NCBI GenBank assembly: GCA_020072965.1
Contig: JAIQFY010000032.1
Coordinates: 1-58,852, forward strand
Direction of reading: 5' to 3'
DNA from: Terriglobia bacterium
GTDB taxonomy: Bacteria; Acidobacteriota; Terriglobia; JAIQFV01
Length of the DNA: 58,852 bases
Shown: one piece after another, positions 1-58,852 of the stretch
How the letters are laid out: each line of letters opens with the position of its first letter
How positions within the stretch are numbered: position 1 is the first letter of the stretch
Position numbers and translations under genes: made by a program
Notes under the pieces: generated by a model
Told to the model about the DNA's origin: nothing
The model's input: only the letters and a program-made list of their open reading frames with translations
The model's database searches: none

Positions 1-67
1 GCGGCCGCCGTAGCGGTCGGCGCCAGGCCACCACGTTGGCCTTGACATTGAATGCCTTCTCATGGAA
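1..67. other. Window edge, unassigned
   Basis: The first 67 bases lie before the REP unit that begins at 68. One frame stays open to the edge on each strand, but the stretch is too short to assign to a gene. It may be the end of a gene outside the window. Confidence 0.2.
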
Positions 68-164
68 GCCCCATCTGAGCCCCGCGCTTTTTCTTCTTGC
101 GGGGCGAGGGCGGGGTAGCGATTAGAAAAACTATAAGAGTCCCGCTTGCGGGGCAAAAGAATCC
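68..164 (+). repeat. REP unit, left copy flanking the transposase
   Basis: This is a palindrome-rich unit that starts with GCCCCATCTGAGCCCCGCG and contains GGCGAGGGCGGGGTAGCGAT and CCCGCTTGCGGGGC. The same order of motifs occurs in inverted orientation at 728-827, just after the transposase gene. Diverged copies lie at 2675-2800 (inverted) and 57344-57466 (direct). It is interpreted as the REP substrate of the adjacent Y1 transposase. Confidence 0.75.
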
Positions 165-272
165 TCCAACAGACGCAAAATAATACCCGGCTAATTTCAT
201 CTCCACGGTGTATTCTCTCCATACCCCCCTCACCTTCCCCCGGCCCCGATCTGCGGGAATGGAGATTACCTC

Positions 273-725
273 ATGGGCCACACCTTTACGAATCTTCTCG
301 TTCACATGATCTTCAGCACCAAAGACCGCCTTCCCCTGCTCGATGCCGACCTACGTTCGCGGCTCTATCCTTATTTAGGAGGCATTCTCAATCACCTCGG
401 TGCAGCCCCGCTGGCCCTGAATGGTCCCGCGGATCACGTGCACGGGTTGGTCAAGCTCCGCGCTGTGCATTCCATTGCGAAAGTAATCGAAAAACTGAAG
501 TCCAACTCGACCGGGTGGGTTCACGAAGAATGGCCGGAACGCCGGCGGTTCGCGTGGCAGGAGGGGTATGCGGCTTTCAGCGTCAGTGAGTCATGCGTTG
601 CGGCCCTGCTGAAGTACATTGCCGGGCAAGAGGAGCATCATCGGAAGGTCTCCTTTCAGGAGGAGTTGGTAACCTATCTGAAAGCGCATGGCATCGAATA
701 CGACGAACGGTATATTTGGATGTAA
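273..725 (+). CDS. REP-associated tyrosine transposase (IS200-like TnpA)
   Basis: This 150-residue protein belongs to the Y1 HUH transposase family (Transposase_17). Such enzymes nick and rejoin single-stranded DNA at hairpin-bearing ends. The HUH metal-binding motif is visible as DHVHGL (His55 and His57). The candidate nucleophile is Tyr115 in KYIAGQEEHH, followed by the usual SFQEEL stretch. The length matches the family. The ATG start has GGAGATTACCTC directly upstream. Inverted REP units lie on both sides (68-164 and 728-827), and the right one begins three bases after the stop codon. This is the arrangement of a REP-associated transposase (RAYT) with its own REPs rather than a conventional insertion sequence. 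The reading frame and motifs look intact. No accessory TnpB/IscB gene is present. Confidence 0.93.
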   Translation: MGHTFTNLLVHMIFSTKDRLPLLDADLRSRLYPYLGGILNHLGAAPLALNGPADHVHGLVKLRAVHSIAKVIEKLKSNSTGWVHEEWPERRRFAWQEGYAAFSVSESCVAALLKYIAGQEEHHRKVSFQEELVTYLKAHGIEYDERYIWM

Positions 726-727
726 AA

Positions 728-827
728 GCATTCTGTCGCCCCTGCCGGGGCTTTCACATTTTTTCTGATCGCTACCCCACCCTTGCTCCTTCCCGCATAA
801 GGCGCGGGACGGAGCATCAAGTGGGGC
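728..827 (-). repeat. REP unit, right inverted copy flanking the transposase
   Basis: Read on the minus strand, this has the same motif order as 68-164: a GCCCCAC start, a CTCCGTCCCGCG palindrome arm, AGGGTGGGGTAGCGAT, and a terminal GGGGCGACAGAATGC. Together the two units bracket the transposase gene in inverted orientation and make a compact unit of about 760 bp. Confidence 0.75.
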
Positions 828-889
828 TACACTCTGACGGTCCTCCGGACCTAGCTTGACTGCAATCTCTCTGCCCTCGAGGCCGCGCT

Positions 890-1852
890 TCACGGTACCA
901 AAACAATTTTGCCGTAGGCGCCGGGCTCCAGGATTTCTTTGTGCGCGCGGGGAGCCTCGGCGAGCGGCAGCTCTTTCCCAACCACCGGCCGCAGCGTGCC
1001 TTTTTCCAAACCGGCCATGAGCCCGGCGTGAATTTCGTTTTCCTCGGCTTCGGTGACGCCCCACAATGTGAAAGCATGAATCGAGGCACGACGCGTCATG
1101 AGTTCATGCGGCGAGACGGTGACGTCACCGCGGCTGCCAATGACAACCACACGGCCGTGAGGGGCGAGCAGCTTCAGGTCCTGGCCGAGATTCACGTTGG
1201 CAAGCATTTCGAGGATGAGGTCGGCGCCACGCCCACCGGTCGCTTTCATGATTTGCTCCAGGTAACCCGATTGGGTGTGATTAAAGACGTGGTGCGCGCC
1301 TTCGCGTCTGACCAGCTCAATCCCTTTCTCCGTGCCCGCCGTGCCCAGGACGACCAGGCCCACGGCAAGCCCGATCTGGACGGAGGCGATGCCCACGCCA
1401 CCGCTCGCGCCGTGAACCAGCAAAGTTTCGCCAGCACGGGCGCGCGTACACTGATATAACGCGTGGTAGGCAGTCCCATACGGCACCCAAACTCCCGCTC
1501 CCCGGGCGTAAGTCATCTCCGCCGGAAGCCGATGAACCTGGCTCTCGAGCGTCAATGCATACTCCGCATACGCTCCAGTCACCGTCTTCGCGGTGTAAAC
1601 GCGGTCTCCCGGCTTTACTTTATTCACCCCCTCACCGACGGCTTCGACAATACCGGCGCCGTCGGAGCCCGGCGTGTAGGGCAAGCGCGGCTTGACGGCG
1701 TAGGTACCGTTGCGCATGTAGGTGTCGTACGGATTCACGCCCGCAGCGTGGATGCGCACCAGGACCTGACCTGCGGCAGGACGTGGCGTGGGAACATCTT
1801 CGAGTTTGAGTACTTCGGGACCACCGAACTGGTGGACAAGGATGGCCTTCAT
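890..1852 (-). CDS. Zinc-independent MDR-family NAD(P)H:quinone oxidoreductase
   Basis: This 320-residue protein is a medium-chain dehydrogenase/reductase of the quinone oxidoreductase (QOR) type, predicted to reduce quinones or enones with NADPH in the cytosol. It opens with MKAILVHQFGGPEVLKLED, the family's usual N-terminus. The GroES-like fold follows with AAGVNPYDTYMRNG and PGSDGAGIVEAVGEGV, then the nucleotide-binding motif LLVHGASGGVGIASVQIG. The zinc-binding cysteines of alcohol dehydrogenases are absent, as expected for QOR. The start at 1852 was chosen because GGAGG lies 8 bases upstream and the homology begins there, although the frame is open 27 bases further. The gene stands alone, between the transposase unit and a repeat-rich stretch. 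The substrate cannot be told from sequence. Confidence 0.9.
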   Translation of the reverse strand: MKAILVHQFGGPEVLKLEDVPTPRPAAGQVLVRIHAAGVNPYDTYMRNGTYAVKPRLPYTPGSDGAGIVEAVGEGVNKVKPGDRVYTAKTVTGAYAEYALTLESQVHRLPAEMTYARGAGVWVPYGTAYHALYQCTRARAGETLLVHGASGGVGIASVQIGLAVGLVVLGTAGTEKGIELVRREGAHHVFNHTQSGYLEQIMKATGGRGADLILEMLANVNLGQDLKLLAPHGRVVVIGSRGDVTVSPHELMTRRASIHAFTLWGVTEAEENEIHAGLMAGLEKGTLRPVVGKELPLAEAPRAHKEILEPGAYGKIVLVP

Positions 1853-2059
1853 GGTGATACCTCCAGGAGTTTTGATCACTGCATCATTTCAGTTCTAATC
1901 GGGACGAGCCGAAACAAAAAAAAGCAGATTATATTATGAAGCCACGAAACCTGGAGATCAGTCGTCGATGGAATGCCCGTCACTGAGGCTTTATCAGGTT
2001 CTCACCGATCGTTGGTTTTTTAACTTCCTGTATTCCTGGCCTCCTAATGGTGATCTTGT
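1853..2059. other. Intergenic stretch with part of an inverted repeat pair
   Basis: No gene was found. A 25-bp segment at 2022-2046 (AACTTCCTGTATTCCTGG and onward) recurs exactly in inverted orientation at 5994-6018. The promoter of the oxidoreductase gene should lie near 1860-1930, where the DNA is AT-rich, but no clear hexamers were picked out. Confidence 0.4.
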
Positions 2060-2206
2060 TTACTTTTGATCCGCGAACACAACTTTGATCGCGACAGTAC
2101 GTTCCGGCCGGGTGTCGCGGGCGCGGTACACCTCGCCCATGCCTCCAGCGCCCAGCGGTGACTGGATCTCGTAAGGCCCGAGTTTCGTGCCCGGTGAAAG
2201 AGTCAT
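2060..2206 (-). pseudogene. Relic of a Ser/Thr protein kinase gene (N-terminus only)
   Basis: This frame encodes only 48 residues but is clearly the start of a Hanks-type kinase. It reads [15 protein letters not shown], then the glycine-rich loop [16 protein letters not shown], then TVAIKV with the beta-3 lysine, and then FADQK and a stop. Nothing of the C-helix, the HRD motif or the DFG motif follows in any frame downstream on the minus strand. The rest of the gene has been lost, probably by insertion or deletion in this repeat-rich stretch. Acidobacterial genomes usually carry many such kinases, so a paralogue elsewhere is likely. It is too short to be an active enzyme. Confidence 0.85.
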
Positions 2207-2277
2207 GGGTGGTGTGGATTATACCCCATGTGCAACCGAAAAGGCTCCGGTTCCGGTTGGCATCAAACTCGAAAAAA

Positions 2278-2339
2278 AGGGACAGACACCTGCTTTGTTG
2301 CCACTCTGCGAAGTTGCTTAAGAAAAGGTGTCTGTCCCT
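2278..2339 (+). repeat. 62-bp palindromic element, copy 1
   Basis: The element has perfect 14-bp terminal inverted repeats, AGGGACAGACACCT and AGGTGTCTGTCCCT, around a 34-bp core. A second copy of exactly 62 bp with a few mismatches lies inverted at 5755-5816. It is non-coding and could be a REP or MITE mobilised in trans. Confidence 0.85.
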
Positions 2340-2674
2340 AACCCTGCGGGGCTGACCGGTCTCGAGTCCGCTTCAGCGTCTTGCCTGGGCGGGATTGAGA
2401 CAGCGCGGCGGGGCAGTTCTTGAAGCAAATCCCCTGTCACTGACTTCTTATCCAGAACTGCTTTGGGCTTGACTCCTTATGCATCAAAGTACTGTCGAAT
2501 GCGGGATGGCGCCTTCATTCGGGCGCATTCCCGAGTGCGGTAGAGTGTCTGCATGCAAAACCGGAATCCAACCGGTGGAGTCGGGCACCACTCATTCGTG
2601 AAACGAGAAGGGTAACGGGCAGCGGAGAGGAACAGGGCAAGGAATTATTGTAAGGTTGTTCGAAGATCCACTCG

Positions 2675-2797
2675 GCAGATTCTTTCGCCCCGCAAGCGGA
2701 GCTCGAATGTCATTTTCAAGACCTGTACCCCACCCTCGCTCCGCCCCGCAAAGAACGCAGGACGGAGTTTCCCGCCACGGCGGATCTTCGACTGGTG
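2675..2797 (-). repeat. REP unit related to those flanking the transposase
   Basis: On the minus strand this carries GATCCGCCGTGGCGGGAAAC, a GCGGGGCGGAGCGAGGGTGG block and GCTTGCGGGGCGAAAGAATC in the same order as 57344-57466. It is a longer cousin of the units at 68-164 and 728-827. It abuts the left end of the 312-bp inverted-repeat element at 2798. Confidence 0.65.
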
Positions 2798-3109
2798 GGG
2801 CTGTCCCGCCTAGGCGCATACGCGTCAACCTAAGGGCGGAGTAACGAGCAGTCCATAATCCCCCTGGCGGAAGCCGGGGGATGATTCAGGTACAGCCTAC
2901 AGCAGCGATCCCATTTTCATTATCTCCCCACCCCCCATCCCGCGAAGCGGGATGGGGGGTGGGGTAGTTTATTTTTAGGGCCTGTGTTTGTAGGCTGAAC
3001 TTGAACTTTCCCCCAGCTTCCGCTGGGGGGATTCGACAGAACCGTCCCCTTCCCTCTTTAAAATCAATCCTCTTTAGGTTGACGCGTATGCGCCTAGGCG
3101 GGACAGCCC
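2798..3109 (+). mobile_element. Gene-free element with 36-bp terminal inverted repeats, copy 1
   Basis: The 312-bp unit is bounded by a perfect 36-bp inverted repeat: 2798-2833 (ends GCGTCAACCTAA) and 3074-3109 (starts TTAGGTTGACGC). The interior has no credible reading frame. It holds several strong palindromes: CCCCCTGGCGGAAGCCGGGG, CATCCCGCGAAGCGGGATG and CCCCAGCTTCCGCTGGGG. Related copies lie at 13133-13430 (reversed) and 17369-17679 (same direction), with the interior conserved base for base over long stretches. It looks like a MITE moved by a transposase encoded elsewhere. The outer part of each arm differs between copies, which suggests insertion into pre-existing palindromes. Confidence 0.8.
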
Positions 3110-3530
3110 TTCGGGCCTAAAGGGACAAAAGCCTAGGTCGAAAAGCATCTACTCATGGGAATCGAATCTTCCTCCGACATTGATCATGGCCTTCAACTTT
3201 GGAATTCGGAATTACCAGTCTTTATGGCCGCGCTTCACCCCTCCCCGCAGGAACAATCCACCGTGCCTCCCTCCCTCGTCCACAAGGTGGCAAATGAGGA
3301 GGACGTGGAAACTGCGGCCCGGGACGGACACTCAAGGTTCGTGGTGGGGAACGAGGCTGTGCTCTGGCAGGCCGCAGCGCTGACATCGTAAGAGGATGTC
3401 AGTCACACTTTCCCGTGTTAATATCCGGAGACTCCGCAGGCCATGCCTTAGTTTTTGCAGGCATCCCAGTGACCTTGGGACCATGGGAAAGCAGGGGCCA
3501 GCGCTTTAGAGAACTCAACCGGGGATCTTC
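3110..3530. other. Intergenic stretch without a recognised gene
   Basis: A 78-codon frame at 3155-3391 has no recognisable motif and no convincing ribosome-binding site, so it was not called. The last part should hold the promoter of the TauE/SafE gene at 3531, but no clear hexamers were seen. Confidence 0.4.
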
Positions 3531-4367
3531 TTGAACATTCTAGAATTCACACTCTTGATCTTTGCAGTTTCGGGGCTTGCGGGATTCCTGGGCGCATTAA
3601 CCGGCCTGGGGGGCGGAGTTATAATCACGCCGGTCTTGACGCTCCTGTTTGGGGTTGACATCCGTTATGCGATCGGTGCTTCCCTGGTTTCTGTGATCGC
3701 CACCTCCTCGGGCGCCGCCGCGGCCTTCGTGAGAGAGGGCTTTTCAAATATCCGGGTCGGAATGTTCCTTGAGATCGCCACAACCCTGGGCGCCATCCTG
3801 GGGGCAATCCTGGCCTCGAAAACGCCAACTTCAGCTCTTGCAGTCATCTTTGGCGTGGTGCTTCTGTACTCCGCCTACCTTTCGAGCCGCCCCGCAATGG
3901 AGCAACGAGGCGCAACCCGCGCCGACCCCCTCGCTCTCCGTCTGAGAATGGACGCCAGCTATCCGACACCTCAAGGCCTCGAGGCCTACCACGTCAGCCG
4001 CGTGAAGACCGGGCTGGGCTTGATGTTTGGGGCCGGCACGCTTTCGGGACTACTCGGGATCGGGTCAGGAGCTCTCAAAGTAATTGCCATGGATCACGCC
4101 ATGCGCCTCCCCTTCAAGGTTTCCACGACCACCAGTAATTTCATGATCGGGGTCACTGCCGCTGCCAGTGCCGGAGTGTACTTGAACCGGGGATATATTG
4201 ACCCGGCGCTCGCGATGCCGGTCATGCTGGGGGTGCTCCTGGGTTCGGTCCTGGGCGCGCGACAGTTGTTTGGCGCCCACCCCCGGTTTCTGCGTATCGT
4301 CTTTGGGCTGGTCGTTGCCTTGATGGCCATCGAAATGATTTATGGCGGCCTGAGTGGAAGGATCTGA
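3531..4367 (+). CDS. TauE/SafE-family membrane transporter
   Basis: This 278-residue polytopic protein belongs to the sulfite exporter TauE/SafE family, permeases linked to export of sulfite, sulfoacetate or related anions. The N-terminal half carries the family's glycine-rich motif GFLGALTGLGGGVIITPVLT, and the second half repeats it as GTLSGLLGIGSGALKVIAM. This internal pseudo-symmetry is typical of the family. About eight hydrophobic segments are visible. The start is TTG at 3531, with GGGGAT upstream and no in-frame ATG nearby. The DUF1634 gene starts one base after the stop codon, so the two are almost certainly co-transcribed. The transported substrate is not known from sequence. No sulfur-metabolism genes lie nearby. 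Confidence 0.9.
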   Translation: MNILEFTLLIFAVSGLAGFLGALTGLGGGVIITPVLTLLFGVDIRYAIGASLVSVIATSSGAAAAFVREGFSNIRVGMFLEIATTLGAILGAILASKTPTSALAVIFGVVLLYSAYLSSRPAMEQRGATRADPLALRLRMDASYPTPQGLEAYHVSRVKTGLGLMFGAGTLSGLLGIGSGALKVIAMDHAMRLPFKVSTTTSNFMIGVTAAASAGVYLNRGYIDPALAMPVMLGVLLGSVLGARQLFGAHPRFLRIVFGLVVALMAIEMIYGGLSGRI

Positions 4368-4368
4368 C

Positions 4369-4761
4369 ATGCCCTCGTCGAATCAATCCTGGACGGATGA
4401 GCGCGTGGAGCGCATTATTGGATCTCTGCTTCGAGATGGGGTGCTGCTTGCCGCAGGGGTTGTGTTGGTGGGGGGGATTGTCTATTTGGTCCGTTATGGC
4501 GGGGGCCAGCCGAATTATCATGTCTTCCGCGGGGAGCCTGCTGACCTTCACAGCGTTTCCGGCATTCTCAGGGGAATCCTCACGTTGCATTCTCACAGTA
4601 TCATTCAGTTCGGTCTTTTGCTACTGATCGCCACCCCTATTGCCCGCGTCGTCTTCTCCGTTTTTGCCTTTGCGCTGCAGCGGGACAGAACCTATGTCAT
4701 CATTACGTTGATTGTCCTCACCGTTCTCCTGTACAGCCTCTTAAGCGGACCGGGTGGATGA
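4369..4761 (+). CDS. DUF1634 small membrane protein
   Basis: This 130-residue protein has three predicted membrane helices: GVLLAAGVVLVGGIVYLV near residue 27, IIQFGLLLLIATPIARVVF near residue 80, and YVIITLIVLTVLLYSLL near the end. DUF1634 proteins usually sit next to TauE/SafE genes, as here, and may be an accessory subunit; that role is inferred. The ATG at 4369 is preferred over a GTG at 4354 because GGAAGG precedes it at good spacing. The gene follows the TauE stop by a single base, which suggests translational coupling. Confidence 0.88.
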   Translation: MPSSNQSWTDERVERIIGSLLRDGVLLAAGVVLVGGIVYLVRYGGGQPNYHVFRGEPADLHSVSGILRGILTLHSHSIIQFGLLLLIATPIARVVFSVFAFALQRDRTYVIITLIVLTVLLYSLLSGPGG

Positions 4762-4869
4762 GCGGCTTAGAATTGCGGAATGAGGATTGGGGATTGCGGC
4801 AGGGCGGAGGAATCGACTTCTGACCCAGTGAAACTCCTGGCTATTTTCAGGGGATATATCGGGCCGGAC

Positions 4870-5673
4870 TCAGGGCCAGTTCCCGCCCATTTGCCATCTA
4901 TATTCTGACTCTGAGGGCGACGATTTCTTGCCTTTCTTTTTGAGGTATTTGGCTAATCCGAGTTTTTGCTCGCGGATTCCTTCGACGGCCAAACCGGCGA
5001 TGATCCCCGCCCCCCGTGGAGAAAAATGGGTGTTATCCTGCACCCCCTTGGGATAGTTAGCGTTTTCATTCGGCTTCAACCACAGAAATAGTTGCTTGGA
5101 TTCTTCCATCCCGTACTGCTTGATCACCTGTTCGCTTTTGCGGTGCAGGTCGATCAACGGCACCCTGTATTCCGCCGCGACGGCTCGCACGATGTCAGGA
5201 TATTCCCCGTGGGAATCGTAGAACTCGCCCTGCTCATTGAAGCGTCGACGCATCACAGGGGTCAGCAAAACCGGAACGGCCTTCTTCTCTCTGACATCAC
5301 GAACGAATCGGACCAGGTTGGCGCGATAGGCTTCGGGGGGTGTATAGCGCTCCACCTTTTCCTTCGATTGGTCGTTGTGTCCGAATTGAATGAACACGTA
5401 GTCGCCCCTTCTTAGCTTATCAATGATGGCCTGCCACAATTCTTCTTCTATGAACGTTCGAGTGCTTCTGCCATTTTTCGCGTGATTCTCAACCTTCACT
5501 TTTCCTTCTTTGAAATACTCCTGCAGGCGTTCGCCCCACCCGGTCTCAGGACGTTTCTCGGCAAGTTTTTCTGCCATCGTCGAGTCACCCGCCAGGTAGG
5601 CCGTGATCGGCTCCTTGGCCGCAGCAATCCCTGAAAGCAGCAACAGCAAGATGAGCGCCTTGAGGTACCGCAT
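4870..5673 (-). CDS. Secreted SGNH esterase, rhamnogalacturonan acetylesterase-like
   Basis: This 267-residue protein begins with a signal peptide (MRYLKALILLLLLSGIAAA). The SGNH hydrolase blocks are visible: AYLAGDSTM with the nucleophilic Ser (block I), HAKNGRSTRTF (block II Gly), FIQFGHNDQ (block III Asn) and DNTHFSPRGA with the catalytic Asp and His (block V). This pattern fits family CE12, which removes acetyl groups from pectic rhamnogalacturonan. The protein is therefore probably periplasmic or secreted and may help degrade plant polysaccharide. The frame is open further upstream to 5799, but the signal peptide and the GGGAGGG site just before 5673 fix the start. No other pectin genes lie nearby, so the substrate is tentative. 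Confidence 0.87.
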   Translation of the reverse strand: MRYLKALILLLLLSGIAAAKEPITAYLAGDSTMAEKLAEKRPETGWGERLQEYFKEGKVKVENHAKNGRSTRTFIEEELWQAIIDKLRRGDYVFIQFGHNDQSKEKVERYTPPEAYRANLVRFVRDVREKKAVPVLLTPVMRRRFNEQGEFYDSHGEYPDIVRAVAAEYRVPLIDLHRKSEQVIKQYGMEESKQLFLWLKPNENANYPKGVQDNTHFSPRGAGIIAGLAVEGIREQKLGLAKYLKKKGKKSSPSESEYRWQMGGNWP

Positions 5674-5754
5674 CAGCCCTCCCGTTGAATGCCTGATGGA
5701 TGCGGACATGCCGCTGAACCATGCACAGGTGTCCAAGGTCGCCTCCCTTGGATT

Positions 5755-5816
5755 AGGGACAGACACCTTCTCATAAGCAACTTCGCAGGATGGCAACAAA
5801 GTAGGTGTCTGTCCCT
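5755..5816 (-). repeat. 62-bp palindromic element, copy 2
   Basis: The copy has the same length and the same 14-bp terminal inverted repeats as 2278-2339, in reverse orientation, with roughly five differences in the core. It lies upstream of the esterase gene, between its start and the next repeat segment. Confidence 0.85.
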
Positions 5817-6175
5817 CTCTTTTTGTCCCTCTCTTTTCGCACCATCGACCCCGGCAAGCGAAATGTATAACAACCCGGGCACTCCCGGTGAAACTTTCTT
5901 TTCCCTTCCCGCATCGAATTCAGGAGATGTTGTACCTCTCCTTAGGCGGCTATCAGGAGAATCCGTGCCGACAAGGTCAAAAAAAATCATCCTTAGGAGG
6001 CCAGGAATACAGGAAGTTTAAAACCTTTAATCTGAAAGAAATGTGATTCTCCCGTCGTGGCGCGTTTTCAACCATTGACCGATTCCCCGGTTTCCTGGCT
6101 TCCTAATTAAATCCGGGTTTGGTTCCGGCTCGTTCGGGTTAGGGTGATGAATGTCATGCTTCCGGAGGTTTTGTG
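5817..6175. other. Intergenic stretch with the second half of an inverted repeat pair
   Basis: No gene was found. The 25-bp segment at 5994-6018 (TAGGAGGCCAGGAATACAGG and onward) is the exact reverse complement of 2022-2046. A related GGTTTCCTGGCTTCCTAATT lies at about 6091-6110. The ribosome-binding site of the next gene, GGAGG, is at about 6164. Confidence 0.45.
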
Positions 6176-7246
6176 ATGAATCGATGGCTCGCGATCCTGG
6201 CTTTCTTCTGCGTCGTGATTCCTCTCCCCGCGCAGATGACCTCTGATTCCATTCCTCTGCAGAATCCGGCGGGCACTCAGGAAGCCCAAACCGTTCGAGA
6301 ACTGCTGTCCTCACCGGAACTTAAGAATCAAGCCTGGGCCGCCTACCTTGCTCAGAAGTACAGCTTAGTGGAGTTTGTTCCCCAGCTCAGAAATTTGCTT
6401 CGCCCTGTATCCTCGGAGGCAACAATCCGCAGCCGGACCGAAACCGAACAATGGTACCTCAACCGGATCGTCCTCGGGGCCCTGATCCAACTGGACGCCT
6501 CTCTCACGTCGAACGACTTGATGCCTTACTACGAGGCTTTCCCAAACGAAGCAATTATCTTAATGGCAAGATCGCCGAAGGCGCATGAGATGGCCCTTCT
6601 TTCAATGATCCGGAAAGAAATGACCCAGGACCGATGGCTGGCCGCCTGCAATCTCCTGGCAAATTCCCGGACCCCAGGTTTTGCAGCGCAGCTTTTAAGG
6701 GAGATTAAGATCATTGTCAATGTGACCGTGGTAGACCCGAATCGAGGACCTGGCGTGGGAGCAGGGTCGGCCAGCGGTGGAATTGGATGTGGAGCATACT
6801 GGGATCCCCCCGGATTTCCACCCTGGTTTCAATATGACTTCACAACTCTTCCCCAGCGCGGCGATGTCGTCGTTGCTCCGGGACCTCACACCGTCTACTA
6901 CCGCCGTCAAATAGGGTGGGGTTCGAGTGATTCCACAAAGGTGGATCGTGATCCGTATCGGCGCGAGTACCTTGCGTATCTACTTGGAAGAGAGCTGTCG
7001 TCGTTCACCTTTAATCCAAGGGCGTATCACACGGTTCAATGGAAAGGGCCTGAGGATTTTACGCGCGAAGTCACTCTCCTGTGGGAGGGCAAGAAGAGCA
7101 TGTTTCAGAAGCTGGTTCACGATCTTAGAGAGAGTAATCTGTTGTCAGATGAGGAAGTGGAGTCATTGAGGCCGAACATCTCACTCCAGGTGCATGATTC
7201 GAGGGAAGACCAATCCATCCCGCTCGAAATCCCCGAATTCAATTGA
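6176..7246 (+). CDS. Secreted protein of unknown function
   Basis: This 356-residue protein starts with a likely signal peptide (MNRWLAILAFFCVVIPLPAQ). The first 180 residues are rich in helices and leucine (TVRELLSSPELKNQAWAAYL, WLAACNLLANSRTPGFAAQL), which resembles HEAT-type repeats. A glycine-rich linker (RGPGVGAGSASGGIGCGAY) follows, then a region rich in Tyr, Trp and Pro. No catalytic motif was recognised. GGAGG lies seven bases before the ATG at 6176; a GTG immediately upstream is a weaker alternative. The gene stands alone, with repeats on both sides. A structural or scaffold role in the periplasm is possible but unproven. Confidence 0.75.
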   Translation: MNRWLAILAFFCVVIPLPAQMTSDSIPLQNPAGTQEAQTVRELLSSPELKNQAWAAYLAQKYSLVEFVPQLRNLLRPVSSEATIRSRTETEQWYLNRIVLGALIQLDASLTSNDLMPYYEAFPNEAIILMARSPKAHEMALLSMIRKEMTQDRWLAACNLLANSRTPGFAAQLLREIKIIVNVTVVDPNRGPGVGAGSASGGIGCGAYWDPPGFPPWFQYDFTTLPQRGDVVVAPGPHTVYYRRQIGWGSSDSTKVDRDPYRREYLAYLLGRELSSFTFNPRAYHTVQWKGPEDFTREVTLLWEGKKSMFQKLVHDLRESNLLSDEEVESLRPNISLQVHDSREDQSIPLEIPEFN

Positions 7247-7281
7247 CGACCGGGGCCGGATCGGGCGGCGTGGACGGAACG

Positions 7282-7395
7282 CCTGCGCCAACGGCGCTGC
7301 GCCACACAGCCCAACGTTGGCCTGCTCTCCGGGCCTACGTTGGGGATCAGGTCAAGCATATTACCGCAATCCCATCGGGATTGCGGCCGGACAGG
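7282..7395 (+). repeat. Palindromic repeat with CCCAACGTT core
   Basis: This contains GCGCCAACGGCGCTGCGCC, AGCCCAACGTTGGCC, a GGCCTACGTTGGG partner and GCAATCCCATCGGGATTGC. A related set of motifs in the same order occurs at about 43505-43690. It is non-coding and probably a REP-like family. Confidence 0.6.
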
Positions 7396-7500
7396 ATGGC
7401 GCAATATCGCGTTTATTGAGATGCGTGCAGTCGAGAGTCGCTCTTCCTGAACCTCATCAGCAACCGTCTTCCCTGGCAGGCCGCTCCCCTCCGCGCCAGG

Positions 7501-7775
7501 ATCAACACCTCACGTACGCATTACTCTATCCGGGTATTCTATTAAATCTCAGCAGGCAACTCCCCCGGCACATCCGGCGTCCTTACATATAAGGAATGGG
7601 GGGCTGTGAAGACGTCCAGGGGATCAAACAGAAAACTCCCGTTCAACATCGCGCCCGGTCGTCACGAAACCAGTCAACCAGTACTTGCCTGACAACGTTT
7701 CTTCTCAAGGGGTGCATATCTGAATCTTACAATTTAGTCTTTCTTCGACCGCAGGTTCACGGGAAGGAGAAAACC
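7501..7775 (+). promoter_or_regulatory. Conserved 275-bp leader upstream of VWFA paralogue 1
   Basis: This stretch aligns along its whole length with 19297-19572, which sits directly before the second VWFA-related gene. Shared blocks include GGGAGGCTGTGAAGACG-like, TACTTGCCTGACAAC, and TCTTCGACCGCAGGTTCACG running into GGGAAGGAGAAA before each ATG. The conserved spacing suggests a shared promoter plus untranslated region rather than coding sequence. No promoter hexamers were assigned. Confidence 0.5.
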
Positions 7776-9638
7776 ATGCATATCATGACCCGGGCCAGTC
7801 GATTAATTCTCCCAGGCACTGCCATTCTTTTCTTTCTTTTCTTTCTCTCAATCTCTTCTGTGTCCAGCCAGGAAACTCCCCCCGGCACGATCCGCGTCCG
7901 TGTGACTCTCATCCCGGTGGACGTGCGGGTGACCGATCTGAAGGGCAAGCCAAGGCTGGACTTGAAGAAGGAAGACTTTTCGATTTTCGAAAACGGCGTA
8001 CGGCAGGACCTCCGCCATTTTTCTGTGGAAACATTCAAGGCGACCGCCGCAGGTTCCGCCGACAAGGCGCTCCTAAGAAAGGTCCCCCGCCTGGAACTGA
8101 TCCCCCAGACGGCACGCACCTTCTTGATCCTGCTGGGCCGGGGTCGACTCAATCGCCCTTTCAAAGGCGTCGACGCCCTGACCCAGTTTGTACGAAATGA
8201 TCTTCTACCCCAGGATCGTGTGGCCGTGTTTGCCTACAATCGCGCGACCGATTTCACCACCGACCACGAACAGATCGCGCAGGTGCTCGAGCGGTACAAA
8301 ACGATTCATGAGAAAATCGAATCACAACTGGAGCTTCGTTTCAGAGGGCTGGTTGCTGTATACGGAAGTAAAGAAATCCCCAAGTCGTCTCAACCCGATA
8401 TTGACACGATCTTCGGGGCCCCCGGGAGCATCGGTTCGCGCCAGGTACCTCCCGGACACATCACTGATTCAGGACAGTTGGTGAGGGATTTGAACCAGGC
8501 GAGCGAGACGCTGCAGCGGGTGGAGGCGGACGCCGCCATGCGAGCCGACAGCTCCATCGCTTCGGCGGGGCAGGCGGTAATACCGGGAATAAGCTCCACC
8601 TCGGCTTCATCCTTTGACCTCCTTCAAGCCGGAGAGTTCACCGACCTGCCCTTTGAAGATTACGTGAGCACAGCCGCCACGACCCTGCAGGATCTCCGAA
8701 ACATCTATACTGCGATCGAGTACCTCCGCTACATTGAGGGGGAGAAGCATTTAATGTTTTTCACTGAAAACGGCCTGTTCCTTCCCCGGCTGGAGAATGA
8801 CAAGAGTATTGCCGCCATGGCCAACGACGCCCGGGTCGCGATTGATACCATTCAGACCGGAGGCGTGGATCAAGCATTCGGTTTTTCCTACGCGAGTGCA
8901 TTGCCACGTAAGTTCGTCGGTGCCGAGACGCCCGAGGAACAGCAGCTGATCCGCGCGGGCGCGAGCGGCGCATTTGCGATGTCCACCCTGCGCAATATAT
9001 CGCAAATGACCGGCGGCCTGGCTTCCGTCCGTGAGAAAACTCAGATTGCCCTGGCCCGGCTGAATGACGTGACCCGGGGACAATACCTGCTGGGTTACTA
9101 TCCCATGGACAACACATGGAACGGACATTACCGGCGTATCACGGTGAAGGTCAATCGTCCCGACGTGAACCTCTCCTTCCGGCACGGATACTATGCTCAC
9201 GATACCCTGGAGCCATATGACCAAGAGGCTTTTCTCTCTTATAGCCGCATCACGGCGGCCGCCGGCTACACCGAGGACATCAAGGACCTGCCCTTTCAGG
9301 TGGAATCCAAGGAAGACCGGACTGCTCCCGGGATCCCTCAAGTGATGATCAGTTTGAAGATTGATGCGTCCCAGGTTCCTTTCCAAACCGTGAACGGCCT
9401 CCACCAGGGAAAGCTTTCCATCACCGTTTTCTACGGAGACTCGAAGGGGAAAAACCCGGGAGATCAATGGGAGACCCTGGACATGAATCTGCGCGAAGGA
9501 ACTTATCAGCGGGTGATGAAGGAGGGAATTCCGTTCTCGATGCGTGTCCCCTTCCTAGGACCCAACCAGGCGCTTCGGGTCGTCGTTTACAATTACGATA
9601 ACGACCGCGTCGGCAGCCTCATGACCAGGGTGAAGTAG
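7776..9638 (+). CDS. VWFA-related acidobacterial domain protein, paralogue 1
   Basis: This 620-residue secreted protein has a hydrophobic signal near residues 10-30 (LILPGTAILFFLFFLSISSV). The domain of the VWFA-related acidobacterial family (TIGR03436 type) follows, opening with VRVTLIPVDVRVTDLKGKP and EDFSIFENGVRQDLRHFS. The core continues with NDLLPQDRVAVFAYNRATDF and SALEYLR-like stretches, and ends in QYLLGYYPMDNTWNGHYRRI. Where typical members have an Asp-x-Ser-x-Ser metal site, this protein has LILLGRGRLN (residues 117-126), so metal binding is probably lost. The start at 7776 has GGGAAGGAGAAAACC upstream. It is a paralogue of the gene at 19573, with a shared leader. Function is unknown; extracellular adhesion or protein interaction is inferred from the fold. 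Confidence 0.88.
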   Translation: MHIMTRASRLILPGTAILFFLFFLSISSVSSQETPPGTIRVRVTLIPVDVRVTDLKGKPRLDLKKEDFSIFENGVRQDLRHFSVETFKATAAGSADKALLRKVPRLELIPQTARTFLILLGRGRLNRPFKGVDALTQFVRNDLLPQDRVAVFAYNRATDFTTDHEQIAQVLERYKTIHEKIESQLELRFRGLVAVYGSKEIPKSSQPDIDTIFGAPGSIGSRQVPPGHITDSGQLVRDLNQASETLQRVEADAAMRADSSIASAGQAVIPGISSTSASSFDLLQAGEFTDLPFEDYVSTAATTLQDLRNIYTAIEYLRYIEGEKHLMFFTENGLFLPRLENDKSIAAMANDARVAIDTIQTGGVDQAFGFSYASALPRKFVGAETPEEQQLIRAGASGAFAMSTLRNISQMTGGLASVREKTQIALARLNDVTRGQYLLGYYPMDNTWNGHYRRITVKVNRPDVNLSFRHGYYAHDTLEPYDQEAFLSYSRITAAAGYTEDIKDLPFQVESKEDRTAPGIPQVMISLKIDASQVPFQTVNGLHQGKLSITVFYGDSKGKNPGDQWETLDMNLREGTYQRVMKEGIPFSMRVPFLGPNQALRVVVYNYDNDRVGSLMTRVK

Positions 9639-9689
9639 GGAGACAGTTCGACCGGCATGGGACAAGAATCCAGAGTCCCCGCGAGAGTG

Positions 9690-11306
9690 TCAATGATCCT
9701 TCGGGGTTTGACCATCTCCGGGTAGCATCTCCCGCTGGTGAATCATCCAGAATGCAACTCTCTCCGCCAGTGCGCTAACGGTCAAAGAGGGGTTCACCGA
9801 AAGCGCCGTGGGAATCAGTGACCCGTCGGCGACGTATAGACCCGGATAATCCCAGACCTCCCCGTGTGGGTTAGTCACACTCAGCTCCTTGCTCTCTCCC
9901 ATGAAGCATCCGCCCAACGGATGGGCTGTAAGCAGCTTTCTGAGAGGCCAGCGCCAGAGCAGGCTAGTGACATACTCTCCCCCGAGGTTCGAGCTCAAGC
10001 TTTTCAGGGCCGTTTCCATTTCCGCGAACATCCCGCGGCTGTGGCGGTGACTCCATTTCAAATCAATTTGGCCATCGCTGAGCTGCAGTCGTCCGTCCGC
10101 TGCATCGCTCCCCATTCCCAGATACGGAAGAAGCCGGGTGGTCGCCCCACCGCGGAAAAGTCGGTCAGCCTCAAAGCTGATTCGACCCCTGCCCGCCCCC
10201 ACGGTATCCAGCAGATAAGTGACCGCGGCGATCATCAAATCCGCCAGCCGGTTTGTCCTGGGGATTGCTCCTTCAAGTAGCCAGATAAACGGATCGGGGT
10301 AGCCGAGGTCCTCGATGAAAATCCTGTTCTCCGGGGTGGAGAAGTCAGCCCCGGCGGTTATGCTCGGGCCCCGGCTGGGGTCAACGACGCGATCTGCGTC
10401 CATAGTCCCCGCCAGAATGAAGTCGCCATTCCCAGAAAAGTGCATTCCCAGCATCGGACTAAGGCCGGGAAGTGTTCGGTGGACATCGCGGGAGCGTAAC
10501 AGGAGTTCAGTCGTCCCCAGGGTCCCCCCTGCAAGCACAAGGCGTCTTCCCACCACGGAACCCGGTTCAGAACGTCGCGGATCGCCGGGGTCGAATACTT
10601 CAAAATGGACACGGTATCCCTCTTCGCCGAGCGGTTCGATCTTATCGGCCTGATGCAAAGGAAAAATCTCTGCCCCATTTTGTTTCGCCAGAGGAAGATA
10701 ATTCAGGTCCAGCGTGTTCTTGGCGTGGAGGACGCAGCCGATCATGCAGTTCCCCGAGTAATCGCAGGGGGCCTGCGGAAGCCCGCTATGGGGGTTGACT
10801 CTCTCGACTCCCGTATACACCCCGATTGGAACCAGCTCCGCCTTGCGTTCAGTCGCCGCGACTGCGGCCATGAACGCCTGGGTCCGCAACGGTAAATCCC
10901 GTCCCGCCGGAGGGGCCAGAGGCTCAGAGTCGAGCATGCCCTCGGCCAGAGTGTAGTAAGGATCGAGAACCGAGCGCGTCACCTGGGACGGCCATCCCTT
11001 TTTCCCTACGACCTCCGCGGGGGCTCTCAGATGGACGTTGAAGTAATGGAGTGATCCTCCACCGACGCCACAGCCCTGGATGATGTCCATTTTCTCGAAC
11101 GTCTTGTATTCCAAGAATCCGAGACTTTCACCTTTCCTCCAAAAGGATCTCGCCACTTCCGCCGGGGCCCTCGGGAATTCGGTCTTGTCCCATTTCCTGC
11201 CGCGTTCCAAAACGCAAACCGAGCGCCCTGCCTGCGCCAAACGGCAGGAAGTGATCGCCCCTCCGAAGCCCGAGCCAATTACGACTACATCGTAAGTCTG
11301 TTGCAT
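9690..11306 (-). CDS. GMC-family FAD oxidoreductase, cholesterol-oxidase-like
   Basis: This 538-residue flavoprotein has the N-terminal FAD-binding motif YDVVVIGSGFGGAITSCRLA. The GMC substrate-entry motif GCGVGGGSLHYFNVHLRAP follows at about residue 80, then CDYSGNCMIGC and LVLAGGTLGTTELLLRS. The C-terminal motifs are HPLGGCFMGE and YVADGSLIPTALSVNPSLT, the latter carrying the conserved His/Asn region. This is the short cholesterol-oxidase-like branch of GMC enzymes, which oxidise alcohol groups of sterols or other lipids. No twin-arginine or other signal peptide is evident. The start at 11306 is supported by a GGAGGAG site upstream and by where the FAD motif begins. A beta-propeller gene lies 139 bases upstream on the same strand, so the two may share an operon. 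The substrate is unknown. Confidence 0.88.
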   Translation of the reverse strand: MQQTYDVVVIGSGFGGAITSCRLAQAGRSVCVLERGRKWDKTEFPRAPAEVARSFWRKGESLGFLEYKTFEKMDIIQGCGVGGGSLHYFNVHLRAPAEVVGKKGWPSQVTRSVLDPYYTLAEGMLDSEPLAPPAGRDLPLRTQAFMAAVAATERKAELVPIGVYTGVERVNPHSGLPQAPCDYSGNCMIGCVLHAKNTLDLNYLPLAKQNGAEIFPLHQADKIEPLGEEGYRVHFEVFDPGDPRRSEPGSVVGRRLVLAGGTLGTTELLLRSRDVHRTLPGLSPMLGMHFSGNGDFILAGTMDADRVVDPSRGPSITAGADFSTPENRIFIEDLGYPDPFIWLLEGAIPRTNRLADLMIAAVTYLLDTVGAGRGRISFEADRLFRGGATTRLLPYLGMGSDAADGRLQLSDGQIDLKWSHRHSRGMFAEMETALKSLSSNLGGEYVTSLLWRWPLRKLLTAHPLGGCFMGESKELSVTNPHGEVWDYPGLYVADGSLIPTALSVNPSLTVSALAERVAFWMIHQREMLPGDGQTPKDH

Positions 11307-11445
11307 CGCCAGCCTGCTCCTCCGGCAACCACTCGGTTCATCGCCCGGCCCTCTCACTCAATCGCGGAGAGATCCTGGAATACAGAGTGACGCTCTCCCA
11401 CGTCCCGCCTTGCTCAATCATTTTGACGGTGGAATGAAATGTGCC

Positions 11446-12684
11446 TTACCGTGGCATCACTTCGCTGTGGTGCATTCCCAGGTGATAGCCACGCGAACCC
11501 AGATGGTAATGAGGGTTCAGTCCGTACCGGTCTTTCCTGTACGGCAGCGACTTTTCAAATATTCTTTTTTGCGTTTTGCGCTCATAGACCGAGACGACGT
11601 TGTAGCCTCGGTTACCAGTGATCATGTACTGGCCTCCCGGCGATACCCTCGCGGCATAAATACCATCCATAATTCTCCAGCCCGTGACCTGGAGGGTTTG
11701 CAGAATGTAGTGGGTTGCTATGAGAGTCGGTTTCCTGCTGAAAGAACCGAGGAGGTTCTTCAGGCGCTGCCGCACGATCAGCATCCGGACCCACCAGGAG
11801 GGAACACACGAAAGCACGCGACTTTCGTCAAATGATTCCAGGGGAATCTCAACGACGGTGTGGCTGCCGCCGGAGGCCACGTACAGCACATTGTCCTCAC
11901 TGACGCCCACATCAGAATTGAGATGAATCGGAAACTCTGATCCACAACTCCAGCTGCGAGTGACTCGGGCGCTCGGGAGGTCGATTTCCAGGATGTATTC
12001 CCGAGTATAGGCCGGAGCCCAGTCGACATAGTTTTCATTGTCGGTGGCGAACGAGTACGTCAGCGCATAGCCGACGGGCTTGTGGGGGTGCACGCAACAG
12101 TGCCAGACATTGTTGCTCGGCACCTTGATCACTCTCGACCGCTTGAGAGGATCAGGCTCCTCCAGGTCGAAGACCGCAACCTGCTGCGCGACCTGGTGTT
12201 CCGGGCCAAGGTCTCCGATCAGAATGTAGCGATGCGTTGGATCCCACCGGATTTCATGGGCGTTGAAGAGACGGTGGGGCCCGAGCTGCTCGGGCGCCTT
12301 CAAGTCGTCGATATTGAACCGGTAGAGATGATCGCCGATGGCTCCGATGAATCGGCGATTATCGGGATACCAGAGGTGATGGGTGTTCGCACGAAGCCGG
12401 TACAAACACTCTTCGAAATACATGGTGGATTGACGGGCCACCATCTTCATGTTGTCCGGGTCAGTGATATCGAGCAAGGCGATCTGCTGGCTGAAATTTC
12501 CCAGAAGCGCCAGCTCTCCGCTGGGCGCGATTGAAACATTGTGAGCGGCGCTGATGCCGGGATAGTGTTGAATGTGGAATTTGCGCTCCGGCCAATCAAA
12601 CCGGAGAATTCCGCCGCTGCCGATCAGCCCGTCGAGGTGCGGCCCGTCGAGCGCCATGAATACGCTGAAACGCTCATCGTTCAT
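11446..12684 (-). CDS. Beta-propeller protein of unknown function
   Basis: This 412-residue protein has repeating blades typical of a beta-propeller, such as HNVSIAPSGELALLGNFS, HEIRWDPTHRYILIGDLG, GVSEDNVLYVASGGSHTVVE and AARVSPGGQYMITGNRGYNV. Several His residues recur at blade ends (THHLWYP, WHCCVHPH, GMHHSE), which could ligate a metal. The arrangement recalls YVTN or selenium-binding-protein-like propellers, but no signature firm enough to assign a family was found. No signal peptide is visible, so it is probably cytosolic. AGGAGG lies 7 bases before the ATG. It precedes the GMC oxidoreductase gene on the same strand with 139 bases between, which suggests a functional link. Confidence 0.78.
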   Translation of the reverse strand: MNDERFSVFMALDGPHLDGLIGSGGILRFDWPERKFHIQHYPGISAAHNVSIAPSGELALLGNFSQQIALLDITDPDNMKMVARQSTMYFEECLYRLRANTHHLWYPDNRRFIGAIGDHLYRFNIDDLKAPEQLGPHRLFNAHEIRWDPTHRYILIGDLGPEHQVAQQVAVFDLEEPDPLKRSRVIKVPSNNVWHCCVHPHKPVGYALTYSFATDNENYVDWAPAYTREYILEIDLPSARVTRSWSCGSEFPIHLNSDVGVSEDNVLYVASGGSHTVVEIPLESFDESRVLSCVPSWWVRMLIVRQRLKNLLGSFSRKPTLIATHYILQTLQVTGWRIMDGIYAARVSPGGQYMITGNRGYNVVSVYERKTQKRIFEKSLPYRKDRYGLNPHYHLGSRGYHLGMHHSEVMPR

Positions 12685-13132
12685 ACATAAACCTCCTGTG
12701 TGGCAGTTGGAGTGGAACGCAATGCGGCACCTATGAAGTACGGAAGAGAACCTGCCTGCAGCGTATCATTGTTCTACCTCAGCAATTCGCCCTGCTTCGC
12801 TGTTGACCTCAGCAAATTTTCTTTTCACACCTTGGAAGAATATCCGCCCGCTCCGGCCGGCACTGAATTTGAGTCTATCGTTTCAGATGGTAGCTGAACT
12901 GTAAACCGGAACATCAAATGCCGTCAACGACTGTTTGCTTCTAAACCGTCCTTCAATACCCGATGTGTTTCCCAGGACGAAAACTGAAGGCATTCGGAAG
13001 TTGTGTGCGCCACAAGAGGGATTGCGGGCCCTTGTGCCCTGTAAGGGCACGCTTCAAAAGCCCAGGGCATCGCCCTGGGAGGATCAGCATTTCTTGATTT
13101 CTGTTTTGCCCTGCAAGGGCAACCTCCAAGAG
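12685..13132. repeat. Intergenic stretch ending in GCCCTGNAAGGGC-type REP palindromes
   Basis: The first 300 bases between the divergent propeller and phosphoesterase genes show no gene. From about 13030, units made of GCCCTGTAAGGGC and CCCAGGGCATCGCCCTGGG occur. A second unit (GCCCTGCAAGGGC then CCCAGGGCG) runs into the left arm of the element at 13133, and its other half resumes after 13430 with CGCCCTGGGACGATCA and GCCCTGTAAGGGC. Confidence 0.6.
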
Positions 13133-13430
13133 CCCAGGGCGCTGCCCCATAGGCGTTAACCTAAAGAGGATTGATTTTAAAGGGGGAGGGGGACGGTTCT
13201 GTCGAATCCCCCCAGCGGGAGCTGGGGGAAAGTTCAAGTACAACCCACAAACACAGGCTCCAAAAACAAACTCCAGACCCCCCCATCCCGCTTCGCGGGA
13301 TGGGGGAGATAATGAAAATGGGATCGCTGCCGTAGGCTGTACCTGAACCATCCCCCGGCTTCCGCCGGAGGGATTATGGACCGCACATTACTCCGGTCTT
13401 AGGTTAACGCTTATGGGGCAACGCCCTGGG
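13133..13430 (-). mobile_element. Gene-free inverted-repeat element, copy 2 (reversed)
   Basis: The arms at 13133-13164 and 13399-13430 match over 32 bp with two mismatches. The inner part (GCGTTAACCTAA) corresponds to the arm of the copy at 2798. The interior is the reverse complement of copy 1 over long stretches: the AGGATTGATTTTAAAGGG start, the GACGGTTCTGTCGAATCCCC block and the GATCCCATTTTCATTATC-type block. The outermost 8 bases of each arm (CCCAGGGC and GCCCTGGG) are the two halves of a REP palindrome that appears undivided at about 13064-13082. This copy therefore seems to sit at the tip of a REP hairpin. Confidence 0.78.
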
Positions 13431-13679
13431 ACGATCACAATTATTAAATTTCTGATTTGCCCTGTAAGGGCAATCTCGCGGTGACGGGGCCGGCCATCCC
13501 AAGAATCTCCTTCAGAAATTGCTTTCTTGCTTTGACCGCTCGGAAGGGCTAGCATACCGCCCATTAACACAATCGTCTGAGACTCCCATTAAGCCGCCGG
13601 GAGGGTGGGAGGTCAACCTGAAAAGGAAGAGTCTAAGAGTTCTCACACCTGCCGATTGAACCGAAAGGAGCACCGGGGT
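13431..13679. other. Leader region of the metallophosphoesterase gene
   Basis: The beginning carries the right half of the interrupted REP unit, including GCCCTGTAAGGGC at about 13459. No gene was seen. AAAGGAG at about 13664 is the ribosome-binding site for the next gene. Confidence 0.4.
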
Positions 13680-15104
13680 ATGCCCGACATCCGGTATGTT
13701 TGTTTGTCCGATATGCACTTTGGCGCGGACAACAGTCTTATGACCTGCATGAAGGCCGGCAGCGCCGGGGGGGATCCCACTCAAGCCAGTCCGGTCGTCA
13801 TCAGCCTGGTGGGATGCCTCAGAGAATTAATTTCAAAGAATGAGAGCCCCAAAAAGCCGAAGTTGATTTTGAACGGCGATATCCTGGAACTGGCTTTGAC
13901 GACGGACAACCGCGCGGCCATGGCGTTCGAGCGATTCCTGGAGTTGATTATGCTGCCCGGTCAAGAGCCGCTGTTTGACTCCACGATTTTTTACCTTCCG
14001 GGAAATCATGACCACCATCTGTGGGAAACGGCCCGCGAGGCCCAGTATTCCCATTACATTAGTGGGATCAAGAAGGGTGTTTATCTGGACAATCCCTGGC
14101 ATGCGACCAGCTCGTTTATCGAGGAGCGAGCCCCGCTTCCCGCTGTGTTCTTGAATACCCTGGCGAAGCGGGTCCGGGGGACCGATGACGTGACGTTCGC
14201 AACAGCGTATCCGAACTTCGGCCTCTTGCGTGACGATAAACAAAGATGCGTGTTGTTTCATCACGGTCACTTCACGGAATCGATCTACCTGATGATGAGC
14301 ACGCTGAACACGATGATCTTTCCTGATCGCAAGGTTCCGAGCCAGGTGTGGGACATCGAAACGGAGAATTTCGCCTGGATCGATTTCTTCTGGTCGACGA
14401 TGGGGCGTTCAGGAGAGGTGGGAGAGGATGTGGAGCTGGTTTACGACAAGATGCTCGATCCGGGGGCCTTCGATAAGGTCCTTCAGAACCTGGCCGGAAG
14501 CCTCGTGGAACGGTTTAAGATGCTCTTCTGGAACCGCTGGATAGGACGGAGAGCCCTGTTCTGGGCGCTTGAGAAAACAGCCGGGCAATACGCCGCCCAG
14601 GAACGACTTCAACCGGCGGGCCCTTTGAGTGACGAAGGACAGCAAGGTCTCAAGTTGTACGTCGAAGGTCCCCTGCGGGAACAGATCAAAATTGAGCGCA
14701 AGGATACGGTGCCTCCGGAGGTAACCTTCGTCTTTGGTCACACCCACAAGCCCTTCGAGCAGGTGATTGAGTCTGATAGATACCGCAACCCGCTCGAAGT
14801 ATACAATTGTGGAGGGTGGGTGGTTGATGCACCCCAGCCCACACCGGTCACTGGGGGTGCGGCGATACTGGTCGATGAAAATTTGGACGTCGCCTCGCTC
14901 CGATTATACAACGAGGCAACCAATCCAAACGATTATGCGGTCAAGGTGCAGGCTGCCACCTCGGGGAGCAATCCTTTCTGCCAGAGGATCGCATCGCTGA
15001 TGGATCCATCTCGAGGGATTTGGAAAGAGTTCTCCTCAGAAGCGGCAAAGGCCGTGAGTATTTGCCGCAAGAACTTGCGCTACCATATCCGAAGAAGAGT
15101 TTAA
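13680..15104 (+). CDS. Calcineurin-like metallophosphoesterase
   Basis: This 474-residue protein shows all the metal-binding blocks of the calcineurin-like phosphoesterase fold: CLSDMHFG (Asp11, His13), LNGDILEL (Asp67), PGNHDHH (Asn109, His110), FHHGHF (about 194-198) and FGHTHKPFE (GHTH at 353-356). Such enzymes use two metals to hydrolyse phosphomonoesters or phosphodiesters. The 150 residues between the third and fifth blocks form a large insertion with an aromatic, amphipathic stretch (FKMLFWNRWIGRRALFW), which might touch a membrane. No signal peptide is seen. The ATG at 13680 follows GAAAGGAG by ten bases. The internally duplicated orphan gene follows on the same strand after 368 bases. 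The substrate is unknown. Confidence 0.9.
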   Translation: MPDIRYVCLSDMHFGADNSLMTCMKAGSAGGDPTQASPVVISLVGCLRELISKNESPKKPKLILNGDILELALTTDNRAAMAFERFLELIMLPGQEPLFDSTIFYLPGNHDHHLWETAREAQYSHYISGIKKGVYLDNPWHATSSFIEERAPLPAVFLNTLAKRVRGTDDVTFATAYPNFGLLRDDKQRCVLFHHGHFTESIYLMMSTLNTMIFPDRKVPSQVWDIETENFAWIDFFWSTMGRSGEVGEDVELVYDKMLDPGAFDKVLQNLAGSLVERFKMLFWNRWIGRRALFWALEKTAGQYAAQERLQPAGPLSDEGQQGLKLYVEGPLREQIKIERKDTVPPEVTFVFGHTHKPFEQVIESDRYRNPLEVYNCGGWVVDAPQPTPVTGGAAILVDENLDVASLRLYNEATNPNDYAVKVQAATSGSNPFCQRIASLMDPSRGIWKEFSSEAAKAVSICRKNLRYHIRRRV

Positions 15105-15159
15105 CAAGGCGGGTTGATGAAAAACTGAGCCCTGAGGATTTCAAAATATGGGTTTTACT

Positions 15160-15330
15160 TTGGTAGGCGGGATCCCGTTCTTTGGGATCCCGGGCCTTTG
15201 CCTGTAAATTGCACGGTATGGCATCCGTCAAGAAACGAACAGATCACGCGCTCTTGTGACCGGCAGGGAAAAACCCGGGACCCCCAAAAACGGATCCCGG
15301 CCCGCCGCGGCGGGCTTGACCGGGTCAAAT
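15160..15330 (+). repeat. GGATCC-rich palindromic repeat, copy 1
   Basis: This contains TTTGGTAGGCGGGATCCCG, ACCGGCAGGGAAAAACCCGG and CGGCCCGCCGCGGCGGGCTT. The same motifs recur in order at about 34000-34110. It lies between the phosphoesterase gene and the duplicated orphan gene, in a stretch (15105-15472) without other recognised features. Confidence 0.6.
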
Positions 15331-15472
15331 TTCATCTAGAAATAATTGTCACTTTATCTTAAGGTCATCTCTAGACAAATAAATCCCACCGACGATCCAC
15401 CCGTGTGGAGTGGTGAATTCAAGTGCGGTCTACCGCCAACCGTGTTTCTAATAGCCTTGTGGAGGTCTGACG

Positions 15473-17278
15473 ATGCCCGACACCAAGTTCAAAACCCTGA
15501 CCTGCCTGGAGGGAAAACTGGGCCAAGACCCGCTCCTCGACGAGATTTACGCTGAAGCGCAGGCCACCTCGATCCTCGAAACGGTGAAGTCTTACATGGA
15601 TGCACTTCGCGGCAAGCTTGATAACAATGCCCGCCCGTATCAGAAAATCGCCCGGCTCTTTGCCGCGGGGCTTATCCCAGCCGAGGATGTGGCGGGCCAT
15701 CACGATGGGGAAGCCATCGGTCTCAGAACCGGCGATGAGCACGGGCTGCTGGCCTCCTACGGGAATTTCCTGGGGCTGGTGTGGGGCACCGTCGTCGGGC
15801 CGGTCGCGCCATGGGTGGGGAAATCCTTTCTTCCCGTGAGTCAGGAACTCCTTCGGAACTACACGGACGGGTTTGAGCGTGGCGACACTCCCACTTACCT
15901 GGGAATAAATCATTTCGAGAAACTGGAAGAATCCGCGATCAGCAAGCTGAGCTTCTCCATTGTGACTTTCTGGATGCATTTGAAGGACGCGCCCGAGGCG
16001 GAACGAGACCTCTATGGTTACGAAAAGAACGGGGGGCTGTTCATCGCCCGGCGTGCTCCGTCGGTGTACGCGGGGTCGAAGCGCGAGGTCTTTCAACTGA
16101 ACTACCGATGGCATAACCTGGGGAACTCTCCCCCCGTCAGCTATCTCATCGACGAGTTGGTCCGAATCGGAGACGGCGTCTACCTGGGCCAACTCCTGTT
16201 TGCGACCCGGAATGTGTTGAGCCGGTTCGACCCGGATCTTCCGATCAAGGACTACGATTACCAGCATTTCGGGTACTTCTTGCTCATGGATGACGGCTGG
16301 GCGGCTGAAACCCGGAGAGTCTTCCCCAATATCAAGCCCGGCAGGATCACGGCCCGCTTCGATACTTCAAAACCTGGAGGTCAGCCGGCCCCCGCAACGC
16401 CGGCCATCAGCGTAACCACACCCAAGTTCACCACGCTGACCTTTGCCGACCCCGTCGATGGAAACTGTGACGATCTCGTGTTTGCGGGGATACGCGAGGA
16501 CTTGAAGCAGCATGAAACCATCCTCGACCTCCTCAAGGCGTATTCCGACCAGCTCATGAAGAATTTCGACAACCGGTCACCCTATTTTTTGAAGCTCGGA
16601 GAGCTGTTCAATCGCGGCATCGGCCCTGATGAGGTGAGGGGGTTTTTCCGGGGAGCCGTCATCTCCTTCCACACTGAGGGCTTCTATAAATTCTTTGACG
16701 TGAATACACTGAATGCGGGCTGGATGTTGGGTCGACGCTTCACCCCTTGGACGGGAAAAACTTTTGACCCCATCAGCGTGGATCGCCTGAGAGGCCTCAC
16801 TGACGGCTTTGAACAAGGGTCCGTGCCTACCTTCTGGGGGACCAACACCATGTCCTTCAAGACCACCAAGCAAAAGTTTATCCGGGACATGATGAAACTG
16901 GCCGGAATCTGGATGGAAGAAGTCCCGGCGGAGGAAGCGAATCAGTTCGGGTATGACTACAAGTCATTTTTCTTTATCGCCCGAAAGGGACCTTCCGCCA
17001 ACGAAGACAATCGGGGGAAAAAGGTGTTCCTGTTCAACTACCGGTGGCCGAAGCTCCGGACTTTCCCTCCGGACAATTACTGTATTGACGAACTGGTGAA
17101 GATTGCCGACGGCCTGTATTTAGGTCAACTCAACTACTCCACGGAACTCCTTAAGAAATTTGATCCGCAGGTGGATGCCTTTGCCTATAAGTATCGCGTG
17201 TTCGGGTATTTTCTTCTGATGGATGAAGACTGGCAGCGGAAAAGGCTGGCCATTGGGCTGGATCCGTATGACGTTTAG
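15473..17278 (+). CDS. Orphan protein built of two tandem copies of an unknown domain
   Basis: This 601-residue cytosolic protein consists of two homologous halves, about residues 2-290 and 318-598, joined by a Pro/Ala-rich linker (SKPGGQPAPATPAISVTTP). Matching segments include KSFLPVSQELLRNYTDGFE with KTFDPISVDRLRGLTDGFE, LNYRWHNLGNSPPVSYLIDE with FNYRWPKLRTFPPDNYCIDE, IGDGVYLGQL with IADGLYLGQL, and FGYFLLMDDGW with FGYFLLMDEDW. The strongly conserved Trp, Tyr, Asp and Gly residues suggest a ligand-binding pocket in each half. I recognise no family. GGAGG lies eight bases before the ATG. It may be co-transcribed with the metallophosphoesterase gene, although 368 bases with palindromes intervene. 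It has neither a signal peptide nor membrane segments. Confidence 0.85.
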   Translation: MPDTKFKTLTCLEGKLGQDPLLDEIYAEAQATSILETVKSYMDALRGKLDNNARPYQKIARLFAAGLIPAEDVAGHHDGEAIGLRTGDEHGLLASYGNFLGLVWGTVVGPVAPWVGKSFLPVSQELLRNYTDGFERGDTPTYLGINHFEKLEESAISKLSFSIVTFWMHLKDAPEAERDLYGYEKNGGLFIARRAPSVYAGSKREVFQLNYRWHNLGNSPPVSYLIDELVRIGDGVYLGQLLFATRNVLSRFDPDLPIKDYDYQHFGYFLLMDDGWAAETRRVFPNIKPGRITARFDTSKPGGQPAPATPAISVTTPKFTTLTFADPVDGNCDDLVFAGIREDLKQHETILDLLKAYSDQLMKNFDNRSPYFLKLGELFNRGIGPDEVRGFFRGAVISFHTEGFYKFFDVNTLNAGWMLGRRFTPWTGKTFDPISVDRLRGLTDGFEQGSVPTFWGTNTMSFKTTKQKFIRDMMKLAGIWMEEVPAEEANQFGYDYKSFFFIARKGPSANEDNRGKKVFLFNYRWPKLRTFPPDNYCIDELVKIADGLYLGQLNYSTELLKKFDPQVDAFAYKYRVFGYFLLMDEDWQRKRLAIGLDPYDV

Positions 17279-17368
17279 AGTATGTCGTCTTGCAGCGCGG
17301 CGTCCCGCGCGGCCTTCTCGGTCCGAGGGCTTGGGCAACAGCCCCCCTCGGGGGGCTTGGGTGCGTAC

Positions 17369-17679
17369 AGCCCGCCGTCCCGCGAGGCGCATATGCGTCA
17401 ACCTAAGAGCGGAGGAAGGAGCGGTCCATAATCCTCCCGGCGGAAGCCAGGGGATGATTCAGGTACAGCCTACAACAGCGACCCCATTTTCATTATCTGC
17501 CCCCCCATCCCGCGAAGCAGGATGGGGGGGATGTAGTCTGTCTTTGGAGCCTGTGTTTGTAGGCCGTACTTGAACTTTCCCCCAGCTTCCGCTGGGGGAA
17601 TTCGACAGAACCGTCCCCCCCTCCTTTAAAATCAATCCTCTTTAGGTTGACGCCTATGCGCGAGTCGGGACAGCGGGCT
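17369..17679 (+). mobile_element. Gene-free inverted-repeat element, copy 3
   Basis: The imperfect 38-bp arms lie at 17369-17406 and 17642-17679, with inner ends GCGTCAACCTAA and TTAGGTTGACGC. The interior is collinear with copy 1 at 2798-3109, including GGAAGCCAGGGGATGATTCA, CATCCCGCGAAGCAGGATG and CCCCAGCTTCCGCTGGGG. The 311-bp length is nearly the same as copy 1. It carries no reading frame of its own. Confidence 0.78.
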
Positions 17680-18154
17680 TGAGCCATTCATGAAAAAAAA
17701 AAGGAGTAGGCTCGCCCCGGTAAGCCAAAGGCTTACCGTCCGCCACGGCGGAAGCGGCAGAGCCGCACATCATCGCCAGACCCCTCCAGCGGTGTCCCTA
17801 TATTGAATCATCATCAATAGGACCAAGCACTCAACGTTCTTGCGCTGCCCAATTCACTGCCTGCTCTGCCCATCTCTGTCCTGTGTCCAGGCGCGAGCCC
17901 GTTTATCGGGCGACCCTGTTTATTGTTGAGAATTCAGGCCTGACACGGCCTTCCTGAGGTAGACTCAGACGTCGGAAGGCGCGAATGGTAAGCGGAAATC
18001 ATCGGCGCGAAATAATGTTGTTTGGAAACAGCGCTCCCACAGCCAAAGCAAATCGCCAGGGTGTCGGCTTTTGGTACTGGAAAGTAAAGAAGAGCAAGCT
18101 GCCGACGCTTCGCGAGAGGCGTCCAGGTATTCCCGTGACTCAGGAGAGAGATTC
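17680..18154. other. Intergenic stretch before the DDAH-like gene
   Basis: Small palindromes occur near 17720-17760 (GTAAGCCAAAGGCTTACC and CCGCCACGGCGG). No gene was recognised. The frame of the next gene is open from 18071, but no homology precedes its ATG at 18155. Confidence 0.4.
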
Positions 18155-18925
18155 ATGTTCAAACATGCCGTGGTTCGGCCGCCCGCTGCCAACTTCGCCG
18201 CGGGGCTGACGACTGCTGACCTCGGAGCACCCTTCTATGCGAAGGCTGTGGAGCAGCATCAAAGATACTGCGAGGCATTGCAGCACTGTGGCCTCGCCTT
18301 GACGAAATTAGAGGCTGATCCGGACTATCCCGACTCCACGTTTGTGGAAGATACGGCCATCCTGACCGACCGATGCGCGATCCTTACTCGCCCCGGCGCG
18401 GTCAGCCGGAGTGGAGAAGTAGCAATCATCAAAGACACGCTTGCCCGGTTTTACCCAAAGATACACGCAATCACATCGCCCGGTACAGTGGACGGCGGAG
18501 ATATCTGCGAATCGGACGATCACTACTTCATTGGCATCTCACAGCGGACGAACCAAGAGGGAGCACGGCAACTGGCTGGTATCCTGGCGCAGGAGGGATA
18601 TACATCGACCTCCATCGACATTCGGGGGATCAAGGGCATTCTCCATCTCAAGAGCGGCCTCTCCAACCTCGGCGATAATCGGTTGGTCGTAATTGGCGCA
18701 CTGGCAGATCAGGCGGGCTTTGAGGGATACGATATCCTCCACGTCGAGCCCGCCGAGAACTACGCGGCCAATTGTGTGCGAGTCAACGACCACGTACTAC
18801 TTGCGGCGGGTTACCCGGTGTTACAAACCAGTCTGAGCAAGCTTGGTTACTCTGTGATCACCCTGGAGATGTCGGAATTCCAAAAGATGGATGGTGGATT
18901 GAGTTGTCTATCGCTCCGGTTCTAA
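18155..18925 (+). CDS. Dimethylarginine dimethylaminohydrolase-like amidinotransferase-fold hydrolase
   Basis: This 256-residue protein matches the DDAH/arginine deiminase superfamily, which hydrolyses the guanidinium group of arginine derivatives to citrulline and an amine. Visible motifs are PDSTFVEDTAIL (residues 60-70; substrate-binding Asp60 and acidic Glu65/Asp66), GTVDGGDI (about 110-117), HLKSG with the catalytic His164, and the C-terminal MDGGLSCLSLRF with the nucleophile Cys251. The length is that of DDAH, and all catalytic residues are present. Related branches act on other guanidino compounds, so the substrate is not certain. The start at 18155 has CAGGAGAGAG upstream. The gene stands alone. 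Confidence 0.9.
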   Translation: MFKHAVVRPPAANFAAGLTTADLGAPFYAKAVEQHQRYCEALQHCGLALTKLEADPDYPDSTFVEDTAILTDRCAILTRPGAVSRSGEVAIIKDTLARFYPKIHAITSPGTVDGGDICESDDHYFIGISQRTNQEGARQLAGILAQEGYTSTSIDIRGIKGILHLKSGLSNLGDNRLVVIGALADQAGFEGYDILHVEPAENYAANCVRVNDHVLLAAGYPVLQTSLSKLGYSVITLEMSEFQKMDGGLSCLSLRF

Positions 18926-19296
18926 AACATGACTGAAGGTGGCGGGCCGTATCGTTCCAGTCTCGTGTGAATCCAGCATTCGACAGACCGTGCCAACGCC
19001 CAAATTCTACAGCTTGAACCCCCATTCCCCGAAGGGGATGCATCCACCAGCCCAGGGTTGCGCTTTTTACAACCCTGGGGAACGGTGACCGTTGCCGGGG
19101 ATAGACAAACTCCGAAGGAGTTTCGGAGACCTCACGATTCTTCGCGACCCTTTCAGGGTCGGACCTTCATCGAGAACACGAACGTCATCCCAGGGTAGGC
19201 CGCAAGGCGGCCAACCCCGGGCTACAGGCATGAACCCCTTCGGGGCAGAGCTAACATGAGCACTCGTGTTCCTTGGCAGTTCGTCGCCGCACCGGA
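18926..19296. repeat. Cluster of short palindromes (REP-like)
   Basis: Consecutive inverted repeats fill this non-coding stretch: CCCCGAAGGGG near 19027, CAGGGTTGCGC paired with ACAACCCTGGG near 19050-19080, TCCGAAGGAGTTTCGGA, CGACCCTTTCAGGGTCG near 19146, AGGCCGCAAGGCGGCC near 19198, and ACCCCTTCGGGG near 19233. No gene is present. Some hairpins could also act as terminators for the DDAH-like gene. Confidence 0.6.
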
Positions 19297-19572
19297 ATCA
19301 ACAACTCACGCATGCATCCCCCCGCCCAGACATTCATTCAGAAATCAGCAGGCAACCAGCAAGGCCCCTGCGACGTCCTTATAGACAGGGATTGGGAGGC
19401 TGTGAAGACGCCCGAGGATTCAAAAAGAAAATTCCTGTTCAACATTGTGCCTGGTCGTCACGGAACCCAACCACCAATACTTGCCTGACAACACAGCTTT
19501 TCAATGGGTGCACACCTTGAGTCTTAGAATTTTACGGATCTTCGACCGCAGGTTCACGGGAAGGAGAAACCC
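19297..19572 (+). promoter_or_regulatory. Conserved leader upstream of VWFA paralogue 2
   Basis: This counterpart of 7501-7775 has nearly the same length and collinear conserved blocks, ending in TCTTCGACCGCAGGTTCACG and GGGAAGGAGAAACCC before the ATG. It is probably duplicated together with the gene and under shared regulation. Confidence 0.5.
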
Positions 19573-21504
19573 ATGCAAATCATTACCCGGACCAGGCGAT
19601 TAATCCTCCCAGGCGCTACTGTTCTTCTTTTCCTTTTCCTTTTCATTTTCTCGATTTCTTATGTGTCCAGCCAGGAGACTCCCCCCGGCACGATCCGCGT
19701 CCACGTGACCCTTGTTCCAGTGGACGTGCGGGTGACCGATCTGAAGGGCAAGCCCATTCTGGATTTGAGGAAGGAAGACTTTTCGGTCTTTGAAAATGGT
19801 GTGCGTCAGGATGTCCAGCATTTCTCCATGCAGAATTTTTCGACGATGTCCGCCGAGCCTGAAAGGAAACTGCTTTTGCGCAAAATCCCAAGGGCCGAAC
19901 TGACACCCCAGACTTCCCGGACCCTCCTCATCCTGTTCGGCCGCGGTCGATATCAGAAACCCTTCAAGGCCGTCGATGCCTTGATTCATTTCGTGCGGAA
20001 CAGCTTGTTGCCACAGGATAACGTGGCGGTCTTTGCTTACAATCGGGCCACCGATTTCACTACCGACCACGAAAAGATTGCCCAGGTCCTGGAGCGCTAC
20101 AAAAAAATTCACGAAAAAATTGAATCCCAGTTGGAGGATCGGGCCAAAGGTCTGTCGGCAGAATATGGGAGTAGTGAGATGCCCAATTTCATTCAACCGG
20201 AGATCGATACCATCTTTGAAGGCCCCGAAGCAGTGGCCTCTCGCCGGGTCTCGCCCGCTCCAGTTCCGAATGCCAACGAGAGGTCCCAGGATTCCCAAAG
20301 GGCAAGCAATTTGGCCCTGACTAAAGAACTGACTCAAATGGCTCCCAAAACAACAGACCTTATTTCAGGGCCACCCCTTCAAAAAACCGGCGGAAGACTC
20401 GAGCCAGATTCTCTCAAGGTGATGGACATGACGGAACGAGGCAATCTTTCCCCTCTGAGTGAACTTGGATCTGCTTTGCACACCGATTTACCGTTTGAGA
20501 GGTATGTCTCCGAAAACGCCAAGACCAAGCAGGATGCGCAGAATATCTTTACATCCATTGAATATCTGCGTTATCTGTCGGGAGAAAAACACTTGATGTT
20601 CTTCACCGAAAATGGACTGTTTCTCCCGAAGGTTAAAGACGACCGGGACATCGCAAGCGTAGCCAATGATGCACGCGTGTCGATTGATAGCTTTCAAACC
20701 GGCGGCCTGTTCATGGAAGGGAAAAGCGGAGGCGTATATCTTGCCTCCTCTGAAGGCGTGCCATTCAATGCGGACCCTTCCTACAGCCGCCCTCCATCCG
20801 GTTCATCGATCCAGATGGGGATAAGTTTCGCGAGCAGTTGGGCCCTTTCCAGCCTGCGCGGCATCTCCCAGTGGACGGGGGGACAATCCTTCATCCACTC
20901 CAGTATTCCGGGTTCCCTGGCGCAAATGAACGAAGTCTCACGATCCGATTACCTCATGGGTTACTATCCCAAGAATTCCAATTGGGATGGTCATTACCGC
21001 CGCATTACCGTCAAGGTGAGTCGACCCGGGGTGCGGGTCTCTTATCGTCATGGTTACTATGCCGGGGAGACTTTGGAACCGTATGACCGGGAAGCCTTCC
21101 TGAAATACAGCCGCATCGCCTCGGCAGGGGGCTATGAGTACCCAATCAAAGATCTCTCCTTTAAAGTGAATATCGAGGCGGACCGTTCCGATCCAAACAA
21201 TCCCCAGGCCAAAGTCAATCTGCTGATCGATCCCTCCAAGGTCGGGTTTGCCGTCGAGAAGGGGATGCATAAAGGCGAAGTGGAAATCGCACTCTTCTAC
21301 GGGGATCCGCGGGGACACTCGGTTGAAAGTAAGTGGGACACCTTGCATATGAACTTGAGTGAGGAGACCTACCAGAAGGTCCTGAAAGAGGGGATTCCGT
21401 TTGCCACCCAGATACCACTGCAATGGAGTGGTCAGACTGTCAAGGTGGTCGTTTACAATTACGACAACGACCGCATCGGCAGCCTCATGACCAAGGTGAA
21501 GTAG
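19573..21504 (+). CDS. VWFA-related acidobacterial domain protein, paralogue 2
   Basis: This 643-residue secreted protein is closely similar to the product of 7776-9638 from the signal peptide (LILPGATVLLFLFLFIFSIS) to the final YNYDNDRIGSLMTKVK. It has the same domain order, including VHVTLVPVDVRVTDLKGKP, DFSVFENGVRQDVQHFS and DYLMGYYPKNSNWDGHYRRI. The Asp-x-Ser-x-Ser metal site is again replaced, here by LILFGRGRYQ, so the loss predates the duplication. The middle part (about residues 230-320) differs most between the two and includes an extra Ser/Pro-rich insert. GGGAAGGAGAAACCC precedes the ATG. Function is unknown; the two may be exchangeable surface or periplasmic binding proteins. Confidence 0.88.
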   Translation: MQIITRTRRLILPGATVLLFLFLFIFSISYVSSQETPPGTIRVHVTLVPVDVRVTDLKGKPILDLRKEDFSVFENGVRQDVQHFSMQNFSTMSAEPERKLLLRKIPRAELTPQTSRTLLILFGRGRYQKPFKAVDALIHFVRNSLLPQDNVAVFAYNRATDFTTDHEKIAQVLERYKKIHEKIESQLEDRAKGLSAEYGSSEMPNFIQPEIDTIFEGPEAVASRRVSPAPVPNANERSQDSQRASNLALTKELTQMAPKTTDLISGPPLQKTGGRLEPDSLKVMDMTERGNLSPLSELGSALHTDLPFERYVSENAKTKQDAQNIFTSIEYLRYLSGEKHLMFFTENGLFLPKVKDDRDIASVANDARVSIDSFQTGGLFMEGKSGGVYLASSEGVPFNADPSYSRPPSGSSIQMGISFASSWALSSLRGISQWTGGQSFIHSSIPGSLAQMNEVSRSDYLMGYYPKNSNWDGHYRRITVKVSRPGVRVSYRHGYYAGETLEPYDREAFLKYSRIASAGGYEYPIKDLSFKVNIEADRSDPNNPQAKVNLLIDPSKVGFAVEKGMHKGEVEIALFYGDPRGHSVESKWDTLHMNLSEETYQKVLKEGIPFATQIPLQWSGQTVKVVVYNYDNDRIGSLMTKVK

Positions 21505-21953
21505 AGGAAAGAATTGGGGCGGGCGCGCGGGATTTCGTTTCCATTCAGAGGCCCGGAGGGCCGCTGCGCCGTGGCGGGAGCCGCCCGTAGGCCCGGAGGG
21601 CAGGCAGAGTGAGGCCCCATCTGTCGGTCCTCCGGACCTGACCCAACTCTATTTCCATTCCTATCTGCAATCTTTCGATCCTCCGGACCCAACCTGACTC
21701 TATTTTCATGCTTCAATCCATCTCGCCTTTCCAGCCACAAGACCAGAAACAGCTTCTATCTGCCCCAAATAACTCTGTCAAAAACGGGATTCCCTTCTAC
21801 CCCCGACTCCCTTCATACCCTCCAACTTCGGAATCCAGGTTTATTGCGATTTGACTTGAGCAATGCACAGTGAAGAGACGCCTCCTCCGATCGCACCGAC
21901 CGGTCTGTCGGGGTGGTCATATATCCAACCGCTGCGCAAGAACCGCCCCCCAT
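21505..21953. repeat. Intergenic stretch with repeated TCCTCCGGACC motifs
   Basis: Two diverged tandem units are seen: GGTCCTCCGGACCTGACCCA at about 21635 and GATCCTCCGGACCCAACCTG at about 21677, each followed by a CTCTATTTYCAT-type tail. The motif ACGGTCCTCCGGACCTAGC also lies at 837-855, at the outer edge of the transposase unit. No gene was recognised. Confidence 0.5.
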
Positions 21954-22451
21954 TCATTCGCCGCCGACCTTTTTGCTTCTCCGCTCGGTCAGCACCGTTG
22001 TCCTCCAACGACCGTTCAACTGGCCGATCCGCTCCCGGCGCCCAACGATTCGAAATCCACACCCCTCCTGAAGCCTCAGGCTCGCGGTGTTCTCTTCAAA
22101 GGTGGCTCCTTGGAGTGTCCAGATTCCCTCCACCTCCGAATCTTTGATGATCCTATCGAGGAGTGCCTTGCCAATCCCCTGTCCCCGCGCTTCTCGGGCG
22201 ACGTACACGCTGACTTCAGCAACGCCACGGTAACACTGCCGCCTCGACACGGCAGATAACGCTGCCCATCCCAACACCTTTTCGTCGGATCGGACAATGA
22301 GCCGGCAGATGGGGAGATGTAATTCATCCCAGACCTGCTGACTCGGAACGCTTGTCTCAAAGGTGGAATCCCCGTCATCAATTCCCTGCCGATAGATCGC
22401 CGCGACCTGCGGCCAGTCGGCAGGCGTCATCGGCTCAATCAAAAATTCCAT
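21954..22451 (-). CDS. GNAT-family N-acetyltransferase, phosphinothricin-acetyltransferase-like
   Basis: This 165-residue protein starts FLIEPMTPADWPQVAAIYRQ and continues GIDDGDSTFET, as in the phosphinothricin/methionine sulfoximine acetyltransferase branch. The acetyl-CoA-binding motif A is visible as EVSVYVAREARGQGIGKALL (near residues 85-105), followed by ATFEENTASLRLQEGCGF. It should transfer acetyl groups from acetyl-CoA to an amino group of a small molecule in the cytosol. The start is uncertain: the ATG at 22451 fits the domain boundary, but no strong ribosome-binding site is visible, and an ATG at 22469 is an alternative. The gene lies alone beside the repeat-flanked toxin-antitoxin locus. 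Confidence 0.87.
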   Translation of the reverse strand: MEFLIEPMTPADWPQVAAIYRQGIDDGDSTFETSVPSQQVWDELHLPICRLIVRSDEKVLGWAALSAVSRRQCYRGVAEVSVYVAREARGQGIGKALLDRIIKDSEVEGIWTLQGATFEENTASLRLQEGCGFRIVGRRERIGQLNGRWRTTVLTERRSKKVGGE

Positions 22452-22559
22452 TTTAGTAGGATTAGCCATCCGCGACGCGTGACAAATGGGGTTGTAAAGG
22501 CATGGGCGCCAAGCCGGATCTTGAGACAAAACTTTGTAGGGCTGTCGACCCAGCTCATC

Positions 22560-22650
22560 ATCTCAAAAGAACTCATCGTCGCAGACAAGATGTCTGCACC
22601 ACACACACGACCCTGAACCAATCAGCACAGACAGAATGTCTGCGCCACAC
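22560..22650 (+). repeat. 90-bp repeat left of brnTA, with two GCAGACA palindromes
   Basis: This holds TCAAAAGAACTCATCGTCGC followed by two hairpins of the form GCAGACA-N3-TGTCTGC (the second as CAGACAGAATGTCTG). The same arrangement occurs in the same orientation at 23377-23464, on the other side of the brnTA operon. It is non-coding. Confidence 0.8.
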
Positions 22651-22739
22651 CGAGCGATCGGGGATAGATCAGGAGACGGAACAAACCGGAGATAAATTGA
22701 GGAATGTTCCAGGTCCCGATCTGGCCCCGATCAATCAAT

Positions 22740-22973
22740 TCATGTCAAAGTGGTCTCTTCTTTCAACCGCTCTGAAATCCATATCTTGATAATGGACTGA
22801 CGCGTGACTCCGAGCCGTTGGGCCTCTTTGTCGAGGGAGTGAATCATCCAGGAGGGAAAGTCGACGTTCACACGTCTCGGCTCCTGATTGACTCTTCGGG
22901 CTCGGGACAAATCCAGGACTTTGCTGATGTCCTCGCCACGGTCAAACTTCTTGTCCAGCTCTTTAGCCTTCAT
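22740..22973 (-). CDS. brnA: BrnA-family antitoxin
   Basis: This 77-residue ribbon-helix-helix antitoxin pairs with BrnT. The N-terminus (MKAKELDKKFDRGEDISKVL) and the DNA-binding segment RRVNVDFPSWMIHSLDKEA are typical of BrnA, as is LGVTRQSIIKIWISERL. It neutralises the toxin and represses the operon by binding its promoter. The start at 22973 overlaps the end of the toxin gene by 11 bases, and GGAAG lies upstream. An inverted repeat in the promoter (23227-23243) is the likely binding site. The gene is intact. Confidence 0.92.
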   Translation of the reverse strand: MKAKELDKKFDRGEDISKVLDLSRARRVNQEPRRVNVDFPSWMIHSLDKEAQRLGVTRQSIIKIWISERLKEETTLT

Positions 22974-23223
22974 AGAGGTCTTCCTCCTCTTTCCTTGATC
23001 GCCTGACGGAGATGATTCTGATCCTTTCACCTCGGTAGGTGATGATGGCGGACCAGCAGGCATCCTGGATCTTGCCGATCACCACGAACCTGGGTTCATC
23101 GTCCGTTCGAGCCGGGATCTCGAGCACGGCGGAGTCTTCCCAGAGCTTTTGAGCCTCAACAAAATCAATGCCATGCTTTGCCTGGTTGGCGCGGCTTTTT
23201 TGAGGATCAAATTCAAATTCCAT
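22963..23223 (-). CDS. brnT: BrnT-family ribonuclease toxin
   Basis: This 86-residue toxin begins MEFEFDPQKSRANQAKHGID, the hallmark of BrnT (DUF497), followed by AQKLWEDSAVLEIPAR, RFVVIGKIQDACWSAIITYR and ERIRIISVRRSRKEEE. Family members have a RelE-like fold and cleave RNA, stopping translation. The start at 23223 is preferred because homology begins there. The predicted -10 ends only about ten bases upstream, so the mRNA may be almost leaderless, and no Shine-Dalgarno sequence is visible. It is the first gene of the brnTA operon and appears intact. Confidence 0.92.
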   Translation of the reverse strand: MEFEFDPQKSRANQAKHGIDFVEAQKLWEDSAVLEIPARTDDEPRFVVIGKIQDACWSAIITYRGERIRIISVRRSRKEEEDLYEG

Positions 23224-23226
23224 AAA

Positions 23227-23243
23227 GGTATAGAAAATATACC
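23227..23243. promoter_or_regulatory. Probable BrnA operator overlapping the brnTA -10
   Basis: A perfect inverted repeat, GGTATA-GAAAA-TATACC, overlaps the predicted -10 of the toxin operon. Autorepression by the antitoxin is known for this family; assignment of this site is inferred from its position and symmetry. Confidence 0.65.
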
Positions 23244-23262
23244 AAAAGTGAAACCGTGTCAA
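23234..23262 (-). promoter_or_regulatory. Predicted brnTA promoter
   Basis: On the minus strand a consensus -35 TTGACA (23257-23262) is followed after 17 bases by TATTTT (23234-23239). The start codon at 23223 is only about ten bases beyond the -10. Confidence 0.65.
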
Positions 23263-23376
23263 TGCCCGATCTGGGACTGGCAGGCGCGTTTGCAAATCGA
23301 GGGGCGGGGCGAGGAGATTGAGAGAAGAAGACTTCCGAAGTCGTAGAGCCTCGGAAGTCTCTCAGCGTTACGAATG

Positions 23377-23464
23377 ATTTCAAAAGAACTCATCATCGCA
23401 GACAGGATGTCTGCGCCACACTCGACCCTGGACCTACGAGCGCAGACAGGATGTCTGCGCCACA
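23377..23464 (+). repeat. 90-bp repeat right of brnTA, with two GCAGACA palindromes
   Basis: This is a direct repeat of 22560-22650: TCAAAAGAACTCATCATCGC, then GCAGACAGGATGTCTGC twice, with CTCGACCCTGGACCT between them. With the left copy it brackets the toxin-antitoxin locus. It ends just after the stop codon of the following M16 gene. Confidence 0.8.
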
Positions 23465-23467
23465 GGG

Positions 23468-25717
23468 CTACTTCGGCTTATTGAATACCGTCGGATCGGG
23501 CTTGGTGTTCAATTGGACAGAAGAGGCGGTCACGCCGCCGCTCTTGGCCCCGTCGCGATAGGTGGTGTGCTTGTACGGGAATTGAGCCCCTTCCACGGCT
23601 TTGAAGTCGCTCCACAAGTCCAATACCTCGGCGGGTCCCTGAAGACCGGTCTGCCGAAATCGAGCCCCCACCAGCATCCGGGTGGCGGGATCGAAGTAGA
23701 GCTTGACCGGGCCGGCGGGGGATGTCCATTCAGCTGCGAGCAGCTTTTGGCTTTCCACCTCCTCCTCGCCGATGAACTTCACCTCGCTCTTCCCTTCCAG
23801 CGCCTGCTGGAACAGACCCCAGCCCGCCGTCAGTGCAATAGTGCGCAGATTTTCGGCATTCAATGCGGGAGGGAGGTCCATTGCGCCCTGCGGGGATTGC
23901 AACCAGCTCGACTTCCCGTCGAACCCGGTTTTAATCGCAGCCATGGGAAGCGTTAGTTCAGCCCGGATGTGGTCGGGGAAGGCGACGATCACCGATGTCT
24001 CCACCGGGAAGGTGCCCTGGGGAGTGATGAATTCACCTTTTCCGTGAAATTCAACGCTTTCAATCTTCGCGAGCCGTGCTCCGCCCGCAGCCTCCGCCGC
24101 CGCGGTGATGAGCGCCTTGCCGCGTTCAAGCGACTCCGGGGTGGCCGCGACGCTTGCCACCTTCGGCTTCCGCAAATCCGGGGTCAGCAAGTCCACCTGG
24201 TCGAAGGGGAGCTCTTCAAATTTCGCCTGCGGAAAGTCCTTGTGAAGGGCTTCTCCGAACGCTTTGACATTGCCCACCAGGACCAGGACAAGGTTGTTGG
24301 AGTCGAAGTAGCGTCCCGCGATCTCTTTCACCTGCGCTGGGTCAACCGCCAGGATTCTTTGCTGATAAACATCGTTGTAATCAGCCGGCAGATCAAACTG
24401 CACCACATTGAGTATGCTCGAGGCCACATTTTCCGCGGTCTCGGACTGGATGGGAAACACGCCCGCCAGATAGTCGCGCGCGAAGTCCAGCTCCTTGGGG
24501 TCGAGCGCGCCGGTCGACATCTTCCCAATCAGATCCACGACCAGTTTGGTGGCTTCCACCGTGGCCTCGGTGCGCGTGAAGGTGGAAGCGGAGAAATCAC
24601 CCGCCTGCTGGTAGCTGGCGAACGATGAATAGGCGCCGTAGGTGAGCCCTTTTTTCTGGCGCACTTCGGTCGAAAGGCGGGAGTTGAAACCTCCGCCAAA
24701 GATGCGGTTGGTGACCAGAAGTGGAATGTAGTCCGGGTTGTTTCGTGGAATGCCAGGACGGCCGACACGGATCTGTGTCTGGGTGGCATCCGGTTTGTCC
24801 ACCAGGATAACTCGCAGCCCCTGGACGGGCGGTGAAGCGGGCGATCGTTGAGCTGCGACTTCACGTTTCGGCCACACTGCGGCGCCGAGATATTTTTCAG
24901 CAGCAGCAAAGGCCGCGTCCGGCGAGATGTCGCCCGCGAATGCGAGCAGCGCCTGATCGGGGGTGTAGCGGTCGTCCCGGAAGTGGACGAGGTCGTCGCG
25001 CTCGATCGCCCGCAACGAGTCGGGCGTTCCGTTGCCGGGATACCCGTAAGGGTTCTGGCCATACAACAGCCGGCTGAGCATGGCCCCGGCAATGTATCCC
25101 GGATCGGAGTATTGCACTTGAAGGCCGGATAAAGCCTGCTGCCTGCGGCGATCCACTTCTTCTTTCTTGAAAGCGGGATGGAGCAGAATATCAGAGAGCA
25201 AATCCATGCCCAGGTTGAAGTCCTTCTTGACCACCCTGACCGAGAGGCGAGTATCGTCCTTGCCCGCGCCGGCATTGAGACTGCCCCCCACAAAATCGAT
25301 CGCTTCGGCAATCTGCTGGGCGGAACGTGTGGCCGTGCCCTGTGTCAGCAGGTCGGCAGCAAGGTTGGCGATACCAGGCTTCCCCACGGGATCGTTTCTC
25401 GACCCGGCACTCATGAGCACCAGGCGTGCAGCCACCAGGGGCTGCCGGCTGTCGGAAACGACAAACACCCGCAATCCGTTCGAAAGGGTTCGAGTCACGG
25501 CCTTAGGAAACAGGTACGGTTTTGCAGCGGTGGACGCGGGCATCTGGGTCACCAGCTTCATTCCGGAAGGAACGGCCCCGCCCGCTTTCGTTTGCTGTGT
25601 GGATTTTGATGGAGAGGCGGGTGGTTTTCCGGTTGACTGAGACCATGAGGCCAGGGCCGACATGGAAAGCATCGCCCCCAGGAGAATTATTCCAAATCCG
25701 TGTCGAGTGAGTTTCAT
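23468..25717 (-). CDS. M16-family peptidase, non-catalytic subunit with C-terminal extension
   Basis: This 749-residue secreted protein has a signal peptide (GIILLGAMLSMSALASWSQ) and two M16 domains (about residues 70-520). The zinc motif is missing: where active members have HxxEH, this one reads GIANLAADLLTQGTA. The second domain keeps the substrate-binding Arg/Tyr motif LSTEVRQKKGLTYGAYS. This division of labour is typical of the non-catalytic partner in paired bacterial M16B enzymes. The last 200 residues form an extra beta-rich domain (FHGKGEFITPQGTFPVETSV, LYFDPATRMLVGARFRQTG) resembling outer-membrane-lipoprotein sorting-type folds. It overlaps the upstream catalytic gene by four bases (ATGA), so the two are translationally coupled and probably form a heterodimer in the periplasm. 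Confidence 0.9.
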   Translation of the reverse strand: MKLTRHGFGIILLGAMLSMSALASWSQSTGKPPASPSKSTQQTKAGGAVPSGMKLVTQMPASTAAKPYLFPKAVTRTLSNGLRVFVVSDSRQPLVAARLVLMSAGSRNDPVGKPGIANLAADLLTQGTATRSAQQIAEAIDFVGGSLNAGAGKDDTRLSVRVVKKDFNLGMDLLSDILLHPAFKKEEVDRRRQQALSGLQVQYSDPGYIAGAMLSRLLYGQNPYGYPGNGTPDSLRAIERDDLVHFRDDRYTPDQALLAFAGDISPDAAFAAAEKYLGAAVWPKREVAAQRSPASPPVQGLRVILVDKPDATQTQIRVGRPGIPRNNPDYIPLLVTNRIFGGGFNSRLSTEVRQKKGLTYGAYSSFASYQQAGDFSASTFTRTEATVEATKLVVDLIGKMSTGALDPKELDFARDYLAGVFPIQSETAENVASSILNVVQFDLPADYNDVYQQRILAVDPAQVKEIAGRYFDSNNLVLVLVGNVKAFGEALHKDFPQAKFEELPFDQVDLLTPDLRKPKVASVAATPESLERGKALITAAAEAAGGARLAKIESVEFHGKGEFITPQGTFPVETSVIVAFPDHIRAELTLPMAAIKTGFDGKSSWLQSPQGAMDLPPALNAENLRTIALTAGWGLFQQALEGKSEVKFIGEEEVESQKLLAAEWTSPAGPVKLYFDPATRMLVGARFRQTGLQGPAEVLDLWSDFKAVEGAQFPYKHTTYRDGAKSGGVTASSVQLNTKPDPTVFNKPK

Positions 25718-27156
25718 TGGTTGCTCCCCCCTTGTTTGGCCTCTGTCTTTGGAGGCTCGATCAACATGACGGTGCGGTGGGATGGATCCAGGTATTCATG
25801 CGCCACCCGCTGAATGTCTGCCGGTGTCACGCGCAGGAAGTGTTCGAGCGAGCTATTGACAAGGTTCGGGTCGCGTCCGATCACCGCAGCGCGCCCAATG
25901 GCGCTGGCCTTCTCCTGGTCGGTCAGCCGACCCAGGATGTCGCCTGAAATCTCCTGGTTTTTCGCTTTCTGGAGCTCCTCGGTACTCACCGGTGAAGTCC
26001 TCATGGTTTCTAACACACCCTGCAGCGCTTTTTCTCCGTCGGAGACGCTTTTCCCTGGATTCAGGACGGCAAAGGCGATGAAGAGATTTGGATGCTCGGT
26101 AAAATTGCCGATGCCGGCCGTCTGCAAGGCAATCTGATCCTTGTAGACGAGCTGGCGATAGAGCCGGCTGCTTTCGCCTCCAGAGAGGATGTTCGAGGCC
26201 AGGATGAGGGGATAGGAATCGGGTGTGAACTCTGCCGACATGTGGTATGCCTCCACAATGGCTGGCAGCGGCGACTCTGAGCCGTACCATTTCGAGAAGC
26301 GGCGTTCGGTGGATTGAGGAGGCTCCTGCACGGTGACGCGAGGAATCGGCGCGGCCGGCTTGGGTATACCTGAAAAATATTTCTCGACCCAGGCCACCGC
26401 CTCACTTGCCACAAAGTCGCCGACAATGACCATCGTGGCGTTGTCGGGGCGGTAGAAGGTCCGATGAAAAGAGCGTACATCTTCCAGGGTGGCCTTATTG
26501 AGGTCGTCCATACTCCCAATGGTGTTGTGCTTATAGGGATGAACCGTGAAGGCCACGTCAGCAAGATCCTCAAACACTCGGCCATAGGGACGGTTCTCCA
26601 CCCCGACGCGGCGCTCCTCCTTGACCACCTCGCGCTCCGATTTGAAATTGGCCTCGTCGACGTTGAGGCTACCCAACCGGTCGGCCTCAAGCCAGATGAC
26701 CCGCTCTAGGTAATTGGAGGGAAAGGTTTGCCAGTAGACCGTGACGTCATCATTGGTATAGGCGTTATCGAAACCCCCGGCGGCCTCAATAATGCGCGAG
26801 TGCTCGTCCGGTCCGACGTGCGCCGATCCCTTGAACATCATGTGTTCGAAAATATGCGCAAACCCCGTGCGCCCCGGCTTCTCATCCTTGGATCCGACGT
26901 GGTACCAGACCTGGAGGTTGATCACGGGGGCCGATCGATCTTCTACCATCAGCACGCGCAGTCCGTTGGCCAGGGGGTGAGATTGAATGTTCAAATGGAG
27001 CGGCCGGACGGCGACATCCGCCTTTGGGGGCGCTGTGGTCGAAGGAGGCTTCTTCGCCGGCTTGGTTTGAGCGGCCAGGACCGAAGGCGAACCGGCAAGA
27101 CCAGTCCAGGCAACAGCGAAACAGAATAAGACCCATGCAATTCTTCGTCGAATCAT
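25714..27156 (-). CDS. M16-family zinc metallopeptidase, catalytic subunit
   Basis: This 480-residue secreted protein has a signal peptide (MIRRRIAWVLFCFAVAWTGL) and a Pro/Lys-rich linker, then the catalytic M16 domain. The inverted zinc motif HxxEH is present as HIFEHMMFKG (His101, Glu104, His105), with the third ligand expected in the SEREVVKEERR stretch about 75 residues later. The second domain contains ILSGGESSRLYRQLVYKDQI. These insulinase-like enzymes degrade peptides in the periplasm. GAGGAG precedes the ATG. It is the first gene of a two-gene operon with the non-catalytic partner. A genuine pair is supported by the four-base overlap and by complementary motif loss. Confidence 0.92.
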   Translation of the reverse strand: MIRRRIAWVLFCFAVAWTGLAGSPSVLAAQTKPAKKPPSTTAPPKADVAVRPLHLNIQSHPLANGLRVLMVEDRSAPVINLQVWYHVGSKDEKPGRTGFAHIFEHMMFKGSAHVGPDEHSRIIEAAGGFDNAYTNDDVTVYWQTFPSNYLERVIWLEADRLGSLNVDEANFKSEREVVKEERRVGVENRPYGRVFEDLADVAFTVHPYKHNTIGSMDDLNKATLEDVRSFHRTFYRPDNATMVIVGDFVASEAVAWVEKYFSGIPKPAAPIPRVTVQEPPQSTERRFSKWYGSESPLPAIVEAYHMSAEFTPDSYPLILASNILSGGESSRLYRQLVYKDQIALQTAGIGNFTEHPNLFIAFAVLNPGKSVSDGEKALQGVLETMRTSPVSTEELQKAKNQEISGDILGRLTDQEKASAIGRAAVIGRDPNLVNSSLEHFLRVTPADIQRVAHEYLDPSHRTVMLIEPPKTEAKQGGSNQ

Positions 27157-27520
27157 GAAATGCTCCTCATTGGCTTATCTACAACAGTTGTGTCGGCCCC
27201 GGCAAAAAGCGAGTTTCAAAAACAAGCCAGAGATATGGGGTGTCAAAAACCGTCCATCCGTGATCAATACGATCTTTCCGCCACAGTGGTTTCTCAATAA
27301 ATCTTCGCTGCCTGAATTCTGACTTCCTCATGGAATCAGGGAGCGGTTCGACTCATCGGAATCAGACTTCAAGAATCACCGAAGGATGGTTACTGGAACT
27401 CTGAGTTCAGACAGCGCAGGGTTCTTGGGCAAATGCGCAGCGATGTTATCAGGGGGCAGGCGGCGGGTCAATGAAGGAAGCTCCAAACCGGCGGTCAGAT
27501 TGGTGTGCCGCAGCCCCCCC
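27157..27520. other. Intergenic stretch upstream of the M16 operon
   Basis: No gene was recognised. The M16 operon promoter should lie near 27160-27250, but no clear hexamers were identified. Confidence 0.35.
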
Positions 27521-27600
27521 CCGCTCCTGGGGATGTCGGAGATGGCCATGTATGAAACCATTGGGGTGCCGCAGACATGCGTTTTGTGCATGTCTGCGAT
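27521..27600 (+). repeat. 80-bp direct repeat with a 10-bp-stem hairpin, copy 1
   Basis: The unit starts CCGCTCCTGGGGATGTC and ends in a hairpin with perfect 10-bp arms, GCAGACATGC and GCATGTCTGC, around a GTTTTGT loop. A near-identical copy lies at 27712-27790, and the hairpin recurs, slightly changed, at about 28415-28443. The stem extends the GCAGACA palindrome found around brnTA. Confidence 0.8.
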
Positions 27601-27711
27601 GGTGGGGGCCGAGGTCTCTACGTCCTCCATGGCTTCACATGCTATGCCGCCCCTCACAAGACGAAAAAGGCCCGGGAGGGAGTCGCATGCCTGCAGGATG
27701 CCGCAGCGGTT

Positions 27712-27790
27712 CCGCTCCTGGGGATGTCCGAGATGCCATGTATGAAACCATTGGGGTGCCGCAGACATGCGTTTTGTGCATGTCTGCGAT
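27712..27790 (+). repeat. 80-bp direct repeat with a 10-bp-stem hairpin, copy 2
   Basis: This matches 27521-27600 apart from a few substitutions and one missing base (GATGCC against GATGGCC). It ends about 50 bases before the predicted -10 of the next gene. Confidence 0.8.
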
Positions 27791-27840
27791 GCAGGGTGCA
27801 GCCGGGTGAGTGAAAAGTCAGTAAGCCGACCGATGTGATG

Positions 27841-27846
27841 TATAAT
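27841..27846 (+). promoter_or_regulatory. Candidate -10 hexamer (TATAAT)
   Basis: A consensus TATAAT lies 28 bases before the start codon at 27874. No good -35 match is found at standard spacing, so only the -10 is proposed. Confidence 0.4.
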
Positions 27847-27873
27847 TTACACGCTCGTCCCCCGGAGGCGCCA

Positions 27874-28377
27874 ATGCGGGTCTCCTTCCACCTCATCGTG
27901 GTTTCTATTCTCGCGAGTTGGATACTTCCAACCACAAACCTTGCCCAAAAACAAACGGCGCCATCGCCGAAAATATTGTCGGCAACGTCCGTTTACTTTG
28001 ACGACCGGACGGGCGACGACGCTGTTGGAAACAAGGCCCTGGCTCAACTGAATGCGTGGGGACGATTTCAAATCGTTCAAGACCGGAAGCAAGCCGACCT
28101 GATATTGCTGCTTTCCGCCGACCCTTACAAGGGAGGCTACATCATCATGTCCGGAGGGCAAACCGGGACCATCGACAGTCAGGGGAAAATCCAGGAGGAC
28201 CGGATTCCCAATTACAACAGGCTAGCGCCTGTCCGGTACGCCTATCTGACTGTGATCGATCCCAAGACGGGAGAGAATCTCTGGAGCGTTTCCCATCGAT
28301 GGGGCGGCCTGCTCACGGGATTCAACAGCGTGGGAGAGCGCTTGATCAGGGAATTAGAAAAACAAACCCGGAAATGA
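27874..28377 (+). CDS. Secreted protein of unknown function
   Basis: This 167-residue protein starts with a signal peptide (MRVSFHLIVVSILASWILP, then TTNLAQ). The mature part begins with ILSATSVYFDDRTGDDAVG and contains ADLILLLSADPYKGGYIIMS and LTVIDPKTGENLWSVSHRW. This layout, a stress or duty term followed by a pairwise table of property values, is seen in many small acidobacterial periplasmic proteins related to DUF4136-like folds, but the match is not firm. GGAGG lies six bases before the ATG at 27874. The gene stands between repeat clusters on its own. Confidence 0.72.
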   Translation: MRVSFHLIVVSILASWILPTTNLAQKQTAPSPKILSATSVYFDDRTGDDAVGNKALAQLNAWGRFQIVQDRKQADLILLLSADPYKGGYIIMSGGQTGTIDSQGKIQEDRIPNYNRLAPVRYAYLTVIDPKTGENLWSVSHRWGGLLTGFNSVGERLIRELEKQTRK

Positions 28378-28404
28378 AATAAATGTGGATGGGGTCAAAT
28401 CGGG

Positions 28405-28470
28405 ACTGGGGTGGCGCAGATATGCGTTTTGTGCATGTCTGCGATGGTGGGGCTTGAGGTCTCTATGTCC
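28405..28470 (+). repeat. Partial third copy of the GCAGACATGC hairpin repeat
   Basis: GCAGATATGC and GCATGTCTGC flank GTTTTGT, followed by GATGGTGGGGCTTGAGGTCT, which resembles 27595-27620. One base in the left arm breaks the perfect pairing seen in the other copies. Confidence 0.65.
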
Positions 28471-28529
28471 GCCAAGTCTTGATACGCGACTATGCGGCAC
28501 CCGGGTCGTCCCCGACTCCGGGGCGAACG

Positions 28530-29855
28530 CTACTGGACACGAGTACGGCGGAGCCGCTTCCACGCCATCCGTCCGGGGATGAGGAGCAGTCCTCCCCAGA
28601 AAAGGAAACTGGGACCATAGGAGACCAGGCCCAGAATCATCCCGAACACACCACCGATCATGCTCTGATAGCCCTCCACGGCGGCGTTGTGAAGTTGTGT
28701 CAGGGAAGAAGCGGGCACCGTTTGAAGCTGAGCCTTGTAGTCCTCCTTGACACTGAGTTTTAATGTAGCGAAGTTCACACGCTTCGTCAGCCTCTCCTTC
28801 TCAGCCCGCATGCTTTCGATCTCGCCGCGAACGCGGTCGATGGCCTGTTCAACTTCGAGGATATCGGACAGTTTTCCGGTGCGCTGGCGAAGCACATCCG
28901 TCAGACGCTTTTCCGTGTTCCTGGCATTAGTGAACCGTGCCTCCAGGTCCATGTACTCCTGCGTTACCTCTTCTCCACCCTGCGACTCCGTTTCGACTCG
29001 GCCCAGGGTTCTCAGTTCCACAATCGTTGCATCCATCTGATCCGTGGGCACCCGTAAGGTTGCCGTGAGGGTGCGGGCGGCCCCGGCGGGAGTGCTGACG
29101 CTAAGCTCTCCGATGTAGCCATGGTGCCGCTTCAAAATCTGTTCCACGCCGGCGCGTACCTTGTTGAACTCCTGGGTCGTCAAGGAAAGATCGGCCGTGC
29201 GCACGATCAGGGGGCCCTGGCTGGTTAACGAATCAAGCTTTTTAGACTCCTCCTGCAGAAGCGCCTGGGCCTTTCCATTGACAGTTGTCACATCCCCTCT
29301 CTGTCCCAGGATGGAATATCGCTCACCCATCGGGAGCTTCCCCGCGGTACCGGCGCCCGCACCTCCCTCCTGTTTAGGCGCACGCAGGGCCCCGTCACTT
29401 GAACTGCTGTAATGGCTGACCGCATCTTGAGACCCTTCCGGTTCCGTGCGATTCACAGAGGGCGCCAAGGCGGACTTGTGGTCCATGACCGGTCTTGGCA
29501 GTGTAAACAGGAGGACGAGCACGCCGGCGCCCGCAAGGCCCCACACCCATCGAGGCCACCGACGGGGATCCAGCGTGTCGCGCCAGGTTTCTCGGTCAGC
29601 GGAAGTGCGGGTTCCCTTGTCTCGTTCAAATTCTTCTATCGCGGCTGCGAGGTCGGAGCGCATCGGGGAATCCGGGCGGTCGACTTGCCATGACAGGAGA
29701 TTGCGTGAGACTCCTTGCAGGTCGCCCGCAACTGCCTGACATTCCCGGCACTGCTCCAGATGGGCTGCCGTGCTGGCCATTCGTTCGGGGGAAAGTTCCC
29801 CGTCCAGATAGGCCATCAGTTCTTCTTGTTCGATGGGATGGTTGACTTTGCTCAT
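28530..29855 (-). CDS. Anti-sigma factor with ZAS zinc finger and DUF4349 domain
   Basis: This 441-residue protein begins with a zinc-binding anti-sigma domain: EELMAYLDGELSPERMASTA followed by the HxxxCxxC motif HLEQCRECQ. A membrane helix follows near residue 110 (WVWGLAGAGVLVLLFTLP). The outer half matches DUF4349: IVRTADLSLTTQEFNKVRAG, GYIGELSVSTPAGAARTLTA, a coiled coil (LDLEARFTNARNTEKRLTDV and onward), and a final helix pair (FGMILGLVSYGPSFLFWGG). It should hold the ECF sigma factor at the membrane and release it on an envelope signal. The ATG at 29855 lies one base after the sigma stop codon, so the genes are coupled. The fusion to DUF4349 implies that this domain is the sensor. Confidence 0.88.
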   Translation of the reverse strand: MSKVNHPIEQEELMAYLDGELSPERMASTAAHLEQCRECQAVAGDLQGVSRNLLSWQVDRPDSPMRSDLAAAIEEFERDKGTRTSADRETWRDTLDPRRWPRWVWGLAGAGVLVLLFTLPRPVMDHKSALAPSVNRTEPEGSQDAVSHYSSSSDGALRAPKQEGGAGAGTAGKLPMGERYSILGQRGDVTTVNGKAQALLQEESKKLDSLTSQGPLIVRTADLSLTTQEFNKVRAGVEQILKRHHGYIGELSVSTPAGAARTLTATLRVPTDQMDATIVELRTLGRVETESQGGEEVTQEYMDLEARFTNARNTEKRLTDVLRQRTGKLSDILEVEQAIDRVRGEIESMRAEKERLTKRVNFATLKLSVKEDYKAQLQTVPASSLTQLHNAAVEGYQSMIGGVFGMILGLVSYGPSFLFWGGLLLIPGRMAWKRLRRTRVQ

Positions 29856-29856
29856 T

Positions 29857-30441
29857 TCATGCCTCGTCATCCGCCGGCCGTATTCCTGTGTTGCCTCTCT
29901 CACGCCGGACCACTAAAGGAACCTGAATTCTCCGTTCCGGCTCCAAGCATTTCTTTAATGCCATGCGCGCCCGGAACAGCCGGGACCGGACAGTGTTGAC
30001 CGGTATTCTTAGCAACGTGGAAATTTCCAAATAGCTAAGCTGCTCATATTCCCGCAGCATCACAATTTCGCGTTCGTCGGCATCAAGTTTCTCCAGCGCC
30101 TGCCGGACCCAGAGTGCATCGTCAGGGTGATTGTTTGTCATAGGTTCTGCTTGGGCGGGCGCCGGCACTGGAGTGCGGGCCTGTTTGCGCCGTTCGGCGG
30201 CCAGCAGGTTCAACGCGATACTATAGAGGTAGGTCCGGACGAGAGCCCGCGCCTCGTAGCGCGACGTCGCACGAATGACCGCAAGAAAAGTATCCTGCGC
30301 CAACTCCTCTGCGCGCCCATTGTTTTCCAAGCGCCGCCGGAAAAAGCCAAAGAGGGGTTGACGATAGCGTGCAAAGAGTTCCTCGAACGCTTCGCGCGAT
30401 CCGCCCTGGAATTCCAGCATTAAGGTTTCGTCGCTGATCAT
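29857..30441 (-). CDS. ECF-type RNA polymerase sigma factor
   Basis: This protein of about 194 residues is an extracytoplasmic-function sigma factor. Region 2 is visible as EAFEELFARYRQPLFGFFRR and ELAQDTFLAVIRATSRY, and region 4 as LEKLDADEREIVMLREYEQL with SYLEISTLLRIPVNTVRSRL. It should direct RNA polymerase to stress-response promoters. It is followed by its likely anti-sigma factor with a one-base gap. The start is uncertain: the ATG at 30441 fits the family, but the frame is open to 30534, with further ATGs at 30495 and 30534. The divergent ADOP permease gene begins 270 bases away and could be one of its targets, though this is only inferred. Confidence 0.9.
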   Translation of the reverse strand: MISDETLMLEFQGGSREAFEELFARYRQPLFGFFRRRLENNGRAEELAQDTFLAVIRATSRYEARALVRTYLYSIALNLLAAERRKQARTPVPAPAQAEPMTNNHPDDALWVRQALEKLDADEREIVMLREYEQLSYLEISTLLRIPVNTVRSRLFRARMALKKCLEPERRIQVPLVVRRERGNTGIRPADDEA

Positions 30442-30713
30442 CGTCCGCCGTGCCTCTCCTCCCGCCGCTCCGGCATCCCCTAACGTCCCCTTCATACCTG
30501 TAATGTCACCAGGGGCCAAAAAGTTTCCAGACATTTTACTCTAGCAACAAAATGCCCTAGAACAAAAGGTCGGGTTATTCATAGACTTGATCCTGGGTCG
30601 CCACGATCGGCGATGTTCCGTGAATGATCCGCTCAACTCATCTTTGAAGGCCAGCCCCTTACGCAACCAATGGACAGCAAGAAGACTCAGCCCTTTCGTC
30701 CGGGTGTACATTC

Positions 30714-33251
30714 ATGCTATTAATACGCATGCTCCGCCATCGAAGCATCCGGTCGGTGATTGTCAGCTGGCTTCGCCAACCCTTCAGTTCAAATCCCCTT
30801 GGACAGGATCTCCGCTACGCGATCCGTGCCTTCAGAAAGAATCCCGGCTTTGCCGCGGCGGCGATTCTCTCTCTGGCCATCGGAATTGGCGCCAACACGG
30901 CTCTCTTCAGCGTGGCGAACGCGTTGCTGCTGCGTCCGCTGCCTTACAAAGATGCGGACCGGTTGGTGATTCTTTGGAACCGCTCGCCAGGTCTCGGAAT
31001 CACTGAAGACTGGTTTTCGACCGCCCAGTATTTCGATATCAAGAGCGGACATCCCGGCTTTGAGGAAGTGGCTATCGCCATCGGAGGAAACACCACGCTG
31101 ACCTCGGAGGGGGAACCGGAACGCGTCGGCACCATCCGCATCTCTTCAAATCTCTTGCCCATGCTGGGCGTCGCTGCGGAATCCGGCCGGATTTTTGTGC
31201 CCGAGGAAGACGCTCCGGGGCGCGCGGCGACAGCCGTCCTGAGCTACGGGATGTGGGCGCGCCGCTTTGGCTCCGACCCCCGCGTGATCGGAAAGTCGAT
31301 CACCCTGAATGGCCAGGGCTACCAGGTGATCGGTATCCTGCCGCGGTCTTTCTCGCTCCCGAGGGAGGTACTTCCCACTTTGGGCGGCGCCGAACAAGCG
31401 GACATTCTTGTTCCCTTGCCGCTCAGCGCGGCTGCCCCTCGAGTCCGCGACCATGAGGACTACAACATTATCGGCAAGCTCAAGCGGGGTGTGCTACTTC
31501 CGCAAGCGCAGGCCGAGATGGATACCCTGACAGCGCGCCTGCGCCGCGATTATCCGGAGGTCTATCCGCCCAATGGCGGTTTGACCTTCGGCATCGTGCC
31601 GCTTTTGGAGCAGGTGGTGGGCGATGTTCGCCGCCCACTTTACATCCTGTTGGGCTCGGTGGGGTTCGTGTTGTTGATCGCCTGTGCTAACGTAGCCAAT
31701 CTCCTTCTGGCCCGCGCGGTGGCCCGCCAAAGAGAAATCGCGGTCCGCGCGGCGCTCGGCGCAGGCCGCGGACGCATCGTCCGGCAGTTGCTCACCGAAA
31801 GTGTCCTGCTCGCATTCTGCGGCGGCGTGTTGGGAGTTCTCCTGGCGGTTTGGAGCTTGAGGTGGATTCATGTCCTGGGACCGCGGAGCGTTCCGCGGCT
31901 TGCTGACATTGGAATCGATGGAAGAGTCCTCCTGTTTACGCTCCTCATCTCTTTTCTCACCGGAATTCTTTTTGGCCTGGCGCCCGCCTTGCGGGTTTCT
32001 CACATTGATCTGAATGCAACGTTAAAGGATGCGAGCCGGGGTTCGGCTGGAGGGGATGCCCTGTGGGGCCGGGGCCGCAACCTGCGTCGCTGGCTCGTAG
32101 TATCGGAGCTGGCGCTCTCGGTCGTGCTGCTCATTGGAGCCGGGCTGCTGCTCCGCAGCTTTGCGCGCCTCGAAGAGGTGAATCCGGGATTCAACCCCCA
32201 GAGGGTGCTGACCTTTGGACTGACCCTGATCGGCCGTAAGTACACTGACCCTCAAGTGGCGGTGAGATCGTATCGCCAGCTCTGGGAACGCTTCATGCAG
32301 TTGCCCGGGGTCACGGCTACGGGAGGAACGACCGCGCTCCCGTTGACTCAAACCTACGCCTGGACCCCGATCCTGATTGAAGGGCGAACCCCGCCGCCCG
32401 GCGAGGAGTTTATCAACGCCGACGCACGCATCGTCAGCGGGAATTATTTTCAAACGATGGAGATCCCGCTTCTGCGGGGACGATTCTTCAATGAACAGGA
32501 CACCCCCTCCAATCCCCCCGTCACCCTCATTGACGAGAGGATGGCCCGGGAGTTCTGGCCCGGGCAGGACCCGGTCGGCAAGCGCATCCGTTACGTCCAG
32601 TCCAACATTCCATGGCACCTCATCGTCGGCGTCGTCGGGCGGGTGAAACATGATTCCCTCGACTCCGATCCGCGCATCGTTTTTTACCTACCCCAAACCC
32701 AATCTCCCGCGCGCACGCTGAGCGTTGTATTGCGCAGCCGTTCCGATCCCGCTGCGCTCACGGCGGCGGTCAAGAAGGAAATCCGCGAGCTGGACCCCGA
32801 TCTTCCGATGTATTCCGTCCGGACCATGGAACAGGGCGTGAACCTGTCTCTGGCACGCCGACGGTTCTCCATGCTGTTGCTCGGAATCTTCGCGGGCGTC
32901 GCGCTGGCGCTGTCGGCCATCGGCATTTATGGGGTCATGGCTTATCTGGTTAACCAGGGCACGCGGGACATCGGAATCCGCATCGCGCTCGGCTCCACGC
33001 CCGGAGGCATTTTGAGCCTGGTCGTCCGCCAGGGAATGACCCTTGCGTTTTTCGGGGTTGTCCTCGGCCTGGCCGCGGCGCTGGCGTTCAGCCGGTTGAT
33101 GCGAAGCCTCTTGTTCGGCATTACTGCAACCGACGCTGTGACGTTCGCCGTGATTCCGGGCGTGCTGATCCTGGTCGCCCTGCTTGCCAGCTACATCCCC
33201 GCCCGTCGCGCCGCCCAAGTCGACCCCATGCTCTCCCTGCGGTGTGAATAG
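30714..33251 (+). CDS. ADOP-family MacB-like ABC transporter permease
   Basis: This 845-residue protein has the acidobacterial duplicated-permease (ADOP) layout: two copies of an FtsX-like permease with MacB-type periplasmic domains. Segments are [20 protein letters not shown] and [20 protein letters not shown] (first helix), a periplasmic domain to about residue 300, and three helices ([20 protein letters not shown]). The second half repeats the pattern ([20 protein letters not shown], a second periplasmic domain, [20 protein letters not shown], then [20 protein letters not shown]). Family members are thought to work with an ATPase in lipoprotein, peptide or antibiotic export. No ATPase gene is adjacent. 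The ATG at 30714 lacks a good ribosome-binding site, so the start could be the ATG at 30729. Confidence 0.9.
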
Positions 33252-33260
33252 CTGAATTCA

Positions 33261-33818
33261 TCACTTTGGGATCCCGAAGACCATGGTCCAATAATGGGCA
33301 TAGTCCCCACTCTCAGCTTCAATCGCCAGGTAATCGTGTCCCACTCCGGTGTCATGAAAACGGCAATTCAGGATATTGGCGCGATGGCCCGGGCTCTTCA
33401 TCCAGCCATTCACCACACTTTCCGGTGAGGTAAACCCGGCGGCGACGTTCTCCGCCGCTTCTGACCAGTTATACCCGGCCCGAGTCATGCGATCTCCGGG
33501 CCGCGAACCGTCGGTGCCGGTATGACTGACGGAATGAAAACGTGCCATGTCCCTGCTGTGCTCCAGTGCCGCGGAATTCAGCGAGGGTTCCATCCGTAAG
33601 GGCCGGCAGCCTTTTATTTTGGTCCGTTCCTTATTGACCAACTCAATGACGCGCAGAGCCATGGGACTAGGGGGCGGTACTTGTTTCTTCTTTAAATGCA
33701 GGGTTGCCCCACGAAGATCTCGTTGACCAGGGCATATTCCCCCGAAGGAATATGTTAGGGCCAAAACAAGAAGAATGACCCAGCGAAAAACGCCGGTCCA
33801 GCGTTTCCCTTTCACCAT
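33261..33818 (-). CDS. Secreted CAP-domain (SCP-like) protein
   Basis: This 185-residue protein has a signal segment (WVILLVLALTYSFGGICPG) and a CAP domain: RVIELVNKERTKIKGCRPLR, then SLNSAALEHSRDMARFHSVS with the conserved His, DRMTRAGYNWSEAAENVAAG, and VNGWMKSPGHRANILNCRFH with the second His. These residues form the putative CAP tetrad that binds divalent metal. Bacterial members are extracellular and mostly of unknown role; some bind lipids. The start at 33818 is preferred over 33851 because the signal peptide begins there. The gene ends nine bases from the convergent ADOP gene. Confidence 0.88.
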   Translation of the reverse strand: MVKGKRWTGVFRWVILLVLALTYSFGGICPGQRDLRGATLHLKKKQVPPPSPMALRVIELVNKERTKIKGCRPLRMEPSLNSAALEHSRDMARFHSVSHTGTDGSRPGDRMTRAGYNWSEAAENVAAGFTSPESVVNGWMKSPGHRANILNCRFHDTGVGHDYLAIEAESGDYAHYWTMVFGIPK

Positions 33819-33999
33819 GGACTCATCTCGATTTCTGTGATGAAGCAACATAACAGGTCAGAAGCTGATTGTTCACGACTTATCCCCTGCTTTGGGGAAC
33901 CCGAATTCTGCTTCGAGCAGCCAAGTGCGAATCCCGCTTGCTGAGGATAATAGAAAGTAGTGACGGATGACAGCATCTCACGAAGTGGTGCGTTTTGGT

Positions 34000-34110
34000 A
34001 GCCGGGATCCGCACGCTTTTCCGCGGATCACGGGCTTATGCGACCGGCAGGGAAAAACCCGCGATCCTCCGCCCCGGCGGAGGATCACGGCCCGCCGCGG
34101 CGGGCTCGTA
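34000..34110 (+). repeat. GGATCC-rich palindromic repeat, copy 2
   Basis: This shares TTTTGGTAGCCGGGATCC, ACCGGCAGGGAAAAACCCG and CGGCCCGCCGCGGCGGGCT with 15160-15330. It also has its own palindrome, GATCCTCCGCC paired with GGCGGAGGATC. It lies in the non-coding gap 33819-34398, which holds nothing else recognised. Confidence 0.6.
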
Positions 34111-34398
34111 CAACTCAACATTCATGGGACAACGGGCGCCACTATATTTGATAATCATCAATAGATTCCTAATGACTACGGGTAAGCAGCACGATCATCC
34201 CTCTCAGGTGTCACAATGAATTATTTTAGCTTCAGTCGTCAAGTCCCCGTGCCAAGGTTCGGTCAAACGGGGAAGGCGTTGCGTCCAGGAATCTATGGCA
34301 ATGGATTGGATTCAAGAGCCGTCCCCTTCTTTTTCCTGCTTCTTTCTCCTTGTCCACTCCGGCGGGACAATGCAATATTGACATTTTTGAGACTCACC

Positions 34399-35580
34399 GT
34401 GCCTCTGACACATTCCTTGATCCACAAATTTGATGCTTTGATTCTTGGCGCCGGCGCCGCGGGGCTGATGTGCGCGGTGGAGGCCGGCAAACGGGGACGC
34501 CGCGTCGCCGTCCTTGAGCGCGCCGATCGCGCTGGCAAGAAGATTCTTATCTCGGGCGGCGGACGCTGCAATTTCACCAACCTCTATTGTCAACCGGAAC
34601 ACTTTGTTTCCGCGAACCCGCATTTCGCAAAATCGACACTCGCCCGGTATACCCCTGCCGACTTCATTACCCTGGTTGAAAAATATCACATCCCCTACCA
34701 TGAGAAGACGCTGGGACAGCTCTTCTGTGACCAATCAGCCCACGACATCACGGGCATGCTTGCCACTGAGTGCCGCCTTGCTGGGGTAAAAATCTTCCTG
34801 AACTGCAAAGTACGTGAAGTTCAGCATACGACTGAATTCATGGTGCGGACAGAAGGAGCCGAGTACCGTGCGCCGGTCCTGGTGGTTGCAACGGGGGGAC
34901 TGTCAATCCCGAGACTGGGAGCCACTGCCCTGGGCTATGACCTGGCACGACAGTTCGGACTGAAGATCCAGCAGACAAGACCGGCGCTTGTCCCGTTCTT
35001 GCTGGGGCCCGGAGACCGCACACGATATTGCGACCTAACCGGCGTTTCAGCCGATGTCATCGTCGCCACCGATCACCACCGGTTCCGCGAAAAGATGCTG
35101 ATCACTCACCGCGGTTTGAGCGGACCCGCCATCCTGCAAATCTCCTTGTACTGGAACAAAGGGAAATCCATCCGCATTGACCTGGCGCCTGATCGCGATG
35201 TCACGGCGGCGATTCGTACGGCAAAGGTGAGAAACATGACGGCGGCACTGTCCGCTTTCCAGGGGCTTCTCCCGAACCGGCTTGCGACTCGCTGGCTGGA
35301 GTTGCACACCCCTTCCGCCTGGACCAATCCGGCCCTGGCAAAACTGGAGCAACAGGTGCATGAATGGAATCTCGTCCCGGCCGGGACGGAGGGGTTTGAA
35401 AAAGCGGAGGTCACCGCGGGGGGGGTTGATACGGGGGAGTTATCGGATAAAACGATGGAGAGCCGGAAGGTGCGGGGGCTGTTCTTCATTGGCGAAGTGG
35501 TCGATGTCACGGGCCACCTGGGCGGCTTCAACTTCCAATGGGCCTGGGCGTCGGGCGCCGCAGCGGGACGGGCTTTATGA
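34399..35580 (+). CDS. BaiN/YhiN-type FAD-dependent oxidoreductase
   Basis: This protein of about 393 residues matches the HI0933/BaiN flavoprotein family. The dinucleotide motif FDALILGAGAAGLMCAVEAG is followed by the family's signature AGKKILISGGGRCNFTNLY. VVATGGLSIPRLGATALGYD lies mid-protein, and the FAD-binding tail reads RGLFFIGEVVDVTGHLGGFN. Family members reduce or oxidise varied substrates, including bile-acid intermediates in gut bacteria; the physiological substrate here is unknown. The start is uncertain: a GTG at 34399 fits the family, while an ATG at 34216 would add 61 residues unlike any relative. No clear ribosome-binding site is visible for either. The gene runs towards the sigma/kinase operon, with 107 bases between. 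Confidence 0.88.
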   Translation: MPLTHSLIHKFDALILGAGAAGLMCAVEAGKRGRRVAVLERADRAGKKILISGGGRCNFTNLYCQPEHFVSANPHFAKSTLARYTPADFITLVEKYHIPYHEKTLGQLFCDQSAHDITGMLATECRLAGVKIFLNCKVREVQHTTEFMVRTEGAEYRAPVLVVATGGLSIPRLGATALGYDLARQFGLKIQQTRPALVPFLLGPGDRTRYCDLTGVSADVIVATDHHRFREKMLITHRGLSGPAILQISLYWNKGKSIRIDLAPDRDVTAAIRTAKVRNMTAALSAFQGLLPNRLATRWLELHTPSAWTNPALAKLEQQVHEWNLVPAGTEGFEKAEVTAGGVDTGELSDKTMESRKVRGLFFIGEVVDVTGHLGGFNFQWAWASGAAAGRAL

Positions 35581-35687
35581 ATTGCAATGAGAATTGACTC
35601 AGGGATTGCGATTCGCCACGCTCTTCGGTAGACTCCTCCCACAAGACGACCTCTGAGCCTCCTGCTCGGAGCCGCGAAGGATCCCGG

Positions 35688-36308
35688 ATGTCCCAAAACC
35701 AGCTCGCTACTTCGACGTTCGATCTGTTGGCGCGCGTGCGCGCCGGCGACGAGTCCGCCTTCACTTTACTCTTTCACAAATACAGTTCGCGCCTCGCCGT
35801 CCTGATCCGGTATAAACTGAGCGAGGAGATGCGCGCGCGGGTTGAGGTGGACGATATTCTTCAAGAGACGTTCCTGGCAGCGAGCCGAAGCCTTTCCGAT
35901 TTCACCTATCGGAACCCGGGAAGTTTCATGAATTGGCTGGCACGCATTGCGGACCACGTCATCATCGACACCGCGCGATACCAGCAACGGCAGAAGCGGC
36001 AGCCGGACGCGGGGGTCACCTCTGACACAGACAGCCACATCCGGAATCTCGAGCCCAGGGATTCCGTTACACCAAGCCGGATCTTCGCGCGAAAGGAACG
36101 CATTCAGCAGGTCATCGCGCTGCTCGACAGTCTCCCCGAAGACTACCGTACGGTCATTCTCCTGGCCAAAGTCGAAGGGAAATCGACGCAGGAGATCGCG
36201 GACCGGTTGAACCGATCGCGAGAAGCCGTCGCCGTCCTTCTTCACCGGGCCACGCAGCGCCTCAAGGAGTTGAAAGAATCCGGGGACCGCCATGAACAAG
36301 GGAGCTAA
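35688..36308 (+). CDS. ECF sigma factor paired with a Ser/Thr kinase
   Basis: This 206-residue sigma-70 family protein has region 2 (DESAFTLLFHKYSSRLAVLI and VEVDDILQETFLAASRSLSD) and region 4 (LPEDYRTVILLAKVEGKSTQ and EIADRLNRSREAVAVLLHRA). It resembles the planctomycete/acidobacterial ECF groups that are encoded next to protein kinases instead of anti-sigma factors. Control by phosphorylation is a reasonable expectation but is not shown here. GAAGGA precedes the ATG. The last 17 bases overlap the start of the kinase gene, so the two proteins are made together. Confidence 0.92.
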   Translation: MSQNQLATSTFDLLARVRAGDESAFTLLFHKYSSRLAVLIRYKLSEEMRARVEVDDILQETFLAASRSLSDFTYRNPGSFMNWLARIADHVIIDTARYQQRQKRQPDAGVTSDTDSHIRNLEPRDSVTPSRIFARKERIQQVIALLDSLPEDYRTVILLAKVEGKSTQEIADRLNRSREAVAVLLHRATQRLKELKESGDRHEQGS

Positions 36309-38718
36309 CGACCCGACCAAGACCAGTCCCGATCGATCAGCGCAGGAGCACGAGCGGAGGGTTGCCGCCGCACTGGCGGAATACATAGATCTGGCCGCCC
36401 GCTCGGAGGCCGCAAATATCGACGACTTCTGCCGGCACTATCCCGGGATCGAATCCGACCTGCGTGCCGCCCTCGACACGCTCGCCCTGTTTGATTCGAT
36501 CAACGCGGACGAAGAAGCGCCCAGGGGTGAGCAGGTCCCGGAGCGCCTCTCGGGGCATCGTATCCTGAATGAGCTCGGCGCGGGTGGAATGGCTCGCGTG
36601 TTTCTGGCCGACGACGAGACCCTCGGGCGGACCGTCGCCATCAAGCTGCTCAAAGAACGATTCGCGGGAAACGAGGAAATTCGGAAGCGGTTTATGCAGG
36701 AGGCGCGGGCGCTGGCGCGGCTCAGCCACCCGAACGTCGTCCATATCTACTATCTCGGACCGGCCGCTGAGCCTCCCCACTTTGTCATGGAATACGTCGA
36801 GGGGGTCACCCTCACCGAGGCCGCCAGTGCGCTCTCCCTCAAACAAAAAGTGGAGTTGATGCGCAAGGTCGCCGTGGCAGCGCACTTCCTCCACCAGCAT
36901 CAAATCGTCCACCGCGATTTGAAACCCGGAAATATCCTCGTCGGAGCGGATCTCGAGCCGAAGCTGCTCGACTTTGGTCTCGCCCGGCAGGTGGAGGGGC
37001 TGGAAAAGGCGCTCACCAGTCACGGAGAGATCATGGGGACGCCCCAGTACTTTTCGCCGGAACAGGCCCGCGGAACGACTCCCCTCGATGCACGCAGCGA
37101 CATTTTTTCACTGGGAACTATCCTTTATGAGTTGTTAACAGGAACTCTCCCCTTCCGCGCCAATGATCTTGGCGAACAGGTGCGCAGCATATGTGATGAT
37201 GAGCCGGTGCTGCCAAGAAGGTTGAACGGCAATATTCCCGGCGAGCTTCAGAACATCTGTATGCTGGCCCTCGAAAAGCGACCCGTCGATCGTTATGCCA
37301 CTGCCCGTGAAATGGCTGACGATCTGGAGCGGTTCCTGGTGGATGAGCCGGTGCTGGCAGCCCCGAGTTCCTATGCAAGGCGAATGGCAGGGAAGATTGA
37401 ACAGCACGTGCGCGAACTCGAAGGATGGAGGCAGGACCACATCCTGTCGGATTATGAGTTTGATTCCTTGAAGAAGGGCTACGACCGGCTTGTCGAGCGT
37501 GAGGATGCCTGGATCATGGAGGTGCGGCGGCTCTCGTTGCCGCAGGTGGCGCTCTACCTGGGCGCCTGGACGCTGGTGGTGGGAGCGGGTCTGCTGTTCC
37601 TGTTTCGCTACTTGAACCTCACGGGCACGGCGGCCGTCCTGGTGGTCGCCGGGGCCACTGTGCCCACAGGGTATTACGGCATCCGGTGCTGGAAGGCCGG
37701 ACGCGTCCGTATCTCGGTGGCGTACCTTCTCGCTTTCTGCCTGCTGGTCCCCATCATGCTCTTGGTCGCTATGACGGAGTACAATTTGTGCTCCTGGTAT
37801 TCCCGTGGAAGGGAGGATCTCGAACCCTTCCTTCAATTCGGAAGTTTCAAGGGAACCACCAACGCCCAGATGTGGTGGGCCCTATTTTTGTCATTGCCGG
37901 CATACCTCGGTCTTCGCCGATTTACCCGGTCTTCTGTTTTCTCGTTGGTCATCTCTCTAGACGCAGCGCTGTTGTACCTCGTCACACTGCTTCGCATAGG
38001 ATTGCTGGACTGGTTGAGAAACGACCCGGGCCGGATGTACCTCCGGTTAATACCGGCTGCTCTCATTTTTTTCATTGTCGCTCATGTGCTTGAGCGGCTT
38101 CGGTCTCCTGGAGACTCCCGGTATTTCTACCCCCTGGCTGTGCTTTTTACTTATGTCTCGCTCAGTGGAATGGCTGGTTTCCACAAGCCCTATTCCCAGT
38201 GGTTGGGGCGCACCGCGCCCTGGACGCGCGGGCAGGTGGAATATCTCTTCATCATCAATGCCGCCATTTACTTCTACCTTACAATTATCTGCGATCGCTT
38301 TCGCACCCCGCAAATGCGCACCGTGGGAAAGGCTTTCCGCTTCGTCATTCCCGGACACATGCTTTTCCCATTACTTCTGCTGGGTCTTGAGGCGACCCGG
38401 CTTTGGGGGCAATCCCCTGGGAGTCCAGCTCTGCATCGAGAAGCCCGTATCTTCGAAGTTCTCCTGCCGGCGATTGCGGGCCTGTTCGTATTTTTAAGCG
38501 TTCCCAAACAGATGAAGAACTATCTCGGATCCGGGATGTTCTTCATGGCGATTGGAATCGTCCGGTTGCAGCAAAATTGGCTCAAGGACAAGGTGGCCTG
38601 GCCGATCTTTCTGCTTGTCGTCGGGGTCCTTCTGATGCTCCTGGCGGCCCGATACGCAGCCGTGCGGGCCACGCTCCGTCGTTTATGGCGCCGAGCCCGC
38701 CGAAGCACCCGCCCCTAA
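36292..38718 (+). CDS. Ser/Thr protein kinase with polytopic membrane domain
   Basis: This 808-residue protein starts with an N-terminal region resembling those of planctomycete kinases (IDDFCRHYPGIESDLRAALD). A complete Hanks-type kinase domain follows: glycine-rich loop LGAGGMARVFLA (about 95-106), Lys118 in VAIKLLK, Glu137 region QEARAL, HRDLKPGN (207-214), DFGLAR (227-232) and GTPQYFSPEQ. After a coiled linker (about 365-410) come ten or more hydrophobic helices, from VALYLGAWTLVVGAGLLFLF to the end, resembling DUF2157-type membrane domains. The kinase faces the cytosol, and the membrane half probably senses envelope state. It overlaps the sigma gene by 17 bases, which suggests that it phosphorylates that sigma factor. 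Confidence 0.9.
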   Translation: MNKGANDPTKTSPDRSAQEHERRVAAALAEYIDLAARSEAANIDDFCRHYPGIESDLRAALDTLALFDSINADEEAPRGEQVPERLSGHRILNELGAGGMARVFLADDETLGRTVAIKLLKERFAGNEEIRKRFMQEARALARLSHPNVVHIYYLGPAAEPPHFVMEYVEGVTLTEAASALSLKQKVELMRKVAVAAHFLHQHQIVHRDLKPGNILVGADLEPKLLDFGLARQVEGLEKALTSHGEIMGTPQYFSPEQARGTTPLDARSDIFSLGTILYELLTGTLPFRANDLGEQVRSICDDEPVLPRRLNGNIPGELQNICMLALEKRPVDRYATAREMADDLERFLVDEPVLAAPSSYARRMAGKIEQHVRELEGWRQDHILSDYEFDSLKKGYDRLVEREDAWIMEVRRLSLPQVALYLGAWTLVVGAGLLFLFRYLNLTGTAAVLVVAGATVPTGYYGIRCWKAGRVRISVAYLLAFCLLVPIMLLVAMTEYNLCSWYSRGREDLEPFLQFGSFKGTTNAQMWWALFLSLPAYLGLRRFTRSSVFSLVISLDAALLYLVTLLRIGLLDWLRNDPGRMYLRLIPAALIFFIVAHVLERLRSPGDSRYFYPLAVLFTYVSLSGMAGFHKPYSQWLGRTAPWTRGQVEYLFIINAAIYFYLTIICDRFRTPQMRTVGKAFRFVIPGHMLFPLLLLGLEATRLWGQSPGSPALHREARIFEVLLPAIAGLFVFLSVPKQMKNYLGSGMFFMAIGIVRLQQNWLKDKVAWPIFLLVVGVLLMLLAARYAAVRATLRRLWRRARRSTRP

Positions 38719-39243
38719 TCCGGATGAGCCAGAACCCAACAGGCGAGGGGGCATGCTGCCATCCTTGAACACAATGTAGGCGCAGAAGTTGCGCAATTCA
38801 ACAGCACCCCGATTCATCGGGGTGACCACGAGTTGGGGAGACCAAGAAGGAACCGTTTCAACGGTTTATTGAGAGCGGCCCGGCGCGATAGAAAAGCGGG
38901 CCGTCCTGTATGCCCCTCGAGCCACCCAGTGAAAACCGATGAATCGGTTCAAAGCCGGAAGAGGCAGAGTGGCGCACACCCCGATAAATCGGGGTGCTTT
39001 GAAGATATGGCTGAAGCAGAAGGCGTCAGGACGACGTTACGAAAAGCCTCCCCCTCAGTGCCCTTGATCTGGACGAGCCAGCAACAGAGGGGGCGAATTC
39101 AGGGTGGTGGGAGGCGGTCCGAACCGGAAGGGGACCGTCCCTTGGGGATTCAAATCCTATTCCGCGGTGTAATCCTCGACCCCGGTTGTCGCTTTAACCA
39201 GTAGGAGCCATTGAAACGAGGCTCCTGCCGAAGGAGGGGTCTT
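38719..39243. repeat. Intergenic stretch with GAT[TA]CATCGG-type palindromes
   Basis: Small palindromes recur: CCCCGATTCATCGGGG at about 38808, AACCGATGAATCGGTT at about 38935 and CCCCGATAAATCGGGG at about 38978. They share a GAT-N-ATC core. No gene was recognised, and the open frames in this stretch lack family features. Confidence 0.5.
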
Positions 39244-39834
39244 ATGAAATGGGCCAAGATCCTCTTAATCCTGCTCTTAGGTCTGTCGCTGTGTGGGTGT
39301 GTTCCCCAGTTGTCTCTTTATCCTCTCTGGGACAAAGAGCACCTCGCCAGTGAGCCGGCGCTGGTCGGAACATGGATCAACGAAGACGGGACGGAGTCCA
39401 TTCAATTCAAGGAAGAAGATCAGCGAAAATACGTTGTCGTTTACTCCGCGAAGGACGGGGAGAAATCGTCTCAGAGCAGCTACACCATGCATGCGGTGCG
39501 GCTCGACGGTGCCCTCTTCTTCGATTTTGAATCTGACCAGACCGCCTTAGAAGAACGTCTAAAGCCGGAACTCTATCTTCCCCTAGTCAGTGCGCATTTC
39601 TTTGCACGGGCAACCGTAAGGGGGGACGAATTGCGGTTAGCCGTGCTCGATGACGAGGCCTTTTTGAAAAAGGTCAAGAACGATAAGTTCGACATCCGAT
39701 ACGAACGGCCGAACCCTGGCAATGATGACCATGTTTTATCGGCCAGGACAGAGGAGATTCAGAAATTCCTTTCCAAGCACTCTGCGGACCAGGATCTGTG
39801 GGAGGATAAGACGTTTCACCGCGTGGCCAATTAA
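39244..39834 (+). CDS. Lipoprotein of unknown function
   Basis: This 196-residue protein has a lipoprotein signal (WAKILLILLLGLSLCGC, with the lipobox Leu-Cys-Gly-Cys near residue 19). The mature part begins VPQLSLYPLWDKEHLASEPA and continues with ALVGTWINEDGTESIQFKEE, a layout seen in small lipocalin-like or extracytoplasmic stress lipoproteins. No catalytic residues were recognised. GGAGGGG precedes the ATG at 39244 at good spacing. The frame is open to 39211, but the signal peptide fixes the start. It stands alone between repeat stretches. Confidence 0.8.
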   Translation: MKWAKILLILLLGLSLCGCVPQLSLYPLWDKEHLASEPALVGTWINEDGTESIQFKEEDQRKYVVVYSAKDGEKSSQSSYTMHAVRLDGALFFDFESDQTALEERLKPELYLPLVSAHFFARATVRGDELRLAVLDDEAFLKKVKNDKFDIRYERPNPGNDDHVLSARTEEIQKFLSKHSADQDLWEDKTFHRVAN

Positions 39835-39849
39835 CCGGTCACTTGGCGC

Positions 39850-40015
39850 ATACCTCGCTCGATTGGGCGGGGTGCCACATACCCCGATGCATCGCGGTGG
39901 GCGATGGAATGCCGAGGACCTGCATCGATTGGGGTGCCGCATACATCGCGCTCTTTGCGATGTGTGCGATGGCAGGGTGGCGCATGCGGTGATTGCTGGA
40001 CCGCGTACGACTGTT
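39850..40015 (+). repeat. Palindromic repeats related to the GCAGAC/GCATAC hairpins
   Basis: Motifs such as GGGTGCCACATACCCCGATGC, without exact pairing, and GTGCCGCATACATCGCG with GCGATGTGTGCGATGG recall the GGGTGCCGCAGACATGC unit at 27560-27600. This suggests a diverged member of that family. It is non-coding. Confidence 0.45.
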
Positions 40016-40115
40016 TGACATTGCGATTTCACCTCAGCAAGAGACTACCGACTCTTCTCCACAAGACCCAATTATTCCCGCGTTGCGCCGTCCCTTCTTT
40101 TATCTGATCTCGAAG

Positions 40116-41789
40116 CTAGGGGGAGGGGGGCTTAAACGGCCAACTCTTTGTCTTCACGATGACAGTGGATTCGACAGAAGGCAGTCCCAGCCACGCGCTT
40201 GCCAGGGCGATGCGCTCCGTGGCCTTGATATCGGCGTCCGGGATTGCATCCACCATGGCCACGGCGACATTGGGCGAGAGCTGGGCGGCGAGACGGATCA
40301 ACCCGCGCCACATGTGGCTGGAGAGCCAGTAGGCTTTGAGGGCTTGATTGGGATCAGGACCGTTCATCTCGATCTCGTAGACCTTCCTTGCGACTGCGGC
40401 TCCCTTCTTGACGGTCTCGAGCGCAGCCTCATGGTCTCCCAACCTCAGGTACAAGGTCGCTGCCGTCTGCTGTAAATAGGCCTCCTCGTTGGGTCGCAGA
40501 TTCGGCCTCTCGAGCAGTTTCCCGATCGCTGTTCTCGTGGCGTCAGGGTTGACCGTTAGGGTAGAGCTCGCAATCCATTCCAGCGCGCTCGTGCGGGCTC
40601 TCTGGTCGGACATTTGGACTGCCTTCGCGATGGCCTCCTCAGGGTGCATGTAGATCTCGGAAAACTTGAACTCCTCAATCCGCCCTCCCTGATTGCGGGT
40701 AATGACAAAGCTGTCGCTCCGAGAATCGCCAGTGACCATCAAGCCACCCGGGGAAACCCAAGGGGTGTGCATCCCTTTTGATTCGGAGGCCGGGCTCTCC
40801 TGTTCGAAGAACGAAGTCATGCCATCCGGATAGCGCTCCAACATAGCTCCAAGATTCTTTCGTTCCTCCAGCGCGGCATTGAATGCCGATACATCGATCT
40901 GCCGAAGGATGGGCAAAACCTGGAACAGCTGATATTCATGCTGTGAAGTAAAGTTGACCTCCCTCCCGTCGATGTACATGGTGGCGCCATTGTCCTGGCT
41001 CGATAACTTGACCTCGGGCGGGTGCAAAATCAAATCCAGTGAGGCCCGCACCATGGAAAGAGGCAAATCGTGCCAGTGACGTGCCATCAGGTCTGAAAAA
41101 TCTGTCCCAGAATAGGCTGTGGATTCCGGAGGGTGATCCCGAAAACTGAGCAAAGCAGTGGCAAAGAGATGCTGCCTTTCCATCGCCATTTGCTTTGGAA
41201 GGGTGCTTAGGAGCCGGTCGGCAGCGCCGTAGGGAAACTCTCCACCCTCGGCCGCACGCTTCACCAACTCGATGGCGCGATCATATTGCTTCTTTTCCAC
41301 GTCCCTTTCGAGAAGCATCCGAACGACGTTCGCGCGATACCGCGGTTCCATCTGCGTCAACAATTCCTCGGCGCGATCCGGCGCGAGATTGCAAAGCGCC
41401 TGCACGATCTCGTCTTCAAGTTCGCCTTTGCTGCTGCGCGGGTCCCATGTGGCTTGTTGTGGCTCAGCGTTTTCCGCGGGCTCAACCATGATCGCCGCGG
41501 CAGAGAAAGCCTCATTCAATAGAGTCACTGCCTTCTTCTTATCCGAGCTTTGATAAACACGCCCCAGCTGCAAAAGGTTGAATGCCCGCATGCCCCCCTG
41601 GAGCGCCTTGGACTCGACCTCAGCAGTCTCCAACAGGATCTTGGCACGCTTTCGCAGTTCCGCCGTGGGCGGCGGAGGTGTGGGTTCGCTCATCGCCTCA
41701 AGATGAAACAAGGCTTTCGGGAGTTGGCTCTCTTGTTGTTCTGTAGGAAATGTTGTCAGGAGGAGGAAAGCAATGAACACAAGAGGCAT
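40116..41789 (-). CDS. Secreted helical-repeat protein of unknown function
   Basis: This 557-residue protein starts with a hydrophobic signal (MPLVFIAFLLLTTFP). Most of it is alpha-helical with TPR-like periodicity: LFNLLQLGRVYQSSDKKKAV-type, ALCNLAPDRAEELLTQMEPR, DRAIELVKRAAEGGEFPYGA, EAYLQQTAATLYLRLGDHEA. It is not a perfect TPR array, and no enzymatic motif was found. Proteins of this layout are common in Acidobacteriota and may assemble envelope complexes; that role is inferred. GGGAGG lies six bases before the ATG. The M61 peptidase gene lies upstream on the same strand, 224 bases away. Confidence 0.78.
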   Translation of the reverse strand: MPLVFIAFLLLTTFPTEQQESQLPKALFHLEAMSEPTPPPPTAELRKRAKILLETAEVESKALQGGMRAFNLLQLGRVYQSSDKKKAVTLLNEAFSAAAIMVEPAENAEPQQATWDPRSSKGELEDEIVQALCNLAPDRAEELLTQMEPRYRANVVRMLLERDVEKKQYDRAIELVKRAAEGGEFPYGAADRLLSTLPKQMAMERQHLFATALLSFRDHPPESTAYSGTDFSDLMARHWHDLPLSMVRASLDLILHPPEVKLSSQDNGATMYIDGREVNFTSQHEYQLFQVLPILRQIDVSAFNAALEERKNLGAMLERYPDGMTSFFEQESPASESKGMHTPWVSPGGLMVTGDSRSDSFVITRNQGGRIEEFKFSEIYMHPEEAIAKAVQMSDQRARTSALEWIASSTLTVNPDATRTAIGKLLERPNLRPNEEAYLQQTAATLYLRLGDHEAALETVKKGAAVARKVYEIEMNGPDPNQALKAYWLSSHMWRGLIRLAAQLSPNVAVAMVDAIPDADIKATERIALASAWLGLPSVESTVIVKTKSWPFKPPSP

Positions 41790-42013
41790 ACGATACCTCC
41801 CTGTCCGTACGTTCCTATTATATCCGAATTCGAATACTTCATTGCGGGGATTGTTCGATCATCTGATTTTTGGGTGCGGGTTTATGATTTGACGGAAATC
41901 AACTCATCTTACTGCCAACTTCACTCAAAAGCCCTCGCCGAGAAGAACGCTCGGCGTGGCTACCCAATCTAAACCTAGATCGCACCACGAGTTCGGCTTG
42001 TCCCCAGCCCTTC

Positions 42014-43468
42014 TTATCGAAACCAGCGGTCGCAGGCCGTTGGGGCCATATCCGATGTAATCCGGAACTGCGGGGCCTCGCCTGTCCTGGGCGACGACGT
42101 GGCACAAGAACCGAAACTGTCCTTACGGATCTCAACAGTATCTCCGTGGTCAATCCAACTGACCATCTGTTGGTCCGCGTTGACCACTCCCCACCGTTTG
42201 GCCTCAGCAACCAACACGGCTTGCGTGATTACCTCCTGCTTCTCTTCGGTTCGCTGTTTCAATGCCCGCATGAGGTCATTTAAAGAGGATTTTCCGTGGG
42301 ATGCCTCCCGGATCGCCGCGTTCCAGTTCAATGCTACGAGCATTCCCCGGAAATAAGCCAGTTTCTGGGCTTCCGGATTGGAGTAGTACAGCCGCGCTGC
42401 GGCTTCGTTGGGCATGTTCCGGGTTGCCCAGGTCCAGTACCTCGCGATGATTCCGTTCATCCGGTCCACGTATTCCGGGAATGTTTCGAATCTCTCCAGC
42501 ATCAGCAGCAGGTAAGCGTAGTAATCCGTGAAACCTTCGCTGAACCAGTACAGGGTTGGCGGGACACCCGCCGAGTGGCTGAGCTTAGTGGGATTCCAGG
42601 TATGAAATAGTTCGTGCGAGAGCAAATAACGAAATGAGTAATCGAGCCCCACACCTTTTGGCATAAAGGCCGCGAAGCCATTCCAGCGCCCGACGCCCGC
42701 AAAGGAAGCGGGTGGAATGTCGACCGGGAGGAGCGTGACAAAGTAGAACGGGAAAGAGTCGTCGTTCCAAAACGCACGCTCAGCGGTGACGATGCGACGC
42801 ACGAAAATGGCAAACTCATCGTCGGTAAAACCCCACTCGCCGCGCAGGGCGACGGCGGCGGGCTTCCCGTGGATTTCAAACCTCCGGAACCGGAAGTCCC
42901 CTCCAACGTACACCCCTTGCTGGAGCTCGAAAAGCGACGTGGAGAGATTCTGCGTCGATTCACCCAGCCCGAAACTGTTCCCCGCTGTCCACCCCTCGGG
43001 AAGCTGCCAATTCAACTCGACGGAAAGGCGTTGAAGTTCAGGCCATCCGGGCCTCGCCAGGAACGTCTTCCCCAGCAGATGGATGTAATCGCCTCGCAGC
43101 ACGGGCCAGTAATATACATTCTGCTCTAATCTTCCCGAAACGCCGTGCACGGCATACCTGAGATGGCATGCGCCGCTGCCCTTCATTTGAATGGTCCGCA
43201 GTGAAGGAAGATCACCCGGCTTCAGCTCGATCGGGCCCTCCACCACTTCCAAATCGGAAATCGATCGCCACATTTCCTTTTGGCCGCCATACTGATCCGG
43301 CAAGAAGATCTGCTTGGGACCCGACGAGTCTACTCGAAAACGGAAATCGACAATCAGGGGCGATTCGGGTTTGCCGGTGTAATGGAAGGTGTAGGTAAGG
43401 TCCGTAGCGAAGAGCGGCGACACAAGGATCAAAAAGGCAACCAAAGCCCTAATGAATGGCTGGAACAT
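42014..43468 (-). CDS. Secreted M61-family metallopeptidase
   Basis: This 484-residue protein has a signal peptide (MFQPFIRALVAFLILVSPLF). The N-terminal beta domain is followed by the M61 catalytic site: HELFHTWNP (His285, Glu286, His289) and the third ligand Glu311 in FSEGFTDYYAYLLL. FAGVGRWNGFAAFMPKGVG upstream also fits the glycyl-aminopeptidase family. A PDZ domain, usual at the C-terminus of M61 enzymes, is not evident; the protein ends shortly after the helical domain. It should cleave N-terminal residues, often glycine or alanine, from peptides in the periplasm. The frame is open to 43588, but the signal peptide at 43468 fixes the start. Confidence 0.87.
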   Translation of the reverse strand: MFQPFIRALVAFLILVSPLFATDLTYTFHYTGKPESPLIVDFRFRVDSSGPKQIFLPDQYGGQKEMWRSISDLEVVEGPIELKPGDLPSLRTIQMKGSGACHLRYAVHGVSGRLEQNVYYWPVLRGDYIHLLGKTFLARPGWPELQRLSVELNWQLPEGWTAGNSFGLGESTQNLSTSLFELQQGVYVGGDFRFRRFEIHGKPAAVALRGEWGFTDDEFAIFVRRIVTAERAFWNDDSFPFYFVTLLPVDIPPASFAGVGRWNGFAAFMPKGVGLDYSFRYLLSHELFHTWNPTKLSHSAGVPPTLYWFSEGFTDYYAYLLLMLERFETFPEYVDRMNGIIARYWTWATRNMPNEAAARLYYSNPEAQKLAYFRGMLVALNWNAAIREASHGKSSLNDLMRALKQRTEEKQEVITQAVLVAEAKRWGVVNADQQMVSWIDHGDTVEIRKDSFGSCATSSPRTGEAPQFRITSDMAPTACDRWFR

Positions 43469-43504
43469 AGTCACTTTCTGCGGCGAGTGGGCTATGCTTA
43501 TCGT

Positions 43505-43690
43505 GCGCCAACGGCGCTGCGTCTCAAAGCCCAACGTTAGCCGCCTTGCGGCTTGCGTTGGGAACCCGCGCCAACCATGTTTTCGCAACCCCGATGGGGT
43601 TGTGACCGAGGGGCGACGTTCACCCAGCGTAGGCCTTAAAAACAGGCCAACGAGGGCTCCATTCCCCAGCGCCGTTGGCGCAGGCCAAGG
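43505..43690 (+). repeat. Palindromic repeat with CCCAACGTT core, copy 2
   Basis: This shares TGCGCCAACGGCGCTGCG and AGCCCAACGTTAGCC with 7282-7395, followed by CTTGCGTTGGGAA and GCAACCCCGATGGGGTTG. Motif order is conserved. It lies upstream of the M61 peptidase gene, in a stretch without genes (43469-43895). Confidence 0.6.
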
Positions 43691-43895
43691 CCCTCCCCCA
43701 GTGAGGATGTTCTATCAACTTGAGCATTCAGGTTTCATTCTGTGCAGTTACTTGCCAATAAAATTCGGGTTTTCACTGGCACAAAATCTTTCAGGGGGTG
43801 CCTTCGACCCTTTATTTATGCTGGGCTCCGGCCTCTTTGAAAAACATCCAACCTCTGCATATTAGCCCACTTTGAAACCGGATCGAACATTTCAA

Positions 43896-44528
43896 TTATT
43901 TAAAGATCGCGACAACATCCATGATGTGGAAGTGGGCATCCACGATCAGACCCCGCCCTCCCACAAAGACACGCATACAATTCGGGGGCAATGGCGGCAA
44001 GCGTCTTTCCAATTCCACAGGAAACGGCACGAGCTTCTTCTCCAATCCCGGGGGCAATTGCCCGTTACGGCGTAGTTGTTTTTCCAGACCCGGAGGAAGA
44101 TCCCCGCCGCGCTTCGCTAGCCCGGGGGGGAGACCCGAACCTTGCTCAGAGTAATAGGTGCGAATAGTCTTCGGGTCGTGTTTGCCGAAAACGACTTGAA
44201 TTGCGACCGATTCATTTTCCCCCTGCTCGTCCTCGCCGTGTTTGTTCTTTTTATCTTTCTTGTCTTTTGGAAACAGTGGGAAGGCGCTCGAATTAACGCC
44301 TCCTTCATTGACCCAGGCCGTTTCAGTCACAATGGAAGAAACAATTGAAGGGAATTCGACAGCTGCCTGTGCGGCCCCTCGAGGCGCGGGTAAAATGTGT
44401 GCCGCAGGGCATCCTGATGAAGGGGTCGCAGCGATCCCCGGACTGACACTCAAAGCCAGGCTAACCGCCAAACACGCCGACCCGGGCATCCAAAGGATTC
44501 TTGCTTTGGTGAGCCTACTAAACCTCAT
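43896..44528 (-). CDS. Secreted protein with LPPGL repeats
   Basis: This 210-residue protein has a signal peptide (MPGSACLAVSLALSVSPGIA within the N-terminus). A strongly charged Lys/Glu stretch (KDKKDKKNKHGEDEQGENES) is followed by three LPPGL units: GLPPGLAKRGG, DLPPGLEKQLRR and QLPPGLEKKL. The C-terminus reads RVFVGGRGLIVDAHFHIMDV. Such LPPGL-K repeats with a Tyr-rich tail recall RcnB- or DUF1236-type periplasmic proteins, but the match is incomplete. AGGAGG lies five bases before the ATG at 44528. Function is unknown. The repeats may bind metal or the outer membrane. Confidence 0.75.
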   Translation of the reverse strand: MRFSRLTKARILWMPGSACLAVSLALSVSPGIAATPSSGCPAAHILPAPRGAAQAAVEFPSIVSSIVTETAWVNEGGVNSSAFPLFPKDKKDKKNKHGEDEQGENESVAIQVVFGKHDPKTIRTYYSEQGSGLPPGLAKRGGDLPPGLEKQLRRNGQLPPGLEKKLVPFPVELERRLPPLPPNCMRVFVGGRGLIVDAHFHIMDVVAIFK

Positions 44529-44951
44529 GAGCACCTCCTATTTGAAAATCATTCTATCCTAATTTAACCAAAGTGCGTTGGGGAAGTGTGTGAGGCAGAA
44601 CACTTACGCCTGCGCCTATGGGCGATTCGAACTCCCTCTTCTTATCGTCATTGAAGCAATATATAAATAAGGGTTTCTCCCGGAGGGAATACGGAAGGTG
44701 GCAAAGGACTTGACGCCTTCTGCAGAGGGTGCGGGTTTCAATATCGACACTCTGGTGGCGAACCTCTGGAGGGACGCAGGTGTGAAGATACTCCAAACGG
44801 CCGCCAGAGGATCCCCGAAGTCTTCAGGAGTTTGGAATTAGATCCCCCTGGACGGCTTTCCGCACCAGAGGAATCGCGATGGGCACAACGTCTCATTCAC
44901 CCAAGCTGATTCCTCATAAAGCTGTCCCCAAGCAATGGGGTCCGACCCTCC
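44529..44951. other. Intergenic stretch without recognised features
   Basis: No gene, palindrome cluster or repeat shared with other parts of the window was found. It lies upstream of the LPPGL-repeat gene and downstream of the endonuclease-III-like gene. Confidence 0.4.
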
Positions 44952-45647
44952 TCATGTGCCTCCCCGCGTCTTCCGATAATAGGCACACTCCTCCGAAACA
45001 GGGCACTGCTCGCACCGCGGCCGCGTGGATTTGCACAACTCCTCGCCATGACGTTTCAACAGCAGGTAGGCGCGCCGGTAGGCATCACCCTCCTCCGGCA
45101 ATTCGGCGCGCACTGCCTCCTGCGCCTCGCGATAACTGGCCGCCCAATTCTTTCTCTCGACGCCATATCCCAGCCGAAGCGGAACGTGAATGCAGTTTGA
45201 AGGGAGTGCTACCAAGGCAGCTGCCGTTGTGAACAACAGAATTTTCTCGGCGCCGGCATCCGAGATCGTCGGGAACTTCTTCAGCGCCTTCCTGGCCTCC
45301 GGTGCCGGCCGTTTCAACACGGAGTGCAAATCGCCGCCGAATTCACTGCTGACGATCTGAGCAATCTCCTTCAGCCGGCTTGCGCGCAGCTCCGGTATCA
45401 TTCCCCCTGCCCGCATTACCTCAGCTAACCTTTTGTGCGGCACCTCGACAATTTCTTCCGGCTTCAGCCCAATCTTCTTCTTCAGCGCCTCAAAGCCCTT
45501 CGTGCAGCGCTCATCCGATTGCGGATAACCGGCGTTGCGATAGAGCACCATCTCATAGGCATCCGCGGGTCCAACCGGCTTCTGTGATCCGTAAAGTTTC
45601 TCCAATTGGTTTAAAATCTTCTCCAGCCTTGTCGCTCTCTTCGCCAT
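44952..45647 (-). CDS. Endonuclease III-like protein lacking catalytic Lys and Asp
   Basis: This 231-residue protein has the HhH-GPD layout with a C-terminal iron-sulfur loop: Cys205-x6-Cys212-x2-Cys215-x5-Cys221 (CKSTRPRCEQCPVSEEC). The catalytic residues are not where endonuclease III has them. The helix-hairpin-helix LPGVGRKTA is replaced by FPTISDAGA (125-133), so the Schiff-base lysine becomes alanine. The VDTHIFRV stretch becomes NCIHVPLRL (151-159), so the aspartate becomes cysteine. The fold and cluster are kept, so it may bind DNA without base-excision activity or use another mechanism. GGGGAAAG precedes the ATG. It lies downstream of the polyamine genes on the same strand, separated by 89 bases. 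Confidence 0.85.
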   Translation of the reverse strand: MAKRATRLEKILNQLEKLYGSQKPVGPADAYEMVLYRNAGYPQSDERCTKGFEALKKKIGLKPEEIVEVPHKRLAEVMRAGGMIPELRASRLKEIAQIVSSEFGGDLHSVLKRPAPEARKALKKFPTISDAGAEKILLFTTAAALVALPSNCIHVPLRLGYGVERKNWAASYREAQEAVRAELPEEGDAYRRAYLLLKRHGEELCKSTRPRCEQCPVSEECAYYRKTRGGT

Positions 45648-45736
45648 GCTTTCCCCAGTCTCTCCTAAGGTGTGAAATTATGGGCAAGTGCCCTCTTAAG
45701 AAAAGGGCACACCCAAAGAAACCGTGTGGTGCATTG

Positions 45737-46867
45737 TTAATACTGATGAATGATTTTTGCCCCGTCAAAACCGTTGAATGTGGTTGAGGAGGCCGTGCTA
45801 TATGCTCCGATATTCTCCGTATAGAGATAGTCCCCAATGTCCAAATTCCCGGGCAGTTGTACAGACAGGGAAATCTTGTCAAAGCTGTCGCAGGTGGGGC
45901 CGACGACAGCACAAACCTCTTCTTTTCCGCGTCTCAATGAGCGGAAATTGGGAATCCAATGATCATAAACCACGCCGGAAAACGTTTGATAAACCCCGTC
46001 ATTGATATGGTAAAAGACCTTCCCCTCCCTCCGGGCCTTCCCGATGATCTCCGTGATCAACATTGCGGCGGTCGCCACCATGAATCGCCCCGGTTCCGCA
46101 ATAATCTCGATGTCCTTGGGAAAAAGTCGTTCGCATTCCGCGTCAATAATGGCGGCCAGCTCTTCGAATTTAGGAACCTGATCGTCGTACGGCACAGGAA
46201 ATCCGCCGCCGATGTCGACGATGTTCAGGTTGTATCCCTTCCTCCTGGCCTCGTGGAAAATATCGGATGTAATGGCCAGGGCCGCCGTGTAGTTGTCAAA
46301 ATTCGTGCATTGGCTTCCAACATGGAAGCTTAATCCTTCCACCACCATTCCTGCCTCAAAGGCCTGCCGAATCAGGTGATGGGCATCCCCTGGCTCGGCC
46401 CCGAATTTCGAGCTCATCTCAACCTGGGAGCCGGTATCCGGAACTTTGAGTCTCAAGACCAGCCCGGCCGAAGCGCAATGCTTCTTGATTTTTTTCAGCT
46501 CATCGGTGTTGTCGTACGTCACCAGGGGACGATAGCGTTTTATCTTCCGCAACGTCCTCCAGTCCTTGATGGTGTTTGAGAAAATAATCTTGTCCCAAAT
46601 AAAGAATTCCTTGTCTTTCCTCTCAAAGCCCCTGACGTACTTGTGAATCTGCATGAACTCATTATAAGAAGCGACATCGAAACTGCAGCCTTCATTGAAC
46701 AGCGTCTTGATGATCTCCGGATGTGAATTTGCCTTGACCGCGTAGTAGCATTGAACCCGCGGCAGGCATTTCTTGAACCTCCGGTAGTTTTCCCGCAGCT
46801 TGTTGTGATCGAGAATAAACAGAGGGGTTCCATGTTGCCTGGCTGACTCGAGCAAGTCCTTTTTCAT
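45737..46867 (-). CDS. Ornithine/lysine decarboxylase-like fold-type III PLP enzyme
   Basis: This 376-residue enzyme belongs to the alanine-racemase-fold decarboxylases. PLP would bind Lys45 in YYAVKANSHP. Other motifs are FDVASYNE, SFHVGSQCTNF (about 181-191), IGGGFPVPYDD (219-229), AEPGRFMV (258-265) and GPTCDSFD (323-330), where Cys326-Asp327 is typical of ornithine or lysine decarboxylases and differs from the CESGD of diaminopimelate decarboxylase. IGAYS follows near the end. It probably decarboxylates ornithine to putrescine. A deoxyhypusine-synthase-like gene lies 22 bases upstream on the same strand, so the two likely form a polyamine operon. GAGG lies upstream of the ATG at slightly long spacing. 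Confidence 0.9.
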   Translation of the reverse strand: MKKDLLESARQHGTPLFILDHNKLRENYRRFKKCLPRVQCYYAVKANSHPEIIKTLFNEGCSFDVASYNEFMQIHKYVRGFERKDKEFFIWDKIIFSNTIKDWRTLRKIKRYRPLVTYDNTDELKKIKKHCASAGLVLRLKVPDTGSQVEMSSKFGAEPGDAHHLIRQAFEAGMVVEGLSFHVGSQCTNFDNYTAALAITSDIFHEARRKGYNLNIVDIGGGFPVPYDDQVPKFEELAAIIDAECERLFPKDIEIIAEPGRFMVATAAMLITEIIGKARREGKVFYHINDGVYQTFSGVVYDHWIPNFRSLRRGKEEVCAVVGPTCDSFDKISLSVQLPGNLDIGDYLYTENIGAYSTASSTTFNGFDGAKIIHQY

Positions 46868-46889
46868 GGTGGTTATTGACCTCAGGTTC

Positions 46890-48074
46890 TTATGCCGAGA
46901 GCTTCTTAATCAGGGTCTTGAGTTCTTCCACCTCCCGGTTATTCTCAAGATAGGACTCGATCAGCTTCTCGTGGAGTTCCTGTCCGCGGTCATACAATCG
47001 TTTCAGCTTCTTGGGCCGGGTCGTCTGACAGACGTAGGCCGCCACCAGTGGCAGTGCGACGGTGACATCCATATAGGCGGTCACACTTTCATCCAACTTG
47101 GTCGGATCGAGTTTCCCCCAGCTGGCGGCTTCGCTGGGCGGGGCGCCCGATAAACCTCCCGTGTCCGGCCGGGCATCGGTGATGTTGATGTCGTAATCCT
47201 GGCCGACTTCCGGAATCATGAGGACCTCCTGAATCTGCGGCTCGGTCTGAAGCATGAAATTCTTCGGGCTTCCGCCTCCAGCCAGAATGACGGCCGTTCT
47301 TCCCTTCTCATACCGCTTGGCATTCAGGATGATGGCGGTCGAATCGTTGACGTCAATGCTGGGGTTGATTTTCAATTTGAACAAATCCCGCATACCCGCC
47401 GCTTCGGCGAGCAGCTCCAGGCCCGCCACATTCATGCCGATGGTCGAATCACCCGGGGAAGATGTGAAAACCGGGATCCCGTTCCGGTAGGCTGCAGCCA
47501 CCACACTGACTTCTCCCAGGTTGTTCTTCTGCTCGTGTTCATTCATGACCTTGCCGAGGTGATGATAAAACTCCCTCGTCCCCATTTCCTTCTGAAATTC
47601 AGGTCTCACCATGATCTTCCTTAATCTACGGTCCGTTTCCATCAAGACATCCTCATAGTCGAACAGAATGTCATAGATGCGGGTAATGCCCTTGTCTCTC
47701 AGGTCGACATCATCCACGGTATGGCTGCCGCGGTGCATCGGCATATTGAATGCAAAATGCAGGTCGTGATACATATTGGCGCCGGTGGAGGCGATCCAGT
47801 CGACGAAACCATGGTTCATCAGAGGAATGATGGCGGAGCGACCCAGTCCGGCGGGAATCAACGCGCCTGCCAGACTCAATCCCACCGTGACATCCTCCTG
47901 GGAGTACTCATTTTTTATTAAGTGGCAGGCCGCCCTCAATCGACCGCCGTTATAGGCATCCATGTTGTCAATTAATCGGGCGATGTCGGTCTCTTTCGAA
48001 ATCGGCTCGGGCAGGATTCTCTTCCCCGCGAGGTACTTGTCTTTGCCTGGGCACTCGGGTTTCTTGTTTGGCAT
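46890..48074 (-). CDS. Deoxyhypusine-synthase-family protein, probably polyamine synthesis
   Basis: This 394-residue protein matches the deoxyhypusine synthase family: LSLAGALIPAGLGRSAIIPL (66-85), DWIASTGANMYHDLHFAF (92-109), VFTSSPGDSTIGM (202-214) and LAGGGSPKNFMLQTE (264-278), where Lys271 corresponds to the lysine that forms the covalent intermediate. Bacteria lack eIF5A, so such proteins are thought to transfer aminobutyl groups to small amines, giving homospermidine or spermidine. The neighbouring ornithine-decarboxylase-like gene would supply putrescine, which fits this. The start at 48074 has GGAGAGGAAAAAG immediately upstream. It is the first gene of the two-gene operon. Confidence 0.9.
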   Translation of the reverse strand: MPNKKPECPGKDKYLAGKRILPEPISKETDIARLIDNMDAYNGGRLRAACHLIKNEYSQEDVTVGLSLAGALIPAGLGRSAIIPLMNHGFVDWIASTGANMYHDLHFAFNMPMHRGSHTVDDVDLRDKGITRIYDILFDYEDVLMETDRRLRKIMVRPEFQKEMGTREFYHHLGKVMNEHEQKNNLGEVSVVAAAYRNGIPVFTSSPGDSTIGMNVAGLELLAEAAGMRDLFKLKINPSIDVNDSTAIILNAKRYEKGRTAVILAGGGSPKNFMLQTEPQIQEVLMIPEVGQDYDINITDARPDTGGLSGAPPSEAASWGKLDPTKLDESVTAYMDVTVALPLVAAYVCQTTRPKKLKRLYDRGQELHEKLIESYLENNREVEELKTLIKKLSA

Positions 48075-48588
48075 CTTTTTCCTCTCCATCCGTTTGGAAA
48101 ATTCCGTGAAAGAATAACCCGCGACCACTGCGTAAAGGAAGCAGTTTCACAGGCTTCTTTGATTTTCTCAAGGGAGTAAAAGAAGGGACAAGCAGATTTC
48201 ATTTGATTTGAGTACTCTCGAGTAAGGGGATCAAAAACCCCTGACCCACCCATCGAATACCGTGAATGGATAAGGAAAAGAGCGGTCGCCCCTCGGAGCG
48301 TTCCGCTGGCTGATGGGTCTGAAGAAACAGCGAACCGGACCAGCCGCGTTCGTGAACGGAGAGCTTGTGAGGAGACATATTGTGAGTTACCATCGTGAAC
48401 TGGGGCGATCAAACCGCTGCATCCTAAACTTATGCAATGTGAATTCTCTACAAACCGATTTCGCATCGCTGCTTCGGCGCGAACCCAAAGATGAAGGGAG
48501 TGCCCGTCAGCTGGGAAATGGAGGATAGGAGAATCCCTCCTGTCTTCGAGTGTTCAGATGCGGCCTGCCGAGGAAACAGATTTTCCTA
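48075..48588. other. Intergenic stretch between divergent genes
   Basis: This is the divergent promoter region of the polyamine operon and the SLC13 transporter gene. No gene and no repeat shared with the rest of the window was recognised, and no promoter hexamers were assigned with confidence. Confidence 0.4.
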
Positions 48589-50022
48589 ATGATGACATCG
48601 ACATCCCCTGCTGACGACGCCAGAGGTCTGTGGAAACCACGGATAAGAACTCTCGTTCTTGCTCTGGCAATGCTGTTGTCCCTCGCCCTGTGGTTCTTTC
48701 CATCCTCCATCAAGCCGGACGCCCGACATGCACTGGCGGTCAGTCTTCTAGTTCTGATCATGTGGGTCGCCCGGATTCTTCCCCACGCGATCACCGGACT
48801 CATCGGATGTTATCTCTTCTGGACTGTGGTGAGGGTTCCCCCTGCCACGGCTTTCGGGGGATTCACCAACATTTCCGCCTGGTTTGTTTTTGCCACAGGG
48901 CTCTTCGGCCTCATGATGACAAAGACGCGCCTGGCCCATCGATTGGCGGCCTGGCTGATGGGCCGCTCCGGGGTGTCCTATTCCCGGCTTGTTTTGAGCT
49001 TCCTTCTGACGAGCCTCCTGTTGAACTTCCTGGTTCCCTCCGGGATAGCCCGCGTGATTATCCTGGCGGGAATCGGGCTTGGAGTCGTCTCCTCCCGAGG
49101 CTGGGGACCCGAGGCCCTCCCGGCTCGAGGCCTTTTTGTCGCTCTCACCTTCTCTTCCACACTCTTCGACAAGTTAATGATCACGGGGGGTTCGACGATT
49201 GTGGCCCAGGGGATCATCGAAAAGGTCGGGGGGACGCCGGTCTACTGGAGCCAGTGGTTGTTTGCCATGTTACCTGCCCTCGTAGTCAGCCTTTTTGCTT
49301 GCTGGCTGGTCATTGTGTGGCTCTTTCCCGCGGATCCTCTCAAGTCGGGAGCCAGCCAAGGACCCTTGGAGGCAGGCCGCCGGCAGGGGGGAGCCTGGGG
49401 GCCGGTCGAAACGCGTTGCGCATTTCTTCTCATGGCAGCCCTCACTTTTTGGGTGACCGACTTCATCCATCATATCCATCCGGCAGTGGTGGCCCTGGGG
49501 ATTGCTCTAGTGGCGACCTTGCCGCGAATCGGGGTTTTGGAACCGGAGGATTTGAAACAGATCAACTTCCTCCCATTCATTTTCACGGCGTCCGCATTGA
49601 GCCTGGGGGAGGGATTAATGAAAACGGGCGCGCTGACCGTTGTCACTCAGGCACTCACCACTTGCTGGGGTCCATGGGCTTACAGTTTCCTGCCGTCTGC
49701 CACCGTGCTGTACTGGACCTCTTTTGCGTATCACCTCCTGGTTCCGAGCGATCCCACCACGCTTGCCACCTCCATGCCGACGGTGATGAATTTTGCGCTG
49801 GCACACCGCTGGAATCCCGTTGCCGCGGGATTGGTTTGGACGCTTGGTCTTACGGGAAAGATCTTCGTATACCAGTCGGGTGCGACGATCGCTGGTTTCT
49901 CTTTCGGTTATTTTCAGGTGCGCGATTTCCTGAAGGTCGGAATCTGCCTGGCAGTCGTTGAATTTCTGGTCCTTCTGATTCTCCTGGTTTGGTACTGGCC
50001 ACTGATCGGCCTGATCCGGTAA
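48589..50022 (+). CDS. SLC13/DASS-family anion permease
   Basis: This 477-residue protein has about twelve membrane helices: LVLALAMLLSLALWFFPSS near the start, VSLLVLIMWVARILPHAITG, NFLVPSGIARVIILAGIGLG, and LVLLILLVWYWPLIGLI at the end. Two re-entrant hairpins with Ser/Thr-rich tips (TGGSTIVAQG and VPSDPTTLATSMPTV) fit the divalent anion:sodium symporter family, which imports dicarboxylates, sulfate or similar anions. The start is ATG at 48589 or 48592, since two ATG codons lie side by side; the ribosome-binding site GAGGAAAC is weak. It is followed by an adenylating-enzyme gene after 87 bases. The transported substrate is not known. Confidence 0.88.
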   Translation: MMTSTSPADDARGLWKPRIRTLVLALAMLLSLALWFFPSSIKPDARHALAVSLLVLIMWVARILPHAITGLIGCYLFWTVVRVPPATAFGGFTNISAWFVFATGLFGLMMTKTRLAHRLAAWLMGRSGVSYSRLVLSFLLTSLLLNFLVPSGIARVIILAGIGLGVVSSRGWGPEALPARGLFVALTFSSTLFDKLMITGGSTIVAQGIIEKVGGTPVYWSQWLFAMLPALVVSLFACWLVIVWLFPADPLKSGASQGPLEAGRRQGGAWGPVETRCAFLLMAALTFWVTDFIHHIHPAVVALGIALVATLPRIGVLEPEDLKQINFLPFIFTASALSLGEGLMKTGALTVVTQALTTCWGPWAYSFLPSATVLYWTSFAYHLLVPSDPTTLATSMPTVMNFALAHRWNPVAAGLVWTLGLTGKIFVYQSGATIAGFSFGYFQVRDFLKVGICLAVVEFLVLLILLVWYWPLIGLIR

Positions 50023-50109
50023 GCCGCAAGCATACGAGACCCCTCCGGTGCAAAGATCCGTTAGTGGCCCGAGTTGAAAATCTGGATACTCCATGGGCGC
50101 GGGACTGCA

Positions 50110-51690
50110 ATGATCGATGACTTAAGAATGTTTTTCAGGTACTTCTCCGGTCTTCGGAGGTTCCTGCGACAACCGCTCACGCTGGAGGATTGCCGCCGGA
50201 GAATATTGCATCAATTGCAGGATCGGAACGAATCCTTTCTCAGGATCGTCGAGCGGGGGATCTATGGTAATCCCCGCAGTCCTTATGCCAAGCTTCTTAA
50301 ACATGCGGGCATTGACTTCACCACGGTCGCCGCGCTCGTACGCCGCGAAGGCCTGGAAGCCACGCTTGACAGGCTTTACGATGCAGGGGTGTACGTGACG
50401 TTCGAGGAATTCAAAGGGCGACGACCTGTTCATCGGTCTGGGCTGAACTTCACGGTGCGGCCTGCAGATTTCGATAATCCCTTGCTGGCGCGAGACTATG
50501 AGATGCGGACAGGTGGCTCCCGGGGTGTTGGCACCCGGATCATCGTCGATTTTGACCTGTTGACCCACGAGGCGGCATACCACTGCCTGTCGATCGAATG
50601 CCTGGGTCTGGCGGGAAGGCCAGTTGCGATATGGTATGGAGTTCCCCCCGTGGTGAGCGGCTTGAAGCACCTGCTCCGCTCCGCCAAGATTGATCAGCGA
50701 ATTGAGAGGTGGTTTTCGCTCAGTCCTCTGGTCGTCCGCCCCAAGACACTCAAGTATTTCGTGTTTACAAAGTATGCTCTTTATGGCAGCCGATTGTTTG
50801 GAAAGCCTTTGCCCAATCCAGAATATACACCCCTCGAGAACGCCCATGAGGTCGCTCTCTGGCTGGCTGCGAAAAGCCGGGAGGGGAGCCCCGCGGAACT
50901 CCACACCAATCCGAGCTCAGGAGTACGGGTGTGTCTTGTTGCAAAGGAGCACGGGCTGGATATCTCGGGTACTTTCTTCCGGTTCAACTCCGAGCCTTAC
51001 ACGCCGGGCAAAGCAAAGATTGTGGCGGAGAGCGGATCGAGAGCCGCCGCCCAATATTCCATGGGAGAGATCGGCAATATCGGGATGGCCTGCGGCACCT
51101 CGGCCGCGCTTGATGATATCCACCTCCTGACTGACAAACTGGCCGTCATCCAGCGAGAGAAACAAATTCAGAACTCGACCGTCCGTGTTGACGCACTTCT
51201 GTACACGACCCTCCTCCCCAGTTGTCCCAAACTTCTGCTCAACGTTGAGAGCGATGATTATGGCAAGGTCGAGAGACGAAAGTGCAATTGCCTTTGGGGG
51301 GACCTCGGCTTCGAACAGCACATCGAGAACATTCGCAGCTACGACAAGCTCACCAGCGAAGGCATGACATTCTTCGGAAGTGAGTTGATCTCACTGGTCG
51401 AGGACGTACTGCCGTCGCGGTTCGGCGGGCATGCGACCGACTACCAGTTCCTTGAAGAAGAGGAGGATGGCCTGCCTCGGGTCAACATCGTGGTCAGCCC
51501 CAGGGCTGGCGCTATCGATGAGGAGCGGCTCATCCTCACCATTCTGGATCGGCTGGGGTCCTCTCTTGTTTTGAAGAGCATGATGGCGGAGCGATGGCGC
51601 GAGGGCCGGACACTCCGGGTGATTCGTCGTGAACCGTTCGCCTCGGGCGCAGCCAAAATTCTTCCTCTTCACATCCTCAGAAAACCATGA
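50110..51690 (+). CDS. PaaK/CapK-like adenylating (acyl-CoA-ligase-family) protein
   Basis: This 526-residue protein has features of the phenylacetate-CoA-ligase-like family found in polysaccharide and F390-type pathways: FLRIVERGIYGNPRSPYAKL and LKHAGIDFTTVAALVRREGL near the start, MRTGGSRGVGTRIIVDFD (the phosphate-binding Ser/Gly loop) at about 145-160, and SAALDDIHLLTDKLAVIQRE. The C-terminal lid contains GDLGFEQHIENIRSYDKLTS and LPRVNIVVSPRAGAIDEE. The expected reaction is activation of a carboxylate with ATP, but the substrate is unknown. The ATG at 50110 follows GCGGGA; the frame is open to 50074. It precedes a flippase gene by 87 bases, which suggests a role in a surface polymer or glycolipid pathway. 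Confidence 0.82.
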   Translation: MIDDLRMFFRYFSGLRRFLRQPLTLEDCRRRILHQLQDRNESFLRIVERGIYGNPRSPYAKLLKHAGIDFTTVAALVRREGLEATLDRLYDAGVYVTFEEFKGRRPVHRSGLNFTVRPADFDNPLLARDYEMRTGGSRGVGTRIIVDFDLLTHEAAYHCLSIECLGLAGRPVAIWYGVPPVVSGLKHLLRSAKIDQRIERWFSLSPLVVRPKTLKYFVFTKYALYGSRLFGKPLPNPEYTPLENAHEVALWLAAKSREGSPAELHTNPSSGVRVCLVAKEHGLDISGTFFRFNSEPYTPGKAKIVAESGSRAAAQYSMGEIGNIGMACGTSAALDDIHLLTDKLAVIQREKQIQNSTVRVDALLYTTLLPSCPKLLLNVESDDYGKVERRKCNCLWGDLGFEQHIENIRSYDKLTSEGMTFFGSELISLVEDVLPSRFGGHATDYQFLEEEEDGLPRVNIVVSPRAGAIDEERLILTILDRLGSSLVLKSMMAERWREGRTLRVIRREPFASGAAKILPLHILRKP

Positions 51691-51777
51691 GGGCCTCCAG
51701 AGCCCGCATGCTTTGAACCGAAGACCGTTCGCGGCAATAGGAACTCGAGTACCAACCTCTGAACATAGACATACATC

Positions 51778-53187
51778 ATGGGTCAAGCCCGAAGCTTTCT
51801 GGTTAACTTCACCGTTCTGGCGATTGGCGATCTGGCGGCGAAGGCCCTCGCGTTCTGGGCCTTCGCGCATATGGCCCGGGTGGTGGGAACCGAGCTCTTC
51901 GGTGACGTTGCATTTGCCGTCGCCTTCACGCTCTATTTCGGATTGATCGTCAGCCAGGGACTTGATATCTACGGCATACAGGAGCTGGCCCGCGATCGCT
52001 CCCGGGTAGCAGCATACACCGCCAACATTCTCGGCCTCCGGCTTGTTTCAAGCCTTGTTGCGGCGACCGCTCTTCTCATCACCATTTCCCTGCTCACGAA
52101 ACCGATGCCTGTTAAAGCGCTCATGCTGCTTTACGGGTTGACTCTCATTACCTCGGTGTTTTCCTTGCAATGGGTTTTCCAAGCCTTCGAGAAGATGAAG
52201 TTCGTAGCTACCGGCAACGTTCTGGGACAACTGGTCTTCTCCGCCCTGGTACTATTGTTCTTGAAACGCCCCACCCAGTTTCTCTGGATCCCGGTCTTCC
52301 AGATTACCGGGGAAGTCGTTTCAACTCTCTATCTCCTTTTTCTTTTCCGTCGAGACATCGGGCCGGTTCATTTCAATTTCAAATTCCACGCGTGGTCCAA
52401 AATCCTGAAAGACTCTTTACCCATGGGGCTCTCGAGCGTGTTTACCCTGATCATGATTAATTTCGACATGGTCCTCCTCGGATTTCTCAAGCCTGCATCT
52501 GACGTCGGCCAGTACAGCGCGGCTTACAAGTTCATCGGTTTCTTTTCTTCCTTCGTTCTTCTCTACAACCGGAATCTCTTGCCTGCGGTTTCGCGCTGCA
52601 AAGGAAATCCTTCCCTGCTGCAGCACATATCGAAAAGAACGCAGAAGTATACCCTCCTGCTCTCGGTGCCCCTGGCGGTAGGAGGGGCGATGGTCTCTCG
52701 ACCCCTCATCAGGCTGGTGTACGGATCCCGCTTCTCCGGGGGCGCGGTGGCACTCGCCATCCTGATTTGGATTATTCCGATGACGTCGAGTCGCGTCCTG
52801 TACCGGGTCACCCTGCTGTCCCACGGACTGCAAAACTATAACCTCGGGGTTTCGCTGGCTGCGGTCCTGGTGAATGTGACGCTCAATTGTCTTTTGATTC
52901 CGCGCTACAGTTATGTCGGTTCGGCCGTGGCCACGGTGATCTCAGAACTGCTGTTGCTTCTCCTGACCTATGCGGGTGTGAGGCGGAAGGTGACAGCGCT
53001 TCCCCTGATGGGTCACCTCTGGAAGCCGGTCCTGGCTAGCCTGGCCATGGCGGGCTTCCTGTACTGGTGTAAAGGAGCGGGCATTTCGGTGCGCATCCTT
53101 GGAGGCTTCGTGATTTACGCGGCTGCAGGCATGATGCTGAAGGCCTTCGACATCAAGGAAATAAGGGAAACCCTCGGCTGGCAATAG
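51778..53187 (+). CDS. Polysaccharide/oligosaccharide flippase (Wzx-like)
   Basis: This 469-residue protein has about 12-14 membrane helices in the polysaccharide-transporter (PST/MOP) pattern. It opens ARSFLVNFTVLAIGDLAAKA, then LARVVGTELFGDVAFAVAFT-type and FGLIVSQGLDIYGIQELARD segments. A central helix set includes PMGLSSVFTLIMINFDMVLL and DVGQYSAAYKFIGFFSSFVL. Wzx-type flippases carry lipid-linked sugar units across the inner membrane. Only this flippase and the preceding PaaK-like gene suggest a polymer locus; glycosyltransferases and a polymerase are absent from the window. The start codon follows a weak GAACATAG site. Confidence 0.88.
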   Translation: MGQARSFLVNFTVLAIGDLAAKALAFWAFAHMARVVGTELFGDVAFAVAFTLYFGLIVSQGLDIYGIQELARDRSRVAAYTANILGLRLVSSLVAATALLITISLLTKPMPVKALMLLYGLTLITSVFSLQWVFQAFEKMKFVATGNVLGQLVFSALVLLFLKRPTQFLWIPVFQITGEVVSTLYLLFLFRRDIGPVHFNFKFHAWSKILKDSLPMGLSSVFTLIMINFDMVLLGFLKPASDVGQYSAAYKFIGFFSSFVLLYNRNLLPAVSRCKGNPSLLQHISKRTQKYTLLLSVPLAVGGAMVSRPLIRLVYGSRFSGGAVALAILIWIIPMTSSRVLYRVTLLSHGLQNYNLGVSLAAVLVNVTLNCLLIPRYSYVGSAVATVISELLLLLLTYAGVRRKVTALPLMGHLWKPVLASLAMAGFLYWCKGAGISVRILGGFVIYAAAGMMLKAFDIKEIRETLGWQ

Positions 53188-53324
53188 ACGACCCGGGATA
53201 AGAGTGAACCGGAGGGAAAATCCGATGACCTTGCAATTTTGAATTCGGTAATTCAAGCACGGGGGAAAAGATTGAATCGCTTCGGAGCTCGAGAGCTTAC
53301 CTGTTGCCTGGCCCGGAGACAGTT

Positions 53325-56300
53325 TCAGAAGATGAGTTTCAGCGCCAACTGCACCTGACGGGAGGTTGTCGCCGTGGACGTGATTACCCCCGCGGAATTG
53401 GCGAGACTTGTACCTGAAAACACGACTTGACTCGGGGTCCCAAAGTTGGCACGGTTCATGAGATTGAAGGTCTCCGCCCGAAACTGCAGCGTCAACTTCT
53501 CGCCCATGATGAACTCCTTGAACAGAGAGGTGTCAAACGTGAACAGGCCCGGGCCTATCAGTGACCCACGCGCGACGTTGCCGAAGGTCCCCGGAATCGG
53601 ACGTGTGAATGCATGAGGATCGAACCAGCGGTCCGGCGAACCCAGAACGACAGGCCCGCCAAAGGCGGGATTCCAGTTCGGCACATCGGGATTGAAGGTG
53701 TCGCCCGTGCCTGAGACATTCGCGCCCACCTGGGGCGTGAATGGGAACCCGCTTTGAGCCGTAATGATGCCGTTCCACTGCCAACCGCCAATCAGTTGCT
53801 CCACAAAGCCACTGGCATTTCCACCCAACGAACGGCCCCGTCCAATGGGGAGTTCATAAGTGAAATTCGTGTTGAATTGGTGTTTCATGCTGAATGCCGA
53901 CACTCCGCGGTTGAGCGCAAAATTGAAGGGGTCCAGAATCGATTGGGGTTCATTCTGGCCACTGGAATTGGTGATCGCGGAATTGAGGTCCATCACCTTC
54001 GAAAATGTATAATTCACTCTAAAGCTAAGCCCGTGCGAGGCGCGTTTCACGACCGAGAGATCCAGGGCATGGTAGTTGCTGGCGCCCTGGAAAAGCCACG
54101 AGAAGGTATTCGCGACGAACGGGTTCGGTCGCGTCCCGGGCGGCATGTACACTGTTCCCTGCGGCACCGTCGCCACCACCGAGCCGACTCCACCGCTGGC
54201 GCAACCGGCAGGATTCGAGCAGATCTGCGGGGGCGCAACATTGCGATCAATGCTGAGGGACGTGTGGTACGCCTGCGACCCCACATAACCGACGAGCAAT
54301 TTGAGATTGCGGGTAATCTCCCGCTCGAGCGTCAAGCTCCATTCCTGAACGGTGGGGGTACGCATCTCGGGATCGACCCCGCCGGGAGAAAAGATCGAGC
54401 ACGGCGTTCTGGCTGCCTGGAGCTGCGCATTGCAACTGGGAGGCGGCTGGGTCCCCCCGGGAATCGGGATAATGGATAGCAGGGGGGTGTTCGAAATCGA
54501 CATGCGTGCATTGAATGGCGGGTTGGCGCTGATTCGATGCGCCAGACTATCCTGAAGATCGTTATAAATCCCAAATCCAGCCCGCACCGACCACTTTCCA
54601 GTCCCAGTTGGATCCCAGGCGACGCCAACGCGCGGCTGCCACAGCGCGTGGGCATGATTCTGAGTAAAGATCGAGTCACCCACCAGGGGATCCGTCAGGA
54701 TCATCTCATGAGTGTCGAAGAGGTAGTTGGCCGCCCGGCCCGAGACTTCATTCCACCCTGTCGTCATCTCATCTCGCAAACCGATGCGAATCGTCAAGTT
54801 CGGTTTGAGCTTGATCTCGTCTTCGACGTACCACGCGGCCTCCGTCGAGCGGTAGCTCAAAGGGGTGGGATTCGGCGTGGCGACAAACGATGTGGGCTTA
54901 TCCTGCAGAAATGCCGTCAAAGAAGGGTAGCTGACCGAACCGCTCAGGGCCAGGTGGGCGCCGCTGAGGTTCTGCTGTACCCGCTGTATCCAAACGCCCG
55001 CGCTGATGGAGTGAAGTCCCCGGGTGAAGTGGACATCGTCGGATCCGGTAAAGAGGTTTCGAACATTCCGGGTCGTGCGGGTACCGGCCGGCGATGTCAC
55101 AGCCGCCGCGACCGTGCTCACGACGCCGCCACCGATGCTGATAGCGCCCGGGGCGGTTCCGCTGATCAACCACAAGGACGGGGGGATGGGCACGGTGGTC
55201 GGAGTCTCCGAAAGGGCGTAAGCCCGCGTGAATCCGAATGTCGCCGTGTTCAACAGCGTCGGGGAGAGTATATGGGTCTCCTGGACGCTCAGCAGTTGCG
55301 TGCGCTGGAGCGTCGACGTCAGAAACACGGGATCCGCCTGCGGCGTGTCATTTTCACCATCGTCAATGGTGTAGCTGGCTGACAGTGAATCGTTCGGGGA
55401 GATCGAGTAGTCCAATCTCGTCAAACCAAAATCCTCCCGAATCCGTTGAGGGGGGTTGCTGAAATTCAGCGCCAATCCGCCACCCAGCGTGGGACCATTC
55501 GGAGCGGGCCAGTAGGCAAAGAATGGCAACATTTTCGGTTGCAGCCCGGGCACCGGAACTTCAGCGCCGCCCGGCCCGATTGGCAAGAGTCCTTGCCGTG
55601 CATTCGCATCCGGCACGACCGCGACATTGCTGAGCCCCAGTCGTTGACGAAATCCCTCGTAGTTTCCGAACAGAAAGAGTTTATCCTTCTTGATCGGCCC
55701 TCCCAGGGCTCCTCCAAACTGGTTCCGCTTAAACGGGGATGGCCCCTCCGAGTGATCAAAGAAATTACGGGCATCCAAGGCGCTGTTTCGGAAAAACTCG
55801 AAGACATCGCCATGCAGCTGGTTGGTCCCTGAAGAGGTGACGATGGTGACCTGACCGCCGGCGCGCTTCCCATACTGGGCCCCGTAAGAGTCCTGAAGCA
55901 CGTTGAATTCCAGCACGGCGTCCACCCCCAGCAAAAGTCCGCTTGCGCCGCTTGGCAAAACAATCTGGCCGCTGTCGTCCGTCCCGATATATTCAACTCC
56001 ATTCATCAAGAAGCGATTCTCTTCGGGCCGCCTACAATCTGGCCGCTGTCGTCCGTCCCGATATATTCAACTCCATTCATCAAGAAGCGATTCTCTTCGG
56101 GCCGCCTTCCCGCCACGGAAAAAGCATTGCCCTGCACCCCTGAATGATAGTTATTGGTATAGTTGCTCGTACCCGTGTTGAGGGTCAGGAGCTGATCGAA
56201 ACTGCGCCCGTTGAGGGGGAGGTCCTTGACCTGACGTTCTCCCACGAGCCCATTTGTCGAGGCGATCGTCGTGTTGACCAGCGGAGCTTCTCCCGTCACG

Positions 56301-56686
56301 GTCATCGTTTGTTGCACATCACCTACCTCAAGCCGCACATCGACGATCGCTTGAGTGGACACCACGAGCGTGATTCCCGCCCTCACGAAAGCCTTGAACC
56401 CGGCCTTTTCAACCCTGAGTTGATACCTGCCGACAGGGATCGAGAGTGCCGAGTAATTGCCGCCTTCGTTGGTGAGCAGCGTCCGGGTCATTCCTGTCTC
56501 TACGGCCGATAGGATCACGGACGCACCGGGAACGGCTGCTCCGGATGTATCTTGAACGGTCCCCGTAATGGTCGCAGCAGGCTCCTGGGCCCAAATTACC
56601 GTCAGCGAAAATATCAGAATCACGGAACCCAACAGGAGCCAGGACTTCGGGTCGATGCATTGGATGGGGGCTCTTTCTGAAGCCAT
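53325..56686 (-). pseudogene. Oar-like TonB-dependent receptor split by a 74-bp duplication
   Basis: The N-terminal part (56686 down to about 56034) has a signal peptide, a carboxypeptidase-regulatory-like domain (ATITGTVQDTSGAAVPGASV) and the plug start (VGERQVKDLPLNGRSFDQLL). It then stops after GGPKRIAS. The remaining frame (56009-53325) starts at the repeated LMNGVEYIGTDDSG and continues with a complete plug and barrel of about 890 residues (GDVFEFFRNSALDARNFFDH to the final QVQLALKLIF). An exact 74-bp tandem duplication at 55960-56107 shifts the frame by two bases. Removing one copy restores a 1095-residue protein, 3288 bases including the stop. GAGG precedes the ATG at 56686. Such receptors import or bind polymers at the outer membrane. 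Confidence 0.9.
55960..56107 (-). repeat. Exact 74-bp tandem duplication inside the receptor gene
   Basis: The copies at 55960-56033 and 56034-56107 are identical over all 74 bases and adjacent. The unit covers the coding segment RRPEENRFLMNGVEYIGTDD plus the next residues. Because 74 is not a multiple of three, the frame downstream is shifted. Either one copy is a replication slip in the organism or the assembly joined a collapsed repeat wrongly. Confidence 0.95.
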
Positions 56687-57235
56687 CCTGCTACCTCATT
56701 TCTAATGGACTGGGACAAGGGAACAAATGCGAACCAAGAATCCTTCGGTCAAACGCCGGCCTGAACCCCTCGACGAGGCACGCCCCTACGCGATTCAGAC
56801 CAACGTAGAGGAATGGAATGACGCCATAGAAAGTCGTCTCCCTGTTGCTGACCCGCGAACCTCGCCGATGAGGATGGGTTCGTACCCATGAATTTGAATG
56901 CCTAATCCTAAATATAATTGAGTAGTACCCGAATGTGGCGGAACGAATTGCCGAGCACCCCCCGTGCGCGGGAGCTTCCCCCCAGGCCGCACTAGCCAGT
57001 GTGTAGAGGCCCGCAAACTGGGGGGAGACTACAACATCCAGCTGGGCGGGTGCAAGGGATTTATGACCTTAAATTCCGGGAGAAGGGTGCGATCTGAAGT
57101 TTTTATGAAAGGCAGGGGGTCTTAGTCGCCTATCAACAGAACTTGCGTCGACCGCGACAATAAGAAACCCTTCATCAAGAGGCCATCTGCGCTTTTTGCG
57201 GGAGACCGCGTTTGGAACAGGACCCGAACAGAGTC
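56687..57235. other. Intergenic stretch upstream of the receptor gene
   Basis: No gene was recognised. The receptor promoter should lie near 56690-56760, but no clear hexamers were assigned. Small palindromes occur, but nothing is shared with other repeat families in the window. Confidence 0.35.
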
Positions 57236-57330
57236 CTTGGCCCAAGGAGATAGAGGGTTCGATTAAGCCCATGGAAGTGGAGAGTTCGATTAGGCCCAAG
57301 GGAGTGGAGACTTCGATTAGGCCCAGAGGG
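57236..57330 (+). repeat. 27-bp tandem repeat, about 3.5 units
   Basis: Units start at 57257, 57284 and 57311 and read TTCGATTARGCCCAWGG-type followed by GAAGTGGAGA or similar, with a partial unit before the first. The period is exactly 27, so it could be read as a 9-residue repeat on the minus strand, but no gene context supports this. Confidence 0.7.
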
Positions 57331-57343
57331 CCGCCAGAGTGTG

Positions 57344-57466
57344 GCCCCACCTGTGGAAGATCCGCCGCGGCGGGAAGCTCCGTCCCGCGCTCTTGCGGGA
57401 CGGAGCGAGGGTGGGGTCAGGATACGGAAGGAAGCCAGAGCCCTGCTTGCGGGGCGACAGACTCCT
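57344..57466 (+). repeat. REP unit related to those flanking the transposase
   Basis: This carries GATCCGCCGCGGCGGGAAGC, CTCCGTCCCGCGCTCTTGCG, GGAGCGAGGGTGGGGTCAGG and GCTTGCGGGGCGACAGACTC in the same order as the minus-strand unit at 2675-2797. It resembles the shorter units at 68-164 and 728-827 next to the Y1 transposase. Confidence 0.65.
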
Positions 57467-57501
57467 CCCTCCAATATACCGCTCCTCGAATTTGATGCTT
57501 G

Positions 57502-57673
57502 ATTGGGGTCGCATCTCCATAATCCATTTTCCAATTCGCTGGAAGCGGCCCGGATCTTTGGTCGTCAACTCAAGGGGACGTGAGTCTCAGGTCTCGACGT
57601 CACGTGTTTCCGACTTGAGGGGTCGCCCATTTGACTCAACACGAAAAATGGATTATGGAGATGCGACCCCAAT
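57502..57673 (+). mobile_element. 172-bp gene-free element with perfect 29-bp inverted repeats
   Basis: The arms at 57502-57530 (ATTGGGGTCGCATCTCCATA and onward) and 57645-57673 are exact reverse complements over 29 bases. The interior has its own partial dyad (GTCAACTCAAGGGGACGTGA and ACTTGAGGGGTCGCCC) but no reading frame. It is a MITE-like element different from the three roughly 310-bp copies elsewhere in the window. A GACCCCAATTCTT motif recurs near 58030. Confidence 0.75.
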
Positions 57674-58067
57674 TCTTTATAGGGTCATGTCTTTGCAATT
57701 TACAACTCAGATCTGGTCATGTCAACTCTGTGACGGGGAAAGGTGGATGTTGGTCCTATTGATGAAAATCGACGCCAATTGTGTCACGCCGCTGAAATGC
57801 AGAATGCAAAGATACGACCCTAAGCTTGGTTGATTGTCCTCGAAGCCCGCGTCCGATTGCTTTAGCGGTGCACGTCATGCCCCCGGATTCCGCGATCGTC
57901 ACCGGGCGAGGCCGTTTTGATCCTTTTTTTGGTTCTGAGACCTGTTCTTAATCCCGTCTGTGGATTTCTGAACCCAAACGACCCCTCACACCCCAAAAAA
58001 GTGCTTTTGAGCAACGGCCTGGAAAGACTTGACCCCAATTCTTACAAATTGCCAGACAACCGTCGGG
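57674..58067. other. Intergenic stretch without recognised genes
   Basis: The GACCCCAATTCTT motif that ends the preceding element recurs near 58030-58044. Nothing else was recognised. It lies downstream of the candidate immunity gene. Confidence 0.35.
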
Positions 58068-58394
58068 TCAAATTTCCTTTATTGCTTTCTGGACCCTCTC
58101 CTCCGGCCATCGTTCCTGAAGTGCTCGTGCCAACATCCGAAAGAGCTCTCTACCCTGGGCCACGAAGGTCGGCTTGGGCCTCGTCCGCATGAGCAGGATA
58201 TTTCTCTCGTGGAAGTTCCCCCAGTAGTGATGCGCCTCCTCGTAAGCTATCGCAATCACTGGATCGTCCACCTCGTGTGAGAGGCGATCCATTTCGGGCC
58301 AGAACTCAGTTTCCGAAATCGTCGCATCAGCGACGCCCTGAAAAAGGCGTATTGCCCTAGTGCGGAAATCCTCTGGCTCTATCATGGCGTCCAA
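58068..58394 (-). CDS. Small protein, candidate immunity protein of the adjacent toxin tip
   Basis: This 108-residue cytosolic protein reads TRAIRLFQGVADATISETEF in its first third, then EVDDPVIAIAYEEAHHYWGN and HERNILLMRTRPKPTFVAQG, and ends ARALQERWPEERVQKAIKEI. It is rich in acidic residues and helices and has no recognised family. Its start overlaps the end of the upstream toxin-tip frame by 13 bases, which is the usual arrangement of a polymorphic-toxin C-terminus with its immunity gene. The start could also be the ATG at 58385. Its role as an immunity protein is inferred from this position only. Confidence 0.6.
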   Translation of the reverse strand: MDAMIEPEDFRTRAIRLFQGVADATISETEFWPEMDRLSHEVDDPVIAIAYEEAHHYWGNFHERNILLMRTRPKPTFVAQGRELFRMLARALQERWPEERVQKAIKEI

Positions 58395-58612
58395 TGCCTC
58401 ACTTTTATTCCAAGCTGTTGAATCTTGATATCCACATGCAGAACGTTCTTCGAAGCCGTCGCGGTGCCTGCCTTCCCAAAGGGATGGTAATCAACCGCAA
58501 GCCTGTTTCCGTTAAATAGTGTGTTCTTGAGATTTGCGCCACCGCCGCCGTGCTCATAGGCACCGACACGGACATTCTCGGCTGCGTACGCAATGGTTGC
58601 TGCGATACCCAC
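58382..58612 (-). CDS. Orphan polymorphic-toxin C-terminal tip (fragment)
   Basis: This 76-residue frame reads VRVGAYEHGGGGANLKNTLF, then NRLAVDYHPFGKAG and finally LHVDIKIQQLGIKVRHWTP. The Gly-rich loop, the -DYHPFG- centre and the closing HVD...KVRHW pattern are typical of the C-terminal tips of RHS/YD-repeat polymorphic toxins. The proposed start is GTG at 58612. A TGA stop lies about ten codons upstream in the same frame, so no large N-terminal delivery module is attached. It is therefore an orphan or degraded cassette, or the join was lost by a frameshift. The next gene, which it overlaps by 13 bases, is the candidate immunity gene. Confidence 0.5.
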   Translation of the reverse strand: MGIAATIAYAAENVRVGAYEHGGGGANLKNTLFNGNRLAVDYHPFGKAGTATASKNVLHVDIKIQQLGIKVRHWTP

Positions 58613-58691
58613 AGCTTGCCCGATGTATAAAAATGTTGAGTGTCAGGTCTCTGCATATGGCAATTGGTCAAGAAAATTCGCTGTGTTGACA

Positions 58692-58852
58692 ATGACGAAA
58701 CACCATTTCACGATTGCAGAGACCTTCTATGTGGTCGTTTTTGTCAAGCTCCTTGCGAACGGATCTTTTACTTGGCTGTGGTGGCTCTTTGTTCAGTTCG
58801 GGAGATTTTTAGAATGCTCCCGGAACGACCTTCTATCCGTGCCGATCGAAGA
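58692..58852 (+). CDS. Possible small membrane protein, cut by the window edge
   Basis: From an ATG at 58692 the frame stays open for 53 codons to the end of the window. It encodes a hydrophobic stretch (FYVVVFVKLLANGSFTWLWW) followed by FVQFGRFLECSRNDLLS. No family was recognised, and no clear ribosome-binding site is visible. It could be the first part of a membrane protein or chance open frame. Confidence 0.3.
   Translation, partial: MTKHHFTIAETFYVVVFVKLLANGSFTWLWWLFVQFGRFLECSRNDLLSVPIE

Follow-up and report, generated by a model that had tools for sequence, protein, structure and literature searches.

Acidobacteriota carry many Oar-like TonB-dependent receptors, whose typical layout is an N-terminal PF13620 domain followed by a PF25183 barrel. 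In pneumococcal capsule genes (the type 3 locus, cap8E, and tts), spontaneous and reversible duplications lead to capsule phase variation, according to the accounts of Waite 2001 and 2003 given in PMC4243769 and PMC4022640. In a tetA assay in Escherichia coli, 101-bp tandem repeats are deleted at high frequency independently of RecA (PMC8378479). The receptor gene described here resembles the capsule genes, as those accounts present them, in that a tandem duplication within the open reading frame disrupts a surface-related gene and that precise loss of the extra copy is possible in principle. However, a phenotype and its reversion have been described for the capsule duplications, whereas the receptor is known from one assembled sequence. 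The process seen in the tetA assay is the one by which a 74-bp copy would be removed here, although that assay is an engineered one, with a 101-bp repeat and in a different organism.

The receptor gene (53325..56686, minus strand) lies in a 58.9-kb window, the whole stretch of Terriglobia DNA that was analyzed (58,852 nucleotides). The earlier note had described it as an outer-membrane receptor split by an exact 74-bp tandem duplication. The identity was right: a profile search found PF13620 in the 5' part (E value of 7e-19, 68.3 bits versus a cut-off of 32.3) and a complete PF25183 (OMP_b-brl_4) barrel in the 3' part (E value of 6e-198, 660.4 bits, profile positions 1-838 of 838). The gene is a disrupted member of the Oar-like TonB-dependent receptor family, with which it shares the domain order, an N-terminal carboxypeptidase regulatory-like domain and a C-terminal outer-membrane barrel, as well as the full length of the barrel. 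Instead of the single continuous secreted polypeptide of these receptors, which the orthologue in a relative retains, the window copy has two open frames, located from the open reading frame list and the profile search. The 5' frame (226 aa; 56006..56686, minus strand) runs from a hydrophobic N terminus through the CarboxypepD_reg domain into the start of a plug-like region and, after 8 out-of-frame residues, ends in TGA. The 3' frame (894 aa; 53325..56009, minus strand, first ATG at 56006) contains the complete beta-barrel region and lacks a signal peptide. Neither frame has further internal stops. Among named records, the closest match found came from an acidobacterial metagenome-assembled genome, with 52% identity in the barrel part; searches of solved structures, NCBIfam, and a plasmid collection gave no match. 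Upstream of the gene, at 57239-57325, TRF found a 27-bp unit, GGCCCAAGGAGATGGAGAGTTCGATTA, in 3.2 copies with 78% matches.

The duplication itself was confirmed both by TRF, which reported a period of 74, 2.0 copies, and 100% identity at 55960-56107 of the window, and by direct comparison of the two copies. The start-proximal copy (56034..56107, minus strand) and the start-distal copy (55960..56033, minus strand) are identical at every letter, and an exact 74-bp tandem match is not a chance occurrence in 58.9 kb. As in phase-variable genes switched by tandem duplication, an exact direct tandem repeat lies inside an open reading frame and the length of its unit is not divisible by three (74 mod 3 = 2), so that the extra copy shifts the reading frame. 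The borders of the duplication have no extra homology (the run length equals the period) and no microhomology, the unit has no stable fold or hairpin (DNA fold z of 0.78), and there are no Ns at the site.

PF25183 had 55 match segments in the same genome, corresponding by our reading to about thirty genes. No comparable repeat was found in the other loci of the receptor family that were examined (L041-L070). A second family member, on contig C14 (L130:3937-7464), has an internal in-frame TAA that leaves frames of 536 and 638 codons.

Relatives were compared, as the earlier note had proposed. The same-genus comparison was with one genome, designated G001, with one genome per species. The syntenic orthologue in G001 is an intact single frame with one copy of the 74-bp unit, and it adjoins the same flippase-like gene as the window gene does. 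The calculation in the earlier note that the gene would be whole without one copy (3362 - 74 = 3288) was correct, as the G001 gene is exactly 3288 bp long and encodes 1095 aa. Between the window and G001, 5 of the 74 positions of the unit differ. When aligned to the G001 gene, the two halves of the window gene overlap by exactly 74 bp, and synteny with G001 is unbroken across the duplication site and to either side of it. Therefore, the two flanks of the duplication belong together. This continuity, as a feature of the sequence, would also be compatible with an overlap of two true neighbors that was written twice. In relatives more distant than G001, judged from BLAST coordinates, the two-copy pattern was not seen.

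The divergence from G001 also gives a rough date for the event. With the halves left unjoined and dN/dS computed piecewise (dS of ~0.5), the comparison with G001 gave 0.185 in the 5' part; in the 3' part, which aligns to G001 free of gaps, the value was 0.069. When changes were polarized with three more distant homologues as outgroups, amino acid changes in the window lineage versus the G001 lineage numbered 21:26 in the 3' (barrel) part and 16:9 in the 5' (N-terminal) part, and neither skew was significant. The low dN/dS values and unskewed lineage changes demonstrate ordinary purifying selection on the gene until very recently, with no sign in either measure of prolonged or lineage-specific decay. 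The absence of any difference between two copies that would have been freed to diverge at the rate seen since the split from G001 suggests, in a rough calculation, that the event falls within roughly the most recent tenth of the period since that split. The statement in the earlier note that the duplication is recent or an artefact was thus borne out by the identical copies, the single copy in G001, and the lack of decay; on the sequence data, it would be very recent if it is not an artefact.

A repeat scan, in which the longest period considered was 1000 (2000 in part of the sequence), covered 2.14 Mb of the 5.9-Mb genome, and 0.26 Mb of G001. In the 2.14 Mb there were four more exact duplications in high-complexity DNA, of 38, 49, 51, and 67 bp. 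Gene names at these sites are our reading of the translations. The 67-bp duplication (L103:3606-3739, contig C36) has blunt borders and interrupts a TPR-type gene, of which two overlapping frames are left, one of 616 codons and one of 700; the 67-bp unit is single-copy in G001. The other three have two copies each: the 51-bp duplication (L035:1255-1356, contig C70) is in frame within a 941-codon frame, the 38-bp duplication (L035:7356-7435, contig C70) is in a degenerate integrase-like region, and the 49-bp duplication (L091:18182-18279, contig C24) is outside long frames. All five duplications are exact, with none partly diverged, and all are shorter than 75 bp. Only the 38-bp duplication has border homology (4 bp); those of 49, 51, 67, and 74 bp have none, which makes four of the five blunt. 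Two break otherwise well conserved genes that are single-copy in G001, and the remaining three sit in poorly conserved, noncoding, or in-frame positions. The window duplication is therefore one of several similar duplications scattered over the genome, a pattern indicative of a mutational or assembly process that acts genome-wide. No similar repeat was found in the Granulicella tundricola plasmid pACIX901 or in E. coli K-12, in samples of 50 kb each that are too small for a background rate. On contig C10 (L148:2422-2630), two Ns lie beside a 74-bp repeat of C-rich hairpin-type sequence, which is likely an assembly or scaffolding blemish.

These results bear on several explanations. The earlier note had suggested that gain and loss of a 74-bp copy might act as an on/off phase switch for a surface receptor. 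The proposed mechanism is possible in principle: there is the precedent of reversible duplications inside pneumococcal capsule genes, as recounted in the sources given above, the 101-bp repeats in E. coli are often deleted without RecA (PMC8378479), and the receptor gene was constrained until very recently. Nevertheless, a switch is improbable and the suggestion went unsupported, because G001 has a single copy, the paralogue loci examined (L041-L070) have no such repeat, neither a hairpin nor border microhomology marks the site as a hot spot, and equivalent duplications occur elsewhere in the genome, in unrelated DNA. Neither relatives nor paralogues showed recurrence in excess of the genome background, and nothing marks the duplication as maintained or selected. 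The associated idea that slippage could restore the gene fared better, in that precise loss of one copy is plausible. However, such reversibility is generic to short tandem duplications, including the other four, and is therefore not evidence of a switch. A shade less probable again is a broader version in which short tandem duplications with blunt borders, arising throughout the genome at an elevated frequency, turn Oar-like receptors off and on. It is also conceivable that both frames function together. The TGA of the 5' frame and the first ATG of the 3' frame share one base in the sequence TGATG (56004..56008, minus strand, read from 56008 to 56004), and this arrangement could permit some reinitiation, which would yield a separate barrel protein. 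That protein would have no signal peptide and its export would be impossible, G001 keeps a single reading frame, and the identical copies leave no time for selection of a split, so that the probability of joint function is close to nil.

The choice is thus between an ordinary recent gene disruption and an assembly slip. An assembly artefact, in which two contig ends overlapping by 74 bp were joined unmerged and the gene is truly intact, has a substantial chance that nonetheless falls short of even. Exact copies with no border homology are what end-to-end joins would give, and the wider pattern, with four of five duplications blunt and all five undiverged, also fits unmerged contig overlaps. 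The confinement of all five below 75 bp, despite the long periods scanned, the disruption of two otherwise well conserved genes, and the two-N gap beside a 74-bp repeat on contig C10 favor the same explanation. However, the duplication site has no Ns, and a single N run, of two bases, was present in the 2.14 Mb checked. Furthermore, some contig tips share exact stretches of 128-137 bp, a hint that the k-mer exceeded 74, in which case reads would have been required to support two tandem copies. The three duplications in dispensable positions likewise argue against an artefact, as tolerated positions are expected of real mutations that survived selection. On balance, a real mutation was ranked slightly more likely than an assembly error, and the probability that the duplication is a real, recent loss-of-function mutation, generically revertible and with no evolved switch, is marginally better than even. 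Other origins for the second copy were considered. Ku-type blunt end joining is an unlikely cause because a search found no Ku gene, and hairpin-driven slippage was rejected because the unit has no stable fold. A chimeric join, whether between strains or of unrelated or foreign contigs, was rejected because synteny is continuous and there is no long-range step in identity at the site.

A real mutation would represent one very recent event that placed an exact second copy of a 74-bp stretch of a single Oar-like receptor gene directly beside the first, possibly by copy choice or template switching without end homology. The two-copy state would then be present in cells and would probably abolish function: the extra copy would shift the frame and the protein would be truncated before the barrel, making the assembled allele a null. 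With about thirty genes in the family, one such loss might be tolerable. The null may also be revertible, as one copy could be lost by RecA-independent slippage, as for any short direct tandem repeat. If real, the duplication is another short tandem duplication that inactivates, potentially revertibly, one gene that a large family of receptors can spare. Caution is warranted in either case, as the presence in 2.14 Mb of five exact duplications, between 38 and 74 bp in length and two of them breaking genes, bears on any call of a pseudogene or a switch in this assembly.

Diverged tandem repeats were considered as an aging series that might prove a natural process, and this was rejected because they are mostly intergenic hairpin-type or low-complexity repeats, a different class. 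Hairpin-type (REP-like) repeats are frequent in both genomes of the genus and are often in tandem, with 93-99% identity. Examples are at L072:16002, L092:1165, L113:3343, L114:11713, L116:2582, and L164:10777 in the genome that contains the window and at L139:15621 and L140:18112 in G001.
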